The position numbers were made by a program, and so were the translations under genes. A stretch of DNA of 64,000 nt, taken from NCBI RefSeq assembly GCF_028657945.1, contig NZ_CP059693.1, positions 806,001-870,000 of the forward strand, given 5' to 3'. A model generated the notes under the pieces. It saw only the letters and a list, made by a program, of their open reading frames with translations, had not been told where the DNA came from and searched no databases. Position 1 is the stretch's first letter. Each line of letters opens with the position of its first letter. Positions 1 through 64,000 of the stretch are shown in pieces. The DNA comes from Thalassomonas haliotis. GTDB taxonomy: Bacteria; Pseudomonadota; Gammaproteobacteria; Enterobacterales; Alteromonadaceae.

Positions 1-700
1 AATACCGAGTCGAGTAGCGGTAAGTTATTTTCATCAAGTGTTTTGACTATCCTCTTTGTTCCGGTGGCAAGTCCCGGATATGCTTTGATAAACCTAGGGG
101 GGATATCACGCAGGAAGAGGATGGGAAGAGCATATTCCAGCGCTAAGTTGACATAGACCTTACCAGGTCCGGTCGGCTTAATAAAGCGCCCATGTGCGTA
201 TCCAGGTGGCTTAAAGGGATGCCGAACTGTTTGGCGCGATCAATTTGTGCCCGCAACTCAATGGCAACCTCATCTGCTTTGGCATGTTTGGCCACTTGTT
301 TGACGTTATCCCAGAGGTAACCGTCTTTATCGATAAGACTGGTAACCTTTTCTCGGGGGGCTACCGGCCCCCAGCGATAATGCTGCCATTCTGAATTCAG
401 TGTGAGATGGACGCCGTAATCGTGCTGCGGGTGTTTTTTGGCATAATCGGCAAATTCACTGAACCATGGGGTGGGCACCATGATGCTGGTCGAGGAAACA
501 ATGCCTGATTCCAAGCATGCCATGGTGGCCATATTGACCGAATGAGACATACCGGCATCATCTGCATGGATGATCAGATATCGCTTCTGAGTTTCTGCGG
601 ACGTGGCTGAAAGGTTTCCGGCTTCAACCTGTGCCAGTGCAGGAAAAAGTAAAGTAGCAAGCAACACAAAGCTGCAAGCAACTAAAGGGATTTTTCGCAT
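1..700 (-). pseudogene. ChbG/YdjC-family polysaccharide deacetylase, frameshifted and cut by the window edge
   Basis: Secreted carbohydrate deacetylase of the ChbG/YdjC family, which removes acetyl groups from N-acetylated oligosaccharides. The start at 698-700 is chosen because GGAGAAGG lies just upstream and the protein then begins with a clean signal peptide ([19 protein letters not shown]). The metal-binding HADDAGMS motif is near residue 44 and a histidine pair follows in HLDTHMGAL. The open frame stops at 143 with a non-family tail (RSMST). Adding one T to the plus strand at about 160-161 restores the family sequence ([19 protein letters not shown]...), which then stays open to base 1. 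So either a real one-base deletion has inactivated the gene or the assembly has an error here. The rest of the gene lies left of the window. Family confidence is high; pseudogene status depends on read support. Confidence 0.8.
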
Positions 701-828
701 GGTAGATCCTTCTCCAGGCAATAAAATGAAAGCAATTTACCTTATCATGCAGGTTATGACATGACAATCCGTCATAGAAGTGGTTGAAACTGTCTTTAAA
801 GCCGGTAGGCGAGCGTTAGTGACTATTG

Positions 829-1578
829 CTATTTGCCTAATTTCTTAAGCACGTTTTTCATGTGTTCTTTGAAGTATTTCTCTTCTTTTGATATTCCGCA
901 GTTAAAGGATTGGGTGGCGGAAAGTCCTTCCATACCGACATTAGACAAGTCTTCGGTTACGGAGCAGGTACCATCATCATGTTTGGTTATCGACATACCT
1001 TGCGAATACTCAGTCGTGCTGTCAGCTTTTTTCTGGTCGGCATCTATGGTTTTTTTCGAATGCGGTACCGGTTGTTGCTTACCATGCATAACTGATGGCG
1101 ATTTGTGTTGCTGATACTGGGACATCCCCTCCTGTAGCAGCTGGTTATTGATGCTGTTGGTTAGTTTCTGCAACTGGTTACGGGCGGAAAACTTTTTTGG
1201 CGTTTTGTTCTTTTTTTCAGACTTTTTTACCATGCCGGGGGCTTTGGCGGTAGTGGCTTCACTTTGTTGTTTTTTATCGGTAATAACTGGGGGAACTTGA
1301 TCGATAGCAGGCGTCTTTTTAGCCGATAACGCTTCTTTTTTGTTAGCGGGGGGCAGAGGTTTTTTAAACTGTTCCTTTTCTGCTATTGGTTCTGACGGGG
1401 TAATGGGTACTTCCAATATCTTTATTTCAGGTTTAGGGATATATAAATAACTTTTTATCGCAGGTTTAGTGACGGGGTCCGGCTGCGGCAAGCGGGTGGT
1501 CATAGTAAGCAGGAGTAACAGTAAAATGCCGTGAACAATCAGGGAGAGAATGACAGCGGTATAACGTCTGTTTAGCAC
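829..1578 (-). CDS. TonB/TolA-like membrane-anchored periplasmic protein, function unknown
   Basis: 249 residues from a GTG start. One N-terminal membrane helix (about residues 8-27, SLIVHGILLLLLL) resembles the anchors of TonB and TolA. A long lysine/proline/glutamine-rich periplasmic stretch follows (about 30-190), and then a small C-terminal segment with two cysteines (GTCSV and FNCGI) that may form a disulfide. I see no canonical TonB C-terminal domain (no YP-x(n)-G-V pattern), so energy transduction should not be assumed. It stands alone between two minus-strand genes. A weak Fur-box-like stretch (about 1581-1599, roughly 10 of 19 matches to consensus) lies just upstream; that is too weak to call. 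No clear Shine-Dalgarno sequence is visible. Confidence 0.65.
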   Translation of the reverse strand: MLNRRYTAVILSLIVHGILLLLLLTMTTRLPQPDPVTKPAIKSYLYIPKPEIKILEVPITPSEPIAEKEQFKKPLPPANKKEALSAKKTPAIDQVPPVITDKKQQSEATTAKAPGMVKKSEKKNKTPKKFSARNQLQKLTNSINNQLLQEGMSQYQQHKSPSVMHGKQQPVPHSKKTIDADQKKADSTTEYSQGMSITKHDDGTCSVTEDLSNVGMEGLSATQSFNCGISKEEKYFKEHMKNVLKKLGK

Positions 1579-1706
1579 AATAGCGAAAATATCATTATTA
1601 TTGTCGGGAAATAAATAGACTGGCCGGTGAATGATTAGTTCACAAATTATTGCTTATTACTTTTGAAATCAATAAAAAGCGGATCATCGCCAGGTGTTGG
1701 ATATCT

Positions 1707-2444
1707 TTATTTTTCGTTTAGTATTCTACTGACGGCGCCTGAGTTAACCAAGCGGGTTAAGGTGGCCGAGAGGTGTGGCAACTCTTGTTGAAGTGGTGAT
1801 CTTTTGGCTATGGCTATGTATGAGTCAACGCTTCTGTCATATTGGTAGCTGGCCAATCTAAAGGCTGATTTGTATTGCGGCTCCGGCAACCAGGAAACAA
1901 TGGACTCTTCCCGTTCAATAAAAGTATCTATCCGGTTTTTTAATAACATATGTACCAGTTGCTCTCTGCTGGTTAGCTCAACTTTAGTGAGCCGGTTGTC
2001 ATGATCAAACTTATCGAAATAGGTGCTGCCACGTATAACCCCTATGGTAAGCGGTGTTAAATCCTGATAACTGTCAATGTGAAGATCATTAGTGCTGTTG
2101 ATAAAAAATCTCAGGGGAAAATGTTGGGTAAAAAAAGGTGGTGAAATAAAGCTGAGGTAACGTTCCCGCTCCGGCGTTTTTCGCACCGAAATCATCATAT
2201 CTGCCTGCCCCTTTCTCATTAACGACAGGCAGCGGGCGGTCGGACAGGGAATATAGATAATTTTTTTCTTGAGGGTTTTAGCCAGCAACTTGACGACTTC
2301 AATGTTTTTACCGACATAGCGATTGTTGACCTTATCAATCATAGGGGGTTCGAGATAAGTCGCCAGGCGGATAGTGCCGTGAGCGCCTGCTTCTGCAGGG
2401 GGAAGAAAAAATAACGGTAAAATAAATAGATAAAGATAAAGCAC
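1707..2444 (-). CDS. Periplasmic amino-acid-type substrate-binding protein (SBP_bac_3-like)
   Basis: 245 residues from a GTG start, with a short signal peptide (cleavage probably after PPAEA). The mature part follows the family-3 solute-binding pattern: IRLATYLEPPM at the first strand, GKNIEVVKLLAKTL in the first helix, a QADMMIS turn, and TPLTIGVIRGSTY opening the second lobe. No permease or ATPase gene is adjacent. Orphan proteins of this kind in Alteromonadales are often sensory or of unknown ligand, so transport is not implied. A cysteine pair (CPTARC) near residue 62 could form a disulfide. It is divergent from yacL across a 258-bp gap. The fold is fairly sure, the ligand unknown. Confidence 0.75.
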   Translation of the reverse strand: MLYLYLFILPLFFLPPAEAGAHGTIRLATYLEPPMIDKVNNRYVGKNIEVVKLLAKTLKKKIIYIPCPTARCLSLMRKGQADMMISVRKTPERERYLSFISPPFFTQHFPLRFFINSTNDLHIDSYQDLTPLTIGVIRGSTYFDKFDHDNRLTKVELTSREQLVHMLLKNRIDTFIEREESIVSWLPEPQYKSAFRLASYQYDRSVDSYIAIAKRSPLQQELPHLSATLTRLVNSGAVSRILNEK

Positions 2445-2702
2445 GATTCAATACCTGCCGAAGTCTTACTGCTTTTATAATGATAATAAAATCCCTGATT
2501 AAGGCTAATTTTATTATTTGTCCAGTATGCCAAATTTACTGCTGAAATGTCAGTATTTCCGCCACTAATTTGCTACACTGATACATAAGAAAGAATGCCG
2601 TGATAGCTTATTTTACGGGCGCTGCCGTGTTGTTTGCGTTTTCTGAACCGGCGTGTTTGATTGCATGATTAAATCATCGGCTTGATAAAAATTGGAGATT
2701 AG

Positions 2703-3089
2703 ATGGAATACGAATTTGTTCATGATGCTATTACCGGTGCGGCAAAAGCAAAGTTTTCTTATGGACATGAAGTGATCGGCCCCTGGCTGGAAGTGGAAAT
2801 CGGTGATAACACGCAAAAAATGACGGATTTGTTGACGGCGATAGCCAATATCGATTCCGGCAATAACAACGAAATTATGATCACCGGCCGTGAGTATTCG
2901 GTTACCTTCAGCCATGATGATGTTATCGTACAAAATAACTCCAGTATTAATGGCGAAGCCCATGAAATGCCTGCCGAGTTGGCAGAGGATTTTGATGACT
3001 ATGAGCAGAGCTGCTCTAGCTCCTGCGGTATAGATGATTTCCGGCAGTTGTTATTGTCTTGGGCAAAGTTTACTAATAGTTTACAATAA
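2703..3089 (+). CDS. yacL: YacL family protein (UPF0231)
   Basis: 128 residues matching Escherichia coli YacL along its length: an opening MEYEFVHDAITG, the GHEVIGPWLEVE segment, a central GREYSVTF strand, and the C-terminal SCGIDDFRQLLLSW, equivalent to LCGVEDFLQVV. The family is small, cytoplasmic and confined to gammaproteobacteria; its function is unknown. The final third is acidic with a serine/cysteine cluster (SCSSSCG). The start is the first ATG in the conserved frame, with GGAG upstream in the sequence TTGGAGATTAG. It is divergent from the binding-protein gene and about 100 bp upstream of the RND operon, with no clear terminator between. Confidence 0.85.
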   Translation: MEYEFVHDAITGAAKAKFSYGHEVIGPWLEVEIGDNTQKMTDLLTAIANIDSGNNNEIMITGREYSVTFSHDDVIVQNNSSINGEAHEMPAELAEDFDDYEQSCSSSCGIDDFRQLLLSWAKFTNSLQ

Positions 3090-3189
3090 ACTAATTGAGT
3101 TTTATCTTTATTTGCTGGTATAACAAGCAGTAACAGCATAATTGTGTGATTCACACGTTATTCCTTATTGCTTCCTAACGAGTTTATTT

Positions 3190-4479
3190 ATGAACTTTAC
3201 CAGCACTCAGGTTCGCGATAGCTCTCAGCTCCGCAATAGCAGGGCAAAGCGCATGGTGCCGTTACGTTATGTGCTTACCCCTATTGCCATTATTCTGGCT
3301 GCTATCGTTATTCTTATCCTTGCCACTGTCTTGGCGCCGAAACCGGCTAAAAAACCTCAGGTCTTTAAAGCCCCTTTAGTAGAAGTCATACCGCTGGAAT
3401 ACCAGGACATTACTTTTCGTATTGCCAGCCAGGGCAGTGTGGTGCCAAGAACCGAAACCCGTTTGGTTTCGGAAGTCTCCGGATTGATCACCGAAGTTGC
3501 TGAGCATTTTCTGGTTGGGGGATTCTTTCGCAAGGGAGAAGTACTGTTATCTATAGATGATATTTCCTATAAGGTAGCCCTGCAGCAGGCCCGCTCCAGA
3601 TTAGATACCGCCGAGGCGTCATTGGTGGAAGAGCAGGCCAGGGTGGAGCAGGCAGAAGATGAATGGCGGCTAACCGGTAAATCCCTGAAAGATGCGCCTG
3701 TGATGGCGCTGCGCATTCCTAATTTGAAAAAGGCCGAGGCTGAGCTTGCGGCTGCCCGGGCTAATGTTGCCGAAGCCGAAGTTAAACTGGCGCGTACGAA
3801 AATCGTGGCACCTTATGATGCTATGTTAAAGGCGAAAAAAGTTGATATCGGCCAATATGTCACCACGGGCAGCGAGTTGGCTACCACCTTTGCCGTCGAT
3901 TATGCCGAAGTACGTTTACCGGTTAAGCAAAAGGATATTGAATTTCTTAACTTGCCCCGTATCAACCAGGGGGCGGGACAGGGCTTGGCGGTTGAGCTCT
4001 ATTATCAGTTAGCGGGGAAAAAATATCACTGGCCGGGAGTTATTACCCGCTATGAAGGCGTCGTGGACAGCGCCAGCCGGGTGCATTATGTTGTAGCGCA
4101 GCTGGACGACCCCTACAATGTACTTAATGCTGACAGCCGGCATGAGATACGCGTTGGCACCTTTGTTAAAGCCAGTATCCAGGGGCGGGAAGTCTCAGAC
4201 GTTGCCGCTATTCCCCGCAGCGCCTTACATGGCGCAGACAAGGTTTATCTGGCGGGCAATGACAATGTCCTGAGCATGAAAAAGATCAATATCCTGCGCA
4301 GCGATCTCGATTATGTCTACACCCGGGATAAGCTGGATGATGATCTGAGGCTGGTGTTGACGAATCTTGATGCCGCCGTAGAGGGTATGGCGCTGCGCAT
4401 TTTTGGTGAGGAAAAAGAACGTCTTGCCCGGGATAAAAGTGCGCTGACTCCTACGCAGAATTCACAGGCCAGTTTCTGA
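3190..4479 (+). CDS. RND efflux periplasmic adaptor subunit (membrane fusion protein)
   Basis: 429 residues from the ATG at 3190; an in-frame ATG at 3142 would add a leader unlike the family. One N-terminal membrane helix (YVLTPIAIILAAIVILILA) anchors the protein to the inner membrane. Then come the lipoyl/barrel-sandwich half-motif (SEVSGLITEVAEHFLVGGFF), a coiled-coil hairpin rich in Ala, Glu and Lys, and the returning half (KIVAPYDAMLKAKKVDIGQY). It links the pump in the next gene to an outer-membrane channel; no TolC-type gene is nearby. The stop overlaps the start of the permease gene (TGATG), so translation is coupled. Substrate unknown. Confidence 0.9.
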   Translation: MNFTSTQVRDSSQLRNSRAKRMVPLRYVLTPIAIILAAIVILILATVLAPKPAKKPQVFKAPLVEVIPLEYQDITFRIASQGSVVPRTETRLVSEVSGLITEVAEHFLVGGFFRKGEVLLSIDDISYKVALQQARSRLDTAEASLVEEQARVEQAEDEWRLTGKSLKDAPVMALRIPNLKKAEAELAAARANVAEAEVKLARTKIVAPYDAMLKAKKVDIGQYVTTGSELATTFAVDYAEVRLPVKQKDIEFLNLPRINQGAGQGLAVELYYQLAGKKYHWPGVITRYEGVVDSASRVHYVVAQLDDPYNVLNADSRHEIRVGTFVKASIQGREVSDVAAIPRSALHGADKVYLAGNDNVLSMKKINILRSDLDYVYTRDKLDDDLRLVLTNLDAAVEGMALRIFGEEKERLARDKSALTPTQNSQASF

Positions 4480-7400
4480 TGAGCGCCCACAGCGAGCAGT
4501 TAACCGGTATTATCGCCTGGTTTACCCGCAACAGCGTTGCCGCCAATTTATTGATGATGTTTATTTTAATCGCCGGTGTATTTTCCTACCAGGGATTAAA
4601 TAAAAAAACCTTTCCCGAATTTAATCCCAACAGTATCCAGGTCCAGGTTTATCACCTGGGGGCGGCGCCGGAAGAGGTTGAGCTGGGGGTGATCCTGAAA
4701 GTGGAAGAAGCGCTGGAAGATATTGAAGGCATCAAGCGTACCACCTCTACGGCACAGGAAGGGCTGGGTATCGTCAGCATTGAACTTCAGTCGGGTTATT
4801 CCATTGCAGAAAAGCTTGATGAAGTGCAGATGCAGGTAGATGCCATCACAACTTTTCCCGAACAAACCGAAAAACCTATTATTACCAAGGTGGAATTTAA
4901 AGGCCAGGTGATGTGGCTGTCCGTCAGCGGCAGTATGGACCGGCGTAGCCGTCAGGTGATGGCGCAGGATATCCGCGATGAGATCATGGCGTTGCCGAGT
5001 GTAAATATCGCCGATATTGTCGGCAGCCGGGATTATGAGATCAGTATTGAGGTATCGGAAGAAAAACTGCAACAGTACGGCCTGACTTTTTCTGCCGTCA
5101 GCCAGGCGGTAAAAAAATCTTCGGTGGACCTGCCGGGCGGAACCATCAAAACCCGGGGAGGCGATATTTTGTTGCGCACCCAGGGTCAGGCCTATACCGG
5201 GGAAGAATACGGCCGTTTGGTGCTGACCACTAAGCCTGACGGCACCCGGCTGGTGTTATCGGACGTGGCCAATATTATTGACGGATTTGTCGAACAGGAA
5301 GACTTTGCCAAATTCAACGGCGAGCACACCTCAAGCATAATGATCCAGTCCACCGGCGATCAAAACGATCTGGTTATCGCCAGGGAAGTTAAGGCCTATG
5401 TCGAGCAAAAAAATCAAAGTTTACCGGCGGGAGCCAAGCTTACCATGTGGGGAGACTCTTCCTATTACCTGTCTGAACGTCTGAGCATGATGATCACTAA
5501 TTTAACCCTGGGCGCCTGCCTGGTGTTTCTTGTGCTGGCACTGTTTTTACGGATAAAGATAGCCTTCTGGGTGATGATAGGCATCCCGATCAGTTTCTTC
5601 GGGGCTTTTATCATGATGCCGCTGTTGGGGGACTGGTCGGTTTCCATCAATATGATCAGCCTGTTTGCTTTTATCATGGTGCTGGGCATAGTGGTGGATG
5701 ATGCAATAGTGATCGGGGAAAGTGCCTATAGTGAGATCCAGAATTACGGACACTCCACCGACAATGTTATCCGCGGCACTATGCGCGTGGCTATGCCGGC
5801 AACCTTTGGGGTCTTAACCACCATAGCCGCCTTTGCTCCGCTGCTGATGATAGAAGCCACCTTTGCCGCCTTTTTCCGTGCTATCGCTCTGGTGGTGTCT
5901 TTTTGCCTGCTTTTTTCCCTGATCGAGTCCAAATGGATCTTGCCGGCGCACCTGGCCCATATGCGTTACCGGCCGCTGACGAAGGAAACCGCCAATGTTA
6001 TCGAGCGGGTGCAAATGGCCTTTAAGGAAAAGCTGGAGCATTTTATTCATCATAATTACCAGGACTGGCTGGGCAGGGCGCTGCATGCCCGCTACAACAC
6101 TATGGCGGTATTTGTTGCTATCCTGATCTTATCCCTGAGCCTGATTTCAGGCGGTTTTGTCAAAATGGAAGTCTTCCCCTCCATTCCCAGCGATTTTATT
6201 CAGGGCAAGATAGTTATGGTGAACGGCAGCTCAGCCAACGACCGCAACAAGGCCATAGACAAGGTTAACCGGGCGGCGCTGGCGATCGCCGATGAGAACC
6301 CGTTTCAGGGAGTAAGCTTTATCAAACATACCATGGTTTTTACCCAGGGTAATACCCAGGCAACTTTTATCCTGGAGTTGGTAAAGCCGGATGAGCGCGA
6401 ACTCAGCGCCTACGATATTGAAAAATTGTGGCGCGAGCGTATCGGTGAAATTCCCGGCACCAAGGAGTTGCGTTTTTATGCAGGCACCAATGCCGGGGGC
6501 GATGCTGCGCTGGAGTTTCAATTTAACGGCAGCAACGACAAAGAACTCGAAGCCGCCGCCCAGGCCTTACAGGACAAGCTTAAGGAATATGACGGGGTTT
6601 ATGACATCCGTAATTCATTCAGCCGGGGCAGCCAGGAAATCAAACTTGGTATTAAGCCCGAAGCCGAAATTTTAGGGCTTACCCTTACGGACTTGGCGCG
6701 CCAGGTGCGCCAGGCGTTTTATGGCGAGGAAGCACAAAGGATCCAGCGGGGGCGCGATGAGTTAAAAGTGATGGTGCGTTACCCGAAAGAGCAGAGGTTA
6801 TCGGTATTTGATCTCGAAGACATGTGGATCCGCACCCCGGACGGTAAAGAAGTGCCTTTTTACCAGGTGGCGGATATCAGTATCGGCCAGGGGTTTTCTA
6901 CCATCACCCGGGTTAACCAGAAGCGCGCGATTACCATTTCGGCGGATATTGACAGTGAAAAAGTAGAATCGCGTAAAATTGTTACGGAAATGAACGAGGG
7001 CAATATCCCGGAGATCCTCAGCAATTATCCCAGTGTCAAATACGGTATGGAAGGGGCGAGTAAAGAGCAGGCGGACTTTTTGCAGCAACTGGCAATGGCG
7101 GGTATTGGCGCCCTGTTTTTGATCTATTGTTTAATTGCTATTCCGACTAAGTCTTATGTGCAGCCTTTGGTGATTATGTCGGTGATCCCCTTTGGCATTA
7201 TCGGCGCCATTGCCGGCCACTGGCTGCTGGGTAAAACCATCAATATGATGTCGATTTACGGTTTTATCGCCCTTACCGGTGTCGTGGTTAACGACAGCTT
7301 GATCATGGTGGATTTTATCAATAAAGGTAAAGACTCCGGTCGGCGTATGGTGGCGATCGTGATGCAGGCGGGCACGCAAAGGTTCAGGGCTATTCTGTTG

Positions 7401-7613
7401 ACTTCGCTAACAACCTTTTTCGGCGTTTTCCCCCTTTATTTTGAAACCAGCTTGCAGGCGCAATTTATAATTCCCATGGCGATTTCTTTAGGTTTTGGTA
7501 TTGTCTTCGCCACAGTGATCACCTTGTTTTTGATCCCGGCGTTATACCTGATCAAGGAAGATATCCAGGGCTTACTTTTCCAGGTAAAGAGGCGGGAGGT
7601 GATCAGGGAATAG
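4479..7613 (+). CDS. RND efflux permease (AcrB/MdtB-like)
   Basis: 1044 residues, the usual length of a proton-driven resistance-nodulation-division pump. The first membrane helix is at about 12-32 (NSVAANLLMMFILIAGVFSY), and the periplasmic loop opens with FPEFNPNSIQVQV. Membrane-domain motifs are present in order: LVFLVLALFLRIKIAFWVM, GIVVDDAIVIGE (conserved Asp pair for proton relay) and, in the second half, GVVVNDSLIMVDFIN. Internal duplication gives the expected two six-helix halves. It is translationally coupled to the adaptor gene. The GVVVND motif and lack of an aromatic-rich pocket resemble the Alteromonadales 'efflux RND permease' branch rather than AcrB itself. Drug, solvent or metabolite export cannot be told apart from sequence. 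Confidence 0.92.
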   Translation: MSAHSEQLTGIIAWFTRNSVAANLLMMFILIAGVFSYQGLNKKTFPEFNPNSIQVQVYHLGAAPEEVELGVILKVEEALEDIEGIKRTTSTAQEGLGIVSIELQSGYSIAEKLDEVQMQVDAITTFPEQTEKPIITKVEFKGQVMWLSVSGSMDRRSRQVMAQDIRDEIMALPSVNIADIVGSRDYEISIEVSEEKLQQYGLTFSAVSQAVKKSSVDLPGGTIKTRGGDILLRTQGQAYTGEEYGRLVLTTKPDGTRLVLSDVANIIDGFVEQEDFAKFNGEHTSSIMIQSTGDQNDLVIAREVKAYVEQKNQSLPAGAKLTMWGDSSYYLSERLSMMITNLTLGACLVFLVLALFLRIKIAFWVMIGIPISFFGAFIMMPLLGDWSVSINMISLFAFIMVLGIVVDDAIVIGESAYSEIQNYGHSTDNVIRGTMRVAMPATFGVLTTIAAFAPLLMIEATFAAFFRAIALVVSFCLLFSLIESKWILPAHLAHMRYRPLTKETANVIERVQMAFKEKLEHFIHHNYQDWLGRALHARYNTMAVFVAILILSLSLISGGFVKMEVFPSIPSDFIQGKIVMVNGSSANDRNKAIDKVNRAALAIADENPFQGVSFIKHTMVFTQGNTQATFILELVKPDERELSAYDIEKLWRERIGEIPGTKELRFYAGTNAGGDAALEFQFNGSNDKELEAAAQALQDKLKEYDGVYDIRNSFSRGSQEIKLGIKPEAEILGLTLTDLARQVRQAFYGEEAQRIQRGRDELKVMVRYPKEQRLSVFDLEDMWIRTPDGKEVPFYQVADISIGQGFSTITRVNQKRAITISADIDSEKVESRKIVTEMNEGNIPEILSNYPSVKYGMEGASKEQADFLQQLAMAGIGALFLIYCLIAIPTKSYVQPLVIMSVIPFGIIGAIAGHWLLGKTINMMSIYGFIALTGVVVNDSLIMVDFINKGKDSGRRMVAIVMQAGTQRFRAILLTSLTTFFGVFPLYFETSLQAQFIIPMAISLGFGIVFATVITLFLIPALYLIKEDIQGLLFQVKRREVIRE

Positions 7614-7694
7614 GCCGGCCCTGAATAGCTTATTGGCCTTATTATTATCATAGTGCGGGTTTTATCGGGTTGCGTGCTGCTAAGGGTCGGGCAG

Positions 7695-8537
7695 TTAAGT
7701 TAACTGCTCATTGAGATCTTCAATCAAGTCGGCAATATCATCTTCGTCTATGTTCAATACCGTCAACACCGAATCGCGGACAAAAGACCAGTCGGCGGAC
7801 TCGCGAAAATGTTTGTGCAGATAAACGATATTCTCCGCCAGTTTTAAAATAGCAAAACTTACCTGATCCGCAGAACCGTCAATTTTGTGCAGGTACTCAC
7901 GTTCGTGATGGCGCAAGATCAATTGGCAAATATCCACAGGTAAGCGCCAGGAAGTAGCAACATAGTAACCGATAGTGGCATGGCTGACGTTGTAGGCTTT
8001 TTCTTCGATATCCGGCAGGGTTTCACTCGGGTTTTGTTCTGCCTGGCTTAAGGTGCTGCGGTAGTTTTCATACTTCATCGCCATTACCGGAATGCCGCAG
8101 TCGTGAAATAACCCCAGGGTAAACAGTTTTTCACTGGAGATTCGCTTGTTAAGGCGTTTGGCAATAAAGACCGCGCTATTGGCGATATTGGAGGAGTTAT
8201 TCCAAAAGTCATCCAGGGCAATACTGGCTTTTTTATCTTTAAAGCTGCGTTTGAGTAAGCTGCTGGTGACTAAAGTGGTAATACCGGCCAGGCCGATATA
8301 ACGGACGGATTTTTTGATATCGGAAATAGAGCGGGCCAGGCCATATAAGGGGGAGTTGATGGTTTTTAATATGGTGGCGCTGACGGCGACATCCTGTGAG
8401 ATAGTGTCGGCGATCTGGTTGATATCCGGCTCAGATACACTCATTAACTTTTGCAGTTTCAGCAATAGTTCAGGTTGCGCCGGTACCGAAAAACCGCGAT
8501 CAATATCAGCCAAAACCTTATCGTTTACTTGGATCAT
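7695..8537 (-). CDS. HDOD domain signalling protein
   Basis: 280 residues, cytoplasmic. The HDOD domain, a metal-free relative of HD phosphohydrolases, spans about residues 15-215: FSVPAQPELLLKLQKLM, ADTISQDVAVSATILKTINSPLYG, the ISDIKKSVRYIGLAGI helix pair, then LFHDCGIPVM and ILRHHE. The HD dyad in FHDCG is kept, which is not always so in this family. HDOD proteins commonly sit in c-di-GMP or chemosensory circuits, as scaffolds or regulators of two-component systems. There is no partner domain, so this is a stand-alone module. It is convergent with the RND permease. No strong Shine-Dalgarno sequence is visible. Confidence 0.88.
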   Translation of the reverse strand: MIQVNDKVLADIDRGFSVPAQPELLLKLQKLMSVSEPDINQIADTISQDVAVSATILKTINSPLYGLARSISDIKKSVRYIGLAGITTLVTSSLLKRSFKDKKASIALDDFWNNSSNIANSAVFIAKRLNKRISSEKLFTLGLFHDCGIPVMAMKYENYRSTLSQAEQNPSETLPDIEEKAYNVSHATIGYYVATSWRLPVDICQLILRHHEREYLHKIDGSADQVSFAILKLAENIVYLHKHFRESADWSFVRDSVLTVLNIDEDDIADLIEDLNEQLT

Positions 8538-8967
8538 CTTATTCGTTCATTGAAAAAGGGTAAAAAGAAAAAACCGTAATAAAATTAGCAATAATTTACT
8601 ATTAATCGTCTTCTATTGTCTATCGGATAATGACGGAAAACCGATTTAGCACAAGCTATTTCCCTAATAATACAAAAAAGCAAGAACAAAAAAACACCAG
8701 AGCACGGATGAAGGAAAAACCCTGACTCGTTATTATTGCATCCGTACTGCCACTCTTTAAGCTTAGCTTAGGCAGGGGTATTCGCCAAAATCGCCCGGGT
8801 TTGGCCGAAGTTTTGCCGGTTTAGCCAGCCAGGGGAAACCGGCTTATCCAGAGACATTTTTCCTTAAATCAAATAAGCGCCATAGACAAAGCCGGTGGTA
8901 AATGCGATGCTCTGCCATTCATTTTGTATACAATTATTTTGATACGGGTAAAGGTAGTAGAAAAGGT
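8538..8967. other. 430-bp intergenic region
   Basis: It lies between two divergent genes, so it should hold the promoters of the HDOD gene (minus) and the ATP-grasp gene (plus). It is A/T-rich near the HDOD start. I found no long open frame, no strong inverted repeat and no recognisable regulator site here. Confidence 0.5.
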
Positions 8968-9846
8968 ATGAAACATTGCGCGATATTAACAATGGACAGC
9001 CTGGAAAATTTTGAGGCTTATGATCATTTACTGGAACAACCTCTAAAAGCCCTGGGTTGGCAAACCCATATGGTGTCATTGCGGGATCAGGGGGTTAACT
9101 GGGATGATTATCAGGTGGTGATTATTCGTACCCCCTGGGATTATCAGGATGATGCCCCTTTGTTTTTGCAGGTCTTGGCAAAGATCGAAGCTTCAAAAGC
9201 GGTGCTGGAAAACAGTCTGGATATAGTGCGCTGGAATATCGATAAAAGCTACCTGAAACAGCTGGAAGCCAAAGGGGTTAGCATAGTGCCGACCCTGTGG
9301 CCGGAAGCATTCGATTATGATGACGTCCAGGCGGCATTTAGTCACTTTACCTGTGAAAAAATCGTATTAAAACCCCGTATCAGCGCCAATGCCGACAATA
9401 CCTTTTTATTGACCCGGGAACAGGTTGAGGCCAGGCAGGTATTGCTGGCAGAGACCTTTGCCAGCCGGGCTTTTATGGTGCAGCCGTTTATGGAGAATAT
9501 TTGCAGTGAAGGGGAGTATTCCTGCTTTTATTTCGACGGCCAATACAGTCACAGCATTTTAAAAACCCCAAAAGATCAAGATTTCAGGGTGCAGGAAGAG
9601 CATGGCGGCCGTTTAACCAGCATAGATGCGGAAGAAAAATTACTGGAGCAGGCGACAATTGCCTTAAAGGCTATCAATGAACTGCCTTTATACGCCCGGG
9701 TAGATTTTGTCCGCCACGGGCAGGGTTTTGCTTTGATGGAAGCGGAGTTGATTGAACCTTCCCTGTATTTCAATATGGATAATCAGTCGGCTGAGCGTTT
9801 TGCCAAGGCCTTTGCTGAACGTATGGCAAGATTACATCAACTTTAA
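8968..9846 (+). CDS. ATP-grasp ligase, RimK/DcsG-like
   Basis: 292 residues from the ATG at 8968 (AAAAGG close upstream); an upstream ATG at 8902 would add 22 unlikely residues. It resembles the group that includes DcsG of D-cycloserine synthesis: an N-terminal pre-ATP-grasp region (VVIIRTPWDYQDDAPLF), a lysine/arginine loop (EKIVLKPRISANADNTFLL), VQPFMENICSEGEYSCFYFDGQYSH and a metal-binding end (LYARVDFVRHGQGFALMEAELIEPSLYF). The Asp, Glu and Asn/Glu Mg-ligands are in place, so it should be an active ligase that joins a carboxylate and an amine through an acyl phosphate. It stands alone with no biosynthetic partner next to it, so the substrate is unknown. Confidence 0.8.
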   Translation: MKHCAILTMDSLENFEAYDHLLEQPLKALGWQTHMVSLRDQGVNWDDYQVVIIRTPWDYQDDAPLFLQVLAKIEASKAVLENSLDIVRWNIDKSYLKQLEAKGVSIVPTLWPEAFDYDDVQAAFSHFTCEKIVLKPRISANADNTFLLTREQVEARQVLLAETFASRAFMVQPFMENICSEGEYSCFYFDGQYSHSILKTPKDQDFRVQEEHGGRLTSIDAEEKLLEQATIALKAINELPLYARVDFVRHGQGFALMEAELIEPSLYFNMDNQSAERFAKAFAERMARLHQL

Positions 9847-9952
9847 CTGGATGTGGCCAGGCCAGGTGAGTCGGCGGGTATATTATCCGGCGGTACCAGG
9901 CTTATGCTATCCAGCTCTTTGGATCTTCTGACTTTTCCAATCTAAGCTATAA

Positions 9953-9982
9953 GGATACTCCTGAAGTTAGTCAGGAATATCC
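9953..9982 (+). promoter_or_regulatory. Imperfect inverted repeat upstream of the diguanylate cyclase gene
   Basis: GGATA-c-TCCTG pairs with CAGGA-a-TATCC around an 8-base loop, 113 bp before the start at 10096. It could be an operator, a leader hairpin or a terminator of the ligase gene; no T-run follows. Evidence is the symmetry alone. Confidence 0.35.
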
Positions 9983-10095
9983 TGTGTAGGGGCATATTAA
10001 GGAAAAACTGATAACGGACACGATTTTTTCGCAGAGAATCGGGCTACCGGCACTTTTAAGGCTTTCGTTGAAGTTTTCCTGAGGAGCCCCGTCAA

Positions 10096-11784
10096 ATGGT
10101 GCAAAAGGTTTTATGGTTTTTTTTACTTTTGAAGCCTTTGTTTTTGCCCTTAGCTTTTGCCGATGATCAGGCAAAGGTGTTATTGATCAACTCTTATCAC
10201 CCTCAGTACCGCTGGACCGCCGAATTGACCCGGGGAGTTCAGGAGCGGCTGGCGCAAGCCGTACCGGTGGAAAATCTCTATATAGAGTATATGGATGCCA
10301 GGCGTTTTGTTGACGACATTATTTATCAGCATAAATTAATCGACTTATTGAAATATAAATACCGTCAGTCTCAGCCGGATATCATCATTGCCAGTGATGA
10401 TGCTGCTTATTATTTTTTACTTGAACACGGTGATGGCATTTTTCCCGGAGTGGCGGTTGTTTTTTGCGGGGTGAATGTTTTTTATCCCGAGTTGTTATCG
10501 GGCAAAGAACATATTACCGGTATCAAGGAAGGCATGGATATTTTAGGAAATCTTGAGCTTATTCGCCGGCTGCAGCCCGGGATTAAACGCATTGTTTTAT
10601 TGGGAGATACCACAGGGCTGGGACTGCGCATGACAGAGCGGGCGAAAAAGATCCGTGCTGACTGGTTAAAATCGCCGGATACACGCGAAATCCTGTTGGA
10701 GATCTGGGATGACTTCTCCCTTGAAGAATTATATCAGCAGGCGGCCAGGCTGGGGCCGGAAACGGCGCTTTTGATGCTGGCGATACATAAAGACCGGCTT
10801 GAGCATTATTTTTCTTATGAGCATGACTTAGCTTTATTGACCCGGCACAGCAAAGCGCCAGTTTATGGTATGTGGGGTAGCTTGATGATAGGTAATGGCG
10901 CCGTCGGCGGCATGATGAATGACCCCTATGAGCACGGAGTTGAAGCCGCAGCCATGGCCTTAACTATCTTAAGCGGTGTGCCGGTATCGAAAATAAAAAT
11001 TAAAGAAAAAGCGAAATATTCCCCGGTTTTTGATTATCACCAGTTAAAGCGTTTTGATATCAATTTAGATTTATTGCCGAAAAACAGCCGGGTGTTTAAT
11101 TTGCCGGTCAGCCTTTATGAAAAGCACCGGCTGGAAATCAACAGTATTATTGCCATTGTTATGTTCTTGATCATGATTATCTCGATACTGTTTTTGAATA
11201 ATCAGGAGTTGGAGTTAGTGGTTAAGCAGAGGACCCGGGATCTGGATCTCCGCAATAAGGCACTGCAAGCCAGCTCTAATTTTATGAAACATCAGGCCAA
11301 TACCGATGTGCTGACCAACCTGGCCAATCGCCGGGCGGGACTGGAGGAGATCAGCGCCTATATCAAAAGGTTCAACCGGGATAATAAAGACTTTGCCCTG
11401 GCCATAGTTGATATCGATTTTTTTAAAAGCGTTAATGACAGCTATGGCCATGATGTCGGCGATAAAGTGCTACAGGTACTGGGGGCCTGTCTAAAAAAGC
11501 TGACCCGCCCGGGGGATCATGTCTACCGCTGGGGAGGGGAGGAGTTCTTGATTGTACTGCCCTATGCAGGCCCGCAGGCGGCCCAGGTCATTTGTCAGCG
11601 TTTCAGGCAAAAAATCAGCGAACTGGTGATCAGCCGTAAAGATGATAAAATCAGCATTACCGTCAGTATCGGCGTGAGCAACTTTACCCGCAAAGATAGT
11701 TTTGAAAGCTTATTCGCCAGGGCCGATAAAGCCTTGTACCAGGCAAAAAGAAACGGCAGAAACCGGGTCGAAGTGACCCGGTGA
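10096..11784 (+). CDS. Diguanylate cyclase with periplasmic binding-protein-like sensor
   Basis: 562 residues with a signal peptide (cleaved near FADDQ). The periplasmic part (about 25-330) resembles ABC-type substrate-binding sensors (VLLINSYHPQYRWTAELTRGV, PDIIIASDDAAYYFL, GVAVVFCGVN). A membrane helix follows (about 350-372, IIAIVMFLIMIISILFL), then a short coiled linker and a GGDEF domain (about 400-560). The active-site motif is GGEEF, and RPGD five residues before it is a canonical inhibitory (I) site, so active c-di-GMP synthesis with product inhibition is expected. GAGGAG lies nine bases before the ATG. It is convergent with the nitroreductase gene, 17 bp between stops. The ligand is unknown. 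Confidence 0.9.
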   Translation: MVQKVLWFFLLLKPLFLPLAFADDQAKVLLINSYHPQYRWTAELTRGVQERLAQAVPVENLYIEYMDARRFVDDIIYQHKLIDLLKYKYRQSQPDIIIASDDAAYYFLLEHGDGIFPGVAVVFCGVNVFYPELLSGKEHITGIKEGMDILGNLELIRRLQPGIKRIVLLGDTTGLGLRMTERAKKIRADWLKSPDTREILLEIWDDFSLEELYQQAARLGPETALLMLAIHKDRLEHYFSYEHDLALLTRHSKAPVYGMWGSLMIGNGAVGGMMNDPYEHGVEAAAMALTILSGVPVSKIKIKEKAKYSPVFDYHQLKRFDINLDLLPKNSRVFNLPVSLYEKHRLEINSIIAIVMFLIMIISILFLNNQELELVVKQRTRDLDLRNKALQASSNFMKHQANTDVLTNLANRRAGLEEISAYIKRFNRDNKDFALAIVDIDFFKSVNDSYGHDVGDKVLQVLGACLKKLTRPGDHVYRWGGEEFLIVLPYAGPQAAQVICQRFRQKISELVISRKDDKISITVSIGVSNFTRKDSFESLFARADKALYQAKRNGRNRVEVTR

Positions 11785-11801
11785 TCCCCTGGGCACACAG
11801 G

Positions 11802-12404
11802 TTAAAAGTGATTTTCCCACAGGACTTGGCTTAACGGCAACTGGCCGCCGCGCGGATGAGCCGGAGTTTTTGCCTTGCCTATGGCTATCATCATGGCGAT
11901 CACATGTTCCTGGGGCAGACGTATCAAGCGGGCCAGGGCTTCCCGGTCAAACCCTATCATAGGGCAGGTATCATAACCCAGGCCTTTGGCCGCCAGCATC
12001 AGGGTCTGCGCGGCCATACCGCACGAGCGCATGGTTTCATCCCTCTGCAGCTGGTCTTTACCGCTGTAAAAGGCGGATATCATAGGCAACAAGATTTCCT
12101 GGGTTTCCCTGGGGCTGTTGGCGACATAACGCTCTGGCCTGTCGTTCCAGGCGTTGATATCGGCACATAGAATAATCAGCTCAGATGCTTCGCTCACCTG
12201 GGCTTGCCCCCAGGCTGCCTCTTTGATTTTCCCTCTGTGATTCTTGTCTGTTACCCGGATAAAACGCCAGTGCTGGATATTGTAAGAAGTCGGTGACAGC
12301 AGCACCGCCGACATCATCTCGTTAAAATCCTGCTCCGGCATCTGTATATCTGTCTGGTAGTGTCTTACCGCCCGGCGCTGTTCAATTGCCTGAAATAATT
12401 TCAT
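11802..12404 (-). CDS. Nitroreductase-family FMN oxidoreductase
   Basis: 200 residues. Family signatures: FMN-phosphate binding at the start (EQRRAVRHYQ), LLSPTSYNIQHWRFIRV, a central GMAAQTLMLAAKGLGYDTCPM, and IAIGKAKTPAHPRG near the end. Such enzymes reduce nitroaromatics, quinones or enones with NAD(P)H as homodimers. It has a very good ribosome site (AAGGAAACACC-ATG). The gene is divergent from a LysR regulator with 120 bp between starts, a common arrangement in which the regulator controls the reductase. The true substrate cannot be read from the sequence. Confidence 0.88.
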   Translation of the reverse strand: MKLFQAIEQRRAVRHYQTDIQMPEQDFNEMMSAVLLSPTSYNIQHWRFIRVTDKNHRGKIKEAAWGQAQVSEASELIILCADINAWNDRPERYVANSPRETQEILLPMISAFYSGKDQLQRDETMRSCGMAAQTLMLAAKGLGYDTCPMIGFDREALARLIRLPQEHVIAMMIAIGKAKTPAHPRGGQLPLSQVLWENHF

Positions 12405-12524
12405 GGTGTTTCCTTAATTTCTTTTGTGGTCTTAGTGGCAAATACTTTACTGCGTTTTTGATTGACTGATAAGCCGGGGCGGGGGAAACTAACTGTTGAG
12501 TTTAAGTTGACAATAGTGAAGGTA

Positions 12525-13442
12525 ATGGAAACTTTTTCGGCAATTCCGGTATTTGTTGCGGTAGTGGAAAACGGCAGTTTTTCCCAGGCAGCCCAACGTT
12601 TAGGCACAACCAAATCTGCGGTCAGTAAACGTATCCGCGAGCTGGAGAATAAGCTTGGCGTCCAGCTGCTGCACAGGACTACAAGGCAGCTGAGCTTAAC
12701 CGAAGCCGGGGAGCGTTATTTTGAATATGCCGTAAAGGCGGTGATTGCCGCCGGTGAAGGCATTGACTCTGTCACCCAGTTGCAGGGCAACCCTAAAGGG
12801 GAGTTAAAGATCAATACCCCGATGTCATTCGGGCGTTTGCATATTGCCCCGCTGGTGGCGGATTTTCTCGCGCAGTATCCCGATATCAGCTTGAATATGG
12901 TGATGGAAGACAGGGTGGTGGATTTGGTGGAAGGCGGGTACGACCTTGCCATCCGCGGCGGAAATTTACAGGACTCCACCCTGATCGCCCGGCGTCTTGC
13001 CCCTTGCCGCAGCGTGATTTGTGCAACACCCGGCTATTTGGAACAATACGGCACACCTGTCATACCGGAAGATTTGCTGAGCTTCAACTGCATCAGGTTT
13101 GCTTATTTCAGCGGCGGCAGTGACTGGACCTTTCACGGGGAAAACGGACCGGTAAAAGTGAAAATCTGCGGCAACTACCAGGTCAATAACAGTGAAGCCC
13201 TGTTGCAGGCGGCTTTGGCCGGGCTGGGCATAGCCAGGCTCCCGACTTTTGCCGTCGGTGATGATATTGCTGCCGGGCGCCTGGTGCCTGTGCTTAAGGG
13301 TTATCAGCTGCCGATGCAAACCTTCTATGCCGTGTTTCCACAGCGGCGTCATTTACCGGCCAAGGTGCGGGTATTCCTGGATTTTATTATCGAGCGCCTC
13401 GGCGGCGATCAACCTTATTGGGATAAGATGATAAGTGAATAA
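12525..13442 (+). CDS. LysR family transcriptional regulator
   Basis: 305 residues from the ATG at 12525, where the conserved N-terminus (METFSAIPVFVAVVENGSF) begins; the ATG at 12462 would add 21 residues not typical of the family. The winged helix-turn-helix is at about 3-62 (FSQAAQRLGTTKSAVSKRI, LLHRTTRQLSLTEAG). The effector domain (about 90-295) has the CrgA/DsdC-like pattern common in regulators divergent from oxidoreductase genes (GELKINTPMSFGRLHIAP, DLAIRGGNLQDSTLIARRL). It probably controls the divergent nitroreductase gene and itself. Inducer unknown. Confidence 0.88.
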   Translation: METFSAIPVFVAVVENGSFSQAAQRLGTTKSAVSKRIRELENKLGVQLLHRTTRQLSLTEAGERYFEYAVKAVIAAGEGIDSVTQLQGNPKGELKINTPMSFGRLHIAPLVADFLAQYPDISLNMVMEDRVVDLVEGGYDLAIRGGNLQDSTLIARRLAPCRSVICATPGYLEQYGTPVIPEDLLSFNCIRFAYFSGGSDWTFHGENGPVKVKICGNYQVNNSEALLQAALAGLGIARLPTFAVGDDIAAGRLVPVLKGYQLPMQTFYAVFPQRRHLPAKVRVFLDFIIERLGGDQPYWDKMISE

Positions 13443-13450
13443 ATAAAAGG

Positions 13451-13488
13451 TGTCATATTGACACTGGCATTCAATATGACATTTTTAT
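13451..13488 (+). terminator. Rho-independent terminator between convergent genes
   Basis: A 10-bp perfect stem (TGTCATATTG with CAATATGACA) around an 11-base loop, followed by a T-rich tail (TTTTTATTTTTT). It ends the LysR transcript. An A-run on the left side means it could also serve the minus-strand reductase gene. Confidence 0.75.
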
Positions 13489-13523
13489 TTTTTATAACTG
13501 ATGTTGGCTGGCAGAAGGGTTAT

Positions 13524-14615
13524 TTAGTACAACTCAACCTTTACCCCCAGTCGCTGATGGGCAATAGGGCTGGTGGTGGTATAAAGCAAAGGGACGCGTT
13601 TGCCATCGCTGAGGGAGGACTTTATCGCAAAGGCTGCCAGCGCCGCTTCATGAAAACCGCTTAAGATCAGCTTTTGTTTGCCGGGATACCAGTTGATATC
13701 GCCGACGGCATATATGCCCGGCTGGGAAGTTTCAAAGCTATCTGTGCTGACTTTTATCTGGTTCTGGTGTAAATCCAGGCCCCAGTTTTTCAGCAGGGAT
13801 AATTTAGGGGATAAACCAAAAAATACCAGCAATTGATCCAGCGCTATCCGCCGGGTTACCCCGTCTTTGCCGGTTACCCGCAATTGTTTTAGCTCGCTGT
13901 TTTCTGTGATTAATTCGCTCACTTGTCCGGTAAGCAACTGCATTTTCAATTTGCTGCACAGGTTTTCCACCAGCTGCAGCGAATTCTTTGCTGCCCGGTA
14001 TCTGGTGGATCTGTGGATCAAAGTGACACTGTTGGCGACTTTCTGTAATTCCAATGCCCAGTCAAAAGCAGAGTCGCCGCCGCCGAGGATCACCAGATCT
14101 TTATCCTGATGCTGCTTTAAGTCATTGACCCGGTAAAAGACCTGCTTGTCTATCAGCGGCTCGACCCCGGGAATTTTCAGTTTTACCGGTTCAAACGAAC
14201 CGCCACCGGCGGCAATGATCACTGCTTTTGCCCGGATATGCCTGCCTTTGTCCGTGGTCAGTAAAAATTGTTGCTGCTGTTCAAGGCGTTTGATATCTAT
14301 TACCCGGTTATCCAGCAGGTACTCGGGGTTAAAGGGTGATGCCTGCTGCGCCAAATTGTCGATTAGCTCCAGGGCATTGATTTGCGGCAACGCCGGGATA
14401 TCAAAAATAGGCTTTTGCGGGTAAAGTTCACGGCATTGGCCGCCGATATGGGGCAGGCTGTCGATCACTGTCGCCTTTATGCCTTGTAGCCCCAGTTCAA
14501 AGACCTGGAATAAACCTACAGGGCCGGCGCCGATGATCACGACATCGGTTTCATTGCAGAAAGCTTTTTTGCCGGAAAAAGTCTCGCTGGAAAAATGCTT
14601 GTTAATATCAGTCAT
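13524..14615 (-). CDS. Ferredoxin/flavodoxin-NADP reductase, thioredoxin-reductase-like (type 2)
   Basis: 363 residues; two Rossmann domains. FAD motif near the start (VVIIGAGPVGLFQVFELGLQ), then IDSLPHIGGQCRELYPQKPI, which is diagnostic for type 2 ferredoxin-NADP reductases because the redox CxxC of thioredoxin reductase is absent. The NADP motif VILGGGDSAFDWALEL and the C-terminal FAD contact GIYAVGDIN follow. It moves electrons between NADPH and ferredoxin or flavodoxin. The FNR family is usually about 330-350 residues; the extra length is a short N-terminal extension. It lies 28 bp downstream of the MetR-like gene, with its own GGGGG ribosome site, and is probably co-transcribed. Confidence 0.88.
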   Translation of the reverse strand: MTDINKHFSSETFSGKKAFCNETDVVIIGAGPVGLFQVFELGLQGIKATVIDSLPHIGGQCRELYPQKPIFDIPALPQINALELIDNLAQQASPFNPEYLLDNRVIDIKRLEQQQQFLLTTDKGRHIRAKAVIIAAGGGSFEPVKLKIPGVEPLIDKQVFYRVNDLKQHQDKDLVILGGGDSAFDWALELQKVANSVTLIHRSTRYRAAKNSLQLVENLCSKLKMQLLTGQVSELITENSELKQLRVTGKDGVTRRIALDQLLVFFGLSPKLSLLKNWGLDLHQNQIKVSTDSFETSQPGIYAVGDINWYPGKQKLILSGFHEAALAAFAIKSSLSDGKRVPLLYTTTSPIAHQRLGVKVELY

Positions 14616-14642
14616 AATAACCCCCTTATTCAGGATAATAAT

Positions 14643-15557
14643 TTAATGCAGGCTGCTTGCGCTTGAAAACTCACTGAACTGACGCCGGGCGATCGGCACA
14701 AAATGCTCCGCCCATTTGGCCTGATCGGGTCGGTATGCGGCGTAAAGTTTACGGGAAATACCATGCCGGCCTATGCTTTTGCTTTTCAGCTTTCCTTGCC
14801 TGATTTGCGGTGCCGCCAGCCAGTCGGGAATAGCGCTGACCCCCAGGCCTGCTTCAACCATTTGCAGGATCACATCCGAGTTTTCCACCTGGCGCAGCCG
14901 GGCGGGCTGGCAGCTGGCCGGTTGCAGGAATAAGTTGAAGATATCCTGCTGCTCCGGCGATAACGGATAAGTGATCAGGGTTTTATCGGTTAAGTCATCC
15001 GCCTGGATATAGGCCTTGTCTGCCAGGGGATCTTCTTTTGACAGCGCCAATACCAGCTCAAAGGTGCCGATATCCTGATAAACAAGTTCCTGGTGGTTGG
15101 ACTTTTTATCGGTTAACAGGATATTAAAGTCCGGTAAGTCGCTGCCCGGACTCAGGGTAAAAACGCTCTTTTCTATCAGGTCTACTTCCAAGGCGGGTTG
15201 CTGGCCGCTGAACGCCTTGATCGCGGGCAATAACCATTGAAAGCCTGAATGGCATTGCATGGCAAAATTAAACGGCATGCGCTGCACTTTGGTGGCTTTT
15301 TGGGCGGATAGCTGAATTTTAGCCTGTTCCACCTTAGGTAACACTTCTTTGGCCAGCGCCAGTAATACTTTGCCCTGCGGGGTAAAGATGAGCGGATTGC
15401 TCCTGCGGATGAAAAGCTTATGGTTAAGCCGGTGTTCGAGCGACTTAATCTGGTGGGAAAGCGCCGATTGTGTGGTAAACAGCTGCTTGGCTGCCTTGTT
15501 CAGGCAATGGCTCTGTTCTAATGTCACCAGGGTTTTTAAATGTTTAAGTTCCAGCAT
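14643..15557 (-). CDS. LysR family regulator, MetR-like
   Basis: 304 residues. The DNA-binding domain closely follows MetR (ELKHLKTLVTLEQ, TTQSALSHQIKSLEHRL, LFIRRSNPLIFTPQGKVLL), as does the effector domain (CHSGFQWLLPAIKAF, LITYPLSPE, LQMVEAGLGVSAIP). MetR uses homocysteine as co-regulator for methionine genes. Here no methionine gene is adjacent; the downstream partner is a ferredoxin-NADP reductase, so this may be a paralog with a redox or sulfur role. AGGGG lies just before the ATG. It is probably first in a two-gene operon. Confidence 0.85.
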   Translation of the reverse strand: MLELKHLKTLVTLEQSHCLNKAAKQLFTTQSALSHQIKSLEHRLNHKLFIRRSNPLIFTPQGKVLLALAKEVLPKVEQAKIQLSAQKATKVQRMPFNFAMQCHSGFQWLLPAIKAFSGQQPALEVDLIEKSVFTLSPGSDLPDFNILLTDKKSNHQELVYQDIGTFELVLALSKEDPLADKAYIQADDLTDKTLITYPLSPEQQDIFNLFLQPASCQPARLRQVENSDVILQMVEAGLGVSAIPDWLAAPQIRQGKLKSKSIGRHGISRKLYAAYRPDQAKWAEHFVPIARRQFSEFSSASSLH

Positions 15558-15698
15558 AAGCGCCCCTTATTAATTACTTGATAAACAGGTAAAGCAGGGA
15601 ATATGCCAGATATATAAGTTATTGAAATTTAAGTGGATAGTGGTTTTGAAAAACGGTAGGGCTATGATTTGCTGTTAAAATGACATCCTTTAAAGGAA

Positions 15699-15738
15699 GG
15701 GCAATAACGCCGGCTGATGCTCAGTAACGCTATTGCCC
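15699..15738 (-). terminator. Hairpin downstream of the PEP-CTERM gene
   Basis: GGGCAATA pairs with TATTGCCC, with two more pairs after one mismatch, 28 bp past the stop of the nuclease/PEP-CTERM unit. There is no T-run on the minus strand, so termination efficiency is doubtful. Confidence 0.4.
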
Positions 15739-15765
15739 GGATTGGGATAAAAGCTTTAAGCCGGA

Positions 15766-16350
15766 TTAGGCTTTTTTACGCATGCTTACTAAAGCAACCG
15801 TGGCCAATAACATCAGTAAAAAGGTGCTTGGTTCAGGTACTTCGCTGCTGCCAGTTACGCTGATATTTGTGCTGGCATCGACATGGCTGACCGTTTGGAA
15901 AAAGGAGTTGTAGAAACCTTCGTTCAAGTCAGTCACTGTGCTGCTGGTGAACAAGTCGGTGTTACCTAAACCGATGGCGGTAAAGTTTAAGGTGGCTAGC
16001 AGGATATCGCTGCCGCTGACAGCGTCCTGACCGAAAGGAATCAAACCGCCCAGGCCGTTGCCGTCCGTGTTGGTTGGCATGAAAGACGGGCCAACCAACA
16101 GGCTGTCCAGAGATAAAATGCTGCTTGCAAAGTTCAGATCTAAACCCCAGGCAGAGATCACTTCGCTGTTAATATCTGTATCGGTTGAGGCCAGCAGGTT
16201 AACGCTGAAGGCATCGCCAAGATTGAGGTCCGTTGAGTTCAGGTCAAAAGATAACATTAACGTGGCATTGGCTGAAAATGTGCTCAGGCTACAGCTCAGC
16301 ATCAAAAAGATGGCGGCAAAGAATTTATTGGCGGTTTTAAAGTTGTTCAT
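15766..16350 (-). CDS. PEP-CTERM protein with a cohesin-like domain
   Basis: 194 residues. Signal peptide at about 1-29, then one beta-rich domain (about 30-150), and a textbook PEP-CTERM sorting signal at the end: VPEPST, a hydrophobic helix (FLLMLLATVALVSM) and RKKA. Such proteins are cut by an exosortase and delivered to the surface or matrix; no exosortase gene is in the window. The central domain has the cohesin pattern (FDLNSTDLNLGDAFSVNLLA at the start, AWGLDLNFASSILSL, LLATLNFTAIGLG), although this is by eye. It is 69 bp downstream of, and co-oriented with, a nuclease that carries a dockerin. AGAG precedes the ATG. Confidence 0.8.
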   Translation of the reverse strand: MNNFKTANKFFAAIFLMLSCSLSTFSANATLMLSFDLNSTDLNLGDAFSVNLLASTDTDINSEVISAWGLDLNFASSILSLDSLLVGPSFMPTNTDGNGLGGLIPFGQDAVSGSDILLATLNFTAIGLGNTDLFTSSTVTDLNEGFYNSFFQTVSHVDASTNISVTGSSEVPEPSTFLLMLLATVALVSMRKKA

Positions 16351-16419
16351 GATTTTCTCTAATTCATCAATAGTAAAAGTTTACGGCGCCTGAGTTGGCA
16401 TCGGACGCCGTCAAGAAAG

Positions 16420-19400
16420 TTACGGGTTAGCGTAAATTTGTTGCCACAGGCGCATATCAGCAAAGGTGATCTGGCCGTCGGCATCTAAATCTGCTGCCTG
16501 GTCGAAGTTAGCGCTGCCTTGAGTACTGCCTAACATGCCGTAAATAAGCATATAGTCAGTGAAGTCCAGGGTACCGTCGCCGTTAACGTCGCCGCTTTGC
16601 ACTGCTTTTTCCAGCTGGAAGCTGATCACAACCGGATCATGGTCAGCTACCCGGTAAGCGTCTTCTGCGTAGAAGTCTGCCAGCTGCTGCTCAGATTTAT
16701 TTTCCGTGTTGTAATCCAAAACCAAAGGCTCATCGGCATTGATATGCCAGTCTGTGGTATCGACGGTTTTCGCCAGTAAAGAATCATTCGCCAGGGCGTG
16801 ATCCAGGTAACCGGCAGCGCCGCCATAGCTGTAGGAGTATGCGTACGTACCGTTGAAGTGTTTGATCAGGTTGGTGTAACCCTGGTCGGTAAACTTCACA
16901 ATAGGATCTTCCATGGCATAAGCATTTAAGTCACCCATTACCAATACGTCTTTTTGTGTGCTCAGCTCACTGTCGCTGGCAATCCAGTCGATCAGGGCCT
17001 GTGCCTGCAGCTGACGCTTGGCGTTGTAGCAGCTTTGGCCGTCATCCTGGTCTTTATCAAGATCGGTAGCACTGGTACAAAGTTTCGCTTTGAAGTGGTT
17101 GGCGATAATAGTGATTTGCTCGCCGTTTTCATTCAGGCTGAAAGTTTGCGCCAACGGCGGACGGTTAAAGATTTCGTCGTTGTTCACCCGGGCATCGGCG
17201 GCAGGTGAAACTGTGCCAGGCTTGTATAACAAGGCCACGGCAATTGCATCTGTACCAAGCGGACCGCCGGTATTAACAAAGGCGTAGCTGTTGTCACCGG
17301 CAACGGCGTTTAAGCGGCTTACCAGGTCAACCAGGGTGCTGTTGGCATCGACACCGTCGTTTTCAATTTCCATCAAACCGATAATGTCGGCATTCATGGC
17401 AATGATGGCGGCAACGGTTTTAGCAACCTGACGCTCGTACTCGGCTAAGTTGTCGGCACCACGCGAGGTTGGGAAACCGCCGCCCTGGCCGTCACCGTTA
17501 AACAGGTTGAGCACATTCATGCTGGCAACCGTGAGGTTACCCGGCGTTAGCTGTGGCGCATCTGTTCTGGTGTTTACCGCAGCAATATCAGGCGCCTGGC
17601 TTGGGATGATACGGTACTTGCTGTAGCTGTAGTCCATAACGCCGGTTAAGGCGGTTACCTGATCGCCGGCACGCAAGGTATTGCTGGCCGACAAGTTGCC
17701 GCTTGGGTAGATAACGGTTTCCGGGTTAGTGCCGTTTTGTCCGTCATCCAGGGTAACCTGGTTTAAGGCATTACTTGCTGCCAGGGCGATGGCTTCAGCT
17801 GTTCCCGGGCGATAAATGTTGGTCGGGGTAAAGATGCGGCCGTTAGACAGGGTCACTTCACCGTATTTACCCAAGTCATAGTTGTTGGATACGGTTAACG
17901 GGCTGTCTATGGTGATCAGCATACCTTCAAGTGCTTCCGGCGCTTGGGCAGAAGCAAACGGCAGGCTTAAGCTGGTGGCGCTGACGCTGCCGGTGCCACA
18001 GTCAAGCAGGTCTTCGCTGGCGTTTAACTGGGTCCGGCCGTAGCTTTCCGAGACTTCACCAAAGACACGCACTACTGCGCCCACTGCCGGGGTAACCGTA
18101 TTGGCATTGTTGGCAACAAAGAGTCCTTCAGAAGTTTGCGGATCGCCGTCTTCATCGCTGTGCTCTTCCTGGACAAAGAAGCCGTTAAGGTTGGCAAAAA
18201 CTCCAGTGACTACCCCTTCAATAACATGCTTTTGTCCCTGGGTGCTGGTGATATCCTCTATACCCTGGATGCTGCTGATCAGGCTTGCTTCATCGGCGCA
18301 GATACCGATAGTGCTGGCGTCGGTGCCGTCGGAAACATCCGGACCTGTGCCCGGCGTACCGAAGTTGCCGTCACCAAAGCTTTTGCTGGTTTCTTCAAAC
18401 CAGTTGCTGCCAACATTGTTGTCAAGCGAAGCGCTGGTTAAGGTCATCGACTTACCGGTGGGATCCGGCCACTGCGGGCCGCCGTCCCAGGCGATGTTAT
18501 CGGCAATGGTGCCGTCACTCATTTCCAGTACCAATTCATCACTGCCGTTGCTTAAATACATGCCGGAGAATTGATAAATCGCTTCAACACCACCATTGGT
18601 AGAGCTGTCGCTGTTGTTGGCAAATACCGAGTAGGCGCCTGCCGGTAAAATAACGTCTTCAGTGATCTGGTGGCTGTCGTTGTCGTCATCACGTAAGGTC
18701 CAGCCGTTGATATTAACGGCAATCGCCCCTTTGTTTAATACTTCAAACCATTCGCCGGCGCTGTCGGCAACGGCGCTCGGGTTTTGCATCACTTCGGTGA
18801 TCACTAATTCAAAAGTGGCCTCACCTGTGCCCGGGGTACCGAAATTACCCTCGGCATAATTTTGCTCGCTTTCCGTGGTCCAGTTGCCGCCAAGGCTGTT
18901 GTCTGTGGTTGCACTGATCAAGGTCATGGAAGCGCCGTTTGGATCCGGCCACTCGTTGCCGTTATCGTAAGCTATGGTATCAACCACTTCCCCTTCTGGA
19001 GAAACCAGCAGAATTTCATCCGAGCCGTTGGATAAAGCCATGCCGTCGCCATAAGCGTAAACGACATTGATGCCGCCGTTGAGCACAGTGTCTGTGCTTT
19101 TGCCTAAAACGGCATAGCTGCCCATAGGGATGATGACATCTTGGGTAATGGTAAAGCTGTCGCTGCCTTCATCTTTGATGGTCCAGCCGTTAAGGTTGAT
19201 ATCGCCGGTGCCGGTATTTAAGATTTCAAACCATTCGGCGTCACTATCGTTAAGGCCGTTGCCCGGATTTTGCATCACTTCTGTGATGGTCAGCTGGCCA
19301 TTGCTGCTGATATTGCCGGTGCCGCCGTCTGTGCCGCCGCCGGTACCACCGCCGTCTCCACCGCCATCTGTGCCGCCGCCGTCTGTACCGCCGCCGTCTC

Positions 19401-20346
19401 CGCCGGTCGTATCATCAACGCAGGTGTCGGCGCTATAAAGCAGGTCGACCCATTCGCTGTGGTCAATAAAGGGATTACGGTTGCCCTGGTATTCAAAGAT
19501 GCGGTCATTACGGTTTTGCTCGGTGGCATCTACCGGATCTGCTACATGCCATTCAAGCAGGCGGCATAAACGGCCAAGGGCAGGTTCGCTGGTGGAGGTT
19601 AAACGGTCAACAACCGTTAAGTCCGGGGTATGGGTATCCAGGCCTTCGTAGCGGATGTCCATATATAACACCATACGGGCAACGTCACCTTTAACCTCAT
19701 CGCGCGGCTCAAAAGAGTTGCTGTCGATGCGGGTATTGGGGGACTCGCTCAGCGTCTGCATGCTGTTATCGAAGTCGAGGTTGCCGCGGGAGGAGTTGAC
19801 GGAAATGTCTGTGGGTCTTAGGTGATGAATATCGGTATAGGCTTCATTTGAGGAACTTGAGAAACCATGGCTTTTCGCCCAGACATGTTCCCGGTTCCAG
19901 TTATCCGGATTGCTGCTTTGTGAGCCGCTGCCGTTGGATAATTTTGCCAGGGATGTGCCCTTGTATAATAAGATAACGTTATCGGGGTTGGCGGGATCTT
20001 CATCGGTCTCGGTTAATGCTGTCCAAACCTCGGAGTAGGTCAGGATTTTATGGCCGGTGCTGATTATGGTATTAATTGCCGCTTTAATTTCTGCCGCACT
20101 GTCGTTGTTGTTTACGGCATTGATGGCGTCGGCATAATAAACCGCATCGTCAAAGGTGCTGGCATCGGCTATTTTCGCCAAATCGGGACAGTTATAACAA
20201 ACCCCTTCGAGTGAAGCACTTGTTTCGCTGGTGATGCCAGTGCCGGTTGAAAGCTGATTGCCGGTAACCGCATTAAGCACGAGTTCGCTTGCTTGGGTTA
20301 CAGGTACACAAAAAAATGCCAGCAGAGCTGGTATTTTTAATTTCAT
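16420..20346 (-). CDS. ExeM/NucH-family extracellular endonuclease with C-terminal dockerin
   Basis: 1308 residues, secreted (signal peptide about 1-19). Domains in order: endonuclease-I-like domain (about 40-310) with its NREHVWAKSHG metal/His motif; a Gly/Asp-rich linker (GGGTDGGG repeats, about 315-345); two lamin-tail domains, each starting LxITEVMQNP (about 350-465 and 510-620); an OB-fold segment (about 690-800); an endonuclease/exonuclease/phosphatase domain (about 935-1240) with MNVLNLF, LMEIENDG, GDLNAYAMEDP and VADHDPVV catalytic motifs; and a duplicated type I dockerin (about 1255-1308) whose two loops (DVNGDGTLDFTD, DLDADGQITFAD) keep the calcium-binding Asp/Asn. Two different nuclease folds in one chain suggest broad extracellular DNA breakdown. 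GAGGAAAAG precedes the ATG. The cohesin-like PEP-CTERM gene follows. Confidence 0.92.
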   Translation of the reverse strand: MKLKIPALLAFFCVPVTQASELVLNAVTGNQLSTGTGITSETSASLEGVCYNCPDLAKIADASTFDDAVYYADAINAVNNNDSAAEIKAAINTIISTGHKILTYSEVWTALTETDEDPANPDNVILLYKGTSLAKLSNGSGSQSSNPDNWNREHVWAKSHGFSSSSNEAYTDIHHLRPTDISVNSSRGNLDFDNSMQTLSESPNTRIDSNSFEPRDEVKGDVARMVLYMDIRYEGLDTHTPDLTVVDRLTSTSEPALGRLCRLLEWHVADPVDATEQNRNDRIFEYQGNRNPFIDHSEWVDLLYSADTCVDDTTGGDGGGTDGGGTDGGGDGGGTGGGTDGGTGNISSNGQLTITEVMQNPGNGLNDSDAEWFEILNTGTGDINLNGWTIKDEGSDSFTITQDVIIPMGSYAVLGKSTDTVLNGGINVVYAYGDGMALSNGSDEILLVSPEGEVVDTIAYDNGNEWPDPNGASMTLISATTDNSLGGNWTTESEQNYAEGNFGTPGTGEATFELVITEVMQNPSAVADSAGEWFEVLNKGAIAVNINGWTLRDDDNDSHQITEDVILPAGAYSVFANNSDSSTNGGVEAIYQFSGMYLSNGSDELVLEMSDGTIADNIAWDGGPQWPDPTGKSMTLTSASLDNNVGSNWFEETSKSFGDGNFGTPGTGPDVSDGTDASTIGICADEASLISSIQGIEDITSTQGQKHVIEGVVTGVFANLNGFFVQEEHSDEDGDPQTSEGLFVANNANTVTPAVGAVVRVFGEVSESYGRTQLNASEDLLDCGTGSVSATSLSLPFASAQAPEALEGMLITIDSPLTVSNNYDLGKYGEVTLSNGRIFTPTNIYRPGTAEAIALAASNALNQVTLDDGQNGTNPETVIYPSGNLSASNTLRAGDQVTALTGVMDYSYSKYRIIPSQAPDIAAVNTRTDAPQLTPGNLTVASMNVLNLFNGDGQGGGFPTSRGADNLAEYERQVAKTVAAIIAMNADIIGLMEIENDGVDANSTLVDLVSRLNAVAGDNSYAFVNTGGPLGTDAIAVALLYKPGTVSPAADARVNNDEIFNRPPLAQTFSLNENGEQITIIANHFKAKLCTSATDLDKDQDDGQSCYNAKRQLQAQALIDWIASDSELSTQKDVLVMGDLNAYAMEDPIVKFTDQGYTNLIKHFNGTYAYSYSYGGAAGYLDHALANDSLLAKTVDTTDWHINADEPLVLDYNTENKSEQQLADFYAEDAYRVADHDPVVISFQLEKAVQSGDVNGDGTLDFTDYMLIYGMLGSTQGSANFDQAADLDADGQITFADMRLWQQIYANP

Positions 20347-20541
20347 GACTTTTCCTCAATGTAAGTTGTTGCCATTTTTTTGGCTTATTATTTTGGGCGT
20401 GCAAAATCATAAAATTGGAGTATGACATTGTCGTGACAGCGTCATAAAAATCCATCTAATCCAAAGGTAAAAAATGCAGGCCGGGCGAATTGTGAATATT
20501 TCTTGAACAATTTTTACACTTGTTATTGAAATACATCATTC

Positions 20542-20575
20542 ATGTTAAATTTAACATATATTGACCACTCGGTCA
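20542..20575. promoter_or_regulatory. Two adjacent operator-like palindromes upstream of the nuclease gene
   Basis: A perfect 16-bp palindrome (ATGTTAAATTTAACAT, 20542-20557) is followed four bases later by TGACC-ACTC-GGTCA (20562-20575). The second has the spacing of TetR-family sites. They lie 200-230 bp before the nuclease start, within a 583-bp gap (20347-20929) that has no other supported gene. The bound regulators are unknown. Confidence 0.5.
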
Positions 20576-20929
20576 TATTTTTTAGATGAATACTTGTCAA
20601 GGGTGTCAGGCAATAAAAATCAGCCAAGTTTTCTTCTCTATGCTAATTGATTCGGGTGTGTGAGTGATTTTTATACTATTTATTTTGGTGATGGCCGCGA
20701 TCGTAATGGTTAAGGATTGACTAACTGGTTATGTTTTTGTGAGTTGGTTGCCAGCATAAAAGCAAATGCTTGAGCGGCGCAGATAAAACGAATGTTCTTT
20801 TTGCTTTGACGGGGAGGGACTAGGCCTGAATTTTGGGGAAAGCCGGCGGCATTTGGGCTGGCTGAGCTTAAATGCCGCTGGTATCTGATCTTTGCAGCTC
20901 TAAAAGCGCAAAGACGGCAGCTAACGGTT

Positions 20930-21166
20930 TTACCAGGCGAGTTTATTTGGCTGTCCTCCCAATGCTGCGTCTGTACTGCCATTGTTGTTGACAGGTACGA
21001 TCCCTTTGACGAATAATTCGCCGTTTTGATCTATCAGATTAAGTTTGTGGAATTTGAGGGCGAAGGACATCGCCTGCAACAGGCTTTGTTTTTCTCCTTC
21101 GACCACGGCGTAGTCTTTATTGCAAGATTTTATCTGGCGTACTGCTTGTGGGGTATTCAGTTCCAT
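20930..21166 (-). CDS. Small hypothetical protein
   Basis: 78 residues, not recognised. The ATG has a fair ribosome site (GGAAG, about eight bases upstream). The composition is that of a soluble protein, with a hydrophobic pattern in the middle (SLLQAMSFALKFHKLNLIDQNGELFVKGIV) that could be a helix followed by a beta hairpin. There is no signal peptide or membrane segment. An overlapping plus-strand frame (21026-21232) is less convincing. It stands alone between the nuclease unit and the end of the cyclase operon. Confidence 0.5.
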   Translation of the reverse strand: MELNTPQAVRQIKSCNKDYAVVEGEKQSLLQAMSFALKFHKLNLIDQNGELFVKGIVPVNNNGSTDAALGGQPNKLAW

Positions 21167-21417
21167 ATTTACTTCCAGCTAAGTTCTTTAAAGGCATTAC
21201 TAAGCCTAGAACAGCTTTTTTGGAAAACGTGACGAAAAACCCGGCGGCTTGCAGGCAGGAGGAAATAAATTTCTAAGTAAATGATACTTAGGCTATTGAT
21301 TATTTCAAACCCGGAAATAAATCAGCAATGGCTTACAAACAAAGGCGGCGATTTCTTCGGTTATGCTCTTTTGTCCTATGGTTTTTAACCTGCTTTGTGT
21401 GTTTTTATCGCCGCTGT

Positions 21418-22986
21418 TTAGGGGACTCTCTGGCCGGGAGGGACATATCCGGGGATGGCATTGATATCAACATTGTCTATCTGCTCCGGTTTAAGGGCGC
21501 TTTGGGCAAAATCCAGGTAAACCTGTTTATCGATAAAAACATCGAAGATATCCGGGTCGATATGATGATCGAGTTTCATACGCCCTAAAATGGTCAGGGA
21601 CTCCGACAGGGTTTTTGCTGCTTTATAGGGTCTGTCTGCCGCGGTGAGCGCCTCGAAGATATCGGCGATGGCCATCATTCTTGCCGGTACCGACATCTGC
21701 TCCCGGGTCAGCCCCTTGGGGTAACCGCTGCCATCCATTTTTTCATGGTGGCCGCAGGCGTATTCCGGCACATTTTGCAGATGTTTGGGAAACTTGGTGG
21801 ATTCGAGCATCTCTACCGTGATATCCATATGTTCATTGATAATTTGCCGCTCCTGCGCGGTTAAAGTGCCGCGCTGGGTGATCAGGTGATGAACTTCGTT
21901 ATCGCTGAGGATGGCTTGCTTTTCTCCCGCTATGGTTACCCGATAGTGTTGCCTGATCTGCTGCACCCGGTCGATTTTTTCCTGGTTAAAAAATTCGCTG
22001 CCGATATTGGCCTTGCGGATAAACTCCCGGTCGCTTTCCAGCTGGGTGAGTTTTTGCTGGCGGCTTATCGGCGACAGTTCGGGGTTATGCTCAAGGTCGC
22101 GCCGGGCGATTTCAAACCTGGCATCAACCAGGGCGATGCGGTCAAAAATCCCCTCCAGCTTAGTGGCCTTGTCCATGATATGGGCGGGGGTGGCCACTTT
22201 GCCGCAATCGTGCAGCCAGGCGGCGACGGAGATTTCATGAAAGTCTTCCAGGGCTAAGGTGAAATCTTTCAGCGGTCCCGAATCGGTCTCATGGCAGGCC
22301 CGGGCCAGCAACAGGGTGATTTCCGGTACCCGGCGGCAGTGCCCCCCGGTATAGGGGGATTTTTTATCTATGGCTTCGGCGATGAGTTTGGAGAAGGTAG
22401 TGAACAGGGTTTCCATATCATCGATAAGCTGTTTGTTGGTAAGCACGACTGCCGCCAGCGAGGTCAGCGCACGTACCTGGCGCTGGTCGTTTGGGCTAAA
22501 GGGCACTATTTCACCGCTATCACAGGTGGCATTTAGCAGCTGCAATACGCCGTTTAATGCCCCGAGATGATCTTTCATCGGCAGGGTCAATAGCGACTGG
22601 GTACGGTAGCCCGTCTGATTGTCCATTTGCCGGGCGGCGCTGGTATCGTAATTTTTGTCGTGATAGGCGTCTTTGATATTGATGATGTCACCGGTGGCGG
22701 CGGCCACGGCAACCGTGGCCTTGGTATTGATTTTATCATTGATGTAAATGGGAATGTCGGCGAAGGTGATCTCGTGTGCCGTGGTGCCCCCCAAATGTAG
22801 TTTTAAGGATTTATTGATGATGGTCTCAAACTTGAGGGCGTGTGCTTCTGTTACCGAGTAAATGGTGCCGCCGTCGGCACGGGTTAAAATAATGGCATTG
22901 AGCAGGATTTTTTCCAACAGCAGGCGGTGGTCCTTTTCAGTGGATAGGGCGATGCCGATTTCGGTAAAAAGCTCTACGCTGTTCAT
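21418..22986 (-). CDS. GAF and HD-GYP domain protein (c-di-GMP phosphodiesterase type)
   Basis: 522 residues from the ATG at 22986; a longer frame to 23154 exists but overlaps the cyclase gene and lacks family sequence. An N-terminal GAF domain (about 1-190) includes RADGGTIYSV and the NQTGYRTQSLLTLPM stretch. The HD-GYP domain (about 215-490) keeps the HD dyad (LHDCGKV, about residue 259) and the GYP motif (HHEKMDGSGYPKGL, about 415-428), so c-di-GMP hydrolysis is plausible. A long helical insertion between the two motifs is rich in charged residues. It is last in the six-gene operon, 43 bp after the adenylate cyclase gene; the GAF domain could bind a cyclic nucleotide made by that neighbour (inference). 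Confidence 0.88.
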   Translation of the reverse strand: MNSVELFTEIGIALSTEKDHRLLLEKILLNAIILTRADGGTIYSVTEAHALKFETIINKSLKLHLGGTTAHEITFADIPIYINDKINTKATVAVAAATGDIINIKDAYHDKNYDTSAARQMDNQTGYRTQSLLTLPMKDHLGALNGVLQLLNATCDSGEIVPFSPNDQRQVRALTSLAAVVLTNKQLIDDMETLFTTFSKLIAEAIDKKSPYTGGHCRRVPEITLLLARACHETDSGPLKDFTLALEDFHEISVAAWLHDCGKVATPAHIMDKATKLEGIFDRIALVDARFEIARRDLEHNPELSPISRQQKLTQLESDREFIRKANIGSEFFNQEKIDRVQQIRQHYRVTIAGEKQAILSDNEVHHLITQRGTLTAQERQIINEHMDITVEMLESTKFPKHLQNVPEYACGHHEKMDGSGYPKGLTREQMSVPARMMAIADIFEALTAADRPYKAAKTLSESLTILGRMKLDHHIDPDIFDVFIDKQVYLDFAQSALKPEQIDNVDINAIPGYVPPGQRVP

Positions 22987-23029
22987 CTTGAGGTCCGTGT
23001 CAACTTTCTTACTATTTGATTCATCTGGC

Positions 23030-25222
23030 TTATTTACTTGTATGAGTATAGGCGCCGTCCCAGTTTTCGCCCGGCGGATGGTCAATAAAGTAGTGGATGC
23101 GCTGCCGGTAGAGATCATGGAGCACCTTGTCGTCATAGACCCGGATAATTTCATCTAAAGCCGTTAACGCCTTTGTAAAGGCTTGTTGCCGGTAAAGGGC
23201 AAAAACCCGGTTAAAGGCCTCAAGCTGATTGATAATACCGGGCTCGCTGTCCGGAGGGAAAGGGCGGTAAATGGTGATGGCATGCGCTTTTCCTTTTACC
23301 CTGACCTTGTCGATGATCTGATAAAGATAGTGGGGGGCCGACGATTTAGTGAATTCGCTTACCAGCAGGTTGAGGCCGTAATATTTGGTCAGGCCTTCGA
23401 GGCGGGAGCCCAGGTTCACCGCATCTCCCAAAACGGTATAGGCGCGGCGAAAGCTGGATCCCATATCGCCGACATTCATTTCGCCGCTGTTGAGTCCTAT
23501 GCCGATATTGATCTCCGGCCAGCCTTTGGCGGCAAATGCTTTTGATAAGCTTTCCGTTACCCTGAGCATGGCAAAGGCGGCATCGAGGGCATGCGGACCG
23601 TGCGCTTTATCGCTCAGGGGCGCCCCCCAAAAAGCCATCACCATATCGCCGACATACTTGTCTATGGTGCCCTGGTGCTGGAAAATCTGCTCGGTGACCG
23701 GCGAGAAATAGGCATTAAGCAGCTTTTTCAGTTCATTGGCGCTGAGACTTTCCGACAGGCGGGTAAAGTCGCGGATATCGGCAAACAGCACGGTCAGTTC
23801 TTTTCTTTCTCCCGCCATGGCGTCGGCATCGCTCTCTTCAAGCAAACGGTCGATATGCGCCGGCGGGACATATTGATCAAAAATGGCTTTGACCTGGCGG
23901 CGCTGGAGGTTCTCCCGGTAAAACCCCCGGGCGATTGCCAGCAGCGATAAGATCACCACCAGGCATAACACCGGGATCACCGGCAGGTGGATGCCGGAAT
24001 AATACCAGATAGCGATATTGAACAGGGCGGCCAGGGCAAAGATCAGACCGGCGGATAAGGCCATCAGTGCCGGGGAGATCTCCAGCAATAACAGGGTCAG
24101 CAGTAAGGTGCAGATCAGCAGTTGCAGCATATTGGCTGCCAGCCACCAGTGGGGCTGGACCACTTGTTGCTCAGGTTGGGTCAGGGCATCAAATACGCTG
24201 GCGTGAATTTCAATGCCGGGATAAACCAGGGACACAGGAGTGCTGCGCAAATCCGCCATGCCCACGGAGGAAGTACCGACAAAAACCACGGCGCCGTCGA
24301 AGCGTTGGTCGGGGATCCTCGCCCTGATAACATCACTGGCTGAGCTGTAGGGATAGCTTCTAGCCGGCCCTTTATAGGGGATCAGCAGCTGTCCGGAATT
24401 GTCTGTGGCCAGGACCTCCTGGCCTAATTTGATGCCCGACAGAAATAATTGCTCCTGCTCCTTGTGCCAAACCGGGGTTATGGTTTCGGCAAAACTGTAG
24501 ACCCTGAAGGTTTCCAGCGCCAGTGACGGATATAACTGGCCGCGGTATTCGCTTAACAAAGCGGCTCTGCGGATGATGCCGTCAACATCCAAAATGGCAT
24601 TGATAAAGCCCTGTCCCTGGGCCCTGGCATTTAACTTGGCGATGCTGGCGTTAAAACCGGCAAAGCGGTGCAGTTCGTGTACGCCGGGCGTATGCAGCTG
24701 CCGTACCTGCGGGGGCAGGATTTGTCCCTGTGCCAGGGTCTGGTCATGCTGGAACAGGCTGGCGAGCACGACATCGTTATTGGCAATTTGTGCGGCAAAG
24801 TGGCTGTCATCGTCTACCCGGGGCTGAAGTTGCGCCAGGCGTAAGTCCAGCGCTTTATCTTCATCTTCGAGTAAGGGGCGGATGCGGGCCACCGGATTTT
24901 GCTGGGGCTCGGAAAACATCATATCAAAGCTGATCACAATTGCGCCGTAACGGGTCAGTTGCTCAACTAACGCCGCCAGGTGTTTTCTCGGCCAGGGCCA
25001 GCGGCCGATCTCCTGCAGGCTTTGTTCATCGATATCGACAATCTGGATATTGGCGGGGGAAGCCGGCCTTGGCGGGGTGAAATATAACAGTTTAATATCA
25101 TAGGCCATGCCTTCCAGGCGTTCGAGCCAGCGGGGCTGCTGCCACTGCAGCAACATCACCGCGACCATAACCGCCAGGGTTAACAGCAGATCGCTAAAAA
25201 AACGCTGCCGTCCTTTAACCAT
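23030..25222 (-). CDS. CHASE2-domain class III adenylate cyclase
   Basis: About 730 residues from the ATG at 25222, which overlaps the hydrolase stop by eight bases. An N-terminal membrane helix, then a periplasmic CHASE2 sensor (about 30-335; opening ANIQIVDIDEQSLQEIGRWP, with FDMMFSEP), three membrane helices (about 350-430), then a catalytic domain (about 470-660). Both metal aspartates are in LFADIRDFT and GDMVMAFWGAP; the base-recognising Lys is in GTIDKYVGD; the transition-state Asn and Arg are in GDAVNLGSRLE. All key residues for cAMP synthesis are present in one chain, as in homodimeric cyclases. Signals sensed outside would change cytoplasmic cAMP. Confidence 0.92.
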   Translation of the reverse strand: MVKGRQRFFSDLLLTLAVMVAVMLLQWQQPRWLERLEGMAYDIKLLYFTPPRPASPANIQIVDIDEQSLQEIGRWPWPRKHLAALVEQLTRYGAIVISFDMMFSEPQQNPVARIRPLLEDEDKALDLRLAQLQPRVDDDSHFAAQIANNDVVLASLFQHDQTLAQGQILPPQVRQLHTPGVHELHRFAGFNASIAKLNARAQGQGFINAILDVDGIIRRAALLSEYRGQLYPSLALETFRVYSFAETITPVWHKEQEQLFLSGIKLGQEVLATDNSGQLLIPYKGPARSYPYSSASDVIRARIPDQRFDGAVVFVGTSSVGMADLRSTPVSLVYPGIEIHASVFDALTQPEQQVVQPHWWLAANMLQLLICTLLLTLLLLEISPALMALSAGLIFALAALFNIAIWYYSGIHLPVIPVLCLVVILSLLAIARGFYRENLQRRQVKAIFDQYVPPAHIDRLLEESDADAMAGERKELTVLFADIRDFTRLSESLSANELKKLLNAYFSPVTEQIFQHQGTIDKYVGDMVMAFWGAPLSDKAHGPHALDAAFAMLRVTESLSKAFAAKGWPEINIGIGLNSGEMNVGDMGSSFRRAYTVLGDAVNLGSRLEGLTKYYGLNLLVSEFTKSSAPHYLYQIIDKVRVKGKAHAITIYRPFPPDSEPGIINQLEAFNRVFALYRQQAFTKALTALDEIIRVYDDKVLHDLYRQRIHYFIDHPPGENWDGAYTHTSK

Positions 25223-26066
25223 GGCTATCCAGGATAAAACGGCTTTGCTCGCGGGCGGCAAAGACTTCAAGTGTTGACTGTTGTCTTTGAATCTCCTGAT
25301 GGACCCGGGCCAGCATCTGCTCTATTTCATTATCGCTTCTGCAGTGGTCATGGCTGAACAGGCATAAGTGCCTGATCCTGGCGGCAATGGCCAGGTCGAT
25401 CACCGACTCGTAGCAGGTATGGCCCCAGCCGGACTTTGCCGGAAAATCGTCGGGAAAATATTGGGCGTCGTGGATCAAGAGATCCAGTTCCCGGGTGAAT
25501 TCCTGCCATTGGTTCAAGCTGGTGTTGACCGGACCGGGGGGAAAGAGTTCATTATCGGTAATGTAGGCAAAGCGCTGTTTTTGGTTATCAATCAGGTAGG
25601 CGCTGCCGCCGCCGGGATGGTTGAGCACTTTTCGGCTGATGGTGAGCTGCCCTATGGATATTGGCGTGTGGCCAGCAGGACTGGGCATTACCCTGATATC
25701 GGCCGCCAGCTGCCCGGAAGCTACCGGGAATAAGCTGCCGGCCATTTGCTTTAAAATCGCCTGCGGCTGCATCGGCCGGGTTAGCCCCGGCAAAATATGG
25801 ATCTGCCGGTTTTTCTGGTAGGCGGGTTTAAAAAAAGGAAAACCCTGGATATGGTCCCAATGGTTATGGCTCAGTAGCAGGTAGATAGGTTTGTTATCGT
25901 TAAGCAGCTGCTCTCCCAGGGGGATAATGCCTGTGCCGGCATCCAGCACCAGGTGGAAATCCTCTCCCGTGTCCAGGTGGATACAGGGGGTATTGCCGCC
26001 GTATTTTATCGTGTGGCTGCCGGGGGCGGGCACTGAGCCCCTGACGCCGTAAAATGTGAGTATCAT
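25215..26066 (-). CDS. MBL-fold metallo-hydrolase
   Basis: 283 residues from the ATG at 26066, one base after the stop of the lipoprotein gene (TGATATG). A typical opening (TFYGVRGSVPAPG, IKYGGNTPCIHL) and the zinc motif SHNHWDHIQGF (HxHxDH, about 66-72), then DAQYFPDDF, GHTCYESVIDLA and FSHDH for further ligands. This branch is related to RNase Z-like and cyclic-nucleotide phosphodiesterase enzymes. Next to a cyclase, a phosphodiesterase-type role is possible but not shown. No signal peptide, so cytoplasmic. It is translationally coupled to both neighbours. Confidence 0.85.
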   Translation of the reverse strand: MILTFYGVRGSVPAPGSHTIKYGGNTPCIHLDTGEDFHLVLDAGTGIIPLGEQLLNDNKPIYLLLSHNHWDHIQGFPFFKPAYQKNRQIHILPGLTRPMQPQAILKQMAGSLFPVASGQLAADIRVMPSPAGHTPISIGQLTISRKVLNHPGGGSAYLIDNQKQRFAYITDNELFPPGPVNTSLNQWQEFTRELDLLIHDAQYFPDDFPAKSGWGHTCYESVIDLAIAARIRHLCLFSHDHCRSDNEIEQMLARVHQEIQRQQSTLEVFAAREQSRFILDSHG

Positions 26067-26067
26067 A

Positions 26068-29000
26068 TCAGAAGTGATCCTGTCCCCGGATAAAGCTGCC
26101 CTTGTCGCCGACGGCGTAAATGTCATCGTTATTTATGATGACATCGTTGAGGTTTTCCCCCGAGCCGGCGAAGGCAGAAATCCAGGTGACGCCGTCTACG
26201 CTGGTATAGGTGGCGCCGAGATCTCCCAGGCTTATATAGTTGCCGTTGTTATAGGTGATAGTATTGAGATTGTCGCTAAACCCTGTGCCGAGTTGGCTAA
26301 AACTGCCGGAGCTGCTGCCGGTGACTATCACGCCGTTATCGCCGACTATGATGGCCTTACCGCCGTCATAGTCGAGATCGTTTAACTGGCCAAAACCACT
26401 GTTGGAATGGTTGTCGGTCCAGGTGGTGCCTCCCGGGGCGGCGGTATTGTCCCGGTGCAGGATCTTGCCGTTCTGGCCGACGGCGACAAAGGCGTTGTCA
26501 TCATGGCTGATGCCGTAGAGATGTTCGCCGGGGACAGTGCCGGCGGGCAGGGTTTCCACCAGCCAAGTGATGCCGTCGCTGCTGGTCATCATCAGGCCGT
26601 TTTCCCCGACAATGACATAGAGGGAAAAGGGGTTGCTGCTGGTATCGAGTCCCTGATACCAGAAGATATCCTGTAAATTCTCGCCGGTGGGCACACTTAA
26701 TGTTGACCACACTGAGCCTGTGCTGCTGGTCATCACCAGGCCGTTGTCGCCGACGGCAATAAATGCGTTATTAAAAAACTCCACCTGGTTAATGGTGCCG
26801 GGCAAGGTGCTGGTGCTTGAACTCCAGCTTATGGCATCATTGCTTAACCAGAAAACGCTGTCGCTGCCGGCGCGGATCACCGTGCCGTTGCCGTAGGCGA
26901 TACCGTTAAAGTTGTTGTGATCGCCTGTGTCTACCTGGTTAAAGGTACTGGCATCGCTGGAGCCCAGCAGCTGGCTATTGTCGCCGGCGACAATAAACTT
27001 GCCGCCGTCCCAGATGACATCATTGAGGGCGTCGCTGCCGAGGCTGGATAATAACGACCAGCTTACCCCGTCGCTGCTGGTGATCACTGTGCCGGTATCC
27101 CCTACCGCCATATACAGGCCGTTGCCGTATTCGACCGCATATAAATTGGCGGAGGTCGTGCTGGTGACCGGCAGCCATGACAAGCCGTCGCTGCTGTTAA
27201 GCACGACGCCGTTACCACCCACAGCCACCAGTAAATCCGTGCCATTGCCGGCGATATCGTATAAATGCTCGCTGGTGCCGCTGCTCCTTATGGTCCAGTT
27301 GCTGCCGTCGCTGCTGGTTTCTATGGTGCCGTTTTCGCCGACGATGACCAGGGTGTTGAGGTCAAAATTGAGACCGTGAAAAACCTCCGCCGAATTCGGC
27401 ACCGAGGGAGTCCAGTTGACGCCGTCGAGGGAGAACATGACTTTTTGCAAGCCGGCGGCGATAAACTCGCTACCGGTGAAAATAATGTCCTGCATGGCAA
27501 CATCGACACTGATCTGCCGCTCGACCCAGACGCCATCATCCTGGGGGCTGGCGCTGCTTTGCTGACTGATAAAAACCGAGCCGGCCTTGCCGACGGCAAC
27601 GCGTGTCGTCACCCCGGGGCTTAGCAGGGTATTGCCGGCGGTGGCGGCAGTTAAACTGGTGAGTTGCTCATGATAGGCATGCTCCCAGTTGGTGGCATCT
27701 TTACTGGTGAAAGTATTGTGATCCGCCAGCAGATAATAATGGCTGCCGTCAAAGCTTAAATGGTTGAAATCCAGCGGCGGCAGGTTGGGCAGGCTATGAT
27801 CCCCCCACCAGCTGATTTCTTCTACCGACAAAGTGGCCAGGGCGCGGCTCTGCACTCCGGCGCTGTCTTTTATAAAATATAAAAAGCTGTCACTGCCGGA
27901 AAAGTCTGTATCCGGTGTATAAGTGAAAGAGGAGTCGCTATTTATCGTCAATATGCCTTTTTCCACTCCGGCCACAACGCCCTGGTAGGTGATGGCATCG
28001 CCGTCGATATCGCTGTCGTTGGCCAAAGGGACGGGCCAGCTGACATTATCAACCGTTATATTGGTGTTGGCGCGTAAGTGGTAATCGTCGGGTTTGGCCT
28101 CGGGCTGGTTATTGACGAAAACAGTGATCGATACGTTGGCATTGTCCGTGTTGCCTTTGCTATCGGACAGTTGATAAATAAAGCTGTCGCTGCCGGTAAA
28201 TCCTGCGTTGGGGGTATAGCTAAAGGTACCGTCGGTACTCAGGTTTAATACGCCGTTAGCGACATTGCTGAGCAGGGTGACGGTTAAATTATCACCCTCG
28301 GGATTTATGTCATTGTTTAACAGATCTTCTACCGGACTGTTGTCCGCAACTAAAACGGTATCTTGCGCCAGGCTAAAAAAGTCATTAACGGCGGTCGGCG
28401 CCTGGATGACTCCGCTAATGGTTACCGTTACTTTTCCCGAGCTGACTCCCCCGTTGCCGTCTGCTACTTCATAGTTAAAACTGTCCTCTGTTTCATCGCT
28501 GGCCGGTACATAGTTTAAAGTATTATCCGCCAGGATAGTGATAGTGCCGCTACCGCCGGTGATCCCGGTTATGGCCAGGGGATCGCCTTCTATATCCTTG
28601 TCGTTGGCCAGGACATCTAAATTAGTACTGCTGCCTGTTATTACCTGGACATCATCATCTTCGGCTAGCGGGGCATCATTGACCGGGTTAATGGTCAGGG
28701 TCACTATGGCGCTGACGTTATGGTCATGGCCGTCATCAATAAAGTAACTAAAGCTGTCGATGCCGTTGAAGTCCGGGGTTGGCGTATAGCTCAGCTTGTT
28801 ATCTGCCAGGCTGAGTTCGCCGTGATTGGTTTGCAGGCTGTCCAGGGTGACGGTCAAGGTGTCGCCGTCTTGGTCACTGTCATTGAGCAGGACGTCAATA
28901 ATAATAACTTCATCTTCATCCAATGTGATGTCATCGTCCTGGGCAAGGGGGGGGAAATTGACTGCGTTGACGGTGATCTGCACGCTGGCCTGTGCCGTGC

Positions 29001-31275
29001 CGCCACGGCCGTCTTCAATGGCATAGGTAAAGGAGTCGCTGCCGAAGAAATCTTCATCCGGGGTATAGGTAAATAAACCGTCCTCCGTCAGGGTCAGGCT
29101 GCCGTTAGTGACATCGCTGATGACGCCGGTGACCACCAGGGGATCGTTTTCAGGGTCGGTATCGTTTTCCAGCACGCCGGGCAAGCTATTGCCGTCAACA
29201 ATTAAAGGGCTGCTTTGTGCCGTTTGATAGTTGTCGCCGTTGGCAACGGGATCTGTGTTGATGACGGCAACCGAAATGCTGACGCTTGCCTGTGCCGTGC
29301 CTCCCCGGCCGTCGCTGATGGCATAAACAAAGGTATCTGTGCCGGTGAAATCATCAGCCGGGGTGTAGGTGAAAAAGCCGTTGCTTGCGATATTTAGTTC
29401 ACCGTGATTGGGAGCTGTTATCAGCGGCAGTTGCAGGATCAGCTCATCATTATCGGCATCGGAGTCGTTTGCCAGTAACCCGGGCAGCTCATTGCCATCC
29501 ACCACTAAAGCGGTACTTTTGTCTGTGGCGTAGCTGTCGCTTACGGCTATGGGGGGAGTGTTGTCGGCGCCAACCGTGATGGTGACGCTGGCCTGGGCGG
29601 TGCCGCCCCGGCCGTCTTCAATGGCATAAACAAAGCTATCGGTGCCGGTAAAATTGCCGTTGGCAATATAAGTGAAAAACCCCTCGCTATCTATGGTCAG
29701 GGTGCCGTTGTCAACATTGTCTATCAGGCTTGGCTGGAGCACAAGGGGATCGCCGTCGGGGTCGTTGTCGTTTGCCAGCACCCCGGGCAGGGCACTGCCG
29801 TCAACCACTAAACTGGTATTGATGGCGATACCGTAATTGTCGCTGACGGCCAGCGGTGCGCTATTGATGTTTTCAACGCTGACCGTGACCAAAGCGGTGC
29901 CGACTTCCCCTTGCGGGTCTATCAGCTGGTAACGAAAGCTGTCTTCGCCGGTAAAGTCTTCCCCCGGACGATAAACAAAGCTGCCGTCATTGTTTAAGAT
30001 CAGCTCGCCAAAATCGGGTGCAGTGACCGGGCTGGTGTTTACCGTTAAGCTCTCGCTGTCGATATCGCTGTCGTTGGCCATCAAGCCCGGGGCCGGCACA
30101 AACAGGGCCTGGTTTCTCGCGATATTATAACTGTCGGCGAGTGCCAGCGGCGGGTCGTTGACCGCCAGCAGGCTAAGGCTGACTTCGGCCCGGGCAAAAC
30201 CGCCCTGGCCGTCCTGGACCTGGTAGATAAAACTGTCGCTGCCGGTAAAATTTTCCGGTGGATAGTAGCTGAAGTTGCCGTTGGCGAACAGCTCAAGGTC
30301 GCCATAAAAAGGCGGCTCTACCGGTAACAGGGATAAAGTGAGCGGGTTTTGCTCATTGTCTATGTCGTTGACCAGCAGGTTTCCCCGGATTTCATTGTCT
30401 TCATCCGCTTCAAAATTGTCGTTCACCGGTTCGGGCGGGGTATTTTCCTGGCCGGTTGGCGGATCTAAGCGGATTTCGCTGCTAAAGGCGCTCTCCCCGC
30501 TGCTGTCGATACCCGTAACCAGCAGGTAATAACTGACTTCGCTGTTTAAACCGGTGAAGGTTTGCGGCGGCCCGCTCACCGCCAGCAGGGCTTGTCCTTC
30601 ACTGAGAGAAGTAAAGTTATCCCGGTTAACGCCCGACTCGGCCGCCAGGTAAAGGTTATATCTGAATAGCTGGTTATTGGTTTGCCAGTTTGCGCTGATA
30701 CTGGCCCCCTGAGTTTGACGCTCGGCACTCACTGCTGCAATTTGCCGTCTTTGCCAGTTGACGGTAACGCTGTCCAGCTGCAGCTGGTTGCCGTTTAAGT
30801 CTTTGCTCCATAAGCCTAAAGTCACCGGGCCGGAAAACAGGCCGAAATCTGCCGGGTTGATATCGGTTTCGGTTTTATCAAAGGCGGTGCCGTTGCAGCT
30901 GGCCTGGCTATCACAAAGGTATAACAGCTGTTGTTGCTGGTTAAAGCTGACGGCGACAGAGGCCAGGCCATCGGGATCCTCTACCTCTACCGCAAGCAGC
31001 AGGTTGCCGTCGAAGGTTTCATTGTTTAGCGGGTGGCTGAAGCCGCCGCTGGCATTAAGGGTGGCGGTATTTACTACGGCTTTGGCGGCGGCCGATTCGT
31101 TATTCTGGCCGTTGCGGTTAAAGCTTGGCCTGATCACAGGATCGGCAACCGGTGTGATTACCGGCTCAGTGACCGGTTCCGCCTGTTTGTCTGAGCCTGA
31201 GTTGCAGCCGGTTAATAGCGCAAAGACAAGGAACAGCAGGTTTAACTTTAAAAAAAAGGTGTTATTGCTGAGCAT
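26068..31275 (-). CDS. Giant repeat lipoprotein (Ig/cadherin-like repeats plus propeller-like C-terminus)
   Basis: 1735 residues. A lipoprotein signal ends in LLTGC (Cys24), and Asn at +2 favours the outer membrane. After a fibronectin-III-like region (about 60-275) come about nine tandem repeats of about 95 residues (about 280-1165) of the Big_9/VCBS-Ig type, each with NDxDxDxD-like calcium motifs and a FTYTPxxDFTGxDSFxY core. The C-terminal third (about 1170-1735) has about ten repeats of roughly 45 residues (GVSWSLLSS..., IVVGENG-TITTSSDG-W) typical of YCF48/BNR-like propellers. It is likely a calcium-stiffened stalk with a ligand-binding head. It lies between a FecR gene (15 bp upstream) and the hydrolase gene (1 bp downstream), in an operon with a Slam-like barrel. 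Confidence 0.88.
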   Translation of the reverse strand: MLSNNTFFLKLNLLFLVFALLTGCNSGSDKQAEPVTEPVITPVADPVIRPSFNRNGQNNESAAAKAVVNTATLNASGGFSHPLNNETFDGNLLLAVEVEDPDGLASVAVSFNQQQQLLYLCDSQASCNGTAFDKTETDINPADFGLFSGPVTLGLWSKDLNGNQLQLDSVTVNWQRRQIAAVSAERQTQGASISANWQTNNQLFRYNLYLAAESGVNRDNFTSLSEGQALLAVSGPPQTFTGLNSEVSYYLLVTGIDSSGESAFSSEIRLDPPTGQENTPPEPVNDNFEADEDNEIRGNLLVNDIDNEQNPLTLSLLPVEPPFYGDLELFANGNFSYYPPENFTGSDSFIYQVQDGQGGFARAEVSLSLLAVNDPPLALADSYNIARNQALFVPAPGLMANDSDIDSESLTVNTSPVTAPDFGELILNNDGSFVYRPGEDFTGEDSFRYQLIDPQGEVGTALVTVSVENINSAPLAVSDNYGIAINTSLVVDGSALPGVLANDNDPDGDPLVLQPSLIDNVDNGTLTIDSEGFFTYIANGNFTGTDSFVYAIEDGRGGTAQASVTITVGADNTPPIAVSDSYATDKSTALVVDGNELPGLLANDSDADNDELILQLPLITAPNHGELNIASNGFFTYTPADDFTGTDTFVYAISDGRGGTAQASVSISVAVINTDPVANGDNYQTAQSSPLIVDGNSLPGVLENDTDPENDPLVVTGVISDVTNGSLTLTEDGLFTYTPDEDFFGSDSFTYAIEDGRGGTAQASVQITVNAVNFPPLAQDDDITLDEDEVIIIDVLLNDSDQDGDTLTVTLDSLQTNHGELSLADNKLSYTPTPDFNGIDSFSYFIDDGHDHNVSAIVTLTINPVNDAPLAEDDDVQVITGSSTNLDVLANDKDIEGDPLAITGITGGSGTITILADNTLNYVPASDETEDSFNYEVADGNGGVSSGKVTVTISGVIQAPTAVNDFFSLAQDTVLVADNSPVEDLLNNDINPEGDNLTVTLLSNVANGVLNLSTDGTFSYTPNAGFTGSDSFIYQLSDSKGNTDNANVSITVFVNNQPEAKPDDYHLRANTNITVDNVSWPVPLANDSDIDGDAITYQGVVAGVEKGILTINSDSSFTYTPDTDFSGSDSFLYFIKDSAGVQSRALATLSVEEISWWGDHSLPNLPPLDFNHLSFDGSHYYLLADHNTFTSKDATNWEHAYHEQLTSLTAATAGNTLLSPGVTTRVAVGKAGSVFISQQSSASPQDDGVWVERQISVDVAMQDIIFTGSEFIAAGLQKVMFSLDGVNWTPSVPNSAEVFHGLNFDLNTLVIVGENGTIETSSDGSNWTIRSSGTSEHLYDIAGNGTDLLVAVGGNGVVLNSSDGLSWLPVTSTTSANLYAVEYGNGLYMAVGDTGTVITSSDGVSWSLLSSLGSDALNDVIWDGGKFIVAGDNSQLLGSSDASTFNQVDTGDHNNFNGIAYGNGTVIRAGSDSVFWLSNDAISWSSSTSTLPGTINQVEFFNNAFIAVGDNGLVMTSSTGSVWSTLSVPTGENLQDIFWYQGLDTSSNPFSLYVIVGENGLMMTSSDGITWLVETLPAGTVPGEHLYGISHDDNAFVAVGQNGKILHRDNTAAPGGTTWTDNHSNSGFGQLNDLDYDGGKAIIVGDNGVIVTGSSSGSFSQLGTGFSDNLNTITYNNGNYISLGDLGATYTSVDGVTWISAFAGSGENLNDVIINNDDIYAVGDKGSFIRGQDHF

Positions 31276-31290
31276 AAGGGCTTTCCGGTG

Positions 31291-32673
31291 TTAAGGGGTT
31301 TCTGACAATAAATAGCTGCCGGCGGCATTGACGGCGCTGTTTTCCTGCTCTGCCAGGGAAAAGTCGCCGATGATTTCACTGGCATTGTTTAACAGCAAGC
31401 CGTTGATTTCTCCCCGGGCCAGGGCGTTGCCGTGGCTGGCAAAATTGACTTTCATGTCCAGCTCTTGTGTGCCGATAATACCGTTAAAGGCCGCGAACCA
31501 CTCGCCGCCGTTATCGCTAAAGGACAGTTGCCCCTGAGTTACCCGGGCAGTATCAAAATTTATCGACATCGACAGCTTTAAGTCGCTGAATTGGCCGCCA
31601 GAGCCGGTAAGGTGAAATTCGTTCAGCTGGTTAAATTCCACCAGGCCGCTGCGCGATGCGATCACCTCGGGTGAGGTAGGTTCAAGCGAGCCCCAGGTTT
31701 CATCATTATCGACCCAGCTTTCGCCGGAAAGATCAAATTCAGGGTCGACATCGCTGCCGTAGGAGCTTTGCGGCTCGGCTGTGTCCAGGCTTTCGCTGAC
31801 ACCAAGGGTTAACTCCTGTGTTTGCTCCCGGCTTTCACTTTGTTCTGCGTTGCCTGCTGGCGCTGTTGTAGTGCTTGCCGTCAGGCTCTGTTGCTGTTTG
31901 CCCGCCTCTTGCTCTCCTTGGTTTTGCTGGCTTTCTTCTGCCGCGGCTTCTTGCTGGCTTTCTTCTGCCGCGGCTTCTTGCTGGCTTTCTTCTTCGTCGG
32001 CTGCGGCAGCGGGAATGGCTTTACTGTGCCCTTTGGTAAACACCTTAGGCACCTCCAGGGTGAAATTGACCGCACCGTCCGGCAGGACCTGGGCAAAGGC
32101 ATTGGCTTCGTCGTGGCCCAGGCTAAAATTTTGCGGCTGCGGCCCTGTGGTTACCCGGACATCGATATTGCCCTGCCACACCGCCAGAAAGAGCGAGCCT
32201 TTGTCCATTTCCACTTCATAGTGGGTGCCGCGTACGCCAATGCTGGCCACCGGCGTTTTCAGCTGATATTGCTTGCTGCTGTTTTTCAGGGCCCCGGTGA
32301 CGGTGCGCAGGCCGCCTTTGAGCAGCTCTATGCTGACGCTGTCTTTTTTGTCTTTGCGGTTAAACCGGTAGTCTAAAATCGCCACCTGGGTATGCGGCTG
32401 CAATGACAGCAGGCCGCCGTCGGCCATACGGATCTGGGTATTGCTTAAGGCGCCGGTACTGACGGTATCCTGTACATAAATGGGAGAGCGCCTTTTCAGG
32501 GGGCGCTCCCGGGCATTTTGCCTGGCAATTACCCGTCCGCGGGCCACTATGGTCTTGCCGGCATTGACCTGGGGTTCGGCGGAATGGGCCACTTGTGTTG
32601 CAACCGGTAGCGTGAGTAATAAGGCGCAGCCTGTCAGGGAAAACAAAACAGCATAGGTCTTGATGAGCTTCAT
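31291..32673 (-). CDS. FecR-domain periplasmic protein
   Basis: 460 residues from the ATG at 32673 (AAAAGGAAAAG upstream), with a signal peptide. The FecR domain (about 40-170) is clear: VARGRVIARQN, STGALSNTQIRMADGGLLSL, ELLKGGLRTVTG and TPVASIGVRGTHYEV. A Glu/Gln/Ala-rich linker with 9-residue repeats follows (about 220-290), then a beta-rich C-terminal domain (about 330-460). Unlike classical FecR it has no N-terminal cytoplasmic domain and no sigma factor next to it; this secreted form often pairs with CHASE2 cyclases. It is the second gene of the operon and overlaps no neighbour. Confidence 0.88.
   Translation of the reverse strand: MKLIKTYAVLFSLTGCALLLTLPVATQVAHSAEPQVNAGKTIVARGRVIARQNARERPLKRRSPIYVQDTVSTGALSNTQIRMADGGLLSLQPHTQVAILDYRFNRKDKKDSVSIELLKGGLRTVTGALKNSSKQYQLKTPVASIGVRGTHYEVEMDKGSLFLAVWQGNIDVRVTTGPQPQNFSLGHDEANAFAQVLPDGAVNFTLEVPKVFTKGHSKAIPAAAADEEESQQEAAAEESQQEAAAEESQQNQGEQEAGKQQQSLTASTTTAPAGNAEQSESREQTQELTLGVSESLDTAEPQSSYGSDVDPEFDLSGESWVDNDETWGSLEPTSPEVIASRSGLVEFNQLNEFHLTGSGGQFSDLKLSMSINFDTARVTQGQLSFSDNGGEWFAAFNGIIGTQELDMKVNFASHGNALARGEINGLLLNNASEIIGDFSLAEQENSAVNAAGSYLLSETP
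31924..31993 (-). repeat. 27-bp tandem repeat inside the FecR-domain gene
   Basis: Two full copies and a partial third of a 27-bp unit encode the linker QQEAAAEES. Copies are identical at the DNA level, which suggests recent expansion, and the number may vary between strains. Confidence 0.85.
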
Positions 32674-32686
32674 CGACTTTTCCTTT

Positions 32687-34003
32687 TCAGAAATCATAGC
32701 GAATGGCGCTGGAAACCACCGTTCTGTCGTATTGATATAAAACGAAATTACTTTTGTTATCTAAATAGTTGGCTTTTAACAGCCAGCGCCAGCGCTCGGC
32801 AAAAAGTTGCTGGTAACTGAGCTCGGCGGACCATAAGTTATCGTCCCGGATCTCATCAAACAGCGGATGTATGCCCCGGTATTCAGAGCGGATGTAATTG
32901 ATTCTTGCCGTCAAACTGATGCTGGTGCCGAAATAGCCCCGGGCCTGGTAACCTAGGCCCCATAAATCCCGCCCCAGGTAGTCAAAGGCGGAGTCGTCCG
33001 ATTCTTCTTTACCCAGGGTCAAGGTCAGGCGGTCGCTGACTCCCAATACCGAAATCTGGTACCAGAAGTTGACCAGCAGCTGTTTTTTGTCGAGATCTGC
33101 CTGCTCAAAGGTTTGCTGTGCCAGGATCAGCGAAGCCCCGAATTCATGTTTGTTGAGCTGATAGCTGGCGCTGGTCGATAGGCCAAAGTAATCGAGATAA
33201 TGGCTGTGATCCAGCCAGAAGGGACGGTAAAAAAGATTCAGGTTGGTTTTTATCCGGCTAAATTTTCCCTGCCAGCCACCGGAAATATCGCCGTATAAGC
33301 GGGTCATTTCCGGGTTGTCCTGGTAGTCGGCATAGCTGAATTTTCCCAGGCCATAAAAGCTGTGCTGTTTATTGAGGGGTTTAGAGTAACTGGTTTGTGC
33401 CTGGGTCCGGATAAAAGTGTCTTTCTGCGCCAGGCTAGTATCGAACAGCTGTATCTGTCCCAGTGACGGAATATCGACAAATTCATCGTTAATGCCGCTG
33501 TTGGCATTATCGTCATAACCTATGCCCACTTGGAGCTGGCTGTGCCAGCTGCCGCCGGTGTTTTGCCGGCGCTTTTTGATCAGGGTAAGGAATTTGGCAA
33601 TATCCGGGTATTTGCCCTTTTTGTCCTGAGCTTTAACTTGTTCAAATTCTGTTTTTGCCGCTGCCAGGTTACCGCTTGCAAAATAACTGCCTGCCAGGGC
33701 ATAGCGGGCCTCCAGCCACTTTGGATAATCATATAATACCCGCTCCAGGGCAAAGATGGCCCTGTGGTGCTCGCGCATGCTTTGGGCGGCCAGGGCAAAG
33801 GCAAAATCAAAGCTTGTTTCTCCTTCGTACTCGTTTTGATGCCTTAACGCCAGCTGGTAGGCCTGGTGGTTTTTCTTCTGTTTGAGCAGGGCCAATATTT
33901 TGTCTGCGGCAGGGGGCTGTTGCGAAGCGGCCTGGCCGCAGATGAGGCAAAAGAAGACAAAAAGCAAGATATGCCTGATGTTAAGGTTTTTTCTATCTTC
34001 CAT
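32687..34003 (-). CDS. TPR plus outer-membrane beta-barrel protein, Slam-like (DUF560 type)
   Basis: 438 residues with a signal peptide (about 1-27). An N-terminal TPR region (about 30-145: ALLKQKKNHQAYQLALRHQ, LERVLYDYPKWLEARYALAG, AKTEFEQVK) is followed by a beta-barrel (about 155-438) with alternating aromatic strands and a terminal Phe (SAIRYDF), as in outer-membrane proteins. This layout and length are those of surface lipoprotein assembly modulators. It is first in an operon whose third gene is a 1735-residue lipoprotein, which fits an exporter/cargo pair, but Slam identity is a by-eye call. No clear ribosome site. Other TPR-barrel families are possible. Confidence 0.7.
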   Translation of the reverse strand: MEDRKNLNIRHILLFVFFCLICGQAASQQPPAADKILALLKQKKNHQAYQLALRHQNEYEGETSFDFAFALAAQSMREHHRAIFALERVLYDYPKWLEARYALAGSYFASGNLAAAKTEFEQVKAQDKKGKYPDIAKFLTLIKKRRQNTGGSWHSQLQVGIGYDDNANSGINDEFVDIPSLGQIQLFDTSLAQKDTFIRTQAQTSYSKPLNKQHSFYGLGKFSYADYQDNPEMTRLYGDISGGWQGKFSRIKTNLNLFYRPFWLDHSHYLDYFGLSTSASYQLNKHEFGASLILAQQTFEQADLDKKQLLVNFWYQISVLGVSDRLTLTLGKEESDDSAFDYLGRDLWGLGYQARGYFGTSISLTARINYIRSEYRGIHPLFDEIRDDNLWSAELSYQQLFAERWRWLLKANYLDNKSNFVLYQYDRTVVSSAIRYDF

Positions 34004-34188
34004 GATAACGGGGAAACAATTGTTATTGTTAATAAGCGTTTAGCGCTAAGTATAGTCAGGGGGGAAAATTTCGCGCAGGCAATAGCGGGAAATAATTGAT
34101 GGAAATGTTAATTCCTCCCGGTTAGTTCAGCTTGCGTTCAGTTTACCTGGGGTTAAATAGACTTAAGTTGATAAATCAGGAAGAAAAA

Positions 34189-34983
34189 ATGACCGATATA
34201 AAAAAGATACCCACTAAAAAGTCTATATTCTCCGGCTACCTTTGGTTTTTTGTTTACCTGCTTGTTGCCCTGGCCTGCATTAACCTGGTTTTTGCCACGC
34301 CGACTGTGGCGGCGGAAACTCCAATATCAGAGAAAAGCCGGGTATCCCATAGCAGCGGTAAAATGCTTGGCGCTGAAGCCAGTGCCGACAGTAAAGCGGT
34401 TAAAGCAAAAAATACCGCCACTAACAAGCCCAGAGGGGCGAAAACGGCAAGTGCAGGCTTAACCGCGCTGAACTCGCATGTTGCCCTGTATGATTTTGCC
34501 ATTTTTGATGCCAGCACTGAACTGGCGCGGGACATCGACGGTGACGGTTATTTCAGGGAATTTACCCTGGTCTTTGATGCCGATGTCCAATCCGGGGTGG
34601 CCGAGGTCTATGCCGAAATTTACCTGAGCCGGGACGGCGGCCCCTGGCTGCACCATTTCACCACAGACGTTTTTACCATTGTCGGCGACAGCAGTGAAGA
34701 TCAGTACGAGGTAAACTCTACTCTGGTGGAAGGTTTTCCCAGTGATCATTATGATATTTTGATCGACCTTTATGAGCCCGGTTTTGACGAAATCGTTGCC
34801 ACGTACAGCTCGGATGATAACAATGCCTTATACGCACTGCCGCTGGAAGATGCCAGTTATGATGCCGTTGAGGTGATAGTGGTACATGACGACGACCATG
34901 GCGGCAGCTTTTCCTGGGGTTTGTTGCTGGCCGGTGCCGCGCTGCTGGCGGTACGCCGTAAAATGTCGGCAGTACTCGGATAA
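34189..34983 (+). CDS. GlyGly-CTERM sorted protein
   Basis: 264 residues from the ATG at 34189 (AGGAAGAAAAA just before). An N-terminal hydrophobic segment (about 14-40) acts as signal or anchor. After a low-complexity Ala/Lys/Ser stretch, the mature domain (about 90-235; LYDFAIFDASTEL, RDIDGDGYFREFTLVFDADV) resembles the 'choice-of-anchor H' group. The end is a GlyGly-CTERM signal: DDDHGGSFSWG, a helix (LLLAGAALLAV) and RRK. Rhombosortase-type proteases process such tails; none is in the window. The DIDGDGYF loop looks calcium-binding. It is divergent from the Slam-like operon. Confidence 0.75.
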   Translation: MTDIKKIPTKKSIFSGYLWFFVYLLVALACINLVFATPTVAAETPISEKSRVSHSSGKMLGAEASADSKAVKAKNTATNKPRGAKTASAGLTALNSHVALYDFAIFDASTELARDIDGDGYFREFTLVFDADVQSGVAEVYAEIYLSRDGGPWLHHFTTDVFTIVGDSSEDQYEVNSTLVEGFPSDHYDILIDLYEPGFDEIVATYSSDDNNALYALPLEDASYDAVEVIVVHDDDHGGSFSWGLLLAGAALLAVRRKMSAVLG

Positions 34984-35002
34984 TAGCGGGGTTAATGCAC
35001 TT

Positions 35003-35031
35003 GGCTGACAGTTGCTGTGCCCCTGTCAGCC
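35003..35031 (+). terminator. Hairpin after the GlyGly-CTERM gene
   Basis: A 9-bp perfect stem (GGCTGACAG with CTGTCAGCC) and an 11-base loop, 20 bp past the stop. No T-run follows, so it may be a weak or Rho-assisted terminator. Confidence 0.45.
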
Positions 35032-35140
35032 GCGCCATAGCAGCGGGCCGATATTTCCCTTTAAGTTTGTTGATTGAAAGGCTTGATTAATTTGTAAATT
35101 TTTCTTTAATCGCTTGTTTTGTACCCGGCTTTTTACGATA

Positions 35141-35159
35141 ATAAATGCAAATCATTATT
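35141..35159 (+). promoter_or_regulatory. Probable Fur box upstream of the PepSY cluster
   Basis: 13 of 19 positions match the Fur consensus, with nearly all of the right half (AATCATTATT). It lies 26 bp before the likely start at 35185, in the right place to repress iron-uptake genes when iron is plentiful. Confidence 0.65.
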
Positions 35160-35184
35160 ATTAGCGTGTTTGTCGGGGCCAGTT

Positions 35185-35544
35185 ATGTCGTTCTTGAGTA
35201 TTTCTCTGCTGTGGGTGGGCTGCCTGCTGCCTTATCTTTGTTCCCCGAAACAGCAGTTGATAGATAAACCTTTGCCTAAAGTTTTGGGCTGGTCCGGGTT
35301 TGTGCTGGCGTTGGCATGGACTTTAGTTCAGATGGCGCAGCAACAAGGTTACCTGGTGGCCTCGATATTTGTTTTAGCTTCTGTCATGTGCATGTGGACG
35401 GCCTTAGTGCTGGTTTCTCCCCATATTGCCAAACGTCTGGCCCTGGTTTCATCCCATATTGAAAAGCGTCTGGTGCTGGTGTCTTCCTTAGGCATAGCTT
35501 TCTTTTCGTTAATTGCCATGACAGGGTCATACCATGTGGCCTAA
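35185..35544 (+). CDS. Small inner-membrane protein, DUF3325-like
   Basis: 119 residues from the ATG at 35185, chosen because the earlier in-frame start (35119) is upstream of the Fur box. Three or four membrane helices (ISLLWVGCLLPYL, LGWSGFVLALAWTLVQM, LVASIFVLASVMCMWTALVL, LGIAFFSLIAMTG). It matches the small partner proteins found with PepSY reductases in siderophore uptake operons; the DUF3325 label is tentative. An internal 11-residue duplication (LVSPHIAKRLA / LVSSHIEKRLV) is visible. Its end overlaps the next gene by 11 bp. Confidence 0.6.
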   Translation: MSFLSISLLWVGCLLPYLCSPKQQLIDKPLPKVLGWSGFVLALAWTLVQMAQQQGYLVASIFVLASVMCMWTALVLVSPHIAKRLALVSSHIEKRLVLVSSLGIAFFSLIAMTGSYHVA

Positions 35545-35788
35545 ATCTTTTGCGGCATTTTTTTTCGGCATTATTTTATCCATCAGTTTGATGTTGAACC
35601 TGAACCATTTTCTGCCCCTGGCGGTGGATGTCCGCTTATTGGTCGGCCTGGTGTCGGGGTTTTGTCTCTGGGTGGCGGTAATGATTTATTGCTACAGCCG
35701 CAACAGCGCCAAAGCGGCGGTCTGGGGTTGTAGCAAAACCTTGTTGGCGTCGGGCGCCGTTAATGTTTATTTCTTTGTAGCCGGTTAA
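35534..35788 (+). CDS. Small inner-membrane protein, DUF3649-like
   Basis: 84 residues with three predicted membrane helices (FFFGIILSISLMLNL, LLVGLVSGFCLWVAVMIYC, TLLASGAVNVYFFVAG). Size, helix layout and place between a DUF3325-like gene and a PepSY gene match DUF3649 proteins of iron-siderophore uptake clusters. The start overlaps the preceding gene and its stop is three bases from the next ATG, so all three are co-translated. The exact job in the family is not known. Confidence 0.6.
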   Translation: MWPKSFAAFFFGIILSISLMLNLNHFLPLAVDVRLLVGLVSGFCLWVAVMIYCYSRNSAKAAVWGCSKTLLASGAVNVYFFVAG

Positions 35789-35790
35789 AT

Positions 35791-37389
35791 ATGAGCAGTA
35801 AAATACAGCCGAAACATAAGCTGATTAAAAATCTTACCCAGGCCCACAGCTGGTTGGGTCTTATCATTTCTTCGTTATTATTTATTGTCTTTTGGGCGGG
35901 GTCTGTCACCCTGTTTTTTGAAGAAATTAAGCAGTGGTCAACCGTGCCTCATTATCCGGTAGAGCTGTCGGCAGCGGATAAGCCGTTGCAGCAGGTTGTG
36001 GAAAATATTCTGGCCGACTACCAGCTGGATGCACAAGAGCGCATGACGGTTTATATGCCCAATGACCACTATCCCTACTACCGTTTGTATTTTAACGTTT
36101 TTGACGGTGCTGAAAATGCGGACAGTGAACAGCTGAGGTTAGTGATAAACCCCAAAACCGGGGAAGTTATCGGGCAATACGATCAGTTCCGGCTGGCGGA
36201 TTTTCTCTACCGTCTGCATTATGATCTTAACCTGCCCGGCGGCACTGAGCTGGTGGGGGTGGTGACCTTGTTTTTCTTCTTTGCCATCGTCTCAGGTATC
36301 TTTATCCAGGGGAAAAAATTGTTTAAGAATTTTTTCCAGTATCGCGGCGATAACAGGCGCAAAGATAAGTTGCTGGATATGCATAATGTTGTCGGGGTGT
36401 TCAGCCTGCCTTTCACCGCCATGCTTGCCCTGAGCGGGTTGATTTTTAATATTGCCATTATTTATCAGGCATCTTTTGCGGTCTTCTTATACCAGGGGGA
36501 CCAGAAGGCTTTACTTCAAGATGCCGGATATACCCGTTATACCGAAAAACCCGCACAGCAAAAGCTGGATATGTCTTCTGCTTTTGTCTTGATTGAGCAG
36601 GCAAAACAGGTACCCGAGCAGGGGCTGGTCAGGGCGGCTTTTTATAACTACGGCGACAGCAAGGCGGCACTCCAGCTCACCGGGATGGATCCGCGCTACT
36701 TTGCCCAGCGCATCGAAACCTTTTATCGCGTGAAAAACAATGAGCTGATCAGCCACAGCGATTTTGAAAATTACAATGTACTGAGAAAAGGCAAGGATGT
36801 GATTGCGACCTTACATTTTGGCAATTTTGCCGGTGTGGATTTGCGTATCCTTTATTTTATGCTCGGTATCGCCGTATGCGCCATGATAGTCACCGGCAAT
36901 ATGATGTGGCTGGATAAGGCCCGGCGTCAGCAGCAGGTTGCCGAGCCGGTAATAAAGGCTGTCACTAATCTGACCATAGGTATTTTTGGCGGCACTGTGA
37001 TGGCCACGGCTGCAGCCTTTTTAGCAGAAAGGGTATTGCCTGTGCCTATGGCAGGGCGGGGGGATTACCTGGCAAATACCTTTGTTGCGGTGATTTTTCT
37101 GGTGAGCGTTTCGGTCTTTTTTGCTTCGGCGAAAAAACAATATATCGGCCGTTTGCTGCAATTGACGGCGCTGCTGTTCTTTATGGTTATCGGCGCCGAC
37201 TGGTGGATGTTTGCTGCCAAGCTGCTGACCTTATGGCATAGTGGTTACGGCTCTGTGCTTGGCCTGCAGTTGGGCATGTTGATATTGGCCTTGGCCTTTT
37301 TATGGGGCGGGCATTTGTTAGTGGCCAAGAAAGGGCAAGTACCGCCACAGGATGCTTCCGGGCAGGAAGCAGGGAAACTCTTGTCTTAA
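35791..37389 (+). CDS. PepSY-associated transmembrane protein (siderophore reductase type)
   Basis: 532 residues. The first helix (WLGLIISSLLFIVFWAGSVTLFF) carries the usual HSW context (AHSWLG), and PepSY-type periplasmic loops contain LRLVINPKTGEVIG and DFLYRLHYDLNLPG. Further helices are at about 150-170, 205-230, 345-370 and 400-490. Histidines next to helices (LHYD, DMHNVVGV) are likely haem ligands. In Pseudomonas the related FpvG reduces iron bound to siderophore in the periplasm. It follows a Fur box and two small partner genes. A terminator follows, and the convergent neighbour is a TonB receptor. Confidence 0.85.
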   Translation: MSSKIQPKHKLIKNLTQAHSWLGLIISSLLFIVFWAGSVTLFFEEIKQWSTVPHYPVELSAADKPLQQVVENILADYQLDAQERMTVYMPNDHYPYYRLYFNVFDGAENADSEQLRLVINPKTGEVIGQYDQFRLADFLYRLHYDLNLPGGTELVGVVTLFFFFAIVSGIFIQGKKLFKNFFQYRGDNRRKDKLLDMHNVVGVFSLPFTAMLALSGLIFNIAIIYQASFAVFLYQGDQKALLQDAGYTRYTEKPAQQKLDMSSAFVLIEQAKQVPEQGLVRAAFYNYGDSKAALQLTGMDPRYFAQRIETFYRVKNNELISHSDFENYNVLRKGKDVIATLHFGNFAGVDLRILYFMLGIAVCAMIVTGNMMWLDKARRQQQVAEPVIKAVTNLTIGIFGGTVMATAAAFLAERVLPVPMAGRGDYLANTFVAVIFLVSVSVFFASAKKQYIGRLLQLTALLFFMVIGADWWMFAAKLLTLWHSGYGSVLGLQLGMLILALAFLWGGHLLVAKKGQVPPQDASGQEAGKLLS

Positions 37390-37433
37390 CAAAGTACTTT
37401 TCTGCCGGTATTCTTTCCGGCAGTTCTTTTCTG

Positions 37434-37463
37434 AAAAGCCGGGCATATTTGTCCGGCTTTTTT
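37434..37463 (+). terminator. Rho-independent terminator of the PepSY cluster
   Basis: AAAAGCCGG pairs with CCGGCTTTT around a 10-base loop and is followed by TTTATTTTC. A smaller hairpin (CTGCCGG/CCGGCAG, 37402-37423) lies just before it. Confidence 0.8.
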
Positions 37464-37793
37464 ATTTTCTTCTTCCTGCTGCCAAGCAGCGATAATTCTA
37501 CATTGTTATTAGCACCTGAGAATGTATTTCAGGGTAAAAGCCAGCCTTATGGTGCTCATCCTGCCTTGCTAAGCAAATGCCTGCCAGCTTTATTTACCGG
37601 GGTTGAGCTGGCCGATAAATATTGTCTGCATACTCAGCAATACCAGCCTTTTTAATCGCTGTTTTTGTTTGGGGGCAAGCTGATGGCAAGCGTTATTAAA
37701 CGCCGCTCATCGGGGGAATTTTGCAAGATAATGCGCTTGTTAATACCTGGGGCGGCTGTTGTAAAGCCGGTCGGGATGGCTTGTTTGAGGGTA

Positions 37794-37830
37794 AAAAAAC
37801 GGGCTGATCCTGTGGATTAGCCCGTTTTTT
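37794..37830 (-). terminator. Bidirectional terminator after the TonB receptor gene
   Basis: A 12-bp stem (AAAAAACGGGCT with AGCCCGTTTTTT), extended by five inner pairs with one wobble, and T-runs on both strands. It is 48 bp past the receptor stop on the minus strand. The rest of the 488-bp gap (37390-37877) holds the other terminator and no supported gene. Confidence 0.8.
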
Positions 37831-37877
37831 CTTTTAAGCCCCTAAGGGCTGTACTGCTGCTTTATCGCAAGGAGCGA

Positions 37878-40121
37878 TTAGAAGCTATAGTTTAACTTCA
37901 CGCCGAACTCTCTTGGCGCACCGGCGCGAACGATAGGATTCTCGCCTCCGGCATTAAAGTTTAGGTAAAAGTCGTCAAACAGGTTGTTGACGTAAAGCTC
38001 AACATCGTAGTTGTCGCCGTAATAGCCGGTGCTGACATTAAACAAGATCCGGCTTTCCAGCCTGTTGTTGTTGTGCGTGTCGGCATAAACGCTTGACTGG
38101 TAGTTGGCATTGGCGCTGAAATAGATCTCTTCAGTCGCCATTATCCGGCCGCCCATGGCAAAAGTTGTGTCCGGAGAAAGGGCGAAGGTTTTACCGGTTA
38201 AGTCGCCGGCGGTGTCGCTGTCGTATTCGGTAAACTTAGTGTCAGAAAGGCCGAGGTTGGCAAACAGCATCACATCCTGGGTCGGGTTGTATCTGGCTTC
38301 GATTTCGGCGCCATAGATGCGGGATTCACCGGCATTTTCTAATACACAGTTATCCGTGCTGCCTTCCTGACACAGGCTGATTTGCTGCTCGCTCCAGTCG
38401 CCGTAATAGAAGTTGGCATTTAAGATCAGTTTGTTATCGAGCAGTGAAGAACGTACCGAAAACTCGTAGTTATCCAGGTATTCAGGATCATATTCGCTGG
38501 CTTCACCAAACAGGTTTACGTCAACACCGCCGGCACGGTAACCGCGCTTGTAGAATAAGCTGAGCATAACATCGTCATTCACGGCATAGCTGGCGCCTAC
38601 CTGAGGTAAGAAGGCATTGTAGTCATTGCTGACTTCATCAAAGTTAGTCGCACTCAGCTGGCTCATCAGTAAAGCATTAACCTGGGTGATACCGCCTGCT
38701 ACCAGTGCGCCTAAGCCCGGCTGCATCTGTTCGGCCAATGCGCCTGCCTCTGTCGGATCCGGTAAGCTGGTGCCGGCAGCCAATGCATTGCTTGCATTGT
38801 TCAGTACGTCCTGCTCTTCACGGTCATACCTGAAACCGGCAGACAAGGTCAGTTGATCGCTAATCTGGTAATCCCATTCGGTAAAGAAGGCAATATTGGT
38901 GATCTTTTGCTCAAACGGCTGTACCCGGCTGACACCGATAAGTTCCGGGTAGAAAGGCTGTAAGGTTGCGGGTACGCCAACATAGGCCGGGCTGATATTA
39001 GTCAGTGAACTGGTCATTTGCTCTTGCTCGACCTTGGTAACATAGATACCGGCGACGCCTTTTAAGTTATCGGACTGATAAGATAAGCGCAGTTCTTGCG
39101 ACCAGTTTTTATCGTCGGTTTCGCGGGCGACGTGGGCAGTGTCTCCTTCTGCGGTTTGATCGGAATCGTTAAAGCGATCATAGTCGCCGTCGATGAAAGA
39201 AGTCACCGAGGACAGGCTCAAGCTGTCATTGATGATATAGTCCAGGTGCAGGGAAGCGGCAAAGGCGTCATAGTTTTCAAAGGACCCCTGGTTTGCCGTG
39301 CTTCTTCTGTCTTCTGCCTCATCGTCATCGCTGACTACGTAAAGGTCCTGGCCTCTTTCGGTTTCCGTGTACTGCAACATCATGTTGGCGGTAAAGTCTT
39401 CGGAAAATTCCACCAGGTATTGTGCGCGGATATTATCGGTTTTACGGGCGTCGTATTCATCATCGTCGCGCGTAGTATTTTTCATAAAGCCGTCGCTGCG
39501 GGTAGAGTCTGCCGTGATGCGCAGGGCTGAGTTGTCGGTGACGGGTACATTGAACATACCGCTGAAGTCAGTTTGGCCGTAATTGCCTAATTTAGTGGCA
39601 AAGGCGCCTGCAGTTTCCCCTAACTCCGGTCGTTTAGTTTGTACCACGATGGCACCGATAAGGGCATTACGTCCGACACTGGTAGACTGAGGGCCACGCA
39701 AAATTTCTATTTGCTCAAGGTCCCATAAATTCTTTGAGCCGAAGCGGGTGGCATAGCCGGTATAGGCGACGCCGTCGATATATAAGCTGCCCAGTTCACC
39801 CCTGCCGCCGCCGGTTGAGGTTGAGCTTTGGGTGATACCACGCAGACCAAAATTTTCGCCGCCATTGATTTCAAAGGTATTGGCTGATAACTGGAAAACA
39901 TCTTCGAATTCAAACAAAGGCATTTCCTGAAGATCGCTGGCGGTGAAAACCGCGACACTCTCTTTGGTTTCTTGTGCTGTACGTTGAATTTTTTGTCCTG
40001 AAACTATGATGGTTTCTATGGCGTGATCTTCACTGTCTGTATTGGCATGTACAGAACTGATCAGGGCGAAAGAGCTAAGTAAACCTGCTTGAACAGCAAG
40101 TGCCAGACGGCTAGTTTTCAT
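37878..40121 (-). CDS. TonB-dependent outer-membrane receptor (iron-siderophore type)
   Basis: 747 residues. Signal peptide about 1-26 (cut near VHANT), a TonB-box-like segment (ETIIVSGQ), a plug domain (about 40-160; LRGITQSSTS, GSLYIDGVAY, IEILRGPQSTSVGRNALIGAIVVQT), and a 22-strand-type barrel ending in Phe (FGVKLNYSF). A strong Fur box lies just upstream, so ferric siderophore is the likely cargo rather than sugars or vitamins. It is convergent with the PepSY cluster, which is also Fur-marked. AAGG precedes the ATG at nine bases. Two cysteines in a surface-loop region (LCQEGSTDNCVLE) may form a disulfide. Confidence 0.9.
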   Translation of the reverse strand: MKTSRLALAVQAGLLSSFALISSVHANTDSEDHAIETIIVSGQKIQRTAQETKESVAVFTASDLQEMPLFEFEDVFQLSANTFEINGGENFGLRGITQSSTSTGGGRGELGSLYIDGVAYTGYATRFGSKNLWDLEQIEILRGPQSTSVGRNALIGAIVVQTKRPELGETAGAFATKLGNYGQTDFSGMFNVPVTDNSALRITADSTRSDGFMKNTTRDDDEYDARKTDNIRAQYLVEFSEDFTANMMLQYTETERGQDLYVVSDDDEAEDRRSTANQGSFENYDAFAASLHLDYIINDSLSLSSVTSFIDGDYDRFNDSDQTAEGDTAHVARETDDKNWSQELRLSYQSDNLKGVAGIYVTKVEQEQMTSSLTNISPAYVGVPATLQPFYPELIGVSRVQPFEQKITNIAFFTEWDYQISDQLTLSAGFRYDREEQDVLNNASNALAAGTSLPDPTEAGALAEQMQPGLGALVAGGITQVNALLMSQLSATNFDEVSNDYNAFLPQVGASYAVNDDVMLSLFYKRGYRAGGVDVNLFGEASEYDPEYLDNYEFSVRSSLLDNKLILNANFYYGDWSEQQISLCQEGSTDNCVLENAGESRIYGAEIEARYNPTQDVMLFANLGLSDTKFTEYDSDTAGDLTGKTFALSPDTTFAMGGRIMATEEIYFSANANYQSSVYADTHNNNRLESRILFNVSTGYYGDNYDVELYVNNLFDDFYLNFNAGGENPIVRAGAPREFGVKLNYSF

Positions 40122-40144
40122 CTAAAAATACCTTTGCTAAAGAC

Positions 40145-40163
40145 GATAATGATAATAATTCTT
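40145..40163 (-). promoter_or_regulatory. Fur box upstream of the TonB receptor
   Basis: GATAATGATAATAATTCTT matches the 19-bp Fur consensus at 16 positions, including the first twelve, and ends 24 bp before the receptor start. This is the best regulator site in the window. The remaining gap up to 40528 holds nothing else I can support. Confidence 0.85.
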
Positions 40164-40528
40164 GTTTATGTTATCATGCAATGGCAAACGAATACCAGAG
40201 TAAATATCAAATATAATGAGCGAGTTAGTATGATGTTGCTTTAAAAGCAAGCAGTTCTCTTGTCGGTTAATTCTGTTGTTTGGCTGTGTTGTGTCGTTAA
40301 ATCCACTGGCTGGCATAGTCTTTGGTTGTCAGCTTAATTCTGGTTTTTTATCTCTTTTTGCCGGTAAATACAGGTTGTTATATTTTTGTAAACCATGTCT
40401 GTACTTTGCAGCATTGTTTGACTAGGCTTTTTTTGTCGTCGTTTCAGATTATGAGGTTGTGCTGATAACTGACAATCGACAGGTTTGGAGCCACGAGGAA
40501 GGTTCATTAAAACAATAAGGAGAAAAGC

Positions 40529-40765
40529 ATGCATAACAAATTTAAAAAAGCCGTTTTTGCTCTGGCTATTGGCATTTCTGCCGGTGCCTGGGCTGTACCG
40601 TCGGCCAGTATCTGTGATAACTGGTGCCGGCAATGCGTAGCGGCCGGTGATGAAGAATGCAGCAGGTGGTACTCTGGTTTCTGCCATACTGCCCGTGGTA
40701 TAACTTGCCATCCAAAGGGGCTTTTGAGCCATAGGCAAAGTGCCTGGTTTTTAGAAGTGTTGTAA
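40529..40765 (+). CDS. Secreted six-cysteine small peptide, unknown function
   Basis: 78 residues, not recognised. A strong ribosome site (AAGGAGAAAAGC-ATG) and a clean signal peptide (MHNKFKKAVFALAIGISAGAWA) make it a credible gene. The mature part holds six cysteines at residues 29, 33, 36, 44, 52 and 60 (CDNWCRQC ... EECSRWYSGFC ... ITCH), enough for three disulfides. The last 18 residues lack cysteine. There are no modification or export genes around it. A hairpin overlaps its stop. It could be a secreted effector, inhibitor or bacteriocin-like peptide, or a conserved structural peptide; I cannot choose. Confidence 0.6.
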   Translation: MHNKFKKAVFALAIGISAGAWAVPSASICDNWCRQCVAAGDEECSRWYSGFCHTARGITCHPKGLLSHRQSAWFLEVL

Positions 40766-40798
40766 AGCTGCTGCGCTCGTTTTTAAGTACAGCAGCTT
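40765..40798 (+). terminator. Hairpin between convergent peptide and symE genes
   Basis: AAGCTGCTG pairs with CAGCAGCTT around a 16-base loop that contains TTTTT. It starts at the peptide-gene stop codon. There is no T-run after the stem on either strand, so its strength is uncertain. Confidence 0.45.
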
Positions 40799-40830
40799 AG
40801 CTTATGACTTATTGAGAACAGCCTCGGGTT

Positions 40831-41115
40831 TTATCCCTCAGCCTTCAGTTTTGAATAAGCCTGTTTAGGTGTGATAACAATTTCTCCCTGGTTGACGACA
40901 ACCCTGACCTTTTGCCCTACAGAAAAACCGGCTCGTCGAAGCCACTTTCCCCTGAGTACTACACAAGGTTCAAGGTTTACCGGTACATAGTTAATGCCTA
41001 TGCCGCGGGTTTTTGCGCCCGACTCGCAGTTGGTTTCCAGTACGGTAAGTTGCCGATAAATGGGATATTTTGCTTTTGCCGAGCCTGGCTCTGACGTATG
41101 ATGATATTCAGCCAT
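40831..41115 (-). CDS. symE: SymE-type toxin
   Basis: 94 residues. It matches SymE of Escherichia coli through RQLTV near the start and the AbrB-like core (NLEPCVVLRGKWLRRAGFSVGQKV and VVVNQGEIVIT). SymE is the toxin of an SOS-linked type I toxin-antitoxin pair whose antitoxin is the antisense RNA SymR, overlapping the symE 5' end. I cannot identify the promoter of such an RNA here, but two hairpin-forming stretches lie just upstream (41140-41215). The N-terminal 15 residues are variable in the family. It sits at the left edge of the AT-rich island. Confidence 0.75.
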   Translation of the reverse strand: MAEYHHTSEPGSAKAKYPIYRQLTVLETNCESGAKTRGIGINYVPVNLEPCVVLRGKWLRRAGFSVGQKVRVVVNQGEIVITPKQAYSKLKAEG

Positions 41116-41600
41116 GACGTACTCCTTTGAAGTTCGTTGTGGTTAGCGACTCCTGGGTGTTCGTACCACTCAGGGGTTGCGACTTAAGTTACTGCTTTTA
41201 TTGCGGGCAGTAACGGTTGTTATTGCAGCAATTTATAGACGGAAATTATTGCTATAAGTTCTCTCCTTTTAGGTTGGGTTGCACTATTAATGAAAGACCA
41301 ATTCACGTGAAAATCAATAATGAATTGGTCTTTTGAAGAGAAATTCGAGGGAAGTTTTTAGTTTTAGTGAATCTCAAAACTCATAAATGCTGCCTGTTTT
41401 CATTTTTCATTGGTTTCATCATTGATCGTGTATGCAGTTTGTCTAGAGATGCCTCTTTGTAAATATGAGTATTGATACCGCTTAGTTGATTTGGATTACA
41501 TTCTTTATCGCTAATACTTTGTATATGAAGTATTAGCGATAAAAGGCATACCTTTGAAAAAGATGAAAATAATTGAATAAATACTTAATAGGATTTAGTA
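41116..41600. other. Non-coding region between symE and the retron, with three hairpins
   Basis: No supported gene. It contains GTTACTGC/GCAGTAAC (41188-41214); a 12-bp perfect stem AAAGACCAATTC/GAATTGGTCTTT with TTCACGTGAA partly in its loop (41293-41333); and a 16-bp perfect stem TTTATCGCTAATACTT/AAGTATTAGCGATAAA with an 8-base loop (41504-41543). The last lies just before the retron RNA. Base composition turns AT-rich from about 41230. The retron promoter must be at the right end; TTGAAA at 41554-41559 is a possible -35 box. Confidence 0.55.
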
Positions 41601-41768
41601 TTAAGTTACTCTTTAGCGTATGGGCTTTATTTGCCTAGTCGGGCGTTTCGCCAGACTACACTTTATTGAGCACATTTAGGGTTGCGTTAGAACACTTTTC
41701 TATCGATCCTTCGTGCCTCAGGAGCGATAGAAAAGTTTCTAACGCTCTCTTTAGTAAAGAGTTTTAAA
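41601..41768 (+). ncRNA. Retron msr-msd RNA
   Basis: The expected retron order is visible. Repeat a1 (TTAA-gtt-ACTCTTTA, 41601-41615) pairs with a2 (TAAAGAGT-t-TTAA, 41755-41767). It is followed directly by the G of TTAGC (41616), the likely branching guanosine. The msr part has small stem-loops, the clearest being AGTC-GGCG-ttt-CGCC-GACT (41637-41656). The msd part is one long hairpin: GCGTTAGAA/TTCTAACGC, then ACTTTTCTATCG/CGATAGAAAAGT, then TCCT/AGGA with a 9-base loop (about 41684-41745). It sits directly upstream of the effector and reverse transcriptase genes, as in the Sen2 retron. End points are by eye. Confidence 0.8.
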
Positions 41769-41791
41769 ACGGGCATTTTTGCCCGTTTTTT
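41766..41791 (+). terminator. Terminator/attenuator between the retron RNA and the effector gene
   Basis: AAAACGGGCA pairs with TGCCCGTTTT around TTTT, followed by more T. It should release an abundant separate retron RNA while read-through transcribes the protein genes. Confidence 0.75.
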
Positions 41792-41820
41792 ATTTGAATT
41801 TTGTTAAGGAAAATGACTGT

Positions 41821-42789
41821 TTGAGTAAAAAATACGAAAGCCTGCTAATTGAGGAGTTTTCAACATTTGATTTTAATAAATTTCGAATAATTAACTCTCC
41901 TTCAAAACTTTTCCTATGTGGTGGTGAAATTGATGCTACAGCCCAAATACCACCAAGTTTTCGTGATAGATTATACGGTTTTACAGCGAAACAAAACGAA
42001 TCAATGCATAACAGCTTTATCCTTGCAGAAGCATTCAAAGATTACTTCAAGGATAACCGTTATCCTGACTTATTGGTTTTTGAAGAAGATATAGCTCAAG
42101 CCTCTACGCTGGTTATAATATTGCTGGAGAGTCCAGGCTCTTTAGTTGAACTAGGGTTGTTCTGTAATCGACCAGACCTTTACCATAAATTATTAATTGT
42201 TGCTCCACAAGAGCAAGTCTCTAAAGAAGATTCATTTATATATTTAGGGCCTTTAGAATACATTAGAAAAAAATCAGATTCTTCGGTACAAGTCTTTCCA
42301 TGGCCCGATCAAAAGATTAGAGAATATGATTCTGATAATTTGGAAATACTATGTTCTTCTATAGAAGAAAAAGTTAATAGTCTTCCTAAAACAGAATCAT
42401 TTAAGAAAGAAAATAAAGGACATATTGCTTATTTAATTTATTCTCTTGTGTTTACAACATACCCTGTACTCACTTCAGAAATTGAATTGGCCCTCGAAGC
42501 TATGGACATTACGGTCTCACATGGGGAAATATCGAGACTTTTATATCTTTTAAATAAATTAGAACTCGTAAATTCATATAGATACAGTAGTGTTACCTAT
42601 TATTACCCAGTAAGGCTAGACATTAAAAAAGTTACTTTTGGTAAAACAAAGCAGGGCCTTATGGCAGATTTATCAAATATTAGAGTGACAATATTACAAT
42701 CTTTGAGATTAATTGATGATGAGTCATCTAAAAAGCGCAGATACGCACTAAAAAGAATAAATAGTATTATCGAAGGAGTTGAAAGGTGA
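41821..42789 (+). CDS. Retron St85/Sen2-family effector (RcaT-like, nucleoside deoxyribosyltransferase-like toxin)
   Basis: 322 residues from a TTG at 41821 (AAGGA ten bases before). An earlier TTG at 41779 lies inside the terminator stem and is rejected. The N-terminal half is a nucleoside deoxyribosyltransferase-like domain: FLCGGEIDATA at about 30-40 and ESPGSLVELG at about 103-112, the equivalent of the conserved PESPGS-x-x-ELG in the Ec86 and Sen2 effectors, with the catalytic Glu. The C-terminal part (about 200-310) looks like a winged helix (TSEIELALEAMDITVSHGEI, YYYPVRL). In such type II-A retrons the effector is a toxin held off by reverse transcriptase plus msDNA and released on phage attack. 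It overlaps the reverse transcriptase start by four bases. Confidence 0.88.
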   Translation: MSKKYESLLIEEFSTFDFNKFRIINSPSKLFLCGGEIDATAQIPPSFRDRLYGFTAKQNESMHNSFILAEAFKDYFKDNRYPDLLVFEEDIAQASTLVIILLESPGSLVELGLFCNRPDLYHKLLIVAPQEQVSKEDSFIYLGPLEYIRKKSDSSVQVFPWPDQKIREYDSDNLEILCSSIEEKVNSLPKTESFKKENKGHIAYLIYSLVFTTYPVLTSEIELALEAMDITVSHGEISRLLYLLNKLELVNSYRYSSVTYYYPVRLDIKKVTFGKTKQGLMADLSNIRVTILQSLRLIDDESSKKRRYALKRINSIIEGVER

Positions 42790-43706
42790 ATATTGAAGCT
42801 CTGCTAATGGATGAATTAATTATTAGCAAAAGCGAATTGTATCGTTTTGCTAAAACAGCTCCTCATAGATATAAAAAATATAAGATTGCCAAACGCAATG
42901 GTGTAGGGACTAGAGATATAGCCCAGCCTTCTAAGCAAGTTAAATATTTTCAAAGGTTGATTGTACACGAACTAGAAGCACGATTGCCTGTTCATTTGGT
43001 CGCTACTGCGTACAAAAAAGGTGTGGGTATTAAAGAAAATGCATTGATGCATCTAGATCATAAATACATGTTGAAAATGGATTTTGAAAACTTCTTCCCT
43101 AGTATTCAGCCTTCATTTTTGTTTGGTGTATGTGATGTTCTTAATCTTGATTTGAGTCCTAATGATAAGGAATTGATATCCAACTTTTTATTCTACAAAC
43201 TAAGAAAAAATAGCCCCTTACGATTGAGCATTGGTGCCCCAAGCTCTCCATTTATTTCAAATGTTGTTATGTTTTTATTTGATTCGTCTATTGTTGAATA
43301 TTGTAAGGGACGTAATATTACCTATACAAGATATGCGGATGATCTTACTTTTTCTACTAATGTGAAAGATTCTCTTTATGAAATTCCAAATATTATAAAA
43401 AAAGAATTAATAATCAATACCTATAAAAATATTAGAATTAATAAAAATAAGACAGTTTTTACATCCAAGGCTAAAAACAGGCATGTTACAGGAGTCACAT
43501 TAACTAATGATGACTTGTTATCGATTGGAAGAAAGAGGAAACGATTAATATCCTCTATGGTTCATAAATTTAAACAAGGTCGGCTTGATAAGGAAAGAAT
43601 TTATGAGTTAAAAGGACTTTTATCTTTTGCAAATCACATTGAGCCTATTTTTATCTTTCGGCTGCGTGGTAAATATGGTGACTGTGCAATTGATTCATTA
43701 ATTTAA
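42786..43706 (+). CDS. Retron reverse transcriptase (St85/Sen2 family)
   Basis: 306 residues from a GTG at 42786 (GGAG upstream), overlapping the effector stop (GTGA). Retron-type motifs in order: the NAxxH motif (NALMH, about 85-89), MDFENFFPSI with the first metal Asp, LSIGAPSSPFISNVVM, the catalytic YADD (YTRYADDLTFS, about 180-190), and the retron VTG motif (RHVTGVTLTNDD) near the end. It copies the msd RNA into branched msDNA, primed from the 2'-OH of the branching G. Length is typical (about 300-320). With the RNA and effector upstream, this is a complete tripartite unit. It is AT-rich like its neighbours, so likely acquired. Confidence 0.95.
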   Translation: MNIEALLMDELIISKSELYRFAKTAPHRYKKYKIAKRNGVGTRDIAQPSKQVKYFQRLIVHELEARLPVHLVATAYKKGVGIKENALMHLDHKYMLKMDFENFFPSIQPSFLFGVCDVLNLDLSPNDKELISNFLFYKLRKNSPLRLSIGAPSSPFISNVVMFLFDSSIVEYCKGRNITYTRYADDLTFSTNVKDSLYEIPNIIKKELIINTYKNIRINKNKTVFTSKAKNRHVTGVTLTNDDLLSIGRKRKRLISSMVHKFKQGRLDKERIYELKGLLSFANHIEPIFIFRLRGKYGDCAIDSLI

Positions 43707-43777
43707 TTTTCTATGTAAGGGTTAACATTTTATCTATTTCTTTTAGCAAGGGAGCATGTTGTTTGATTGATATGATA

Positions 43778-43977
43778 GCTTTATTTTGATTAACTTTTAA
43801 TTCTATTTATGCGTTCGTATAAAATCAGCTTTATTTTGATTAACTTTTAATTTTATTTATGCGTTCGTATAAAACTAGTCTTATTTTGATTAACTTTTGA
43901 ATTTATTTATGTGTTCGTATAAGAGTGGGACTTCCTTTGACTGTTTATAATAATATTTATGTGTTCGTATAAATAAG
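43778..43977 (+). repeat. Four tandem 50-bp repeats upstream of the hipBA-like pair
   Basis: Units begin at 43778, 43828, 43878 and 43928, an exact 50-bp period. The first three share almost the whole unit, starting near TTATTTTGATTAACTTTT and ending TTTATGCGTTCGTATAA or its T variant. The fourth keeps only the right third. The array ends seven bases before the HipB-like start. Confidence 0.9.
43808..43971 (+). promoter_or_regulatory. Four phased operator palindromes, likely HipB-like binding sites
   Basis: TATGCG-tt-CGTATA or TATGTG-tt-CGTATA occurs at 43808, 43858, 43908 and 43958, each 14 bp. The half-sites are near-inverted repeats. In Escherichia coli the HipB dimer binds several palindromic operators before hipBA; this array has the same place and logic but a different sequence. 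The last site ends 12 bp before the start codon, so binding would block transcription and ribosome access. Confidence 0.75.
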
Positions 43978-43983
43978 GTTTTT

Positions 43984-44256
43984 ATGATGTTTGTTAAAGT
44001 GAAAGATATTAAACAACTTGGTGCAATAGCTAAGCATGTAAGGCAAAGTCAATCTCTTGACCAAGAGACTGCGGGGATCTTGTCTGGAAATGGATTAACA
44101 TTCATGAGCCAATTTGAAAACGGCAAAGAAAGTGTTGAGATTGGCCGAGTGCTTAGATTACTAGAACAACTTGGTGTAGAGATTGAAATTAATTTACCTC
44201 CTAATTTGACTGACAAGGCTATTAAGAAAATTGAACAATTGATAAGCCATAAATAA
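43984..44256 (+). CDS. HipB-like antitoxin / repressor
   Basis: 90 residues. A helix-turn-helix of the Xre type (about 8-65: LGAIAKHVRQSQSLDQETAG, LTFMSQFENGKESVEIGRVLRLLEQLGVEIEI), followed by a short C-terminal helix. In HipBA systems this protein binds the kinase and the promoter operators. AAGG lies five bases before the ATG. It is 11 bp upstream of the HipA-like gene and directly behind four tandem palindromes. Low GC like the whole island. Confidence 0.88.
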   Translation: MMFVKVKDIKQLGAIAKHVRQSQSLDQETAGILSGNGLTFMSQFENGKESVEIGRVLRLLEQLGVEIEINLPPNLTDKAIKKIEQLISHK

Positions 44257-44267
44257 AGGTGAATTAG

Positions 44268-45530
44268 ATGCGGCGGTTAAATATTTTTATCAATGAGTTA
44301 CAAGTTGGAACATTGTATGAAGAAAATGATATATGGGCTTTTCAATATGATGAGTTGTGGCTTGAGGATAGAAATAATTATCCTATTTGCCCTCAAATCC
44401 CCCTTCAAAAAGAAAAGCAGATTGATGGATCAACAAAGCGTTATATCCAATGGTTCTTTGATAATTTATTACCTGAAGAAGGTGCAAGAACACTATTAGC
44501 ACAAGACTTAAAAACAGATGAAGCAGACTCGTTTGGTATTTTAGCTATGACGGGGTCTGAATCTGCCGGAGCAATAACTTTAACTGGAGAAGAAACTGGA
44601 ATTATAGGCGGGAGTGTGCTGGCTTTATCTTCTGAAGAATTGAATTCTCGTATAGAAGAGCTTCCTGATATCCCACTAAATAATAAAGAAAGTAAACGGA
44701 TGTCTATTGCTGGCGCTCAACATAAAATGTTGATTATAAAAGATGGTGATACTTTTCTAGAACCTGTTGGCTCAATGCCATCATCACATATATTAAAACC
44801 AGAACACTCTAAACCTGAGAAATACTGGCAGACGGTTAGAAACGAATGGTTTGTAATGAATTTAGCTAGAGAAGTTGGTTTAGATGTCCCCCCTACAGAA
44901 GTCTGCTACTTTCCTGCTCCTGTTTATATTATTGAACGATTTGATAGAGATGGGAAATATCCAGAACAATCAAGATTACATGCATTAGATGGTTGCCAAT
45001 TGCTTGGTTTAAGTCGTGTTGTGAAATATAGCCAAAGTAGTGCCGAACAGCTTAATCATTTTTCTGAAAAAATGAGAGGAAAAGGTGCTGCAAAAATTGC
45101 TATTTTAAATTGGGCTATATTTAATGCGATAGTTGGTAATACTGACGCTCATCTAAAAAACCTTTCTTGTCTAGTTACTTCAGATGGCTTTATATTATCA
45201 CCGCTATATGATTTGATCAGTACGAGTATTTATGAAGAAGTTGGTCGCCACCTAGATGCTGAATTATCTCAAGTAATGGGTAGTGCGAAACTACTTGGTG
45301 AGTTAACGCGAAATGATGTTTTATTATTTGGTGAAGAATTAGGAATAAGTAAACGTATAACACAACGTCAATTAGATAAAATGTTAAGTAATATTGAAGT
45401 CAAGGCAGATGAAATAATTGAGTATGTTAAAAAGATACAAGATATACCTGGTAGAGCAGGTGAGTTGAGAATGCTAAGAGAAATACGTTACAAAATGATT
45501 GGTGAAATGGTTCTAAGGTTAAAAACATAA
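44268..45530 (+). CDS. HipA-like serine/threonine kinase toxin
   Basis: 420 residues. N-terminal Couple_hipA domain (about 1-105: INELQVGTLYEE, RYIQWFFDNLLPEEGAR), then the HipA kinase core: SIAGAQHKMLI (ATP-binding loop), SSHILKPE (catalytic Lys), NEWFVMNLAREVGLDVPPTEV, YIIERFDRD, GNTDAHLKN (about 289-297, catalytic Asp and Asn) and SPLYDLIS (metal Asp). All catalytic residues seem intact. HipA kinases phosphorylate glutamyl-tRNA synthetase or related targets to stop growth; the target here is not known. AGGTGA precedes the ATG. A terminator follows at once. Confidence 0.9.
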   Translation: MRRLNIFINELQVGTLYEENDIWAFQYDELWLEDRNNYPICPQIPLQKEKQIDGSTKRYIQWFFDNLLPEEGARTLLAQDLKTDEADSFGILAMTGSESAGAITLTGEETGIIGGSVLALSSEELNSRIEELPDIPLNNKESKRMSIAGAQHKMLIIKDGDTFLEPVGSMPSSHILKPEHSKPEKYWQTVRNEWFVMNLAREVGLDVPPTEVCYFPAPVYIIERFDRDGKYPEQSRLHALDGCQLLGLSRVVKYSQSSAEQLNHFSEKMRGKGAAKIAILNWAIFNAIVGNTDAHLKNLSCLVTSDGFILSPLYDLISTSIYEEVGRHLDAELSQVMGSAKLLGELTRNDVLLFGEELGISKRITQRQLDKMLSNIEVKADEIIEYVKKIQDIPGRAGELRMLREIRYKMIGEMVLRLKT

Positions 45531-45550
45531 AGAATGGTAGTTCCTTGAAA

Positions 45551-45583
45551 GTAAAAGGCAGTGTTATCGGCACTGCCTTTTAC
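45551..45583. terminator. Bidirectional terminator between hipA and the NRPS exporter
   Basis: A 13-bp perfect stem (GTAAAAGGCAGTG with CACTGCCTTTTAC), a 7-base loop, and short T/A-runs in the stem arms. It separates the convergent hipBA and NRPS transcripts. Confidence 0.75.
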
Positions 45584-45622
45584 GTTATTGTTTTATATTC
45601 TTAGTCTTGAGTAGGAGTGAAA

Positions 45623-47263
45623 TCAGCTTGTGGCAAATAACTTTTGCTCACTGACACTAAAGTCAGACAACTGGCCGCAATCGAGTTTGTAAATATGATC
45701 GGCACAGTCAAAGTAATGGTCATCATGACTGATGGCGATAATGGTTTTACCTGCCTGTTTTAGCTCCGGCAGTATCTCCCGATAGAAGACTTCCCTGAAT
45801 ACAGGATCCTGATCCGCCGCCCATTCATCCAACAAGAGTACCTGTCTGTCCTCCATATAGAGCAGCATCAAGGCCAGACGTTTTCTCTGCCCCTGCGACA
45901 ATGCGGTGGTGGATAACTGGCCCTTGTCCACGGATACCTTGTGGTCGATTGCCAGGCGTTTCAGGTAATAGTCAATTTTCGGATGATCGTCACTGTTACC
46001 CTGCTCGTCGATAACTTCGTTAAACAAAAAGAAGTTAGGGAAGATGGCAGAGAAACAGCCGCGTAGTTCACCGGCATTTTCTGCGCCGACCGGCTTATTA
46101 TTCAGTAACACTTCACCGCTGGTGGGCTGGTACAAACCGGTCAGAATTTTCGCCAGGGTCGATTTACCGCTGCCGTTGCCCCCCACCAGGAAGATTAATT
46201 CACCGGCATTGATATTGAGATTGACGGCGCCCAGACAAAAGCCGGTTTCGTCGTCCTGGGCCGGATATTGGTACACGGCGTCTTTTAATGTCAGCGACTG
46301 GAATTTCGGCGTTGCCTGCTTGTCCCGGACGGGCAATTCGTCTTTATCTTCCAGGGTCAGGCGGTTAATGGCCGCCAGCGCCACTTTGCCTTTAAGGACC
46401 GAGGGAATGCTGTCGAGTACCATGGAAATCGGCGTACGCAAAAACATGATGGCGAGGATATAAGCAATCACGGTTTCCTGTGTTACCGAGGGGAACTGCA
46501 TCCCGGCAAAGAAGATGACCCCCATCAGGGTAAATACCAGCAAGGTGGTCCAGTTCAGGTTTAATGCCCATAAAACTTCAGATTTCACCGACTCGTCGCG
46601 AGAGGCTTCTGCGGTAGGGATCAGCTGTTGCTCCAGCAGGAAACGGCGGCGGTTGCTGTTTAATGCCAGCTCATTGCGTCCTTCCACCACGGCTTCGTAT
46701 TGCTGGAACAAGTCTTCGTCGATATGGCGGATACGGGTGAGCATCTTCTGTAAACTGGCGGTCAGTTTGGCATCACTCCAGACTCCGATCACTACTACCA
46801 GGGCGACAAAGGCAAATAACAGTGGTGACAACCAGCACAGGTAGATAAGACCTGCAATAACCAACAGGCTGTTATAGATGGCCACCGGCAGCTGCTTGGT
46901 GGCATTGGAGAGCATAGTCACATCCCGGGTGAGGACATTGTATATTGCCGGTCCCCCCAGTTGCTCCTGTCTTTCTATGCTGGTGTTGAGGATACGGGCC
47001 ACCAGGCTTTTACGCAGCCGGAATACCATGGTATAGCCGATTTTCACCAGCAATACCTGGGACCAGATGCTGCTGGCCAACAACAGCACCAGTAAGCCGA
47101 TATAGGCGGTCACCCCCAGGGTGAAGTCCGGGAGGCCATTACTCAGGGCGTAGTTGATGCCGCCTATGATGGCGACACCGGTGGCGGCACTGATGGCGCT
47201 GGCGAATATCGCCAGTGCGATACTGTACTTGGATTTCTGTAACAGTTGTTTTGCTATATTCAT
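45623..47263 (-). CDS. Cyclic-peptide export ABC transporter (SyrD/PvdE family)
   Basis: 546 residues, a half-transporter with a fused membrane domain (about 1-300, six helices) and an ATPase domain (about 325-546). Walker A is GGNGSGKST (about 358-366), the signature LSQGQRKRLAL, and Walker B VLLLDEWAADQDP, the wording typical of the PvdE/SyrD group that exports nonribosomal peptides and siderophore precursors. It is last in the NRPS operon; its start overlaps the stop of the terminal NRPS gene by four bases, so the two are coupled. It most likely moves the finished or precursor peptide to the periplasm. Confidence 0.92.
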   Translation of the reverse strand: MNIAKQLLQKSKYSIALAIFASAISAATGVAIIGGINYALSNGLPDFTLGVTAYIGLLVLLLASSIWSQVLLVKIGYTMVFRLRKSLVARILNTSIERQEQLGGPAIYNVLTRDVTMLSNATKQLPVAIYNSLLVIAGLIYLCWLSPLLFAFVALVVVIGVWSDAKLTASLQKMLTRIRHIDEDLFQQYEAVVEGRNELALNSNRRRFLLEQQLIPTAEASRDESVKSEVLWALNLNWTTLLVFTLMGVIFFAGMQFPSVTQETVIAYILAIMFLRTPISMVLDSIPSVLKGKVALAAINRLTLEDKDELPVRDKQATPKFQSLTLKDAVYQYPAQDDETGFCLGAVNLNINAGELIFLVGGNGSGKSTLAKILTGLYQPTSGEVLLNNKPVGAENAGELRGCFSAIFPNFFLFNEVIDEQGNSDDHPKIDYYLKRLAIDHKVSVDKGQLSTTALSQGQRKRLALMLLYMEDRQVLLLDEWAADQDPVFREVFYREILPELKQAGKTIIAISHDDHYFDCADHIYKLDCGQLSDFSVSEQKLFATS

Positions 47264-50200
47264 GAGATTGTTTCTGCTTGTGCTGTGATCTGCTCTGGCT
47301 TAGCCTTGTCAGCCGTGTTTTGTCCATCCAGGGCCTGGATACTTAGCCTGAACTGAGCCAACAGCTCCTGGTGGGCCAATATCGAGTGGTGATCGGCATC
47401 GATCTCCCAGCCTTGTATGCCTGAGCTGGAATATGTCTGCCAGGCACTTAACGGCGCCTTATGGCTATTACCCCGCCATAGCCATAGCGGTGTTGATATC
47501 ACGGGGATCTCCGCCTGGTAAAAGTGCTGCTTCAAACACCAGCGCATCATAAATTGCTGTTCCAGCTCTTGCGGCGAAACGTCTGCCGAGATCAGCTGAG
47601 CCATTAACGGATGCTGTAATAGTTGTTGCATGGCCTGTTGGTAGCTGCCTTCGAGTCCTGAGGTGATTTGGCTAAAGTCCTGCTCCGGCAAGTCAATACT
47701 TTCTGCCGCCAGATAATCGCCAAAATCGCTGACTAGCTGATCGGCGTCATCGCTGACATTAAGCGTCTGGGTTGGATCATAATCTATGATGGCTACAGTG
47801 CTGATGGTAAAGCCCCGGGCTTTCATTTTATCCGCCAGCAGTACCATATGCCTGCCTGCCAGGCTCCAGCCCGCCAGGATCAGCTGGCGTGATTTTAACG
47901 GCAATAACTGCTCAATATAATCATCTAGCAGTTGATCCAACTGGCCCGGTGCCGTGTTCAGGATGCGCTTGGGATCCGGGAACAGGCCGTAAACATCGGT
48001 TTCATTTTTAAGGCCGTTTATCAGCTGGTTATAGTGATTAAAATGGCCGGCAGGGGCGTGCATAAATACCAGGGCATGATTGTTGCCGGTTTCTGAGAAG
48101 GCAAACAGACGTTTTACTTCTGCATTACTCTCCAGGTATGCGGCTATCTGCTCTATGGTTTTATACTGGAACAACAGGTTGCTGGGCAGCTGGTAATGCA
48201 GCTGCTGACGGATCAGGGCAATGACCTTGATGGCCGCCAGCGAGTGGCCGCCCAGGGCAAAGAAGTCGTCGGTTACACCAAGCTCGGACACTTTTAAAAT
48301 GTTTTTCCAGATCCCGGCCAGTTGCTGCTCCAGCGGGGTACGCGGCGCGACTATCTCGTGTTTATCTGCCTGCTCAGCCTGTGCCAGCAGTTGCTTACGG
48401 TCAATTTTACCGTTTGAAGTGAAGGGGAATTGTTTCACCGGATAAATGAAGGCTGGCACCATGTAGGCAGGCAGGTACTGGCTTAAATAGCCGATGATTT
48501 CATCCTGTGCCGGTTGCTTGTCCTGCTCGGGAATAACAAAGGCGAGTAGTTTCGCGGTTTCTCCCTGGCCGCGTATTTGCAGGCTGGCCTGGTTGATATC
48601 CGGGTGTCGGGTCAGCAGCTGCTGGACTTCTTCCAGTGCCAGGCGGAAACCGCGGATTTTCACCTGATGATCGGCCCGGCCTATGATGCGGATACCGCCG
48701 TCGGCATGACGGATCGCCAGATCGCCGCTGCGGTACATTTTCTGGCCCGGAATAAAAGGATCATCCAGGTAAACCTTGTCGGTAAGCTCGCTATCTTTGA
48801 GATAGCCCCGGGTGACGCCCGCTCCGCCGATATAAAGTTCGGCCAGCTGGCCGCTGATAGCAGCTTGCTGGTTTTTATCCAGCAGGTATACCCGGTTATC
48901 CCCCAGGGGAGAGGTTAGCAGGTCATAACCATTGCTGATATCGACTTCACCCATCAGCACCCCGACGGTAGTTTCTGTCGGTCCGTAATGGTTATATACC
49001 CGGCAAGTTAAGCTCAGCTGCTGTAATTGCGTTAATAAGCTGCTGCTGATGCCTTCACCACCCAGTACCAGCGTCTTCGCTGGCAGGATATGGCTTTGCG
49101 CACCGCAAAGCAGGGCTTCCAGATGGGAAGGTACTATTTTCAGGGCGTCCAGCGGGTATTGTTCACAGTAACGCGCCAACGCCTGGCCGTCGTGGGCCTG
49201 TTCGCCATTGAGCAGGTGCAGGCAGCCACCCGTCAGCCAGGCGGGGAATAACATGGTATTGCCCAAATCGGCGATCAGGGATGAAATCAAGCCATAGTGT
49301 CCCTGTTTCGGCAGGGCCAGCTGTTTGACCGCGGCCAGGCTGTAATGGCTTAACTGCCTGTGTTCAACCAGTACGCCTTTCGGTTGGCCGGTAGAGCCTG
49401 AGGTGTATAGCACATAGGCCAATTGATCCTGGCTGATGGCCGGGATTTGCAGCTCAAGTGCGCCGTCTTTGGCTTTTTCGTTTAGCTGTTGCGGGCTGAT
49501 AATGTTTTTGCCGGTTAAGGTATCCAGCTCAGTGATCACTACCACAGGGTCGGCATCATCGATAATTTGCTGCAGCCTGGCCTGTGGCTGCTCCGGGTCT
49601 AGCGGCAGGTATGCCGCCCCTGATTTTAATGCTGCCAGCATCGCCAGGATAAATTCGCCGCTGCGGGGAAAGCATAAGGCGACGATTTTTTCACTGCCGG
49701 CACCCGATTGCTGCAAGATAGCGGCATAAGCGTCGCTGAGGCGGTCCAGTTCGCCGTAGGTGTAGCAGCTGTCGCCGTCACGCAGGGCGGGGGCGTCTGG
49801 GGTTTGCTCAGCCTGAGCTTTAAACAGGCTCACCAGGTTATCCTGGGGTTGTGCTGTAGCCGGTGTCAGCGCCAGCTCTTCATCCGGCAGCAGGCACTTA
49901 AGTTGTGCCAGCGGCGTTCTCGGGGCGGCCAGGGCGGCCGCCAGCAACAGCTGGTAATGTTCCAGCAGGCGCTGCATCGCCCGGGCACCGTACAGGCCGG
50001 TTTGGTAATTCAGGGTTAAACCGCCGTCGCCTGAGTTGGTCTGGGTATACTGCAGCAGCAGTTCGCTGGCGGTCGGCAGGCCGGTGCTGGTGATATCATC
50101 AAGCAGCTCCTGCTGGTGCCAGAAAAAACCGGCCTGTCTGGCTGCCGGGTTTTGCTCGTCAATAACGCTGACGTATTCCTGATATTCCAGCATTTCTTCA

Positions 50201-51132
50201 AATAACGGCACTAAACCGCGGCTGGCGCCTTCGAGATCACAGCTGTTTAACTGGTAAAAAGGCAACGGCAGCGGGCGGGTAAAGAGGCCGAGGCTGGATC
50301 CGAACTCTTCGTAATCCAGGCGGCAGTCATGGAAATAGTTTAACTGCAGCTCGTCATGGCCGTTAAGTTTGCTTAGCAGGGCCGCCCAGACCACCAGGGC
50401 GATTTGTTGCGGCGCACAGTCGAATTCACCGGCGGCCAGCAGCAGGGCTTGCTGCAGTGGCTGCGGCATATTGTGGGATAGGCTGGCATAACCGGCCTGA
50501 TCGGCGGCAGGGCTGTTGTCCTTGCCTTGTTGTTCAATCAGCCTGGCGCCCGGCAGGGCAGGCAGGTTGAGGTTGCGCCAATAACTGATGCCGGTTTCGG
50601 CTTCTTCATCGCTGAGCAGTTCATTGATCCACTGGCTGTATTCCTGGTATTGCAATTCGGTTTCTTCCAACGGGGAGTAGGGGTCGGCAATCAGGTCGCG
50701 GATACGGGCACAGCTGTATTCATCCAGAGTCAGGGACGAACCGGCAAGCAAGATGCTGACCTCTTCCCCCTGATACCAGCACCAGACCAGTAAATGCGGC
50801 TGCTTTTCGGCAAATGCCTGTTTTGCTTCTTGCTCGGCCGCCTGTTTGTCCGGCATCTGTTCACAGACCCGAAAGTCCAGTCTGGGAGCCTGTACCTGGG
50901 TCCGGGTAACGCTAAGCTCTGCCGGAATGGCGTAATAGCTGGCGAGCGCCTGGTGGTTCTGCATCAGCTGCAGCAACCTTTGTTCCTGTTGTCCTGCCAT
51001 GTCTAGCGGTGCCAGGGCGGCAGGCAGCTTGAGCCAGAAATAACGTTCACCTGCAACTTTGCCGTTGAGCAGCTGTTGTTGATGGCTTAATGCTTCACCT
51101 AAATCTGTGCCGGGGTTTTGCCATAAACTCAT
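47260..51132 (-). CDS. NRPS terminal module: degenerate condensation-like domain, A (Asp predicted), PCP, thioesterase
   Basis: 1290 residues. A condensation-type domain (about 1-430) has lost both catalytic His: the HHxxxDG site reads SSLTLDE (about residue 132). The adenylation domain (about 450-930) has LYTSGSTGQPKGV and NHYGPTETT; aligning to GrsA by eye gives the code DLTKVGHV-GK, matching known Asp codes. Then a carrier domain (FFALGGHSL, about 985) and a thioesterase (about 1050-1270) with GWSLAG, so the usual GxSxG has Ala last, plus a later Asp and DADHH. The gene overlaps both neighbours by four bases. The non-catalytic first domain may be an 'interface' domain that recruits the hydroxylase at the end of the previous protein (inference). 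Confidence 0.9.
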   Translation of the reverse strand: MSLWQNPGTDLGEALSHQQQLLNGKVAGERYFWLKLPAALAPLDMAGQQEQRLLQLMQNHQALASYYAIPAELSVTRTQVQAPRLDFRVCEQMPDKQAAEQEAKQAFAEKQPHLLVWCWYQGEEVSILLAGSSLTLDEYSCARIRDLIADPYSPLEETELQYQEYSQWINELLSDEEAETGISYWRNLNLPALPGARLIEQQGKDNSPAADQAGYASLSHNMPQPLQQALLLAAGEFDCAPQQIALVVWAALLSKLNGHDELQLNYFHDCRLDYEEFGSSLGLFTRPLPLPFYQLNSCDLEGASRGLVPLFEEMLEYQEYVSVIDEQNPAARQAGFFWHQQELLDDITSTGLPTASELLLQYTQTNSGDGGLTLNYQTGLYGARAMQRLLEHYQLLLAAALAAPRTPLAQLKCLLPDEELALTPATAQPQDNLVSLFKAQAEQTPDAPALRDGDSCYTYGELDRLSDAYAAILQQSGAGSEKIVALCFPRSGEFILAMLAALKSGAAYLPLDPEQPQARLQQIIDDADPVVVITELDTLTGKNIISPQQLNEKAKDGALELQIPAISQDQLAYVLYTSGSTGQPKGVLVEHRQLSHYSLAAVKQLALPKQGHYGLISSLIADLGNTMLFPAWLTGGCLHLLNGEQAHDGQALARYCEQYPLDALKIVPSHLEALLCGAQSHILPAKTLVLGGEGISSSLLTQLQQLSLTCRVYNHYGPTETTVGVLMGEVDISNGYDLLTSPLGDNRVYLLDKNQQAAISGQLAELYIGGAGVTRGYLKDSELTDKVYLDDPFIPGQKMYRSGDLAIRHADGGIRIIGRADHQVKIRGFRLALEEVQQLLTRHPDINQASLQIRGQGETAKLLAFVIPEQDKQPAQDEIIGYLSQYLPAYMVPAFIYPVKQFPFTSNGKIDRKQLLAQAEQADKHEIVAPRTPLEQQLAGIWKNILKVSELGVTDDFFALGGHSLAAIKVIALIRQQLHYQLPSNLLFQYKTIEQIAAYLESNAEVKRLFAFSETGNNHALVFMHAPAGHFNHYNQLINGLKNETDVYGLFPDPKRILNTAPGQLDQLLDDYIEQLLPLKSRQLILAGWSLAGRHMVLLADKMKARGFTISTVAIIDYDPTQTLNVSDDADQLVSDFGDYLAAESIDLPEQDFSQITSGLEGSYQQAMQQLLQHPLMAQLISADVSPQELEQQFMMRWCLKQHFYQAEIPVISTPLWLWRGNSHKAPLSAWQTYSSSGIQGWEIDADHHSILAHQELLAQFRLSIQALDGQNTADKAKPEQITAQAETIS

Positions 51133-54100
51133 AATGCTGTTTCCTTAACCTTTTCTGTATACTCTTGGTTTTCACTTGCCAATACCTGGCTGTCGAGGGC
51201 TTTGCCGGTATGTTTTGCCTGCAGCGGCGGTGCCGAGAGGGTTTCCCCCGGCTGGTAGATGTCGCCCATGGCAACGGCAATTTTTCTTTTTCCTTCAAAC
51301 GGGTCTCGGGCATGGGCGGCCAGCATATTGTCGACCATAACAACATCGGCTTTTTGCCAGTCAAACCTGACGGCACAGGCTTCATAAAGTTCGCTGATCA
51401 AATCGACCACTTCCTGCTCAAGCGGCTCCATATCGCCGTAACAGACGTTTCTCGGCAGGTTATCCAGGCCGCCTGTGGTTAACAGGTGCTGTTGTACGTC
51501 CGCTTCCAGGAAACTGAAATGGTGCAGCTGGATCTGGTTAAAGAAACTTTTCTCGCCGGTTACCGGGTGGGTGATCACCGCAGGGCATACCTGGCTGATC
51601 CTCAGGTTATCTTCGCCGTACCAGGTATAGTCAATGTCATTTTGCTGACATAAGGCTTCGACTTTGCTTCTGTCTTGAGTTTTGAAGAAATGCTGCCAGC
51701 TGACGTCCAGTCCGGAAAAGTTGCGGACATAACACAGGTGTTTTTGTTCCAGCTTTTCCCGGATATTTTCCGGCAGGCGCTGGTACATTTCCCGGCAATC
51801 GACGATCGGCGTATGGCCGCCGACAGGCGACGGCTGGCTGCAATAGAACCACTGGCGTCTCGGCCAGCGGTGTTGATGGGAGCTTTCGTTGTGATACATG
51901 ATCATCTGATCTTCTGGGTAAGGCGTTGATTTATAAATCTTACTGCCGATGTCGTTCTTAGGCAGATCGCCGTACATGGCATAAAGTTCGGGATAAATGG
52001 CAACGCAGAATTGCTCGAACTCCAGTTCCGTCGGCAGGTTAAACCCCCTAAAGACTATGCCCGCATGTACTTCCAGCCAGGACAGGATCTGCTGCTGGTT
52101 TTGTCTGGCCCAACTCAGGGGATCCAGGCTCGGGTTGTGGCATTGAACCAGCAGAGGGAAAGGGCGATCCGGGTTAAGGGGAGCAGCCGTGACCTGGGGT
52201 TTTTCCGAAGCGGTTTTCAGTTTTTTCATTTTGCTGAGTTTGCTCAATTTGCCTGTTTTCTTTGAGCTGACGGCCGTGTTGGACATCTTGGTGCTTTCCT
52301 CTTTAGCTTTGGATAAGGCTTTTAACGGGGTTTCCGGCTTGGCCACTATTTGTGCCAGCACTTGCAGGAATTCATCCCTTAGGGCCTCTATGGTGTTTTT
52401 ATTAAATAAACCTGTGCGGTAGACCCAGTTAAAGCTGAGTTCTGCCGGGCGGTCTCCTTGACTGGCGCTCTTTTCATCGCTAAAGGTTTCATCGCTAAAG
52501 GTTTCATCGCTAAAGGTTTCATCGCTAAAGGTTTCATTGGCGAAAAGGGCCATATCGAATTTCGAATGCTGCTGGCGCGGGGTAACGGCTTTAACCGTCA
52601 GTCCGTCAAGCTGGCGTTCATTGTCCGGGGTGTTTTGCATCACAAACAGCGCCTGGATAAGCGGGTGTACCCCGGGTATTCTTTCTGGCTGCAACGCCTC
52701 GACCATGCGGTCAAACGGCAGCATCTGGTGTTCAAAGCCTGACAGGCAGGTATGGCGGACACTTTGCAAATATTCGCTGAACCTCTGGGTGGCCTTGGGC
52801 CTGAAACGCAGCGGCAGCAGGTTGATGAAAAAGCCGATCACTTTCTCCAGCTGGCCGTGGTCGCGGTTTGCCACATCCGTGCCTATCACCACATCCTGCG
52901 ATTGGCTGTTGTTGTGCAATACCGTACTGTAGGCCGCCATCAGCAGCATAAACAAAGAGCATTGCTGCTGACTTGCCAGTTGGCTGAGCTGTGCGGTCAG
53001 GGGAGCCGGTACCGTGAAGCTGACGACGTCGCCGCGGCTATCCGCCTGCTGTGCTCTTTGCTGATCAAAGGGCAGCGCCAGCTGGGCCGGTATGCCGGTC
53101 AGGGTTTTACGCCAGTAATCCAGGCTAAGGCTTTGCTGTTTGCGTATCTGATCGTTATTTTGCCATGCGGCATAATCCAGGTAATCGACCTCAGGTTTTT
53201 CCAGCGATACCTGGTGCTGATCAAGTGCTTGCTGGTAGGCCAGGATCAGGTCGTCAATCAAGAGGCTCATGGACCAGGCATCCGAGGCGATATGGTGTTG
53301 TACCAGCTGGCAGAAATAGGTTGCTTCAGCTGTCTGGTACAGGTACAGCCTTAACGGCGATTCGCTGCTCAGATCGAAGGCGATAGCGGCATTTTTTTCG
53401 GCTAACGCCTCTATTTCACCGGCTTTTTCCCTGAGGTCGATAAAGGCAAATGCCGGTACCAGCTCAGGATTCAGCTTCTGTGCCGCCTCACCTTTATGGG
53501 CGTGGTAGGTAACCCGCAACATTTCATGCTTTTCACTGACGGCAAGTACGGCCTGTTTCATGGCGGCAACAGAGACGCTGCCTTGTAATTGCACCTGGGT
53601 TTGCATATTGAAACTGGCATCGGAGAGATCCAGCTGCTGCATAAACCAGATCCTTCTCTGGGCATCGGACAGCGGCATAAGTGTATCGCGATCGGCCACA
53701 GGGATCTGCTGATACTGGCTGACCTGCAGCAGTTTTGCCTGCTCCGACAGCAGCGGATGCTCAAACAGGGTTTGCAGCGGCAGGTTGAGATTTTCCCGGT
53801 TCAGCCGGGCTTTTAACCGGGCGGCAAGCAGGGAATGGCCGCCGAGGCTAAAGAAATTGTCGTCGGCCTTGATAAAATCGACCTTAAGCAGCTCCTGCCA
53901 GATGGCAGCCAGTCTTTGCTCGGCGTCGGTTAACGGCGCTGCTTGCTCCCGGCTTGCCATAACAGGTGCCGGTAGCGCCTTGCGGTCGATCTTGTTATTG
54001 CTGTTTACCGGTAGCTTCTCCATCACCTGATACAGGTTCGGCAACATGTAGGCAGGCAGACTGAGTTTCAGCTGCTGATGAATTTCTCCGGTAAACTGCT

Positions 54101-57100
54101 CGCTGTCAACCTGGGTTGCTTCCCGGCTTTCCAAATAAGCCACCAGCTGGTTGTCGACCACAGTGACCGCTGCGGCACGGATCTGCGGGTTAAGCAATAA
54201 TGCGCTTTCTATTTCTCCCGGTTCGATCCGGTAGCCGCGGACTTTCAGCTGGAAATCCACCCGGCCGATAAAGTTTAGCTGGCCGTCCCTGAGGCACTTC
54301 ACCCGGTCGCCGGTGCGGTACAGGCGACCGAACTCTGGATGCTGGATAAAGCTGCTTTGGGTCTGCTCCGGGTTAAAGCGATAGCCGCGGGCCAGGGTAT
54401 TGCCACCGATATACAGTTCGCCCGCCACGCCAAGGGGCACCGGCATCAGTTGCCCGTCCAGCACATACATGCGGTTGTGGGGTAAAGGCGTGCCGATAGG
54501 CACATTGCCTGTCGGTCTTTGGCTGACCGGGTAATAGGAAGACCAGACGGTGGTTTCCGTCGGGCCGTAAACATTGATCAGCGACCTGCAACGGTTTTGC
54601 AGGCTTGTGGCCAGCTCGACATCCAGGGCTTCGCCACCGGAAACGGCATGTACTTGTGCCAGCAGCCTTTCCGGCAACTGGCTTAGTAAACGCCAGCTTG
54701 CCGGGGTAGCCTGGATAAGATCGACGCTGTTGTCTGTGATAAGTCCTGCTAACAATTCGGGATCCCGCTGGGCCTGTTCATCGGCAATAACTGCAGTGGC
54801 GCCCCGGGTCAGGGGCAGGCAAAGCTCAAGTCCGGCAATATCAAAGGTGATAGTGGTCAGGGCCAGGATGCGCTCAAATGAAGGCAATACACTCTCTATT
54901 GCCCGTAAGAAGGCGGCAAAGTTACGCCTTTCTATTTCCACGCCTTTCGGGGTGCCGGTTGAACCTGAGGTGTACAGGGTATAGGCCAGGGCATCAGAGA
55001 CAAAAGGTAGTTGCGGATTGCTTGCCGCCTGTTGTGCCAATGTCTGCTCTGAGCTTAGATCAATCAGCGGGCAGGCAAGGGCAGAAGATTCAAGCAAGGT
55101 CCTGGTTTGCTGATCGCATAAACAAAGCTCGGCTTTGGCATGCGCCAAAATACCTGAGATCCTTTGCTGCGGATGCTTGGGATCCAGCGGCAGGTAAGCT
55201 GCGCCGGCTTTTTGGATTGCCAGCAGGGTCATCAGCATTTGATAACTGCGGGGCAGGCAAAAGGCCACCAGCTGGTCCTGCCCGATACCGCGGTTCACCA
55301 ACCAATGGGCAAGGCGGTTGGCGTCGCTGTTCAGGGCCTGGTAGCTGTAGTTCTGACTATCAGCGACAACGGCGACGGCATCCGGCGTTTTGGCTGTCTG
55401 CTGCTCGAAACGGCGGATAAAATCATCCTGTTCGCCGATTTCCGGGCTGGGCTGCTGAATAAAGTTATAACCGGCAGACATCAGCTTCAGGCTGCTTAAA
55501 CTCTGCTGCTGTCCCCGGGTTAACCAGGTTAAGATCTGCTGGTAATCCCCGAATAACTGGCTGATGGTGTCGCTTTGGAACAGGGCGCTGTTATATTCAA
55601 TTTGCACAGACAATTCCTGGCGGCGCAACAGGTTAAAGCTGAGTTCAAACTTAGTGTTGACCTCGGCCTGGTCCCGGCTGGTAAAGCTGAGGCCGGGAAT
55701 GTTTAATGCCCGTTTGTGCTGGTGATCTGCCTGGTAGTTAAACAGGGCCTGGAATACCGGCGGCCGGCTTAAGTCCCGCTCCGGGTTTAGCGATTCCAGT
55801 AACTGTTCCAGCGGCATCTCCTGGCGGGACAGGTCTTGCTGCAGCTCTGTTGACATCTGCTTCAACCAGGACTCGGCGGATAACTCAGGTGAGATCTGCG
55901 CCCGGTTGATCAGGGTATTGATAAAGACCCCCACCATGTTTTGGCTGTCGGCATCTTCCCTGCCGGATACCGGGATGCCGACGGCGAAGTCGGTTTGTCC
56001 GCTATAGCGCCACAAGAGCAGCTGAAAGGCTGCCAGTAACACAGTAAAGGGGGTGGTTTTTAAACCGGCGGCATAGGTTTCCAGCTGTTGGGTTAATTCG
56101 CTTTCCAGCTGCCACTCTGCGGTTGCCCCTTGATTGCTTTGCCGGGTGGGCCAGGGGTGATCCGCCGGTAAAGCCAGGGTATGGGGCATGCCTGCAAGAC
56201 GCTCAAGCCAGTAGTTGCTGAGGGCCTCATCGGTTTGCCTGTTTTGACCGTGCCGATAGGCGACATAATCCAGGTAACCGGGTTCGTCTTCCTGCGCCGG
56301 GGTGTATTGCGGATCCTGCTGGAAATTGCGGTACAATTCGAGGAAATCCTGGATCAACAGTCCCATGGACCAGCCGTCGGTGGCGATATGGTGGATATTG
56401 AAGATCAGGTGGTAATGAGCTGGCGCTAGCGGGAATAAATCTATGGCAATAAGTTGTCCCGAGTTTAAATCAAAGACTTTGTTGGCGACCCGGTTGCGGT
56501 TTGCTTCATTGTTATCTTGTGCGTCGTGGATCTCCAGGGGCTGGTAAGCCCGGGCCACCTGCTGGAAAACCTTATCCTCTTGTGCAAAGTAACGGCACCT
56601 GAGCATTTCATGCTTTTGCACCAGAGCCAGGCAGCTTTGGCTTAAGGCTGGCAAATCAAGCTCACCTTTGACGTCGAACTGTGCAGGCAGGTTATAAGCC
56701 GTGCTTGTCGGCTCAAGCTGTTGCATAAACCAGAGCCTTTGTTGGGCAAGCGACAAGGCTTGTGGCTGGTTGCGGTCAACCCGGGGTAAACTTACCTGTG
56801 ATGTTTTTGTTTGCCTTTCCTGTGCGTGGCCAGTGCTTTGCTGTTCCCGGACAGCCCGGCTCAGGGCGGCGGGTGAGCTATGGTCCATCAGCATTTTCGG
56901 GGTAAAGCTGATACCAAGCCCTCTGGCTTTGGCGATAAGCTGCAGACTCATGATGGAATCGCCGCCGCTTTGGTAAAAATCACTTTCCGGGGTGACGGCA
57001 TCCCCGAGTATTTCCCGGTACAGGCCGAGCAATTGTTCGCAGGTGGCGTCTTTCGGTCCTTCGGCCAAGGCTGCTATTTTGCCCAGGCTCCTGTTGTTGA

Positions 57101-60100
57101 TGATGTCTAGCGGTTTAAGCTTGATGCCCTGGCGGGCGGCCAGTCCGATCATTTGCAGGCTTTTGATCGAGTCGCCGCCTAACGCGAAAAAGTCGTCGTC
57201 TGCATTTATCTTGTCAACAGTTAGCAGTTGCAGCCAGATCTCGGCCAGCTTTTGCTCGTTGGCGGTTAATGGCCGCTCTTGTTTTTGCTGCTGTTCAAGT
57301 TCAGGCCCGGGCAAGCGGCTGCGGTCGATTTTGCCGTTGGCGTTTAACGGCAGCTGCTCCAGGCATAACCAGGTGTCCGGCACCATATACTCAGGCAGCG
57401 CCTGCTCAATTTTTTGTTTGATGTTTGCCAGTTCGTTTTCCGGCATTTGCAGCCAGGCAACGAGCAACTGGCGGTTATTTTGTTGCCGCATCAGGACGCA
57501 AGCCTGCTCGACTTCGCTTTGCTGGCATAGGCAGGCGCTGATTTCACCCAGTTCAATACGGTAGCCGCGGCGTTTGACCTGGTCGTCGCTGCGACCGAGG
57601 TATTCTATCAGGCCGTTGTGGTTGAGCCTGACCCTGTCGCCCGTGGCGTAATAACGTTTGCCCTCGGCGTCCCGGATAAAGCTTGCCGCCGTCTGCTCCT
57701 GTGCCTGCCAATAGCCGCTGGCCAGTTGCGGTCCGGATATTCTCAGCTCGCCGACCACGCCCCGGGGCACTATATTGCCTTGGTTATCGCAAACCTGCAG
57801 CTGCATGCCGGGTAAAGGTGTGCCCAGCGGTGCAACCGGGCTGATGCCTTGTCGGATATGGCTTAACTTGTTGGCACAGACGCCGACCGTGGCTTCGGTG
57901 GGGCCGTAGTGGTTGATGATCTCAAGTTCGGGCGTCAGGGCGGTTAATTTGTTGAACAGATCCGCCGTTAAGCCCTCGCCGCCGAGGAACAAGGCTTTTT
58001 TCGGCAGCAGGGTTTCAGGGTTTTCCAGGCTCAGCAGGGCATTGAGGTGCGACGGCGTGATTTTCAGGCAGTCGGCACTGTGCTCGGTGAGAAACTCTGC
58101 CAATGCCGGCGGATCAAATGCCAGCCCGGCATCCGGCAGCAACAGGCACTGTCCCTGGTATAAGGCCGCCAGTACCGAAGTCAGGCCGAGATCTGCAGCA
58201 ACGGTGGCCAAGGTCAGCCATTTGCTGCCTTTTGGCTGGGGATATTGCTGGCAGAAAGCACTGGCATAGTGGCTCAGGGCGCGGTGGCTGATCACTGTGC
58301 CTTTAGGTTTACCGGTAGAGCCTGAGGTGTAGATAATATAGGCGCTGCTGTCGAGATCCGGGGCCTGCACTTCAACGCTGGTAGCAAAGCCTTGCGGCCA
58401 TTGCGCCAGGATCTCTTGTTTTACCTGAGTAAAATCATGTGCTTTTGCCGTGACCACTAAAGCGGCACCGGCATCGAGCGCCAGGCTTTCCAGGCGCTGG
58501 TCCGGCTGGCGCGGATCCATCATGATGCACACTATGCCCAGACGCCAGCATGCCAGCATCAGGGCGACCTGCAGTGGCTCGCGGTTCATGCATAACCCCA
58601 GGTGCTGGCCTTTGCCGAGTCCGTGGGACTGTAGCCAGCCGATCAGCTGAATCACCTCTTGTTCCAGCTGTTGGTAGTTGTAGTGGTTTTGGCCGTCGCT
58701 CAGGGCCAGCAGCTCGCCGCTATGACCGGCTATGGTTTCGGTAATGAGCTGTTGCTGTGCTGCCAGCTCCGGGCCAGTCAGTGTGCTCAAGTCCTGTTCA
58801 AAGCGGATCTGTGATAAACGCATTTCCGGCTGCGCCAGGGTGGCGGAAATGATGGTTTTCAGGTTAGCCAGCAACCTGGCTATGGTTTCATCTTCGAACA
58901 GTTCCGTGCTGTATTCCAGCTCCAGCGCTATGGTGTCGTCTGCCTGTTCCATCACCCTAAGGCTGAGATCAAAGCGGGCAGAGGTTTGCTGCGGGGTGAT
59001 GACTTTTCCCCGGGTATTGCTCAGTTGTATTTCATGGCTGCTTTCCATGCCGACATGGATAAACATCACCTGGAAAATCGGGCTGTGGTAAGGGGTCGTT
59101 TGGATTTCCAGCAAGGGAGCAAGTTGCTCGAACGGGAAATCCTGGTGATCAAAGGCTTGTCCCGTGGTTTGCTGGCATAGGGCCAGAGATTCGTTAAAGC
59201 TGGGATCGCCGTTTAACCTGTGTCTTATCACCAGGGTATTGAGCAGGGGTCCCACCAGGGAAGCAAGTTCTTCCCGGGTGCGGTTGGCGACAGAGCTGCC
59301 GAAGCAGAAATCGTCTTGTCCGCTGTAACGCGCCAGCAGCCAGGCAAAGGCGGTTTGCAGGTGGATATACAGGGTATTACCTGCGGCATTAACTTGCTGG
59401 CGTAAGACCTGGCTCTGCTCCCTGTCCAGCAGCAGTTGTTGGCTATTGCCGGTAAAAGTGCGCTCTTTGGCTTTTTTTCGCGCCCGGTCCAGCGGCAGGG
59501 CGAGTAATTCGGGTAGCTCCTTCAGCTGTTGCTGCCAGTAGCTTTGCTGGCGGGTAAAGTCATCGCCGGTCAGCCAGGTTTGCTGCCAGTTGGCATAGTC
59601 CTGGTACTGGATGGACAGCCCGGGTAAGGATACTTCTTCTTTTTGTACTGCTCCCTGGTAAAGCAGGGCCAGTTCCCGGTTGAAGACTGCCATCGACAAG
59701 GCATCAAAGGCGACATGGTGGATGGTGACAAATAAATAATAACCTTGCTGCTCCCGGTATAAGCTCACCTTAAACGGTGCCTGGCAGGTCAGGTCAAACT
59801 TAAATGCCTGCTCCTGCTGATAGGTTTGCTCCAGCCAGTCGGCTTTTGACCGCTCGGGTGTAAAAGCCACCGGCTGGCTTTCCAGGTTGATTTGCGCATT
59901 TTCCAGCAGGTATGATTGCCAGTTGCCCTCGGCGTCCTGCCTGAAACAGGTTGACATTACCTGGTGGCGGCTGATCAGGGTATTAATTGCCTGTTCCAGT
60001 GCTTGCGGTTCCAGGCCGTTATCAAAACTCACTACCGAGCATAAATTATACAGGGCATGCTGGCTGACCTGTTCGGCCACCAGAAACCTTTGCTGGGCCA

Positions 60101-60251
60101 GGGAAAGCCTGGTTTGTTGCTGCTGTGAGGCCACTATGGGCAATTGCCAGCTGTTGATACCCTGCTCTGCCAGTTTCTGGCGGAATAAAACCTGTTTATC
60201 CCCGGGCAACTGATTCAGACGTTTGGCTATTTCTACGTAACGTGATTGCAC
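51129..60251 (-). CDS. NRPS: C-A(Asp)-PCP-PCP-C-A(Gly)-PCP-C-TauD/SyrP hydroxylase
   Basis: 3040 residues. Order: C1 (HHVAFDA, about 176), A1 (core 3 about 639; code DLTKFGHV-GK, Asp-like), two carrier domains in tandem (FFALGGDSI about 1023, FYQSGGDSI about 1094), C2 (HHIATDG, about 1287), A2 (about 1764; code DILQVGVV-WK, close to Gly), carrier (FFSLGGHSL, about 2137), C3 (HHIASDA, about 2323), then a linker and a TauD-like Fe(II)/2-oxoglutarate hydroxylase (about 2720-3005). Iron ligands H2787, E2789 (MYHNESS) and H2980 (LAAHARDPF) and the 2-oxoglutarate Arg region are present. SyrP-type enzymes beta-hydroxylate carrier-bound Asp. C3 is built to pass the chain to the Asp module in the next protein. 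A Ser/Lys-rich linker near 2640 joins C3 to the hydroxylase. Confidence 0.93.
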   Translation of the reverse strand: MQSRYVEIAKRLNQLPGDKQVLFRQKLAEQGINSWQLPIVASQQQQTRLSLAQQRFLVAEQVSQHALYNLCSVVSFDNGLEPQALEQAINTLISRHQVMSTCFRQDAEGNWQSYLLENAQINLESQPVAFTPERSKADWLEQTYQQEQAFKFDLTCQAPFKVSLYREQQGYYLFVTIHHVAFDALSMAVFNRELALLYQGAVQKEEVSLPGLSIQYQDYANWQQTWLTGDDFTRQQSYWQQQLKELPELLALPLDRARKKAKERTFTGNSQQLLLDREQSQVLRQQVNAAGNTLYIHLQTAFAWLLARYSGQDDFCFGSSVANRTREELASLVGPLLNTLVIRHRLNGDPSFNESLALCQQTTGQAFDHQDFPFEQLAPLLEIQTTPYHSPIFQVMFIHVGMESSHEIQLSNTRGKVITPQQTSARFDLSLRVMEQADDTIALELEYSTELFEDETIARLLANLKTIISATLAQPEMRLSQIRFEQDLSTLTGPELAAQQQLITETIAGHSGELLALSDGQNHYNYQQLEQEVIQLIGWLQSHGLGKGQHLGLCMNREPLQVALMLACWRLGIVCIMMDPRQPDQRLESLALDAGAALVVTAKAHDFTQVKQEILAQWPQGFATSVEVQAPDLDSSAYIIYTSGSTGKPKGTVISHRALSHYASAFCQQYPQPKGSKWLTLATVAADLGLTSVLAALYQGQCLLLPDAGLAFDPPALAEFLTEHSADCLKITPSHLNALLSLENPETLLPKKALFLGGEGLTADLFNKLTALTPELEIINHYGPTEATVGVCANKLSHIRQGISPVAPLGTPLPGMQLQVCDNQGNIVPRGVVGELRISGPQLASGYWQAQEQTAASFIRDAEGKRYYATGDRVRLNHNGLIEYLGRSDDQVKRRGYRIELGEISACLCQQSEVEQACVLMRQQNNRQLLVAWLQMPENELANIKQKIEQALPEYMVPDTWLCLEQLPLNANGKIDRSRLPGPELEQQQKQERPLTANEQKLAEIWLQLLTVDKINADDDFFALGGDSIKSLQMIGLAARQGIKLKPLDIINNRSLGKIAALAEGPKDATCEQLLGLYREILGDAVTPESDFYQSGGDSIMSLQLIAKARGLGISFTPKMLMDHSSPAALSRAVREQQSTGHAQERQTKTSQVSLPRVDRNQPQALSLAQQRLWFMQQLEPTSTAYNLPAQFDVKGELDLPALSQSCLALVQKHEMLRCRYFAQEDKVFQQVARAYQPLEIHDAQDNNEANRNRVANKVFDLNSGQLIAIDLFPLAPAHYHLIFNIHHIATDGWSMGLLIQDFLELYRNFQQDPQYTPAQEDEPGYLDYVAYRHGQNRQTDEALSNYWLERLAGMPHTLALPADHPWPTRQSNQGATAEWQLESELTQQLETYAAGLKTTPFTVLLAAFQLLLWRYSGQTDFAVGIPVSGREDADSQNMVGVFINTLINRAQISPELSAESWLKQMSTELQQDLSRQEMPLEQLLESLNPERDLSRPPVFQALFNYQADHQHKRALNIPGLSFTSRDQAEVNTKFELSFNLLRRQELSVQIEYNSALFQSDTISQLFGDYQQILTWLTRGQQQSLSSLKLMSAGYNFIQQPSPEIGEQDDFIRRFEQQTAKTPDAVAVVADSQNYSYQALNSDANRLAHWLVNRGIGQDQLVAFCLPRSYQMLMTLLAIQKAGAAYLPLDPKHPQQRISGILAHAKAELCLCDQQTRTLLESSALACPLIDLSSEQTLAQQAASNPQLPFVSDALAYTLYTSGSTGTPKGVEIERRNFAAFLRAIESVLPSFERILALTTITFDIAGLELCLPLTRGATAVIADEQAQRDPELLAGLITDNSVDLIQATPASWRLLSQLPERLLAQVHAVSGGEALDVELATSLQNRCRSLINVYGPTETTVWSSYYPVSQRPTGNVPIGTPLPHNRMYVLDGQLMPVPLGVAGELYIGGNTLARGYRFNPEQTQSSFIQHPEFGRLYRTGDRVKCLRDGQLNFIGRVDFQLKVRGYRIEPGEIESALLLNPQIRAAAVTVVDNQLVAYLESREATQVDSEQFTGEIHQQLKLSLPAYMLPNLYQVMEKLPVNSNNKIDRKALPAPVMASREQAAPLTDAEQRLAAIWQELLKVDFIKADDNFFSLGGHSLLAARLKARLNRENLNLPLQTLFEHPLLSEQAKLLQVSQYQQIPVADRDTLMPLSDAQRRIWFMQQLDLSDASFNMQTQVQLQGSVSVAAMKQAVLAVSEKHEMLRVTYHAHKGEAAQKLNPELVPAFAFIDLREKAGEIEALAEKNAAIAFDLSSESPLRLYLYQTAEATYFCQLVQHHIASDAWSMSLLIDDLILAYQQALDQHQVSLEKPEVDYLDYAAWQNNDQIRKQQSLSLDYWRKTLTGIPAQLALPFDQQRAQQADSRGDVVSFTVPAPLTAQLSQLASQQQCSLFMLLMAAYSTVLHNNSQSQDVVIGTDVANRDHGQLEKVIGFFINLLPLRFRPKATQRFSEYLQSVRHTCLSGFEHQMLPFDRMVEALQPERIPGVHPLIQALFVMQNTPDNERQLDGLTVKAVTPRQQHSKFDMALFANETFSDETFSDETFSDETFSDEKSASQGDRPAELSFNWVYRTGLFNKNTIEALRDEFLQVLAQIVAKPETPLKALSKAKEESTKMSNTAVSSKKTGKLSKLSKMKKLKTASEKPQVTAAPLNPDRPFPLLVQCHNPSLDPLSWARQNQQQILSWLEVHAGIVFRGFNLPTELEFEQFCVAIYPELYAMYGDLPKNDIGSKIYKSTPYPEDQMIMYHNESSHQHRWPRRQWFYCSQPSPVGGHTPIVDCREMYQRLPENIREKLEQKHLCYVRNFSGLDVSWQHFFKTQDRSKVEALCQQNDIDYTWYGEDNLRISQVCPAVITHPVTGEKSFFNQIQLHHFSFLEADVQQHLLTTGGLDNLPRNVCYGDMEPLEQEVVDLISELYEACAVRFDWQKADVVMVDNMLAAHARDPFEGKRKIAVAMGDIYQPGETLSAPPLQAKHTGKALDSQVLASENQEYTEKVKETAL
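52476..52535 (-). repeat. 15-bp tandem repeat (four perfect copies) inside the NRPS gene
   Basis: ATCGCTAAAGGTTTC repeats four times with no mismatch and encodes four ETFSD units at about residues 2572-2592, near the end of the C3 domain. It is in-frame, so copy-number change would alter a loop without breaking the gene. Confidence 0.9.
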
Positions 60252-60310
60252 GTTTATTCCTCAAATTCGTTTAATTGTTCTTCGTCGGTAACATCAGGTG
60301 TTATACCTGC

Positions 60311-63300
60311 CTAAACCTCAAAGTCATTCAGTAGCTGATCCATAAAGTCCAGCGATTCATCTTGTTCTTGCGTCGGTGTCAGCTGTTCGGCGATAGTGGC
60401 TATGGTCGGCGACTTAAACAGGGCCTGCAGCGATAAGCTGGTATTAAATTCAGCTTCGATACGGCTGATCAGCTTCATTGCCAGCAGGGAGTGTCCGCCA
60501 AGCTCGAAAAAGTTTGCCGAAACACTGATTTCCTGTGTTTCCAGGGCGAGTAAATCCGCCCAGATTGCCGCCAGGGCCAACTGCTCTGGGGTATCGGCTT
60601 TTTTGAATTCCGCTGAGGCGTTAAATTCCGGCTTAGGCAAGGCATTGCGGTTGATTTTTCCGCTTACCGTCAGCGGCCAGCTTTGCTGGCTGATGAAGAT
60701 TGCCGGTATCATATAGTCCGGCAATACCTGGCCCAGTTGCTGCTGAAGGCCGGGGATCAGTTCGGTACTGTTTTTGCTGCCGCTTTCGCCGATGAAATAG
60801 GCTACCAGGTGTTGCTCGCCTTTTTGGTCGGTATGGGCGACAACCAGGGCGGAATCTATTTCAGGCAGCTGTTTTAGCTGATGCTCGATTTCCCCCAGTT
60901 CAATACGCAGGCCGCGGATTTTCACCTGGTGATCGCTGCGTCCCAGGTATTCCAGGCTGCCGTCCGGCAGGTAACGCACCAGGTCACCGGTTTTATATAA
61001 CCTGTTGGTGGCCAGCTCAGGGAAAGGGTTGTCGACAAACTGCTTAGCCGTCAGCGCTTCCCGGTTGAGGTAGCCGCGGGCCAGGCCGACGCCGCCGATA
61101 TGCAGCTCGCCGGTGACGCCAAAGGGCACCAGCTGCATACTTTCGTTTAATACCAGCAGCTGGGTATTTTGCATGGCATGGCCGATCGGTACTGTGTTCA
61201 GAGCCGAGTCCGGGGCACAGGCCCAGTGACTGACGTCTATGGCCGCTTCGGTGGGGCCGTAGAGGTTGTGCAGTTCTGCCCGGGTGCCGGTGGCGAAGAA
61301 GCTGGTTTCCAGGGCTTTGGACACCGCCTCGCCGCAACAGAAGACACGTTTGACGCTGGTACACTCCTGCCAGTTACTGCCCGCCAGCATCAGGTTGAGC
61401 ATGGAGGGAACAAAGTGCAGGGTAGTGATCTGCTGTTCTTTGATCACCGACTCCAGGTACTTGGGATCTTTGTGTCCTTGTGGTTTGGCGATCACCAGGC
61501 AAGCGCCTGAGATCAGCGGCCAGATCAGCTCCTGCAGGGAAACATCAAAGCTATAAGGGGTTTTCTGCAGTACCTTGTCTTGTGTTGTCAGCGGGTATTG
61601 CTTTTGCTTGGCGTCTGCCTGGTTAACCAGGCCCTGATGGGTACAGACAACCCCTTTGGGCACACCGGTGGATCCCGAGGTATAGATGACATAAGCACAG
61701 CTTAGCGGCGACTGTCCCCCGGGACGTGCAATACTGTCCGGAGAGAGAGCCGCTAAACCAGCTGCCACAGCTGTCTCGTCAATGGCCAGTACCGGGATTT
61801 CGGTCAGGCCGTTTAAGCTGCCGGCCAGGTGCTGCTGGCTGATAATGGCAAGCGGCTGGCTGTCGCCCAGGATCACGGCGATCCTTGATGGCGGTAATTG
61901 CGGATCCAGGGGCACATAAGCCGCACCGGCTTTTAATACTCCCCAGACAGCCACCAGCATTTCGATGGATCGTTCCATATAAAGGGCAATCAGGGTTTCC
62001 GGTTTGGCGCCCGATGCGAGCAGCTGCCTTGCCAGCTGGTTGGCTCTTTGCTCAAGTTGACGGTAGCTTAACTGCTGGCCTTCGAAAATTAACGCGGTAC
62101 TGTCCGGGGTTTTCGCGACCTGGGCCTCAAATAAGTCGTAAATACATTTATCGTCAGGATAATCCTGGGCGGTGGCATTTAAGGCAAATAAACTGTGCTG
62201 CTCTTTCTCTGGCAATACCGGGTATTGGTTGATGCCGTCGGGGTTATTGTCCGCCAGCAGCTCGCTTAACCGGGTCAGGGCGGTGAGCATATAATCCAAT
62301 ATGCGTCCGGCATCAATTTGCGCTTCTACCTGGATATTGACCAGGAAATCCTGGCCGTAATCATCGACCGCAACCGAGAAAGGATAGTTGGTTCTTTCTA
62401 TGGGGTCGATAAATTTCAGGTTGGCCAGGGCATGATGGGCACCGTCCTGCTGGCCCTTGCGGGTATGACGATAATTTAATATCGAGGTAAATAACGGCGC
62501 ATCGCCATTAATGCCGCTGCAGCTTTGGGCAAAGGGCAGGGAAACCTGTTCGTGCGGCAATAACTGGCGTAAGGCTTCATGTGTCTGCCGTACCAAGTCC
62601 TCGGCGCTGTTATTGGCCAGGCTAATGCGCAGCGGCAGGGTATTGATAAACATGCCCATCATGGAGGCGGCTCCTTCGACTCCCTGCAGGCGTCCGGACA
62701 TAACGGTACCGAAAACGATATCTTTTTGTCCGCTGCAGGCGGCGATCACCATGGCATAGGCGCTGTGGAACAAGGCCGCCGGACTGATCTTTAAGCGCAG
62801 CGCCTGCTCCCTGAGGCGGGCGCTTAAATGCGGGGGCAGTTTTTGCTCCTGTTCGTCGATTTTGCCGCCGTCTCCCTGGACATTTACCAGGTCGAAGGGG
62901 GCACAGGTTTCGCTGATATCCCCCAGCTGCTTGCTAAAGAATTCCCGGGCGGCATTATCCGTCTGCTGCTCCTGATGTCTGGCAAAGGCGACAAATTCCC
63001 GGTATTGCACCGGCTCCGGCAGCTGCTCCTGCTGCTCGGCAAAAATAAGCGCCAGTTCCTGCTGAATAATGTCCATGGTGACATGGTCGGAAATCACATG
63101 ATGATCCAGCAGGCGGATCAGATATTCATCGGCCCGGTTGTCGTGGGCAACCGTCAGGCTTAACAGCGGCCCCTGCTCGATATTGACCGCCAGTGCTTGC
63201 TCTTGGTCATAGGCCTTAAAGCGGCTGAGCAGATCTTCGTGTTCATCCCCCGGCAGGGTAATGTGGTTAACCGGCAGCTCGGCGCTGCGGTAAACCACCT

Positions 63301-64000
63301 GCACCGGCTGCGGCATGTCGCGCCAGAGTACGGCGGTGCGCAGGGTGTCGTGGCGGGCAATCACCTGGTTCAGGCCCCGGATAAAGCGGTTAAAGCTGTC
63401 CGTACCTGTTATTTTCAGGTAGGCGGGCATCACATAGGGGTCATTTTGCGGATCCATCATATGATGGAACAAGATCCCCTGTTGCAGCGGTGCCAGCGGG
63501 TAAATATCCTGGATATTGACGGCGCCGCCGGGTACTTTGGCAACGACTTTTTCAATGTCTTCCTCGCTTAAATCTATCAGCGGCAGCATTTGCGGGGTGA
63601 TCACACCGCTGTCGGCCGGGATGGCATTTTCCGGTGCGCTAAACCCGGGAGTTTTTTGCGTGCCTGCGGGGGCTATCTGCAGGGCCAGCTCCGCCAGGTT
63701 CGGATGTTTGAATAACTGTCCGGCGGTTAAGCTGATGTCTTTAAGCTGTAAGGCAGTGATCACCTGCATAACCAGCAGGGAGTGACCGCCGAGTTCGAAA
63801 AAGTTATCGTTGCGTCCGAGTGATTCCAGGCCCAGTACTTCCTGCCAAATTTCTGCCAGTATGAGCTCGGTTTCGCTTTGCGGCGCTTCTGATACTTGTC
63901 CGCTGGCGGCTGATGTTATGATGCTTTCTTGCCGGTCACCGTCAAGCTGTATAGGTGATAGCGCCAGCCAGCTGTTATCTGTTTCTTGCTGGTTTACCCG
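60311..64000 (-). CDS. NRPS, partial: (PCP)-C-A-PCP, runs off the right end
   Basis: The frame is open to base 64000, so the gene starts outside the window and at least 1229 residues are visible. Order: a carrier domain at the edge (NDNFFELGGHSLLVMQ, about 63763-63810); a condensation domain (DIYPLAPLQQGILFHH; site DHHVISDHV, with His for the usual Gly) of the type that often accepts a D-residue or is dual-function; an adenylation domain (VIYTSGSTGVPKGV; code by eye DVQHFCLI-DK, nearest to Ser codes but different at two positions, so not assigned); and a carrier domain (FFELGGHSLLAMKLI). It ends 59 bp before the start of the 3040-residue NRPS, with which it is co-transcribed. Confidence 0.9.
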   Translation of the reverse strand, partial: RVNQQETDNSWLALSPIQLDGDRQESIITSAASGQVSEAPQSETELILAEIWQEVLGLESLGRNDNFFELGGHSLLVMQVITALQLKDISLTAGQLFKHPNLAELALQIAPAGTQKTPGFSAPENAIPADSGVITPQMLPLIDLSEEDIEKVVAKVPGGAVNIQDIYPLAPLQQGILFHHMMDPQNDPYVMPAYLKITGTDSFNRFIRGLNQVIARHDTLRTAVLWRDMPQPVQVVYRSAELPVNHITLPGDEHEDLLSRFKAYDQEQALAVNIEQGPLLSLTVAHDNRADEYLIRLLDHHVISDHVTMDIIQQELALIFAEQQEQLPEPVQYREFVAFARHQEQQTDNAAREFFSKQLGDISETCAPFDLVNVQGDGGKIDEQEQKLPPHLSARLREQALRLKISPAALFHSAYAMVIAACSGQKDIVFGTVMSGRLQGVEGAASMMGMFINTLPLRISLANNSAEDLVRQTHEALRQLLPHEQVSLPFAQSCSGINGDAPLFTSILNYRHTRKGQQDGAHHALANLKFIDPIERTNYPFSVAVDDYGQDFLVNIQVEAQIDAGRILDYMLTALTRLSELLADNNPDGINQYPVLPEKEQHSLFALNATAQDYPDDKCIYDLFEAQVAKTPDSTALIFEGQQLSYRQLEQRANQLARQLLASGAKPETLIALYMERSIEMLVAVWGVLKAGAAYVPLDPQLPPSRIAVILGDSQPLAIISQQHLAGSLNGLTEIPVLAIDETAVAAGLAALSPDSIARPGGQSPLSCAYVIYTSGSTGVPKGVVCTHQGLVNQADAKQKQYPLTTQDKVLQKTPYSFDVSLQELIWPLISGACLVIAKPQGHKDPKYLESVIKEQQITTLHFVPSMLNLMLAGSNWQECTSVKRVFCCGEAVSKALETSFFATGTRAELHNLYGPTEAAIDVSHWACAPDSALNTVPIGHAMQNTQLLVLNESMQLVPFGVTGELHIGGVGLARGYLNREALTAKQFVDNPFPELATNRLYKTGDLVRYLPDGSLEYLGRSDHQVKIRGLRIELGEIEHQLKQLPEIDSALVVAHTDQKGEQHLVAYFIGESGSKNSTELIPGLQQQLGQVLPDYMIPAIFISQQSWPLTVSGKINRNALPKPEFNASAEFKKADTPEQLALAAIWADLLALETQEISVSANFFELGGHSLLAMKLISRIEAEFNTSLSLQALFKSPTIATIAEQLTPTQEQDESLDFMDQLLNDFEV

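Follow-up and report, generated by a model that had tools for sequence, protein, structure and literature searches.

Introduction

The closest described systems are the cellulosome pairs of Clostridium thermocellum (1ohz) and Clostridium cellulolyticum (1g1k), with which the locus analysed here shares a C-terminal dockerin on the enzyme, a cohesin fold in the partner and, as a proposed outcome, surface anchoring. Unlike a cellulosome, it has one cohesin per protein and, as we propose, one enzyme per cohesin, an exosortase-type tail, mostly non-cellulolytic cargo and Gram-negative hosts. A cellulosome was not adopted as an interpretation, as there is no multi-cohesin scaffoldin and no carbohydrate-binding module (CBM) on the cohesin protein. 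Use outside cellulose degradation is a feature in common with non-cellulosomal modules, such as the cohesins of Archaeoglobus fulgidus (2xdh) and Clostridium perfringens (2jh2, 2w1n, 2vo8), and non-cellulosomal cohesin and dockerin modules were reportedly surveyed by Peer et al. in 2009. Their function is given as not known in passages of PMC5244752, whereas the repeated gene pair of an enzyme and its private anchor described here gives a specific hypothesis.

With regard to the enzyme, Shewanella oneidensis ExeM is of the same nuclease family and, as described in parts of PMC6085458, has a GlyGly-CTERM-type tail in cis, whereas the nuclease studied here ends in a dockerin and leaves the sorting tail to a second protein. 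According to the same paper, ExeM of Shewanella was still in the cytoplasmic membrane fraction when its putative anchor was missing, so the ExeM family may join membranes in other ways. The PEP-CTERM/exosortase and GlyGly-CTERM/rhombosortase systems are also comparable in having tripartite C-terminal signals, which are interchangeable in homologues (Haft and Varghese 2011, in sections of PMC3237569), but in the present case the signal would come in trans via a docking module. The words dockerin and cohesin have no occurrences in the main text of PMC3237569, and in an open-access library we found no paper uniting either module with PEP-CTERM.

The nuclease and cohesin-like genes

The window is a 64,000-nucleotide stretch of the Thalassomonas haliotis genome (NZ_CP059693.1, positions 806,001 to 870,000), in which the following features were identified.

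16420..20346, minus strand: secreted ExeM/NucH-type nuclease with C-terminal dockerin, 1308 aa (sequence and Pfam/NCBIfam profiles)
19453..20091, minus strand: Endonuclease I domain of the nuclease, residues 86-298 (Pfam PF04231, Endonuclease_1, E 5e-42)
18967..19308, minus strand: lamin tail domain (LTD) of the nuclease, the better of two LTD stretches, residues 347-460 (Pfam PF00932, E 3.6e-35)
16612..18222, minus strand: ExeM/NucH extracellular endonuclease domain, residues 709-1245 (NCBIfam NF033681, 634 bits versus a cut-off of 300)
16453..16593, minus strand: type I dockerin of the nuclease, residues 1252-1298, two calcium-loop repeats (Pfam PF00404, Dockerin_1, E 3.1e-8)
16351..16419, minus strand: 69-bp gap from the nuclease to the cohesin-like gene, in frame, with a modest hairpin
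15766..16350, minus strand: 194-aa cohesin-like PEP-CTERM protein, proposed to be the nuclease's private anchor (sequence and profiles)
16264..16350, minus strand: putative signal peptide, residues 1-29 (hydrophobic stretch and ANA, read by eye)
15853..16263, minus strand: predicted cohesin domain, residues 30-166 (family profile to solved cohesins, AF2 model, Foldseek and VIA)
15772..15840, minus strand: PEP-CTERM sorting tail, residues 171-193 (Pfam PF07589, E 4.7e-5; TIGR02595, E 6.6e-5)

These confirm the coordinates, strand and both genes of the dockerin-tailed nuclease and its co-oriented neighbour that a preliminary description had reported, along with the two-loop type I dockerin with intact calcium residues and the neighbour's signal peptide (by eye) and PEP-CTERM tail. 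Its view of the pair as a non-cellulosomal use of cohesin and dockerin, in which an exosortase-type protein bears the cohesin, was also supported.

The nuclease has an additional Exo_endo_phos match (Pfam, E 2.3e-11). Its dockerin scores above the curated PF00404 cut-off, has acidic residues in both loops and was recovered in the whole-genome search at E 6.3e-9; it is of class A, that is, without a Cys tail (the class names A and B were coined in this analysis). The two-loop dockerin pattern was absent from one background set of 204 genes, and in a second set, of 112 genes, its one occurrence was this nuclease. Two dockerin places at E 0.01 and two cohesin-profile places were found in the T. 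haliotis genome, and both pairs are adjacent. The hairpin in the gap is weak (-15.6 kcal/mol, z -1.6), and promoter and terminator scans gave signals at or under shuffle level.

The tail of the 194-residue protein is composed of a PEP motif, a hydrophobic stretch and a basic end; both PEP-CTERM models were over their cut-offs, and its place in the whole-genome search had an E value of 5.9e-5. PEP-CTERM was the sole Pfam match in this protein up to E 10, with no carbohydrate-binding module, and its single cohesin domain sets it apart from the multi-cohesin scaffoldin of a cellulosome.

We consider it probable that the two genes form a module in which a private PEP-CTERM cohesin, anchored by exosortase, tethers a dockerin-tailed enzyme in trans. 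Gene pairing, cohesin similarity and fold, the PEP-CTERM tail, exosortase co-occurrence and co-variation are the direct basis for this proposal. The nuclease would be exported with its C-terminal dockerin, and the cohesin protein, with its one cohesin and PEP-CTERM tail, would be exported separately. Exosortase would cut off that tail and fix the cohesin to the envelope or to extracellular polysaccharide, where the cohesin would bind the dockerin, probably with calcium. The nuclease would thereby be kept close to the cell or within the matrix and may cut extracellular DNA. Each enzyme would have its own matched cohesin, so that a related bacterium would hold several pairs with different cargo.

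Gene pairing in related genomes

The family survey comprised 147 genomes of the window's family, in which 81 of 116 dockerin places over the Pfam cut-off had a cohesin-profile hit on their own strand no more than 1.5 kb downstream; the adjacency is retained in relatives, as the preliminary description had asked of them. The other 35 places have no cohesin directly downstream, 14 of them in genomes without a detected cohesin (including a dockerin-tailed nuclease, L124), and the pairing rule is thus not strict. Eight of the 28 dockerin-tailed ExeM proteins in a named set had no profile-matched neighbour. When open reading frames were tested, a cohesin partner was found downstream at 80 of 114 dockerins versus 3 of 83 for the upstream gene (L236, an HlyIII, and L210 were removed from the 80 downstream genes).

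Viewed from the cohesin side, the script placed a dockerin-bearing gene upstream of 115 of the 130 places. The dockerin is a Pfam match at E 0.01 in 87 cases (six of these dockerins being under the Pfam cut-off), and in the other 28 the preceding gene ends in two loops that fit the pattern. Ten further links read by eye bring the count to 125 of 130. Because 78 dockerin-adjacent genes went into training the profile (A2), only the 52 remaining places give a fair test; 47 of these are linked to a dockerin gene (nine by Pfam, 28 by script and ten by eye) and five are unlinked. One pair with a loop that fails the pattern (L270) was kept by eye among the 108 pairs used below, a locus with a cut tail (L230) was retained, and one linked by eye (L269) stands outside the 108. 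In a sample of the class, the cohesin profile matched 27 of 321 genomes at E 0.001; with a looser loop pattern, nine of 27 scanned loci had two loops in a neighbouring gene and two had no open cohesin frame, and for the others this pattern found no clear dockerin neighbour within 1.5-kb flanks. At the level of the phylum, 11 of 398 matched at E 0.0001, and eight of those belong to the window's family.

Cargo and exosortase

The commonest cargo is a nuclease, in 44 of the 108 pairs; the others include collagenases, other proteases, carbohydrate-active enzymes (carrageenase, GH98) and a phosphatase. This recurrence with many different secreted enzymes makes the pair look like a general way to hold enzymes at the surface. 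The idea of a one-enzyme nuclease complex was too narrow for a module that recurs with many enzymes. A special nucleosome-degrading complex was not supported; nothing was seen that pointed to histones or nucleosomes. A pair peculiar to nuclease or nucleosome degradation is ruled out by the many other cargos.

PEP-CTERM proteins may attach to polysaccharide. The T. haliotis exosortase gene sits among genes resembling polysaccharide synthesis. It is the single exosortase match in the genome (PF09721, E 5.2e-48); the best NCBIfam model is exosortase A at 185 bits, which is under that model's cut-off of 208 and above the general exosortase cut-off. At E 0.001 an exosortase was found in 71 of 71 cohesin genomes versus 44 of 76 others (Fisher p 1.3e-11), and at the Pfam cut-off in 70 of 71 versus 44 of 76 (p 2.6e-10). 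Pfam PEP-CTERM matched 43 of 80 cohesin partners at E 0.01, and the remainder passed a hydrophobic-tail test.

These tails, and an exosortase match in every cohesin genome, argue against the cohesin-like protein being a chaperone, an export partner or an inhibitor until release, with no lasting anchor. Such a role would fit a private partner encoded in the same direction immediately behind the enzyme, the unusual tail of one partner (L136) and a T. haliotis partner whose tail is cut beside a still-open dockerin gene. However, since the cargo proteins are unrelated to one another, a chaperone specific to its cargo is unlikely, and we regard this alternative as a whole as improbable.

Co-variation of dockerins and cohesins

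Dockerins and cohesins vary together in sequence to a degree that cargo alone does not account for. The Mantel correlation was 0.39 for all pairs and 0.26 for non-homologous cargo only (each reached by none of 500 permutations), and within the 44 nuclease pairs cohesin and dockerin were correlated given the catalytic domain (partial 0.50, 0 of 2000). Cohesin similarity also follows the catalytic domain when the dockerin is held constant (partial 0.50), as plain co-inheritance would. Among nucleases with 51-55% catalytic identity to this one, the cohesins of two class A partners are 39-48% identical to its cohesin and those of nine class B partners 19-27%; the final rule gives 89 class B and 19 class A dockerins, and an earlier, narrower rule gave 84 and 24. 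Blind matching of cohesins to dockerins in 33 multi-pair genomes was right for 53 of 78 versus 33 expected, a number that 6 of 20000 random matchings reached. With one genome per genus it was right for 21.7 of 33.8 versus 15 expected, and the median p of 0.06 makes the blind-pairing signal only suggestive.

The co-variation, and an adjacency kept across unrelated cargo, count against the idea that the dockerin has other binding partners, whether cohesins or surface molecules, while the cohesin adjoins for regulation or a shared surface function, without direct binding. That idea draws on the dockerin places that lack a downstream cohesin, in particular those in cohesin-free genomes, and seems to us slightly less probable even than a chaperone or inhibitor. 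A fused-chain model of dockerin and cohesin (8-sequence alignment A6) had both domains folded with a pTM of 0.51, in an output without an interface measure.

Returning to a tethering module, we tentatively suggest an extension that is slightly less likely than not to hold: matched, mutually specific cohesin-dockerin pairs of gammaproteobacteria may be an in-trans sorting code, with a private exosortase-anchored receptor per enzyme. An enzyme secreted along one route could then be placed on the surface by a separate sorting route, and surface placement could be gained or changed by swapping dockerin and cohesin together.

Identity of the cohesin-like domain

The preliminary description had proposed a profile search for cohesin similarity, which succeeded through the family and failed for the protein alone. 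The whole-family profile reached solved cohesins (best 3l8q, E 2e-12), and PF00963 (Cohesin, Pfam) matched 29 of 80 relatives at E 0.01; taken alone, the 194-residue protein went unmatched by Pfam's cohesin model up to E 10, and PF00963 had no match in the whole genome at E 0.001. A family profile of 63 rows, none from this protein's own dockerin class, still recovered it at E 1.2e-9. Against 31 other distinct PEP-CTERM-tailed open reading frames, taken from the surroundings of 30 out of 41 PEP-CTERM places in the genome (38 decoy frames, 32 distinct sequences), that profile gave a best E value of 8.9.

The AF2 model of the domain had a pLDDT of 79, with values below 70 in 50 of 140 modelled residues, and a pTM of 0.73. 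Its best VIA match was 5lxv_C (Z 10.7, rmsd 2.6, 119 aligned residues), and the best 27 VIA matches were cohesins or cohesin-bearing scaffoldins; Foldseek TM scores versus cohesins were moderate (~0.5-0.65). Sequence and model together indicate that the protein carries a cohesin-like domain with the predicted beta-sandwich fold of cohesins, and the profile-to-PDB, leave-class-out and structure matches rule out the cohesin label being mere pattern reading. It is very improbable that the protein is some other immunoglobulin-like surface domain and the dockerin-like tail a mere calcium-binding linker, as the missing Pfam match, the low-pLDDT residues and the far weaker reach of the family profile to immunoglobulin chains (from E 0.001-0.007) might suggest, given these cohesin matches and the tight link of the cohesin gene with dockerins.

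Significance

The gene pair suggests a role, open to experiment, for non-cellulosomal cohesins and dockerins and ties it to exosortase sorting. It might account for the way in which many marine bacteria hold on to extracellular enzymes that are costly to make, and it could be a source of numerous small natural docking pairs with which to tether enzymes to Gram-negative cells.

A dockerin-tailed nuclease and its small neighbor

The pair consists of an exported nuclease and a small exported protein encoded side by side:

16420-20346, minus strand: ORF for an exported nuclease of 1308 aa
16351-16419: gap between the nuclease and cohesin-like genes, with a hairpin modestly better than shuffles (z -1.6)
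15766-16350, minus strand: ORF for an exported small protein of 194 aa, 69 bp downstream of the nuclease gene and in the same frame

The nuclease contains domains of the Endonuclease I and ExeM/NucH endonuclease types (the latter with 634 bits versus a cut-off of 300) as well as two lamin-tail stretches, and ends in a type I dockerin having two calcium loops (E 3.1e-8). The two-loop dockerin and co-oriented neighbor of the preliminary description were both seen. The 194-aa protein has a start that reads by eye as signal-peptide-like, one domain and a PEP-CTERM tail. The gap hairpin could set the expression ratio of both genes.

Assignment of the neighbor to the cohesins

The domain of the small protein had been likened to cohesins, and profile searches upheld this through its family, though not for the protein taken singly. 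The Pfam cohesin model gave no match to the 194-aa protein alone at up to E 10, and PF00963 gave none at E 0.001 across the entire 6.45-Mb genome; the assignment comes from evidence on the family, not from Pfam alone. That family was assembled by taking, from 147 genomes of the window's taxonomic family, the small exported genes that adjoin dockerin genes; 29 of 80 such proteins matched PF00963 at E 0.01 (best 1.7e-7). When the family profile was compared with sequences of solved structures, cohesins and cohesin-bearing proteins ranked first (3l8q, E 2e-12), whereas immunoglobulin-type chains appeared only from E 0.001-0.007. A profile of 63 rows, none of them from its own dockerin class, found the window protein at E 1.2e-9, whereas the best of 31 other distinct PEP-CTERM-tailed ORFs, taken as decoys around 30 of the genome's 41 PEP-CTERM places, reached E 8.9.

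The predicted structure also matched cohesins. The cohesin domain predicted from 22 sequences had a mean pLDDT of 79 and a pTM of 0.73, with several low-confidence loops. Its best Foldseek match was 1g1k (E 6.7e-6, with TM only about 0.5-0.65), and cohesins or cohesin-bearing scaffoldins made up 33 of its 35 rows at E 0.001. The same description applies to the first 27 rows from VIA-align 2 (5lxv_C, Z 10.7, rmsd 2.6, 119 residues), other folds having Z of 8.9 or lower.

Recurrence of the pair in related genomes

The proximity of the two genes extends to relatives, in which a same-strand cohesin-profile match lies within 1.5 kb downstream of 81 of the 116 dockerin places over the Pfam cut-off in the 147 genomes. 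A separate ORF test found an exported, membrane-tailed gene of 150-260 aa directly downstream in 80/114 cases versus upstream in 3/83; two of the 80 were later left out because they did not resemble cohesins; of the three upstream genes, the one at dockerin place L196 is itself cohesin-profile place L263. In the Thalassomonas haliotis genome, two dockerin places were detected at E 0.01, and its two cohesin-profile places adjoin them. Its second pair (L230, C1 about 2434.5-2438 kb) has cargo from the M43-peptidase cluster. The cohesin ORF of L230 ends just past the PEP motif and an IS4/5-family transposase gene on the opposite strand ends 18 bp from its stop; thus, an insertion probably cut the tail, which is complete at the sister genome locus L231.

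Searching in reverse, the cohesin profile, trained on 78 dockerin-adjacent genes, identified 130 places in 71 of the 147 genomes. A Pfam dockerin match (E 0.01, within 1.5 kb) precedes 87 of these, and in 28 of the remaining 43 the preceding gene has two pattern-matched calcium loops in its last 90 residues, a pattern with a background rate of 0/204 and 1/112 genes, the one being the window nuclease. Ten further links were read by eye: an upstream dockerin with one imperfect loop (L269, L270), a downstream gene with two N-terminal loops (L252, L255, L261, L268, L272, L275), a dockerin gene just downstream (L263) and an internal dockerin in the upstream gene (L278). Altogether, 115/130 places are linked by script and 125/130 with the by-eye cases included, leaving five without a link (L245, L262, L267, L274, L279); outside the training set, 47/52 have a link (37 found by script and 10 by eye). 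In the six places with N-terminal loops, these follow just after a signal-peptide-like stretch, giving an N-terminal dockerin and a reversed gene order.

Of the 116 dockerin places, 35 lack a cohesin immediately downstream: 14 are in genomes without any detected cohesin and 21 in genomes with one elsewhere. At L196 and L214 a cohesin lies on the opposite side or at a greater distance (L263, L278), and L126 sits at a contig end. Dockerin-tailed nucleases occur among the 35 (L124, L171). Dockerin-tailed proteins with the same type of downstream neighbor and no cohesin of their own were found at L152 (a subtilase, genome G054), L166 (G089), L145 (G117) and L159 (G140). In G140 (L133/L159) and G054 (L134/L152) the order is nuclease-dockerin, cohesin, second dockerin protein, and the last might share the nuclease's cohesin. 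Five places lacking a cohesin directly downstream (L171, L174, L185, L187, L203) have a similar neighbor of 586-588 aa on the opposite strand; the dockerin-tailed protein of L171 carries Endonuclease I and LTD domains.

Co-variation of dockerin and cohesin

Dockerins fall into two groups, here named class A, with no Cys tail (19, including that of the window), and class B, with a Cys-bearing tail (89). Cohesin and dockerin similarity are correlated over all pairs (Mantel 0.39) and over non-homologous cargo only (0.26), neither value being reached in 500 permutations, as well as over non-homologous cargo in class B alone (0.25; 0/1000), although these tests leave some shared ancestry in. The nearest different-cargo cohesin belongs to the same dockerin class in 100/108 cases (A 14/19, B 86/89) versus 76 +/- 5.7 in shuffles (0/5000). 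For the 44 nuclease pairs, cohesin and dockerin correlate at 0.50 once the catalytic domain is controlled for (0/2000); controlling for the dockerin, cohesin and catalytic domain likewise correlate at 0.50, as expected from co-inheritance. The clearest contrast is seen at 51-55% catalytic identity to the window nuclease, where cohesin identity to the window cohesin is 39-48% for the two class A partners but 19-27% for the nine class B partners. Blind matching inside genomes was right for 53/78 versus 33 expected, though the median p was only 0.06 when each genus contributed one genome. A fused dockerin-cohesin chain model had both domains folded and a pTM of 0.51, too low to judge contact.

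Exosortase and proposed anchoring

An exosortase match at E 0.001 was found in 71/71 cohesin-bearing genomes versus 44/76 others (Fisher p 1.3e-11; 2.6e-10 when the Pfam cut-off is applied, below which the match of genome G101 falls). The Thalassomonas haliotis exosortase is encoded as follows:

C1:421474-422211: exosortase whose best match is the exosortase A model (185 bits, short of the model's cut-off of 208 but exceeding that for exosortases in general)

Nine other genes nearby were scanned, and six of them had matches to polysaccharide-type or amidotransferase families, none reaching the family's own cut-off. PEP-CTERM proteins may be attached to polysaccharide. At L136 (G133), the tail of the cohesin-like neighbor resembles GlyGly-CTERM, not PEP-CTERM, by eye.

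Cargo and implications

The individual modules are known, and one open-access paper, on methanotrophic archaea, brings dockerin and exosortase together (PMC5244752); it describes what cohesins and dockerins do outside the cellulosome as not known. An arrangement of one enzyme with one exosortase-type cohesin was not found described: in the open-access literature searched, neither dockerin nor cohesin occurred together with PEP-CTERM, and such pairs were absent from the titles and abstract starts among the open-access matches listed for dockerin in Alteromonas, for dockerin and cohesin in gammaproteobacteria, for noncellulosomal dockerin and for a broader set.

Of 108 pairs, 44 carry the nuclease as cargo, one per genome, and the ExeM domain of the window nuclease aligns with all 44. 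Other cargo forms 21 clusters, for 20 of which one representative was scanned: M9 collagenase (13 pairs), M43 peptidase (7), a PKD/PPC protein (6), BNR repeats (4), CBM6 (4), a DUF11 protein (3), and thermolysin M4, purple acid phosphatase and IgGFc-binding (2 each). Single pairs have glucuronyl-esterase-like, GH98, lambda-carrageenase or other domains; in one 8-pair cluster and several small ones no catalytic domain could be clearly recognized.

Among the best 80 of 581 named ExeM loci, 28 have a dockerin tail by pattern, 22 a cohesin-profile neighbor and 20 both; eight of the 28 thus lack such a neighbor, and at L291 and L342 the cohesin neighbor follows a tail that is dockerin-like by eye. 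About nine of the 80 have a hydrophobic GlyGly-CTERM-like tail instead. ExeM nucleases therefore appear with either a sorting tail of their own or a dockerin and a tailed partner, among other forms.
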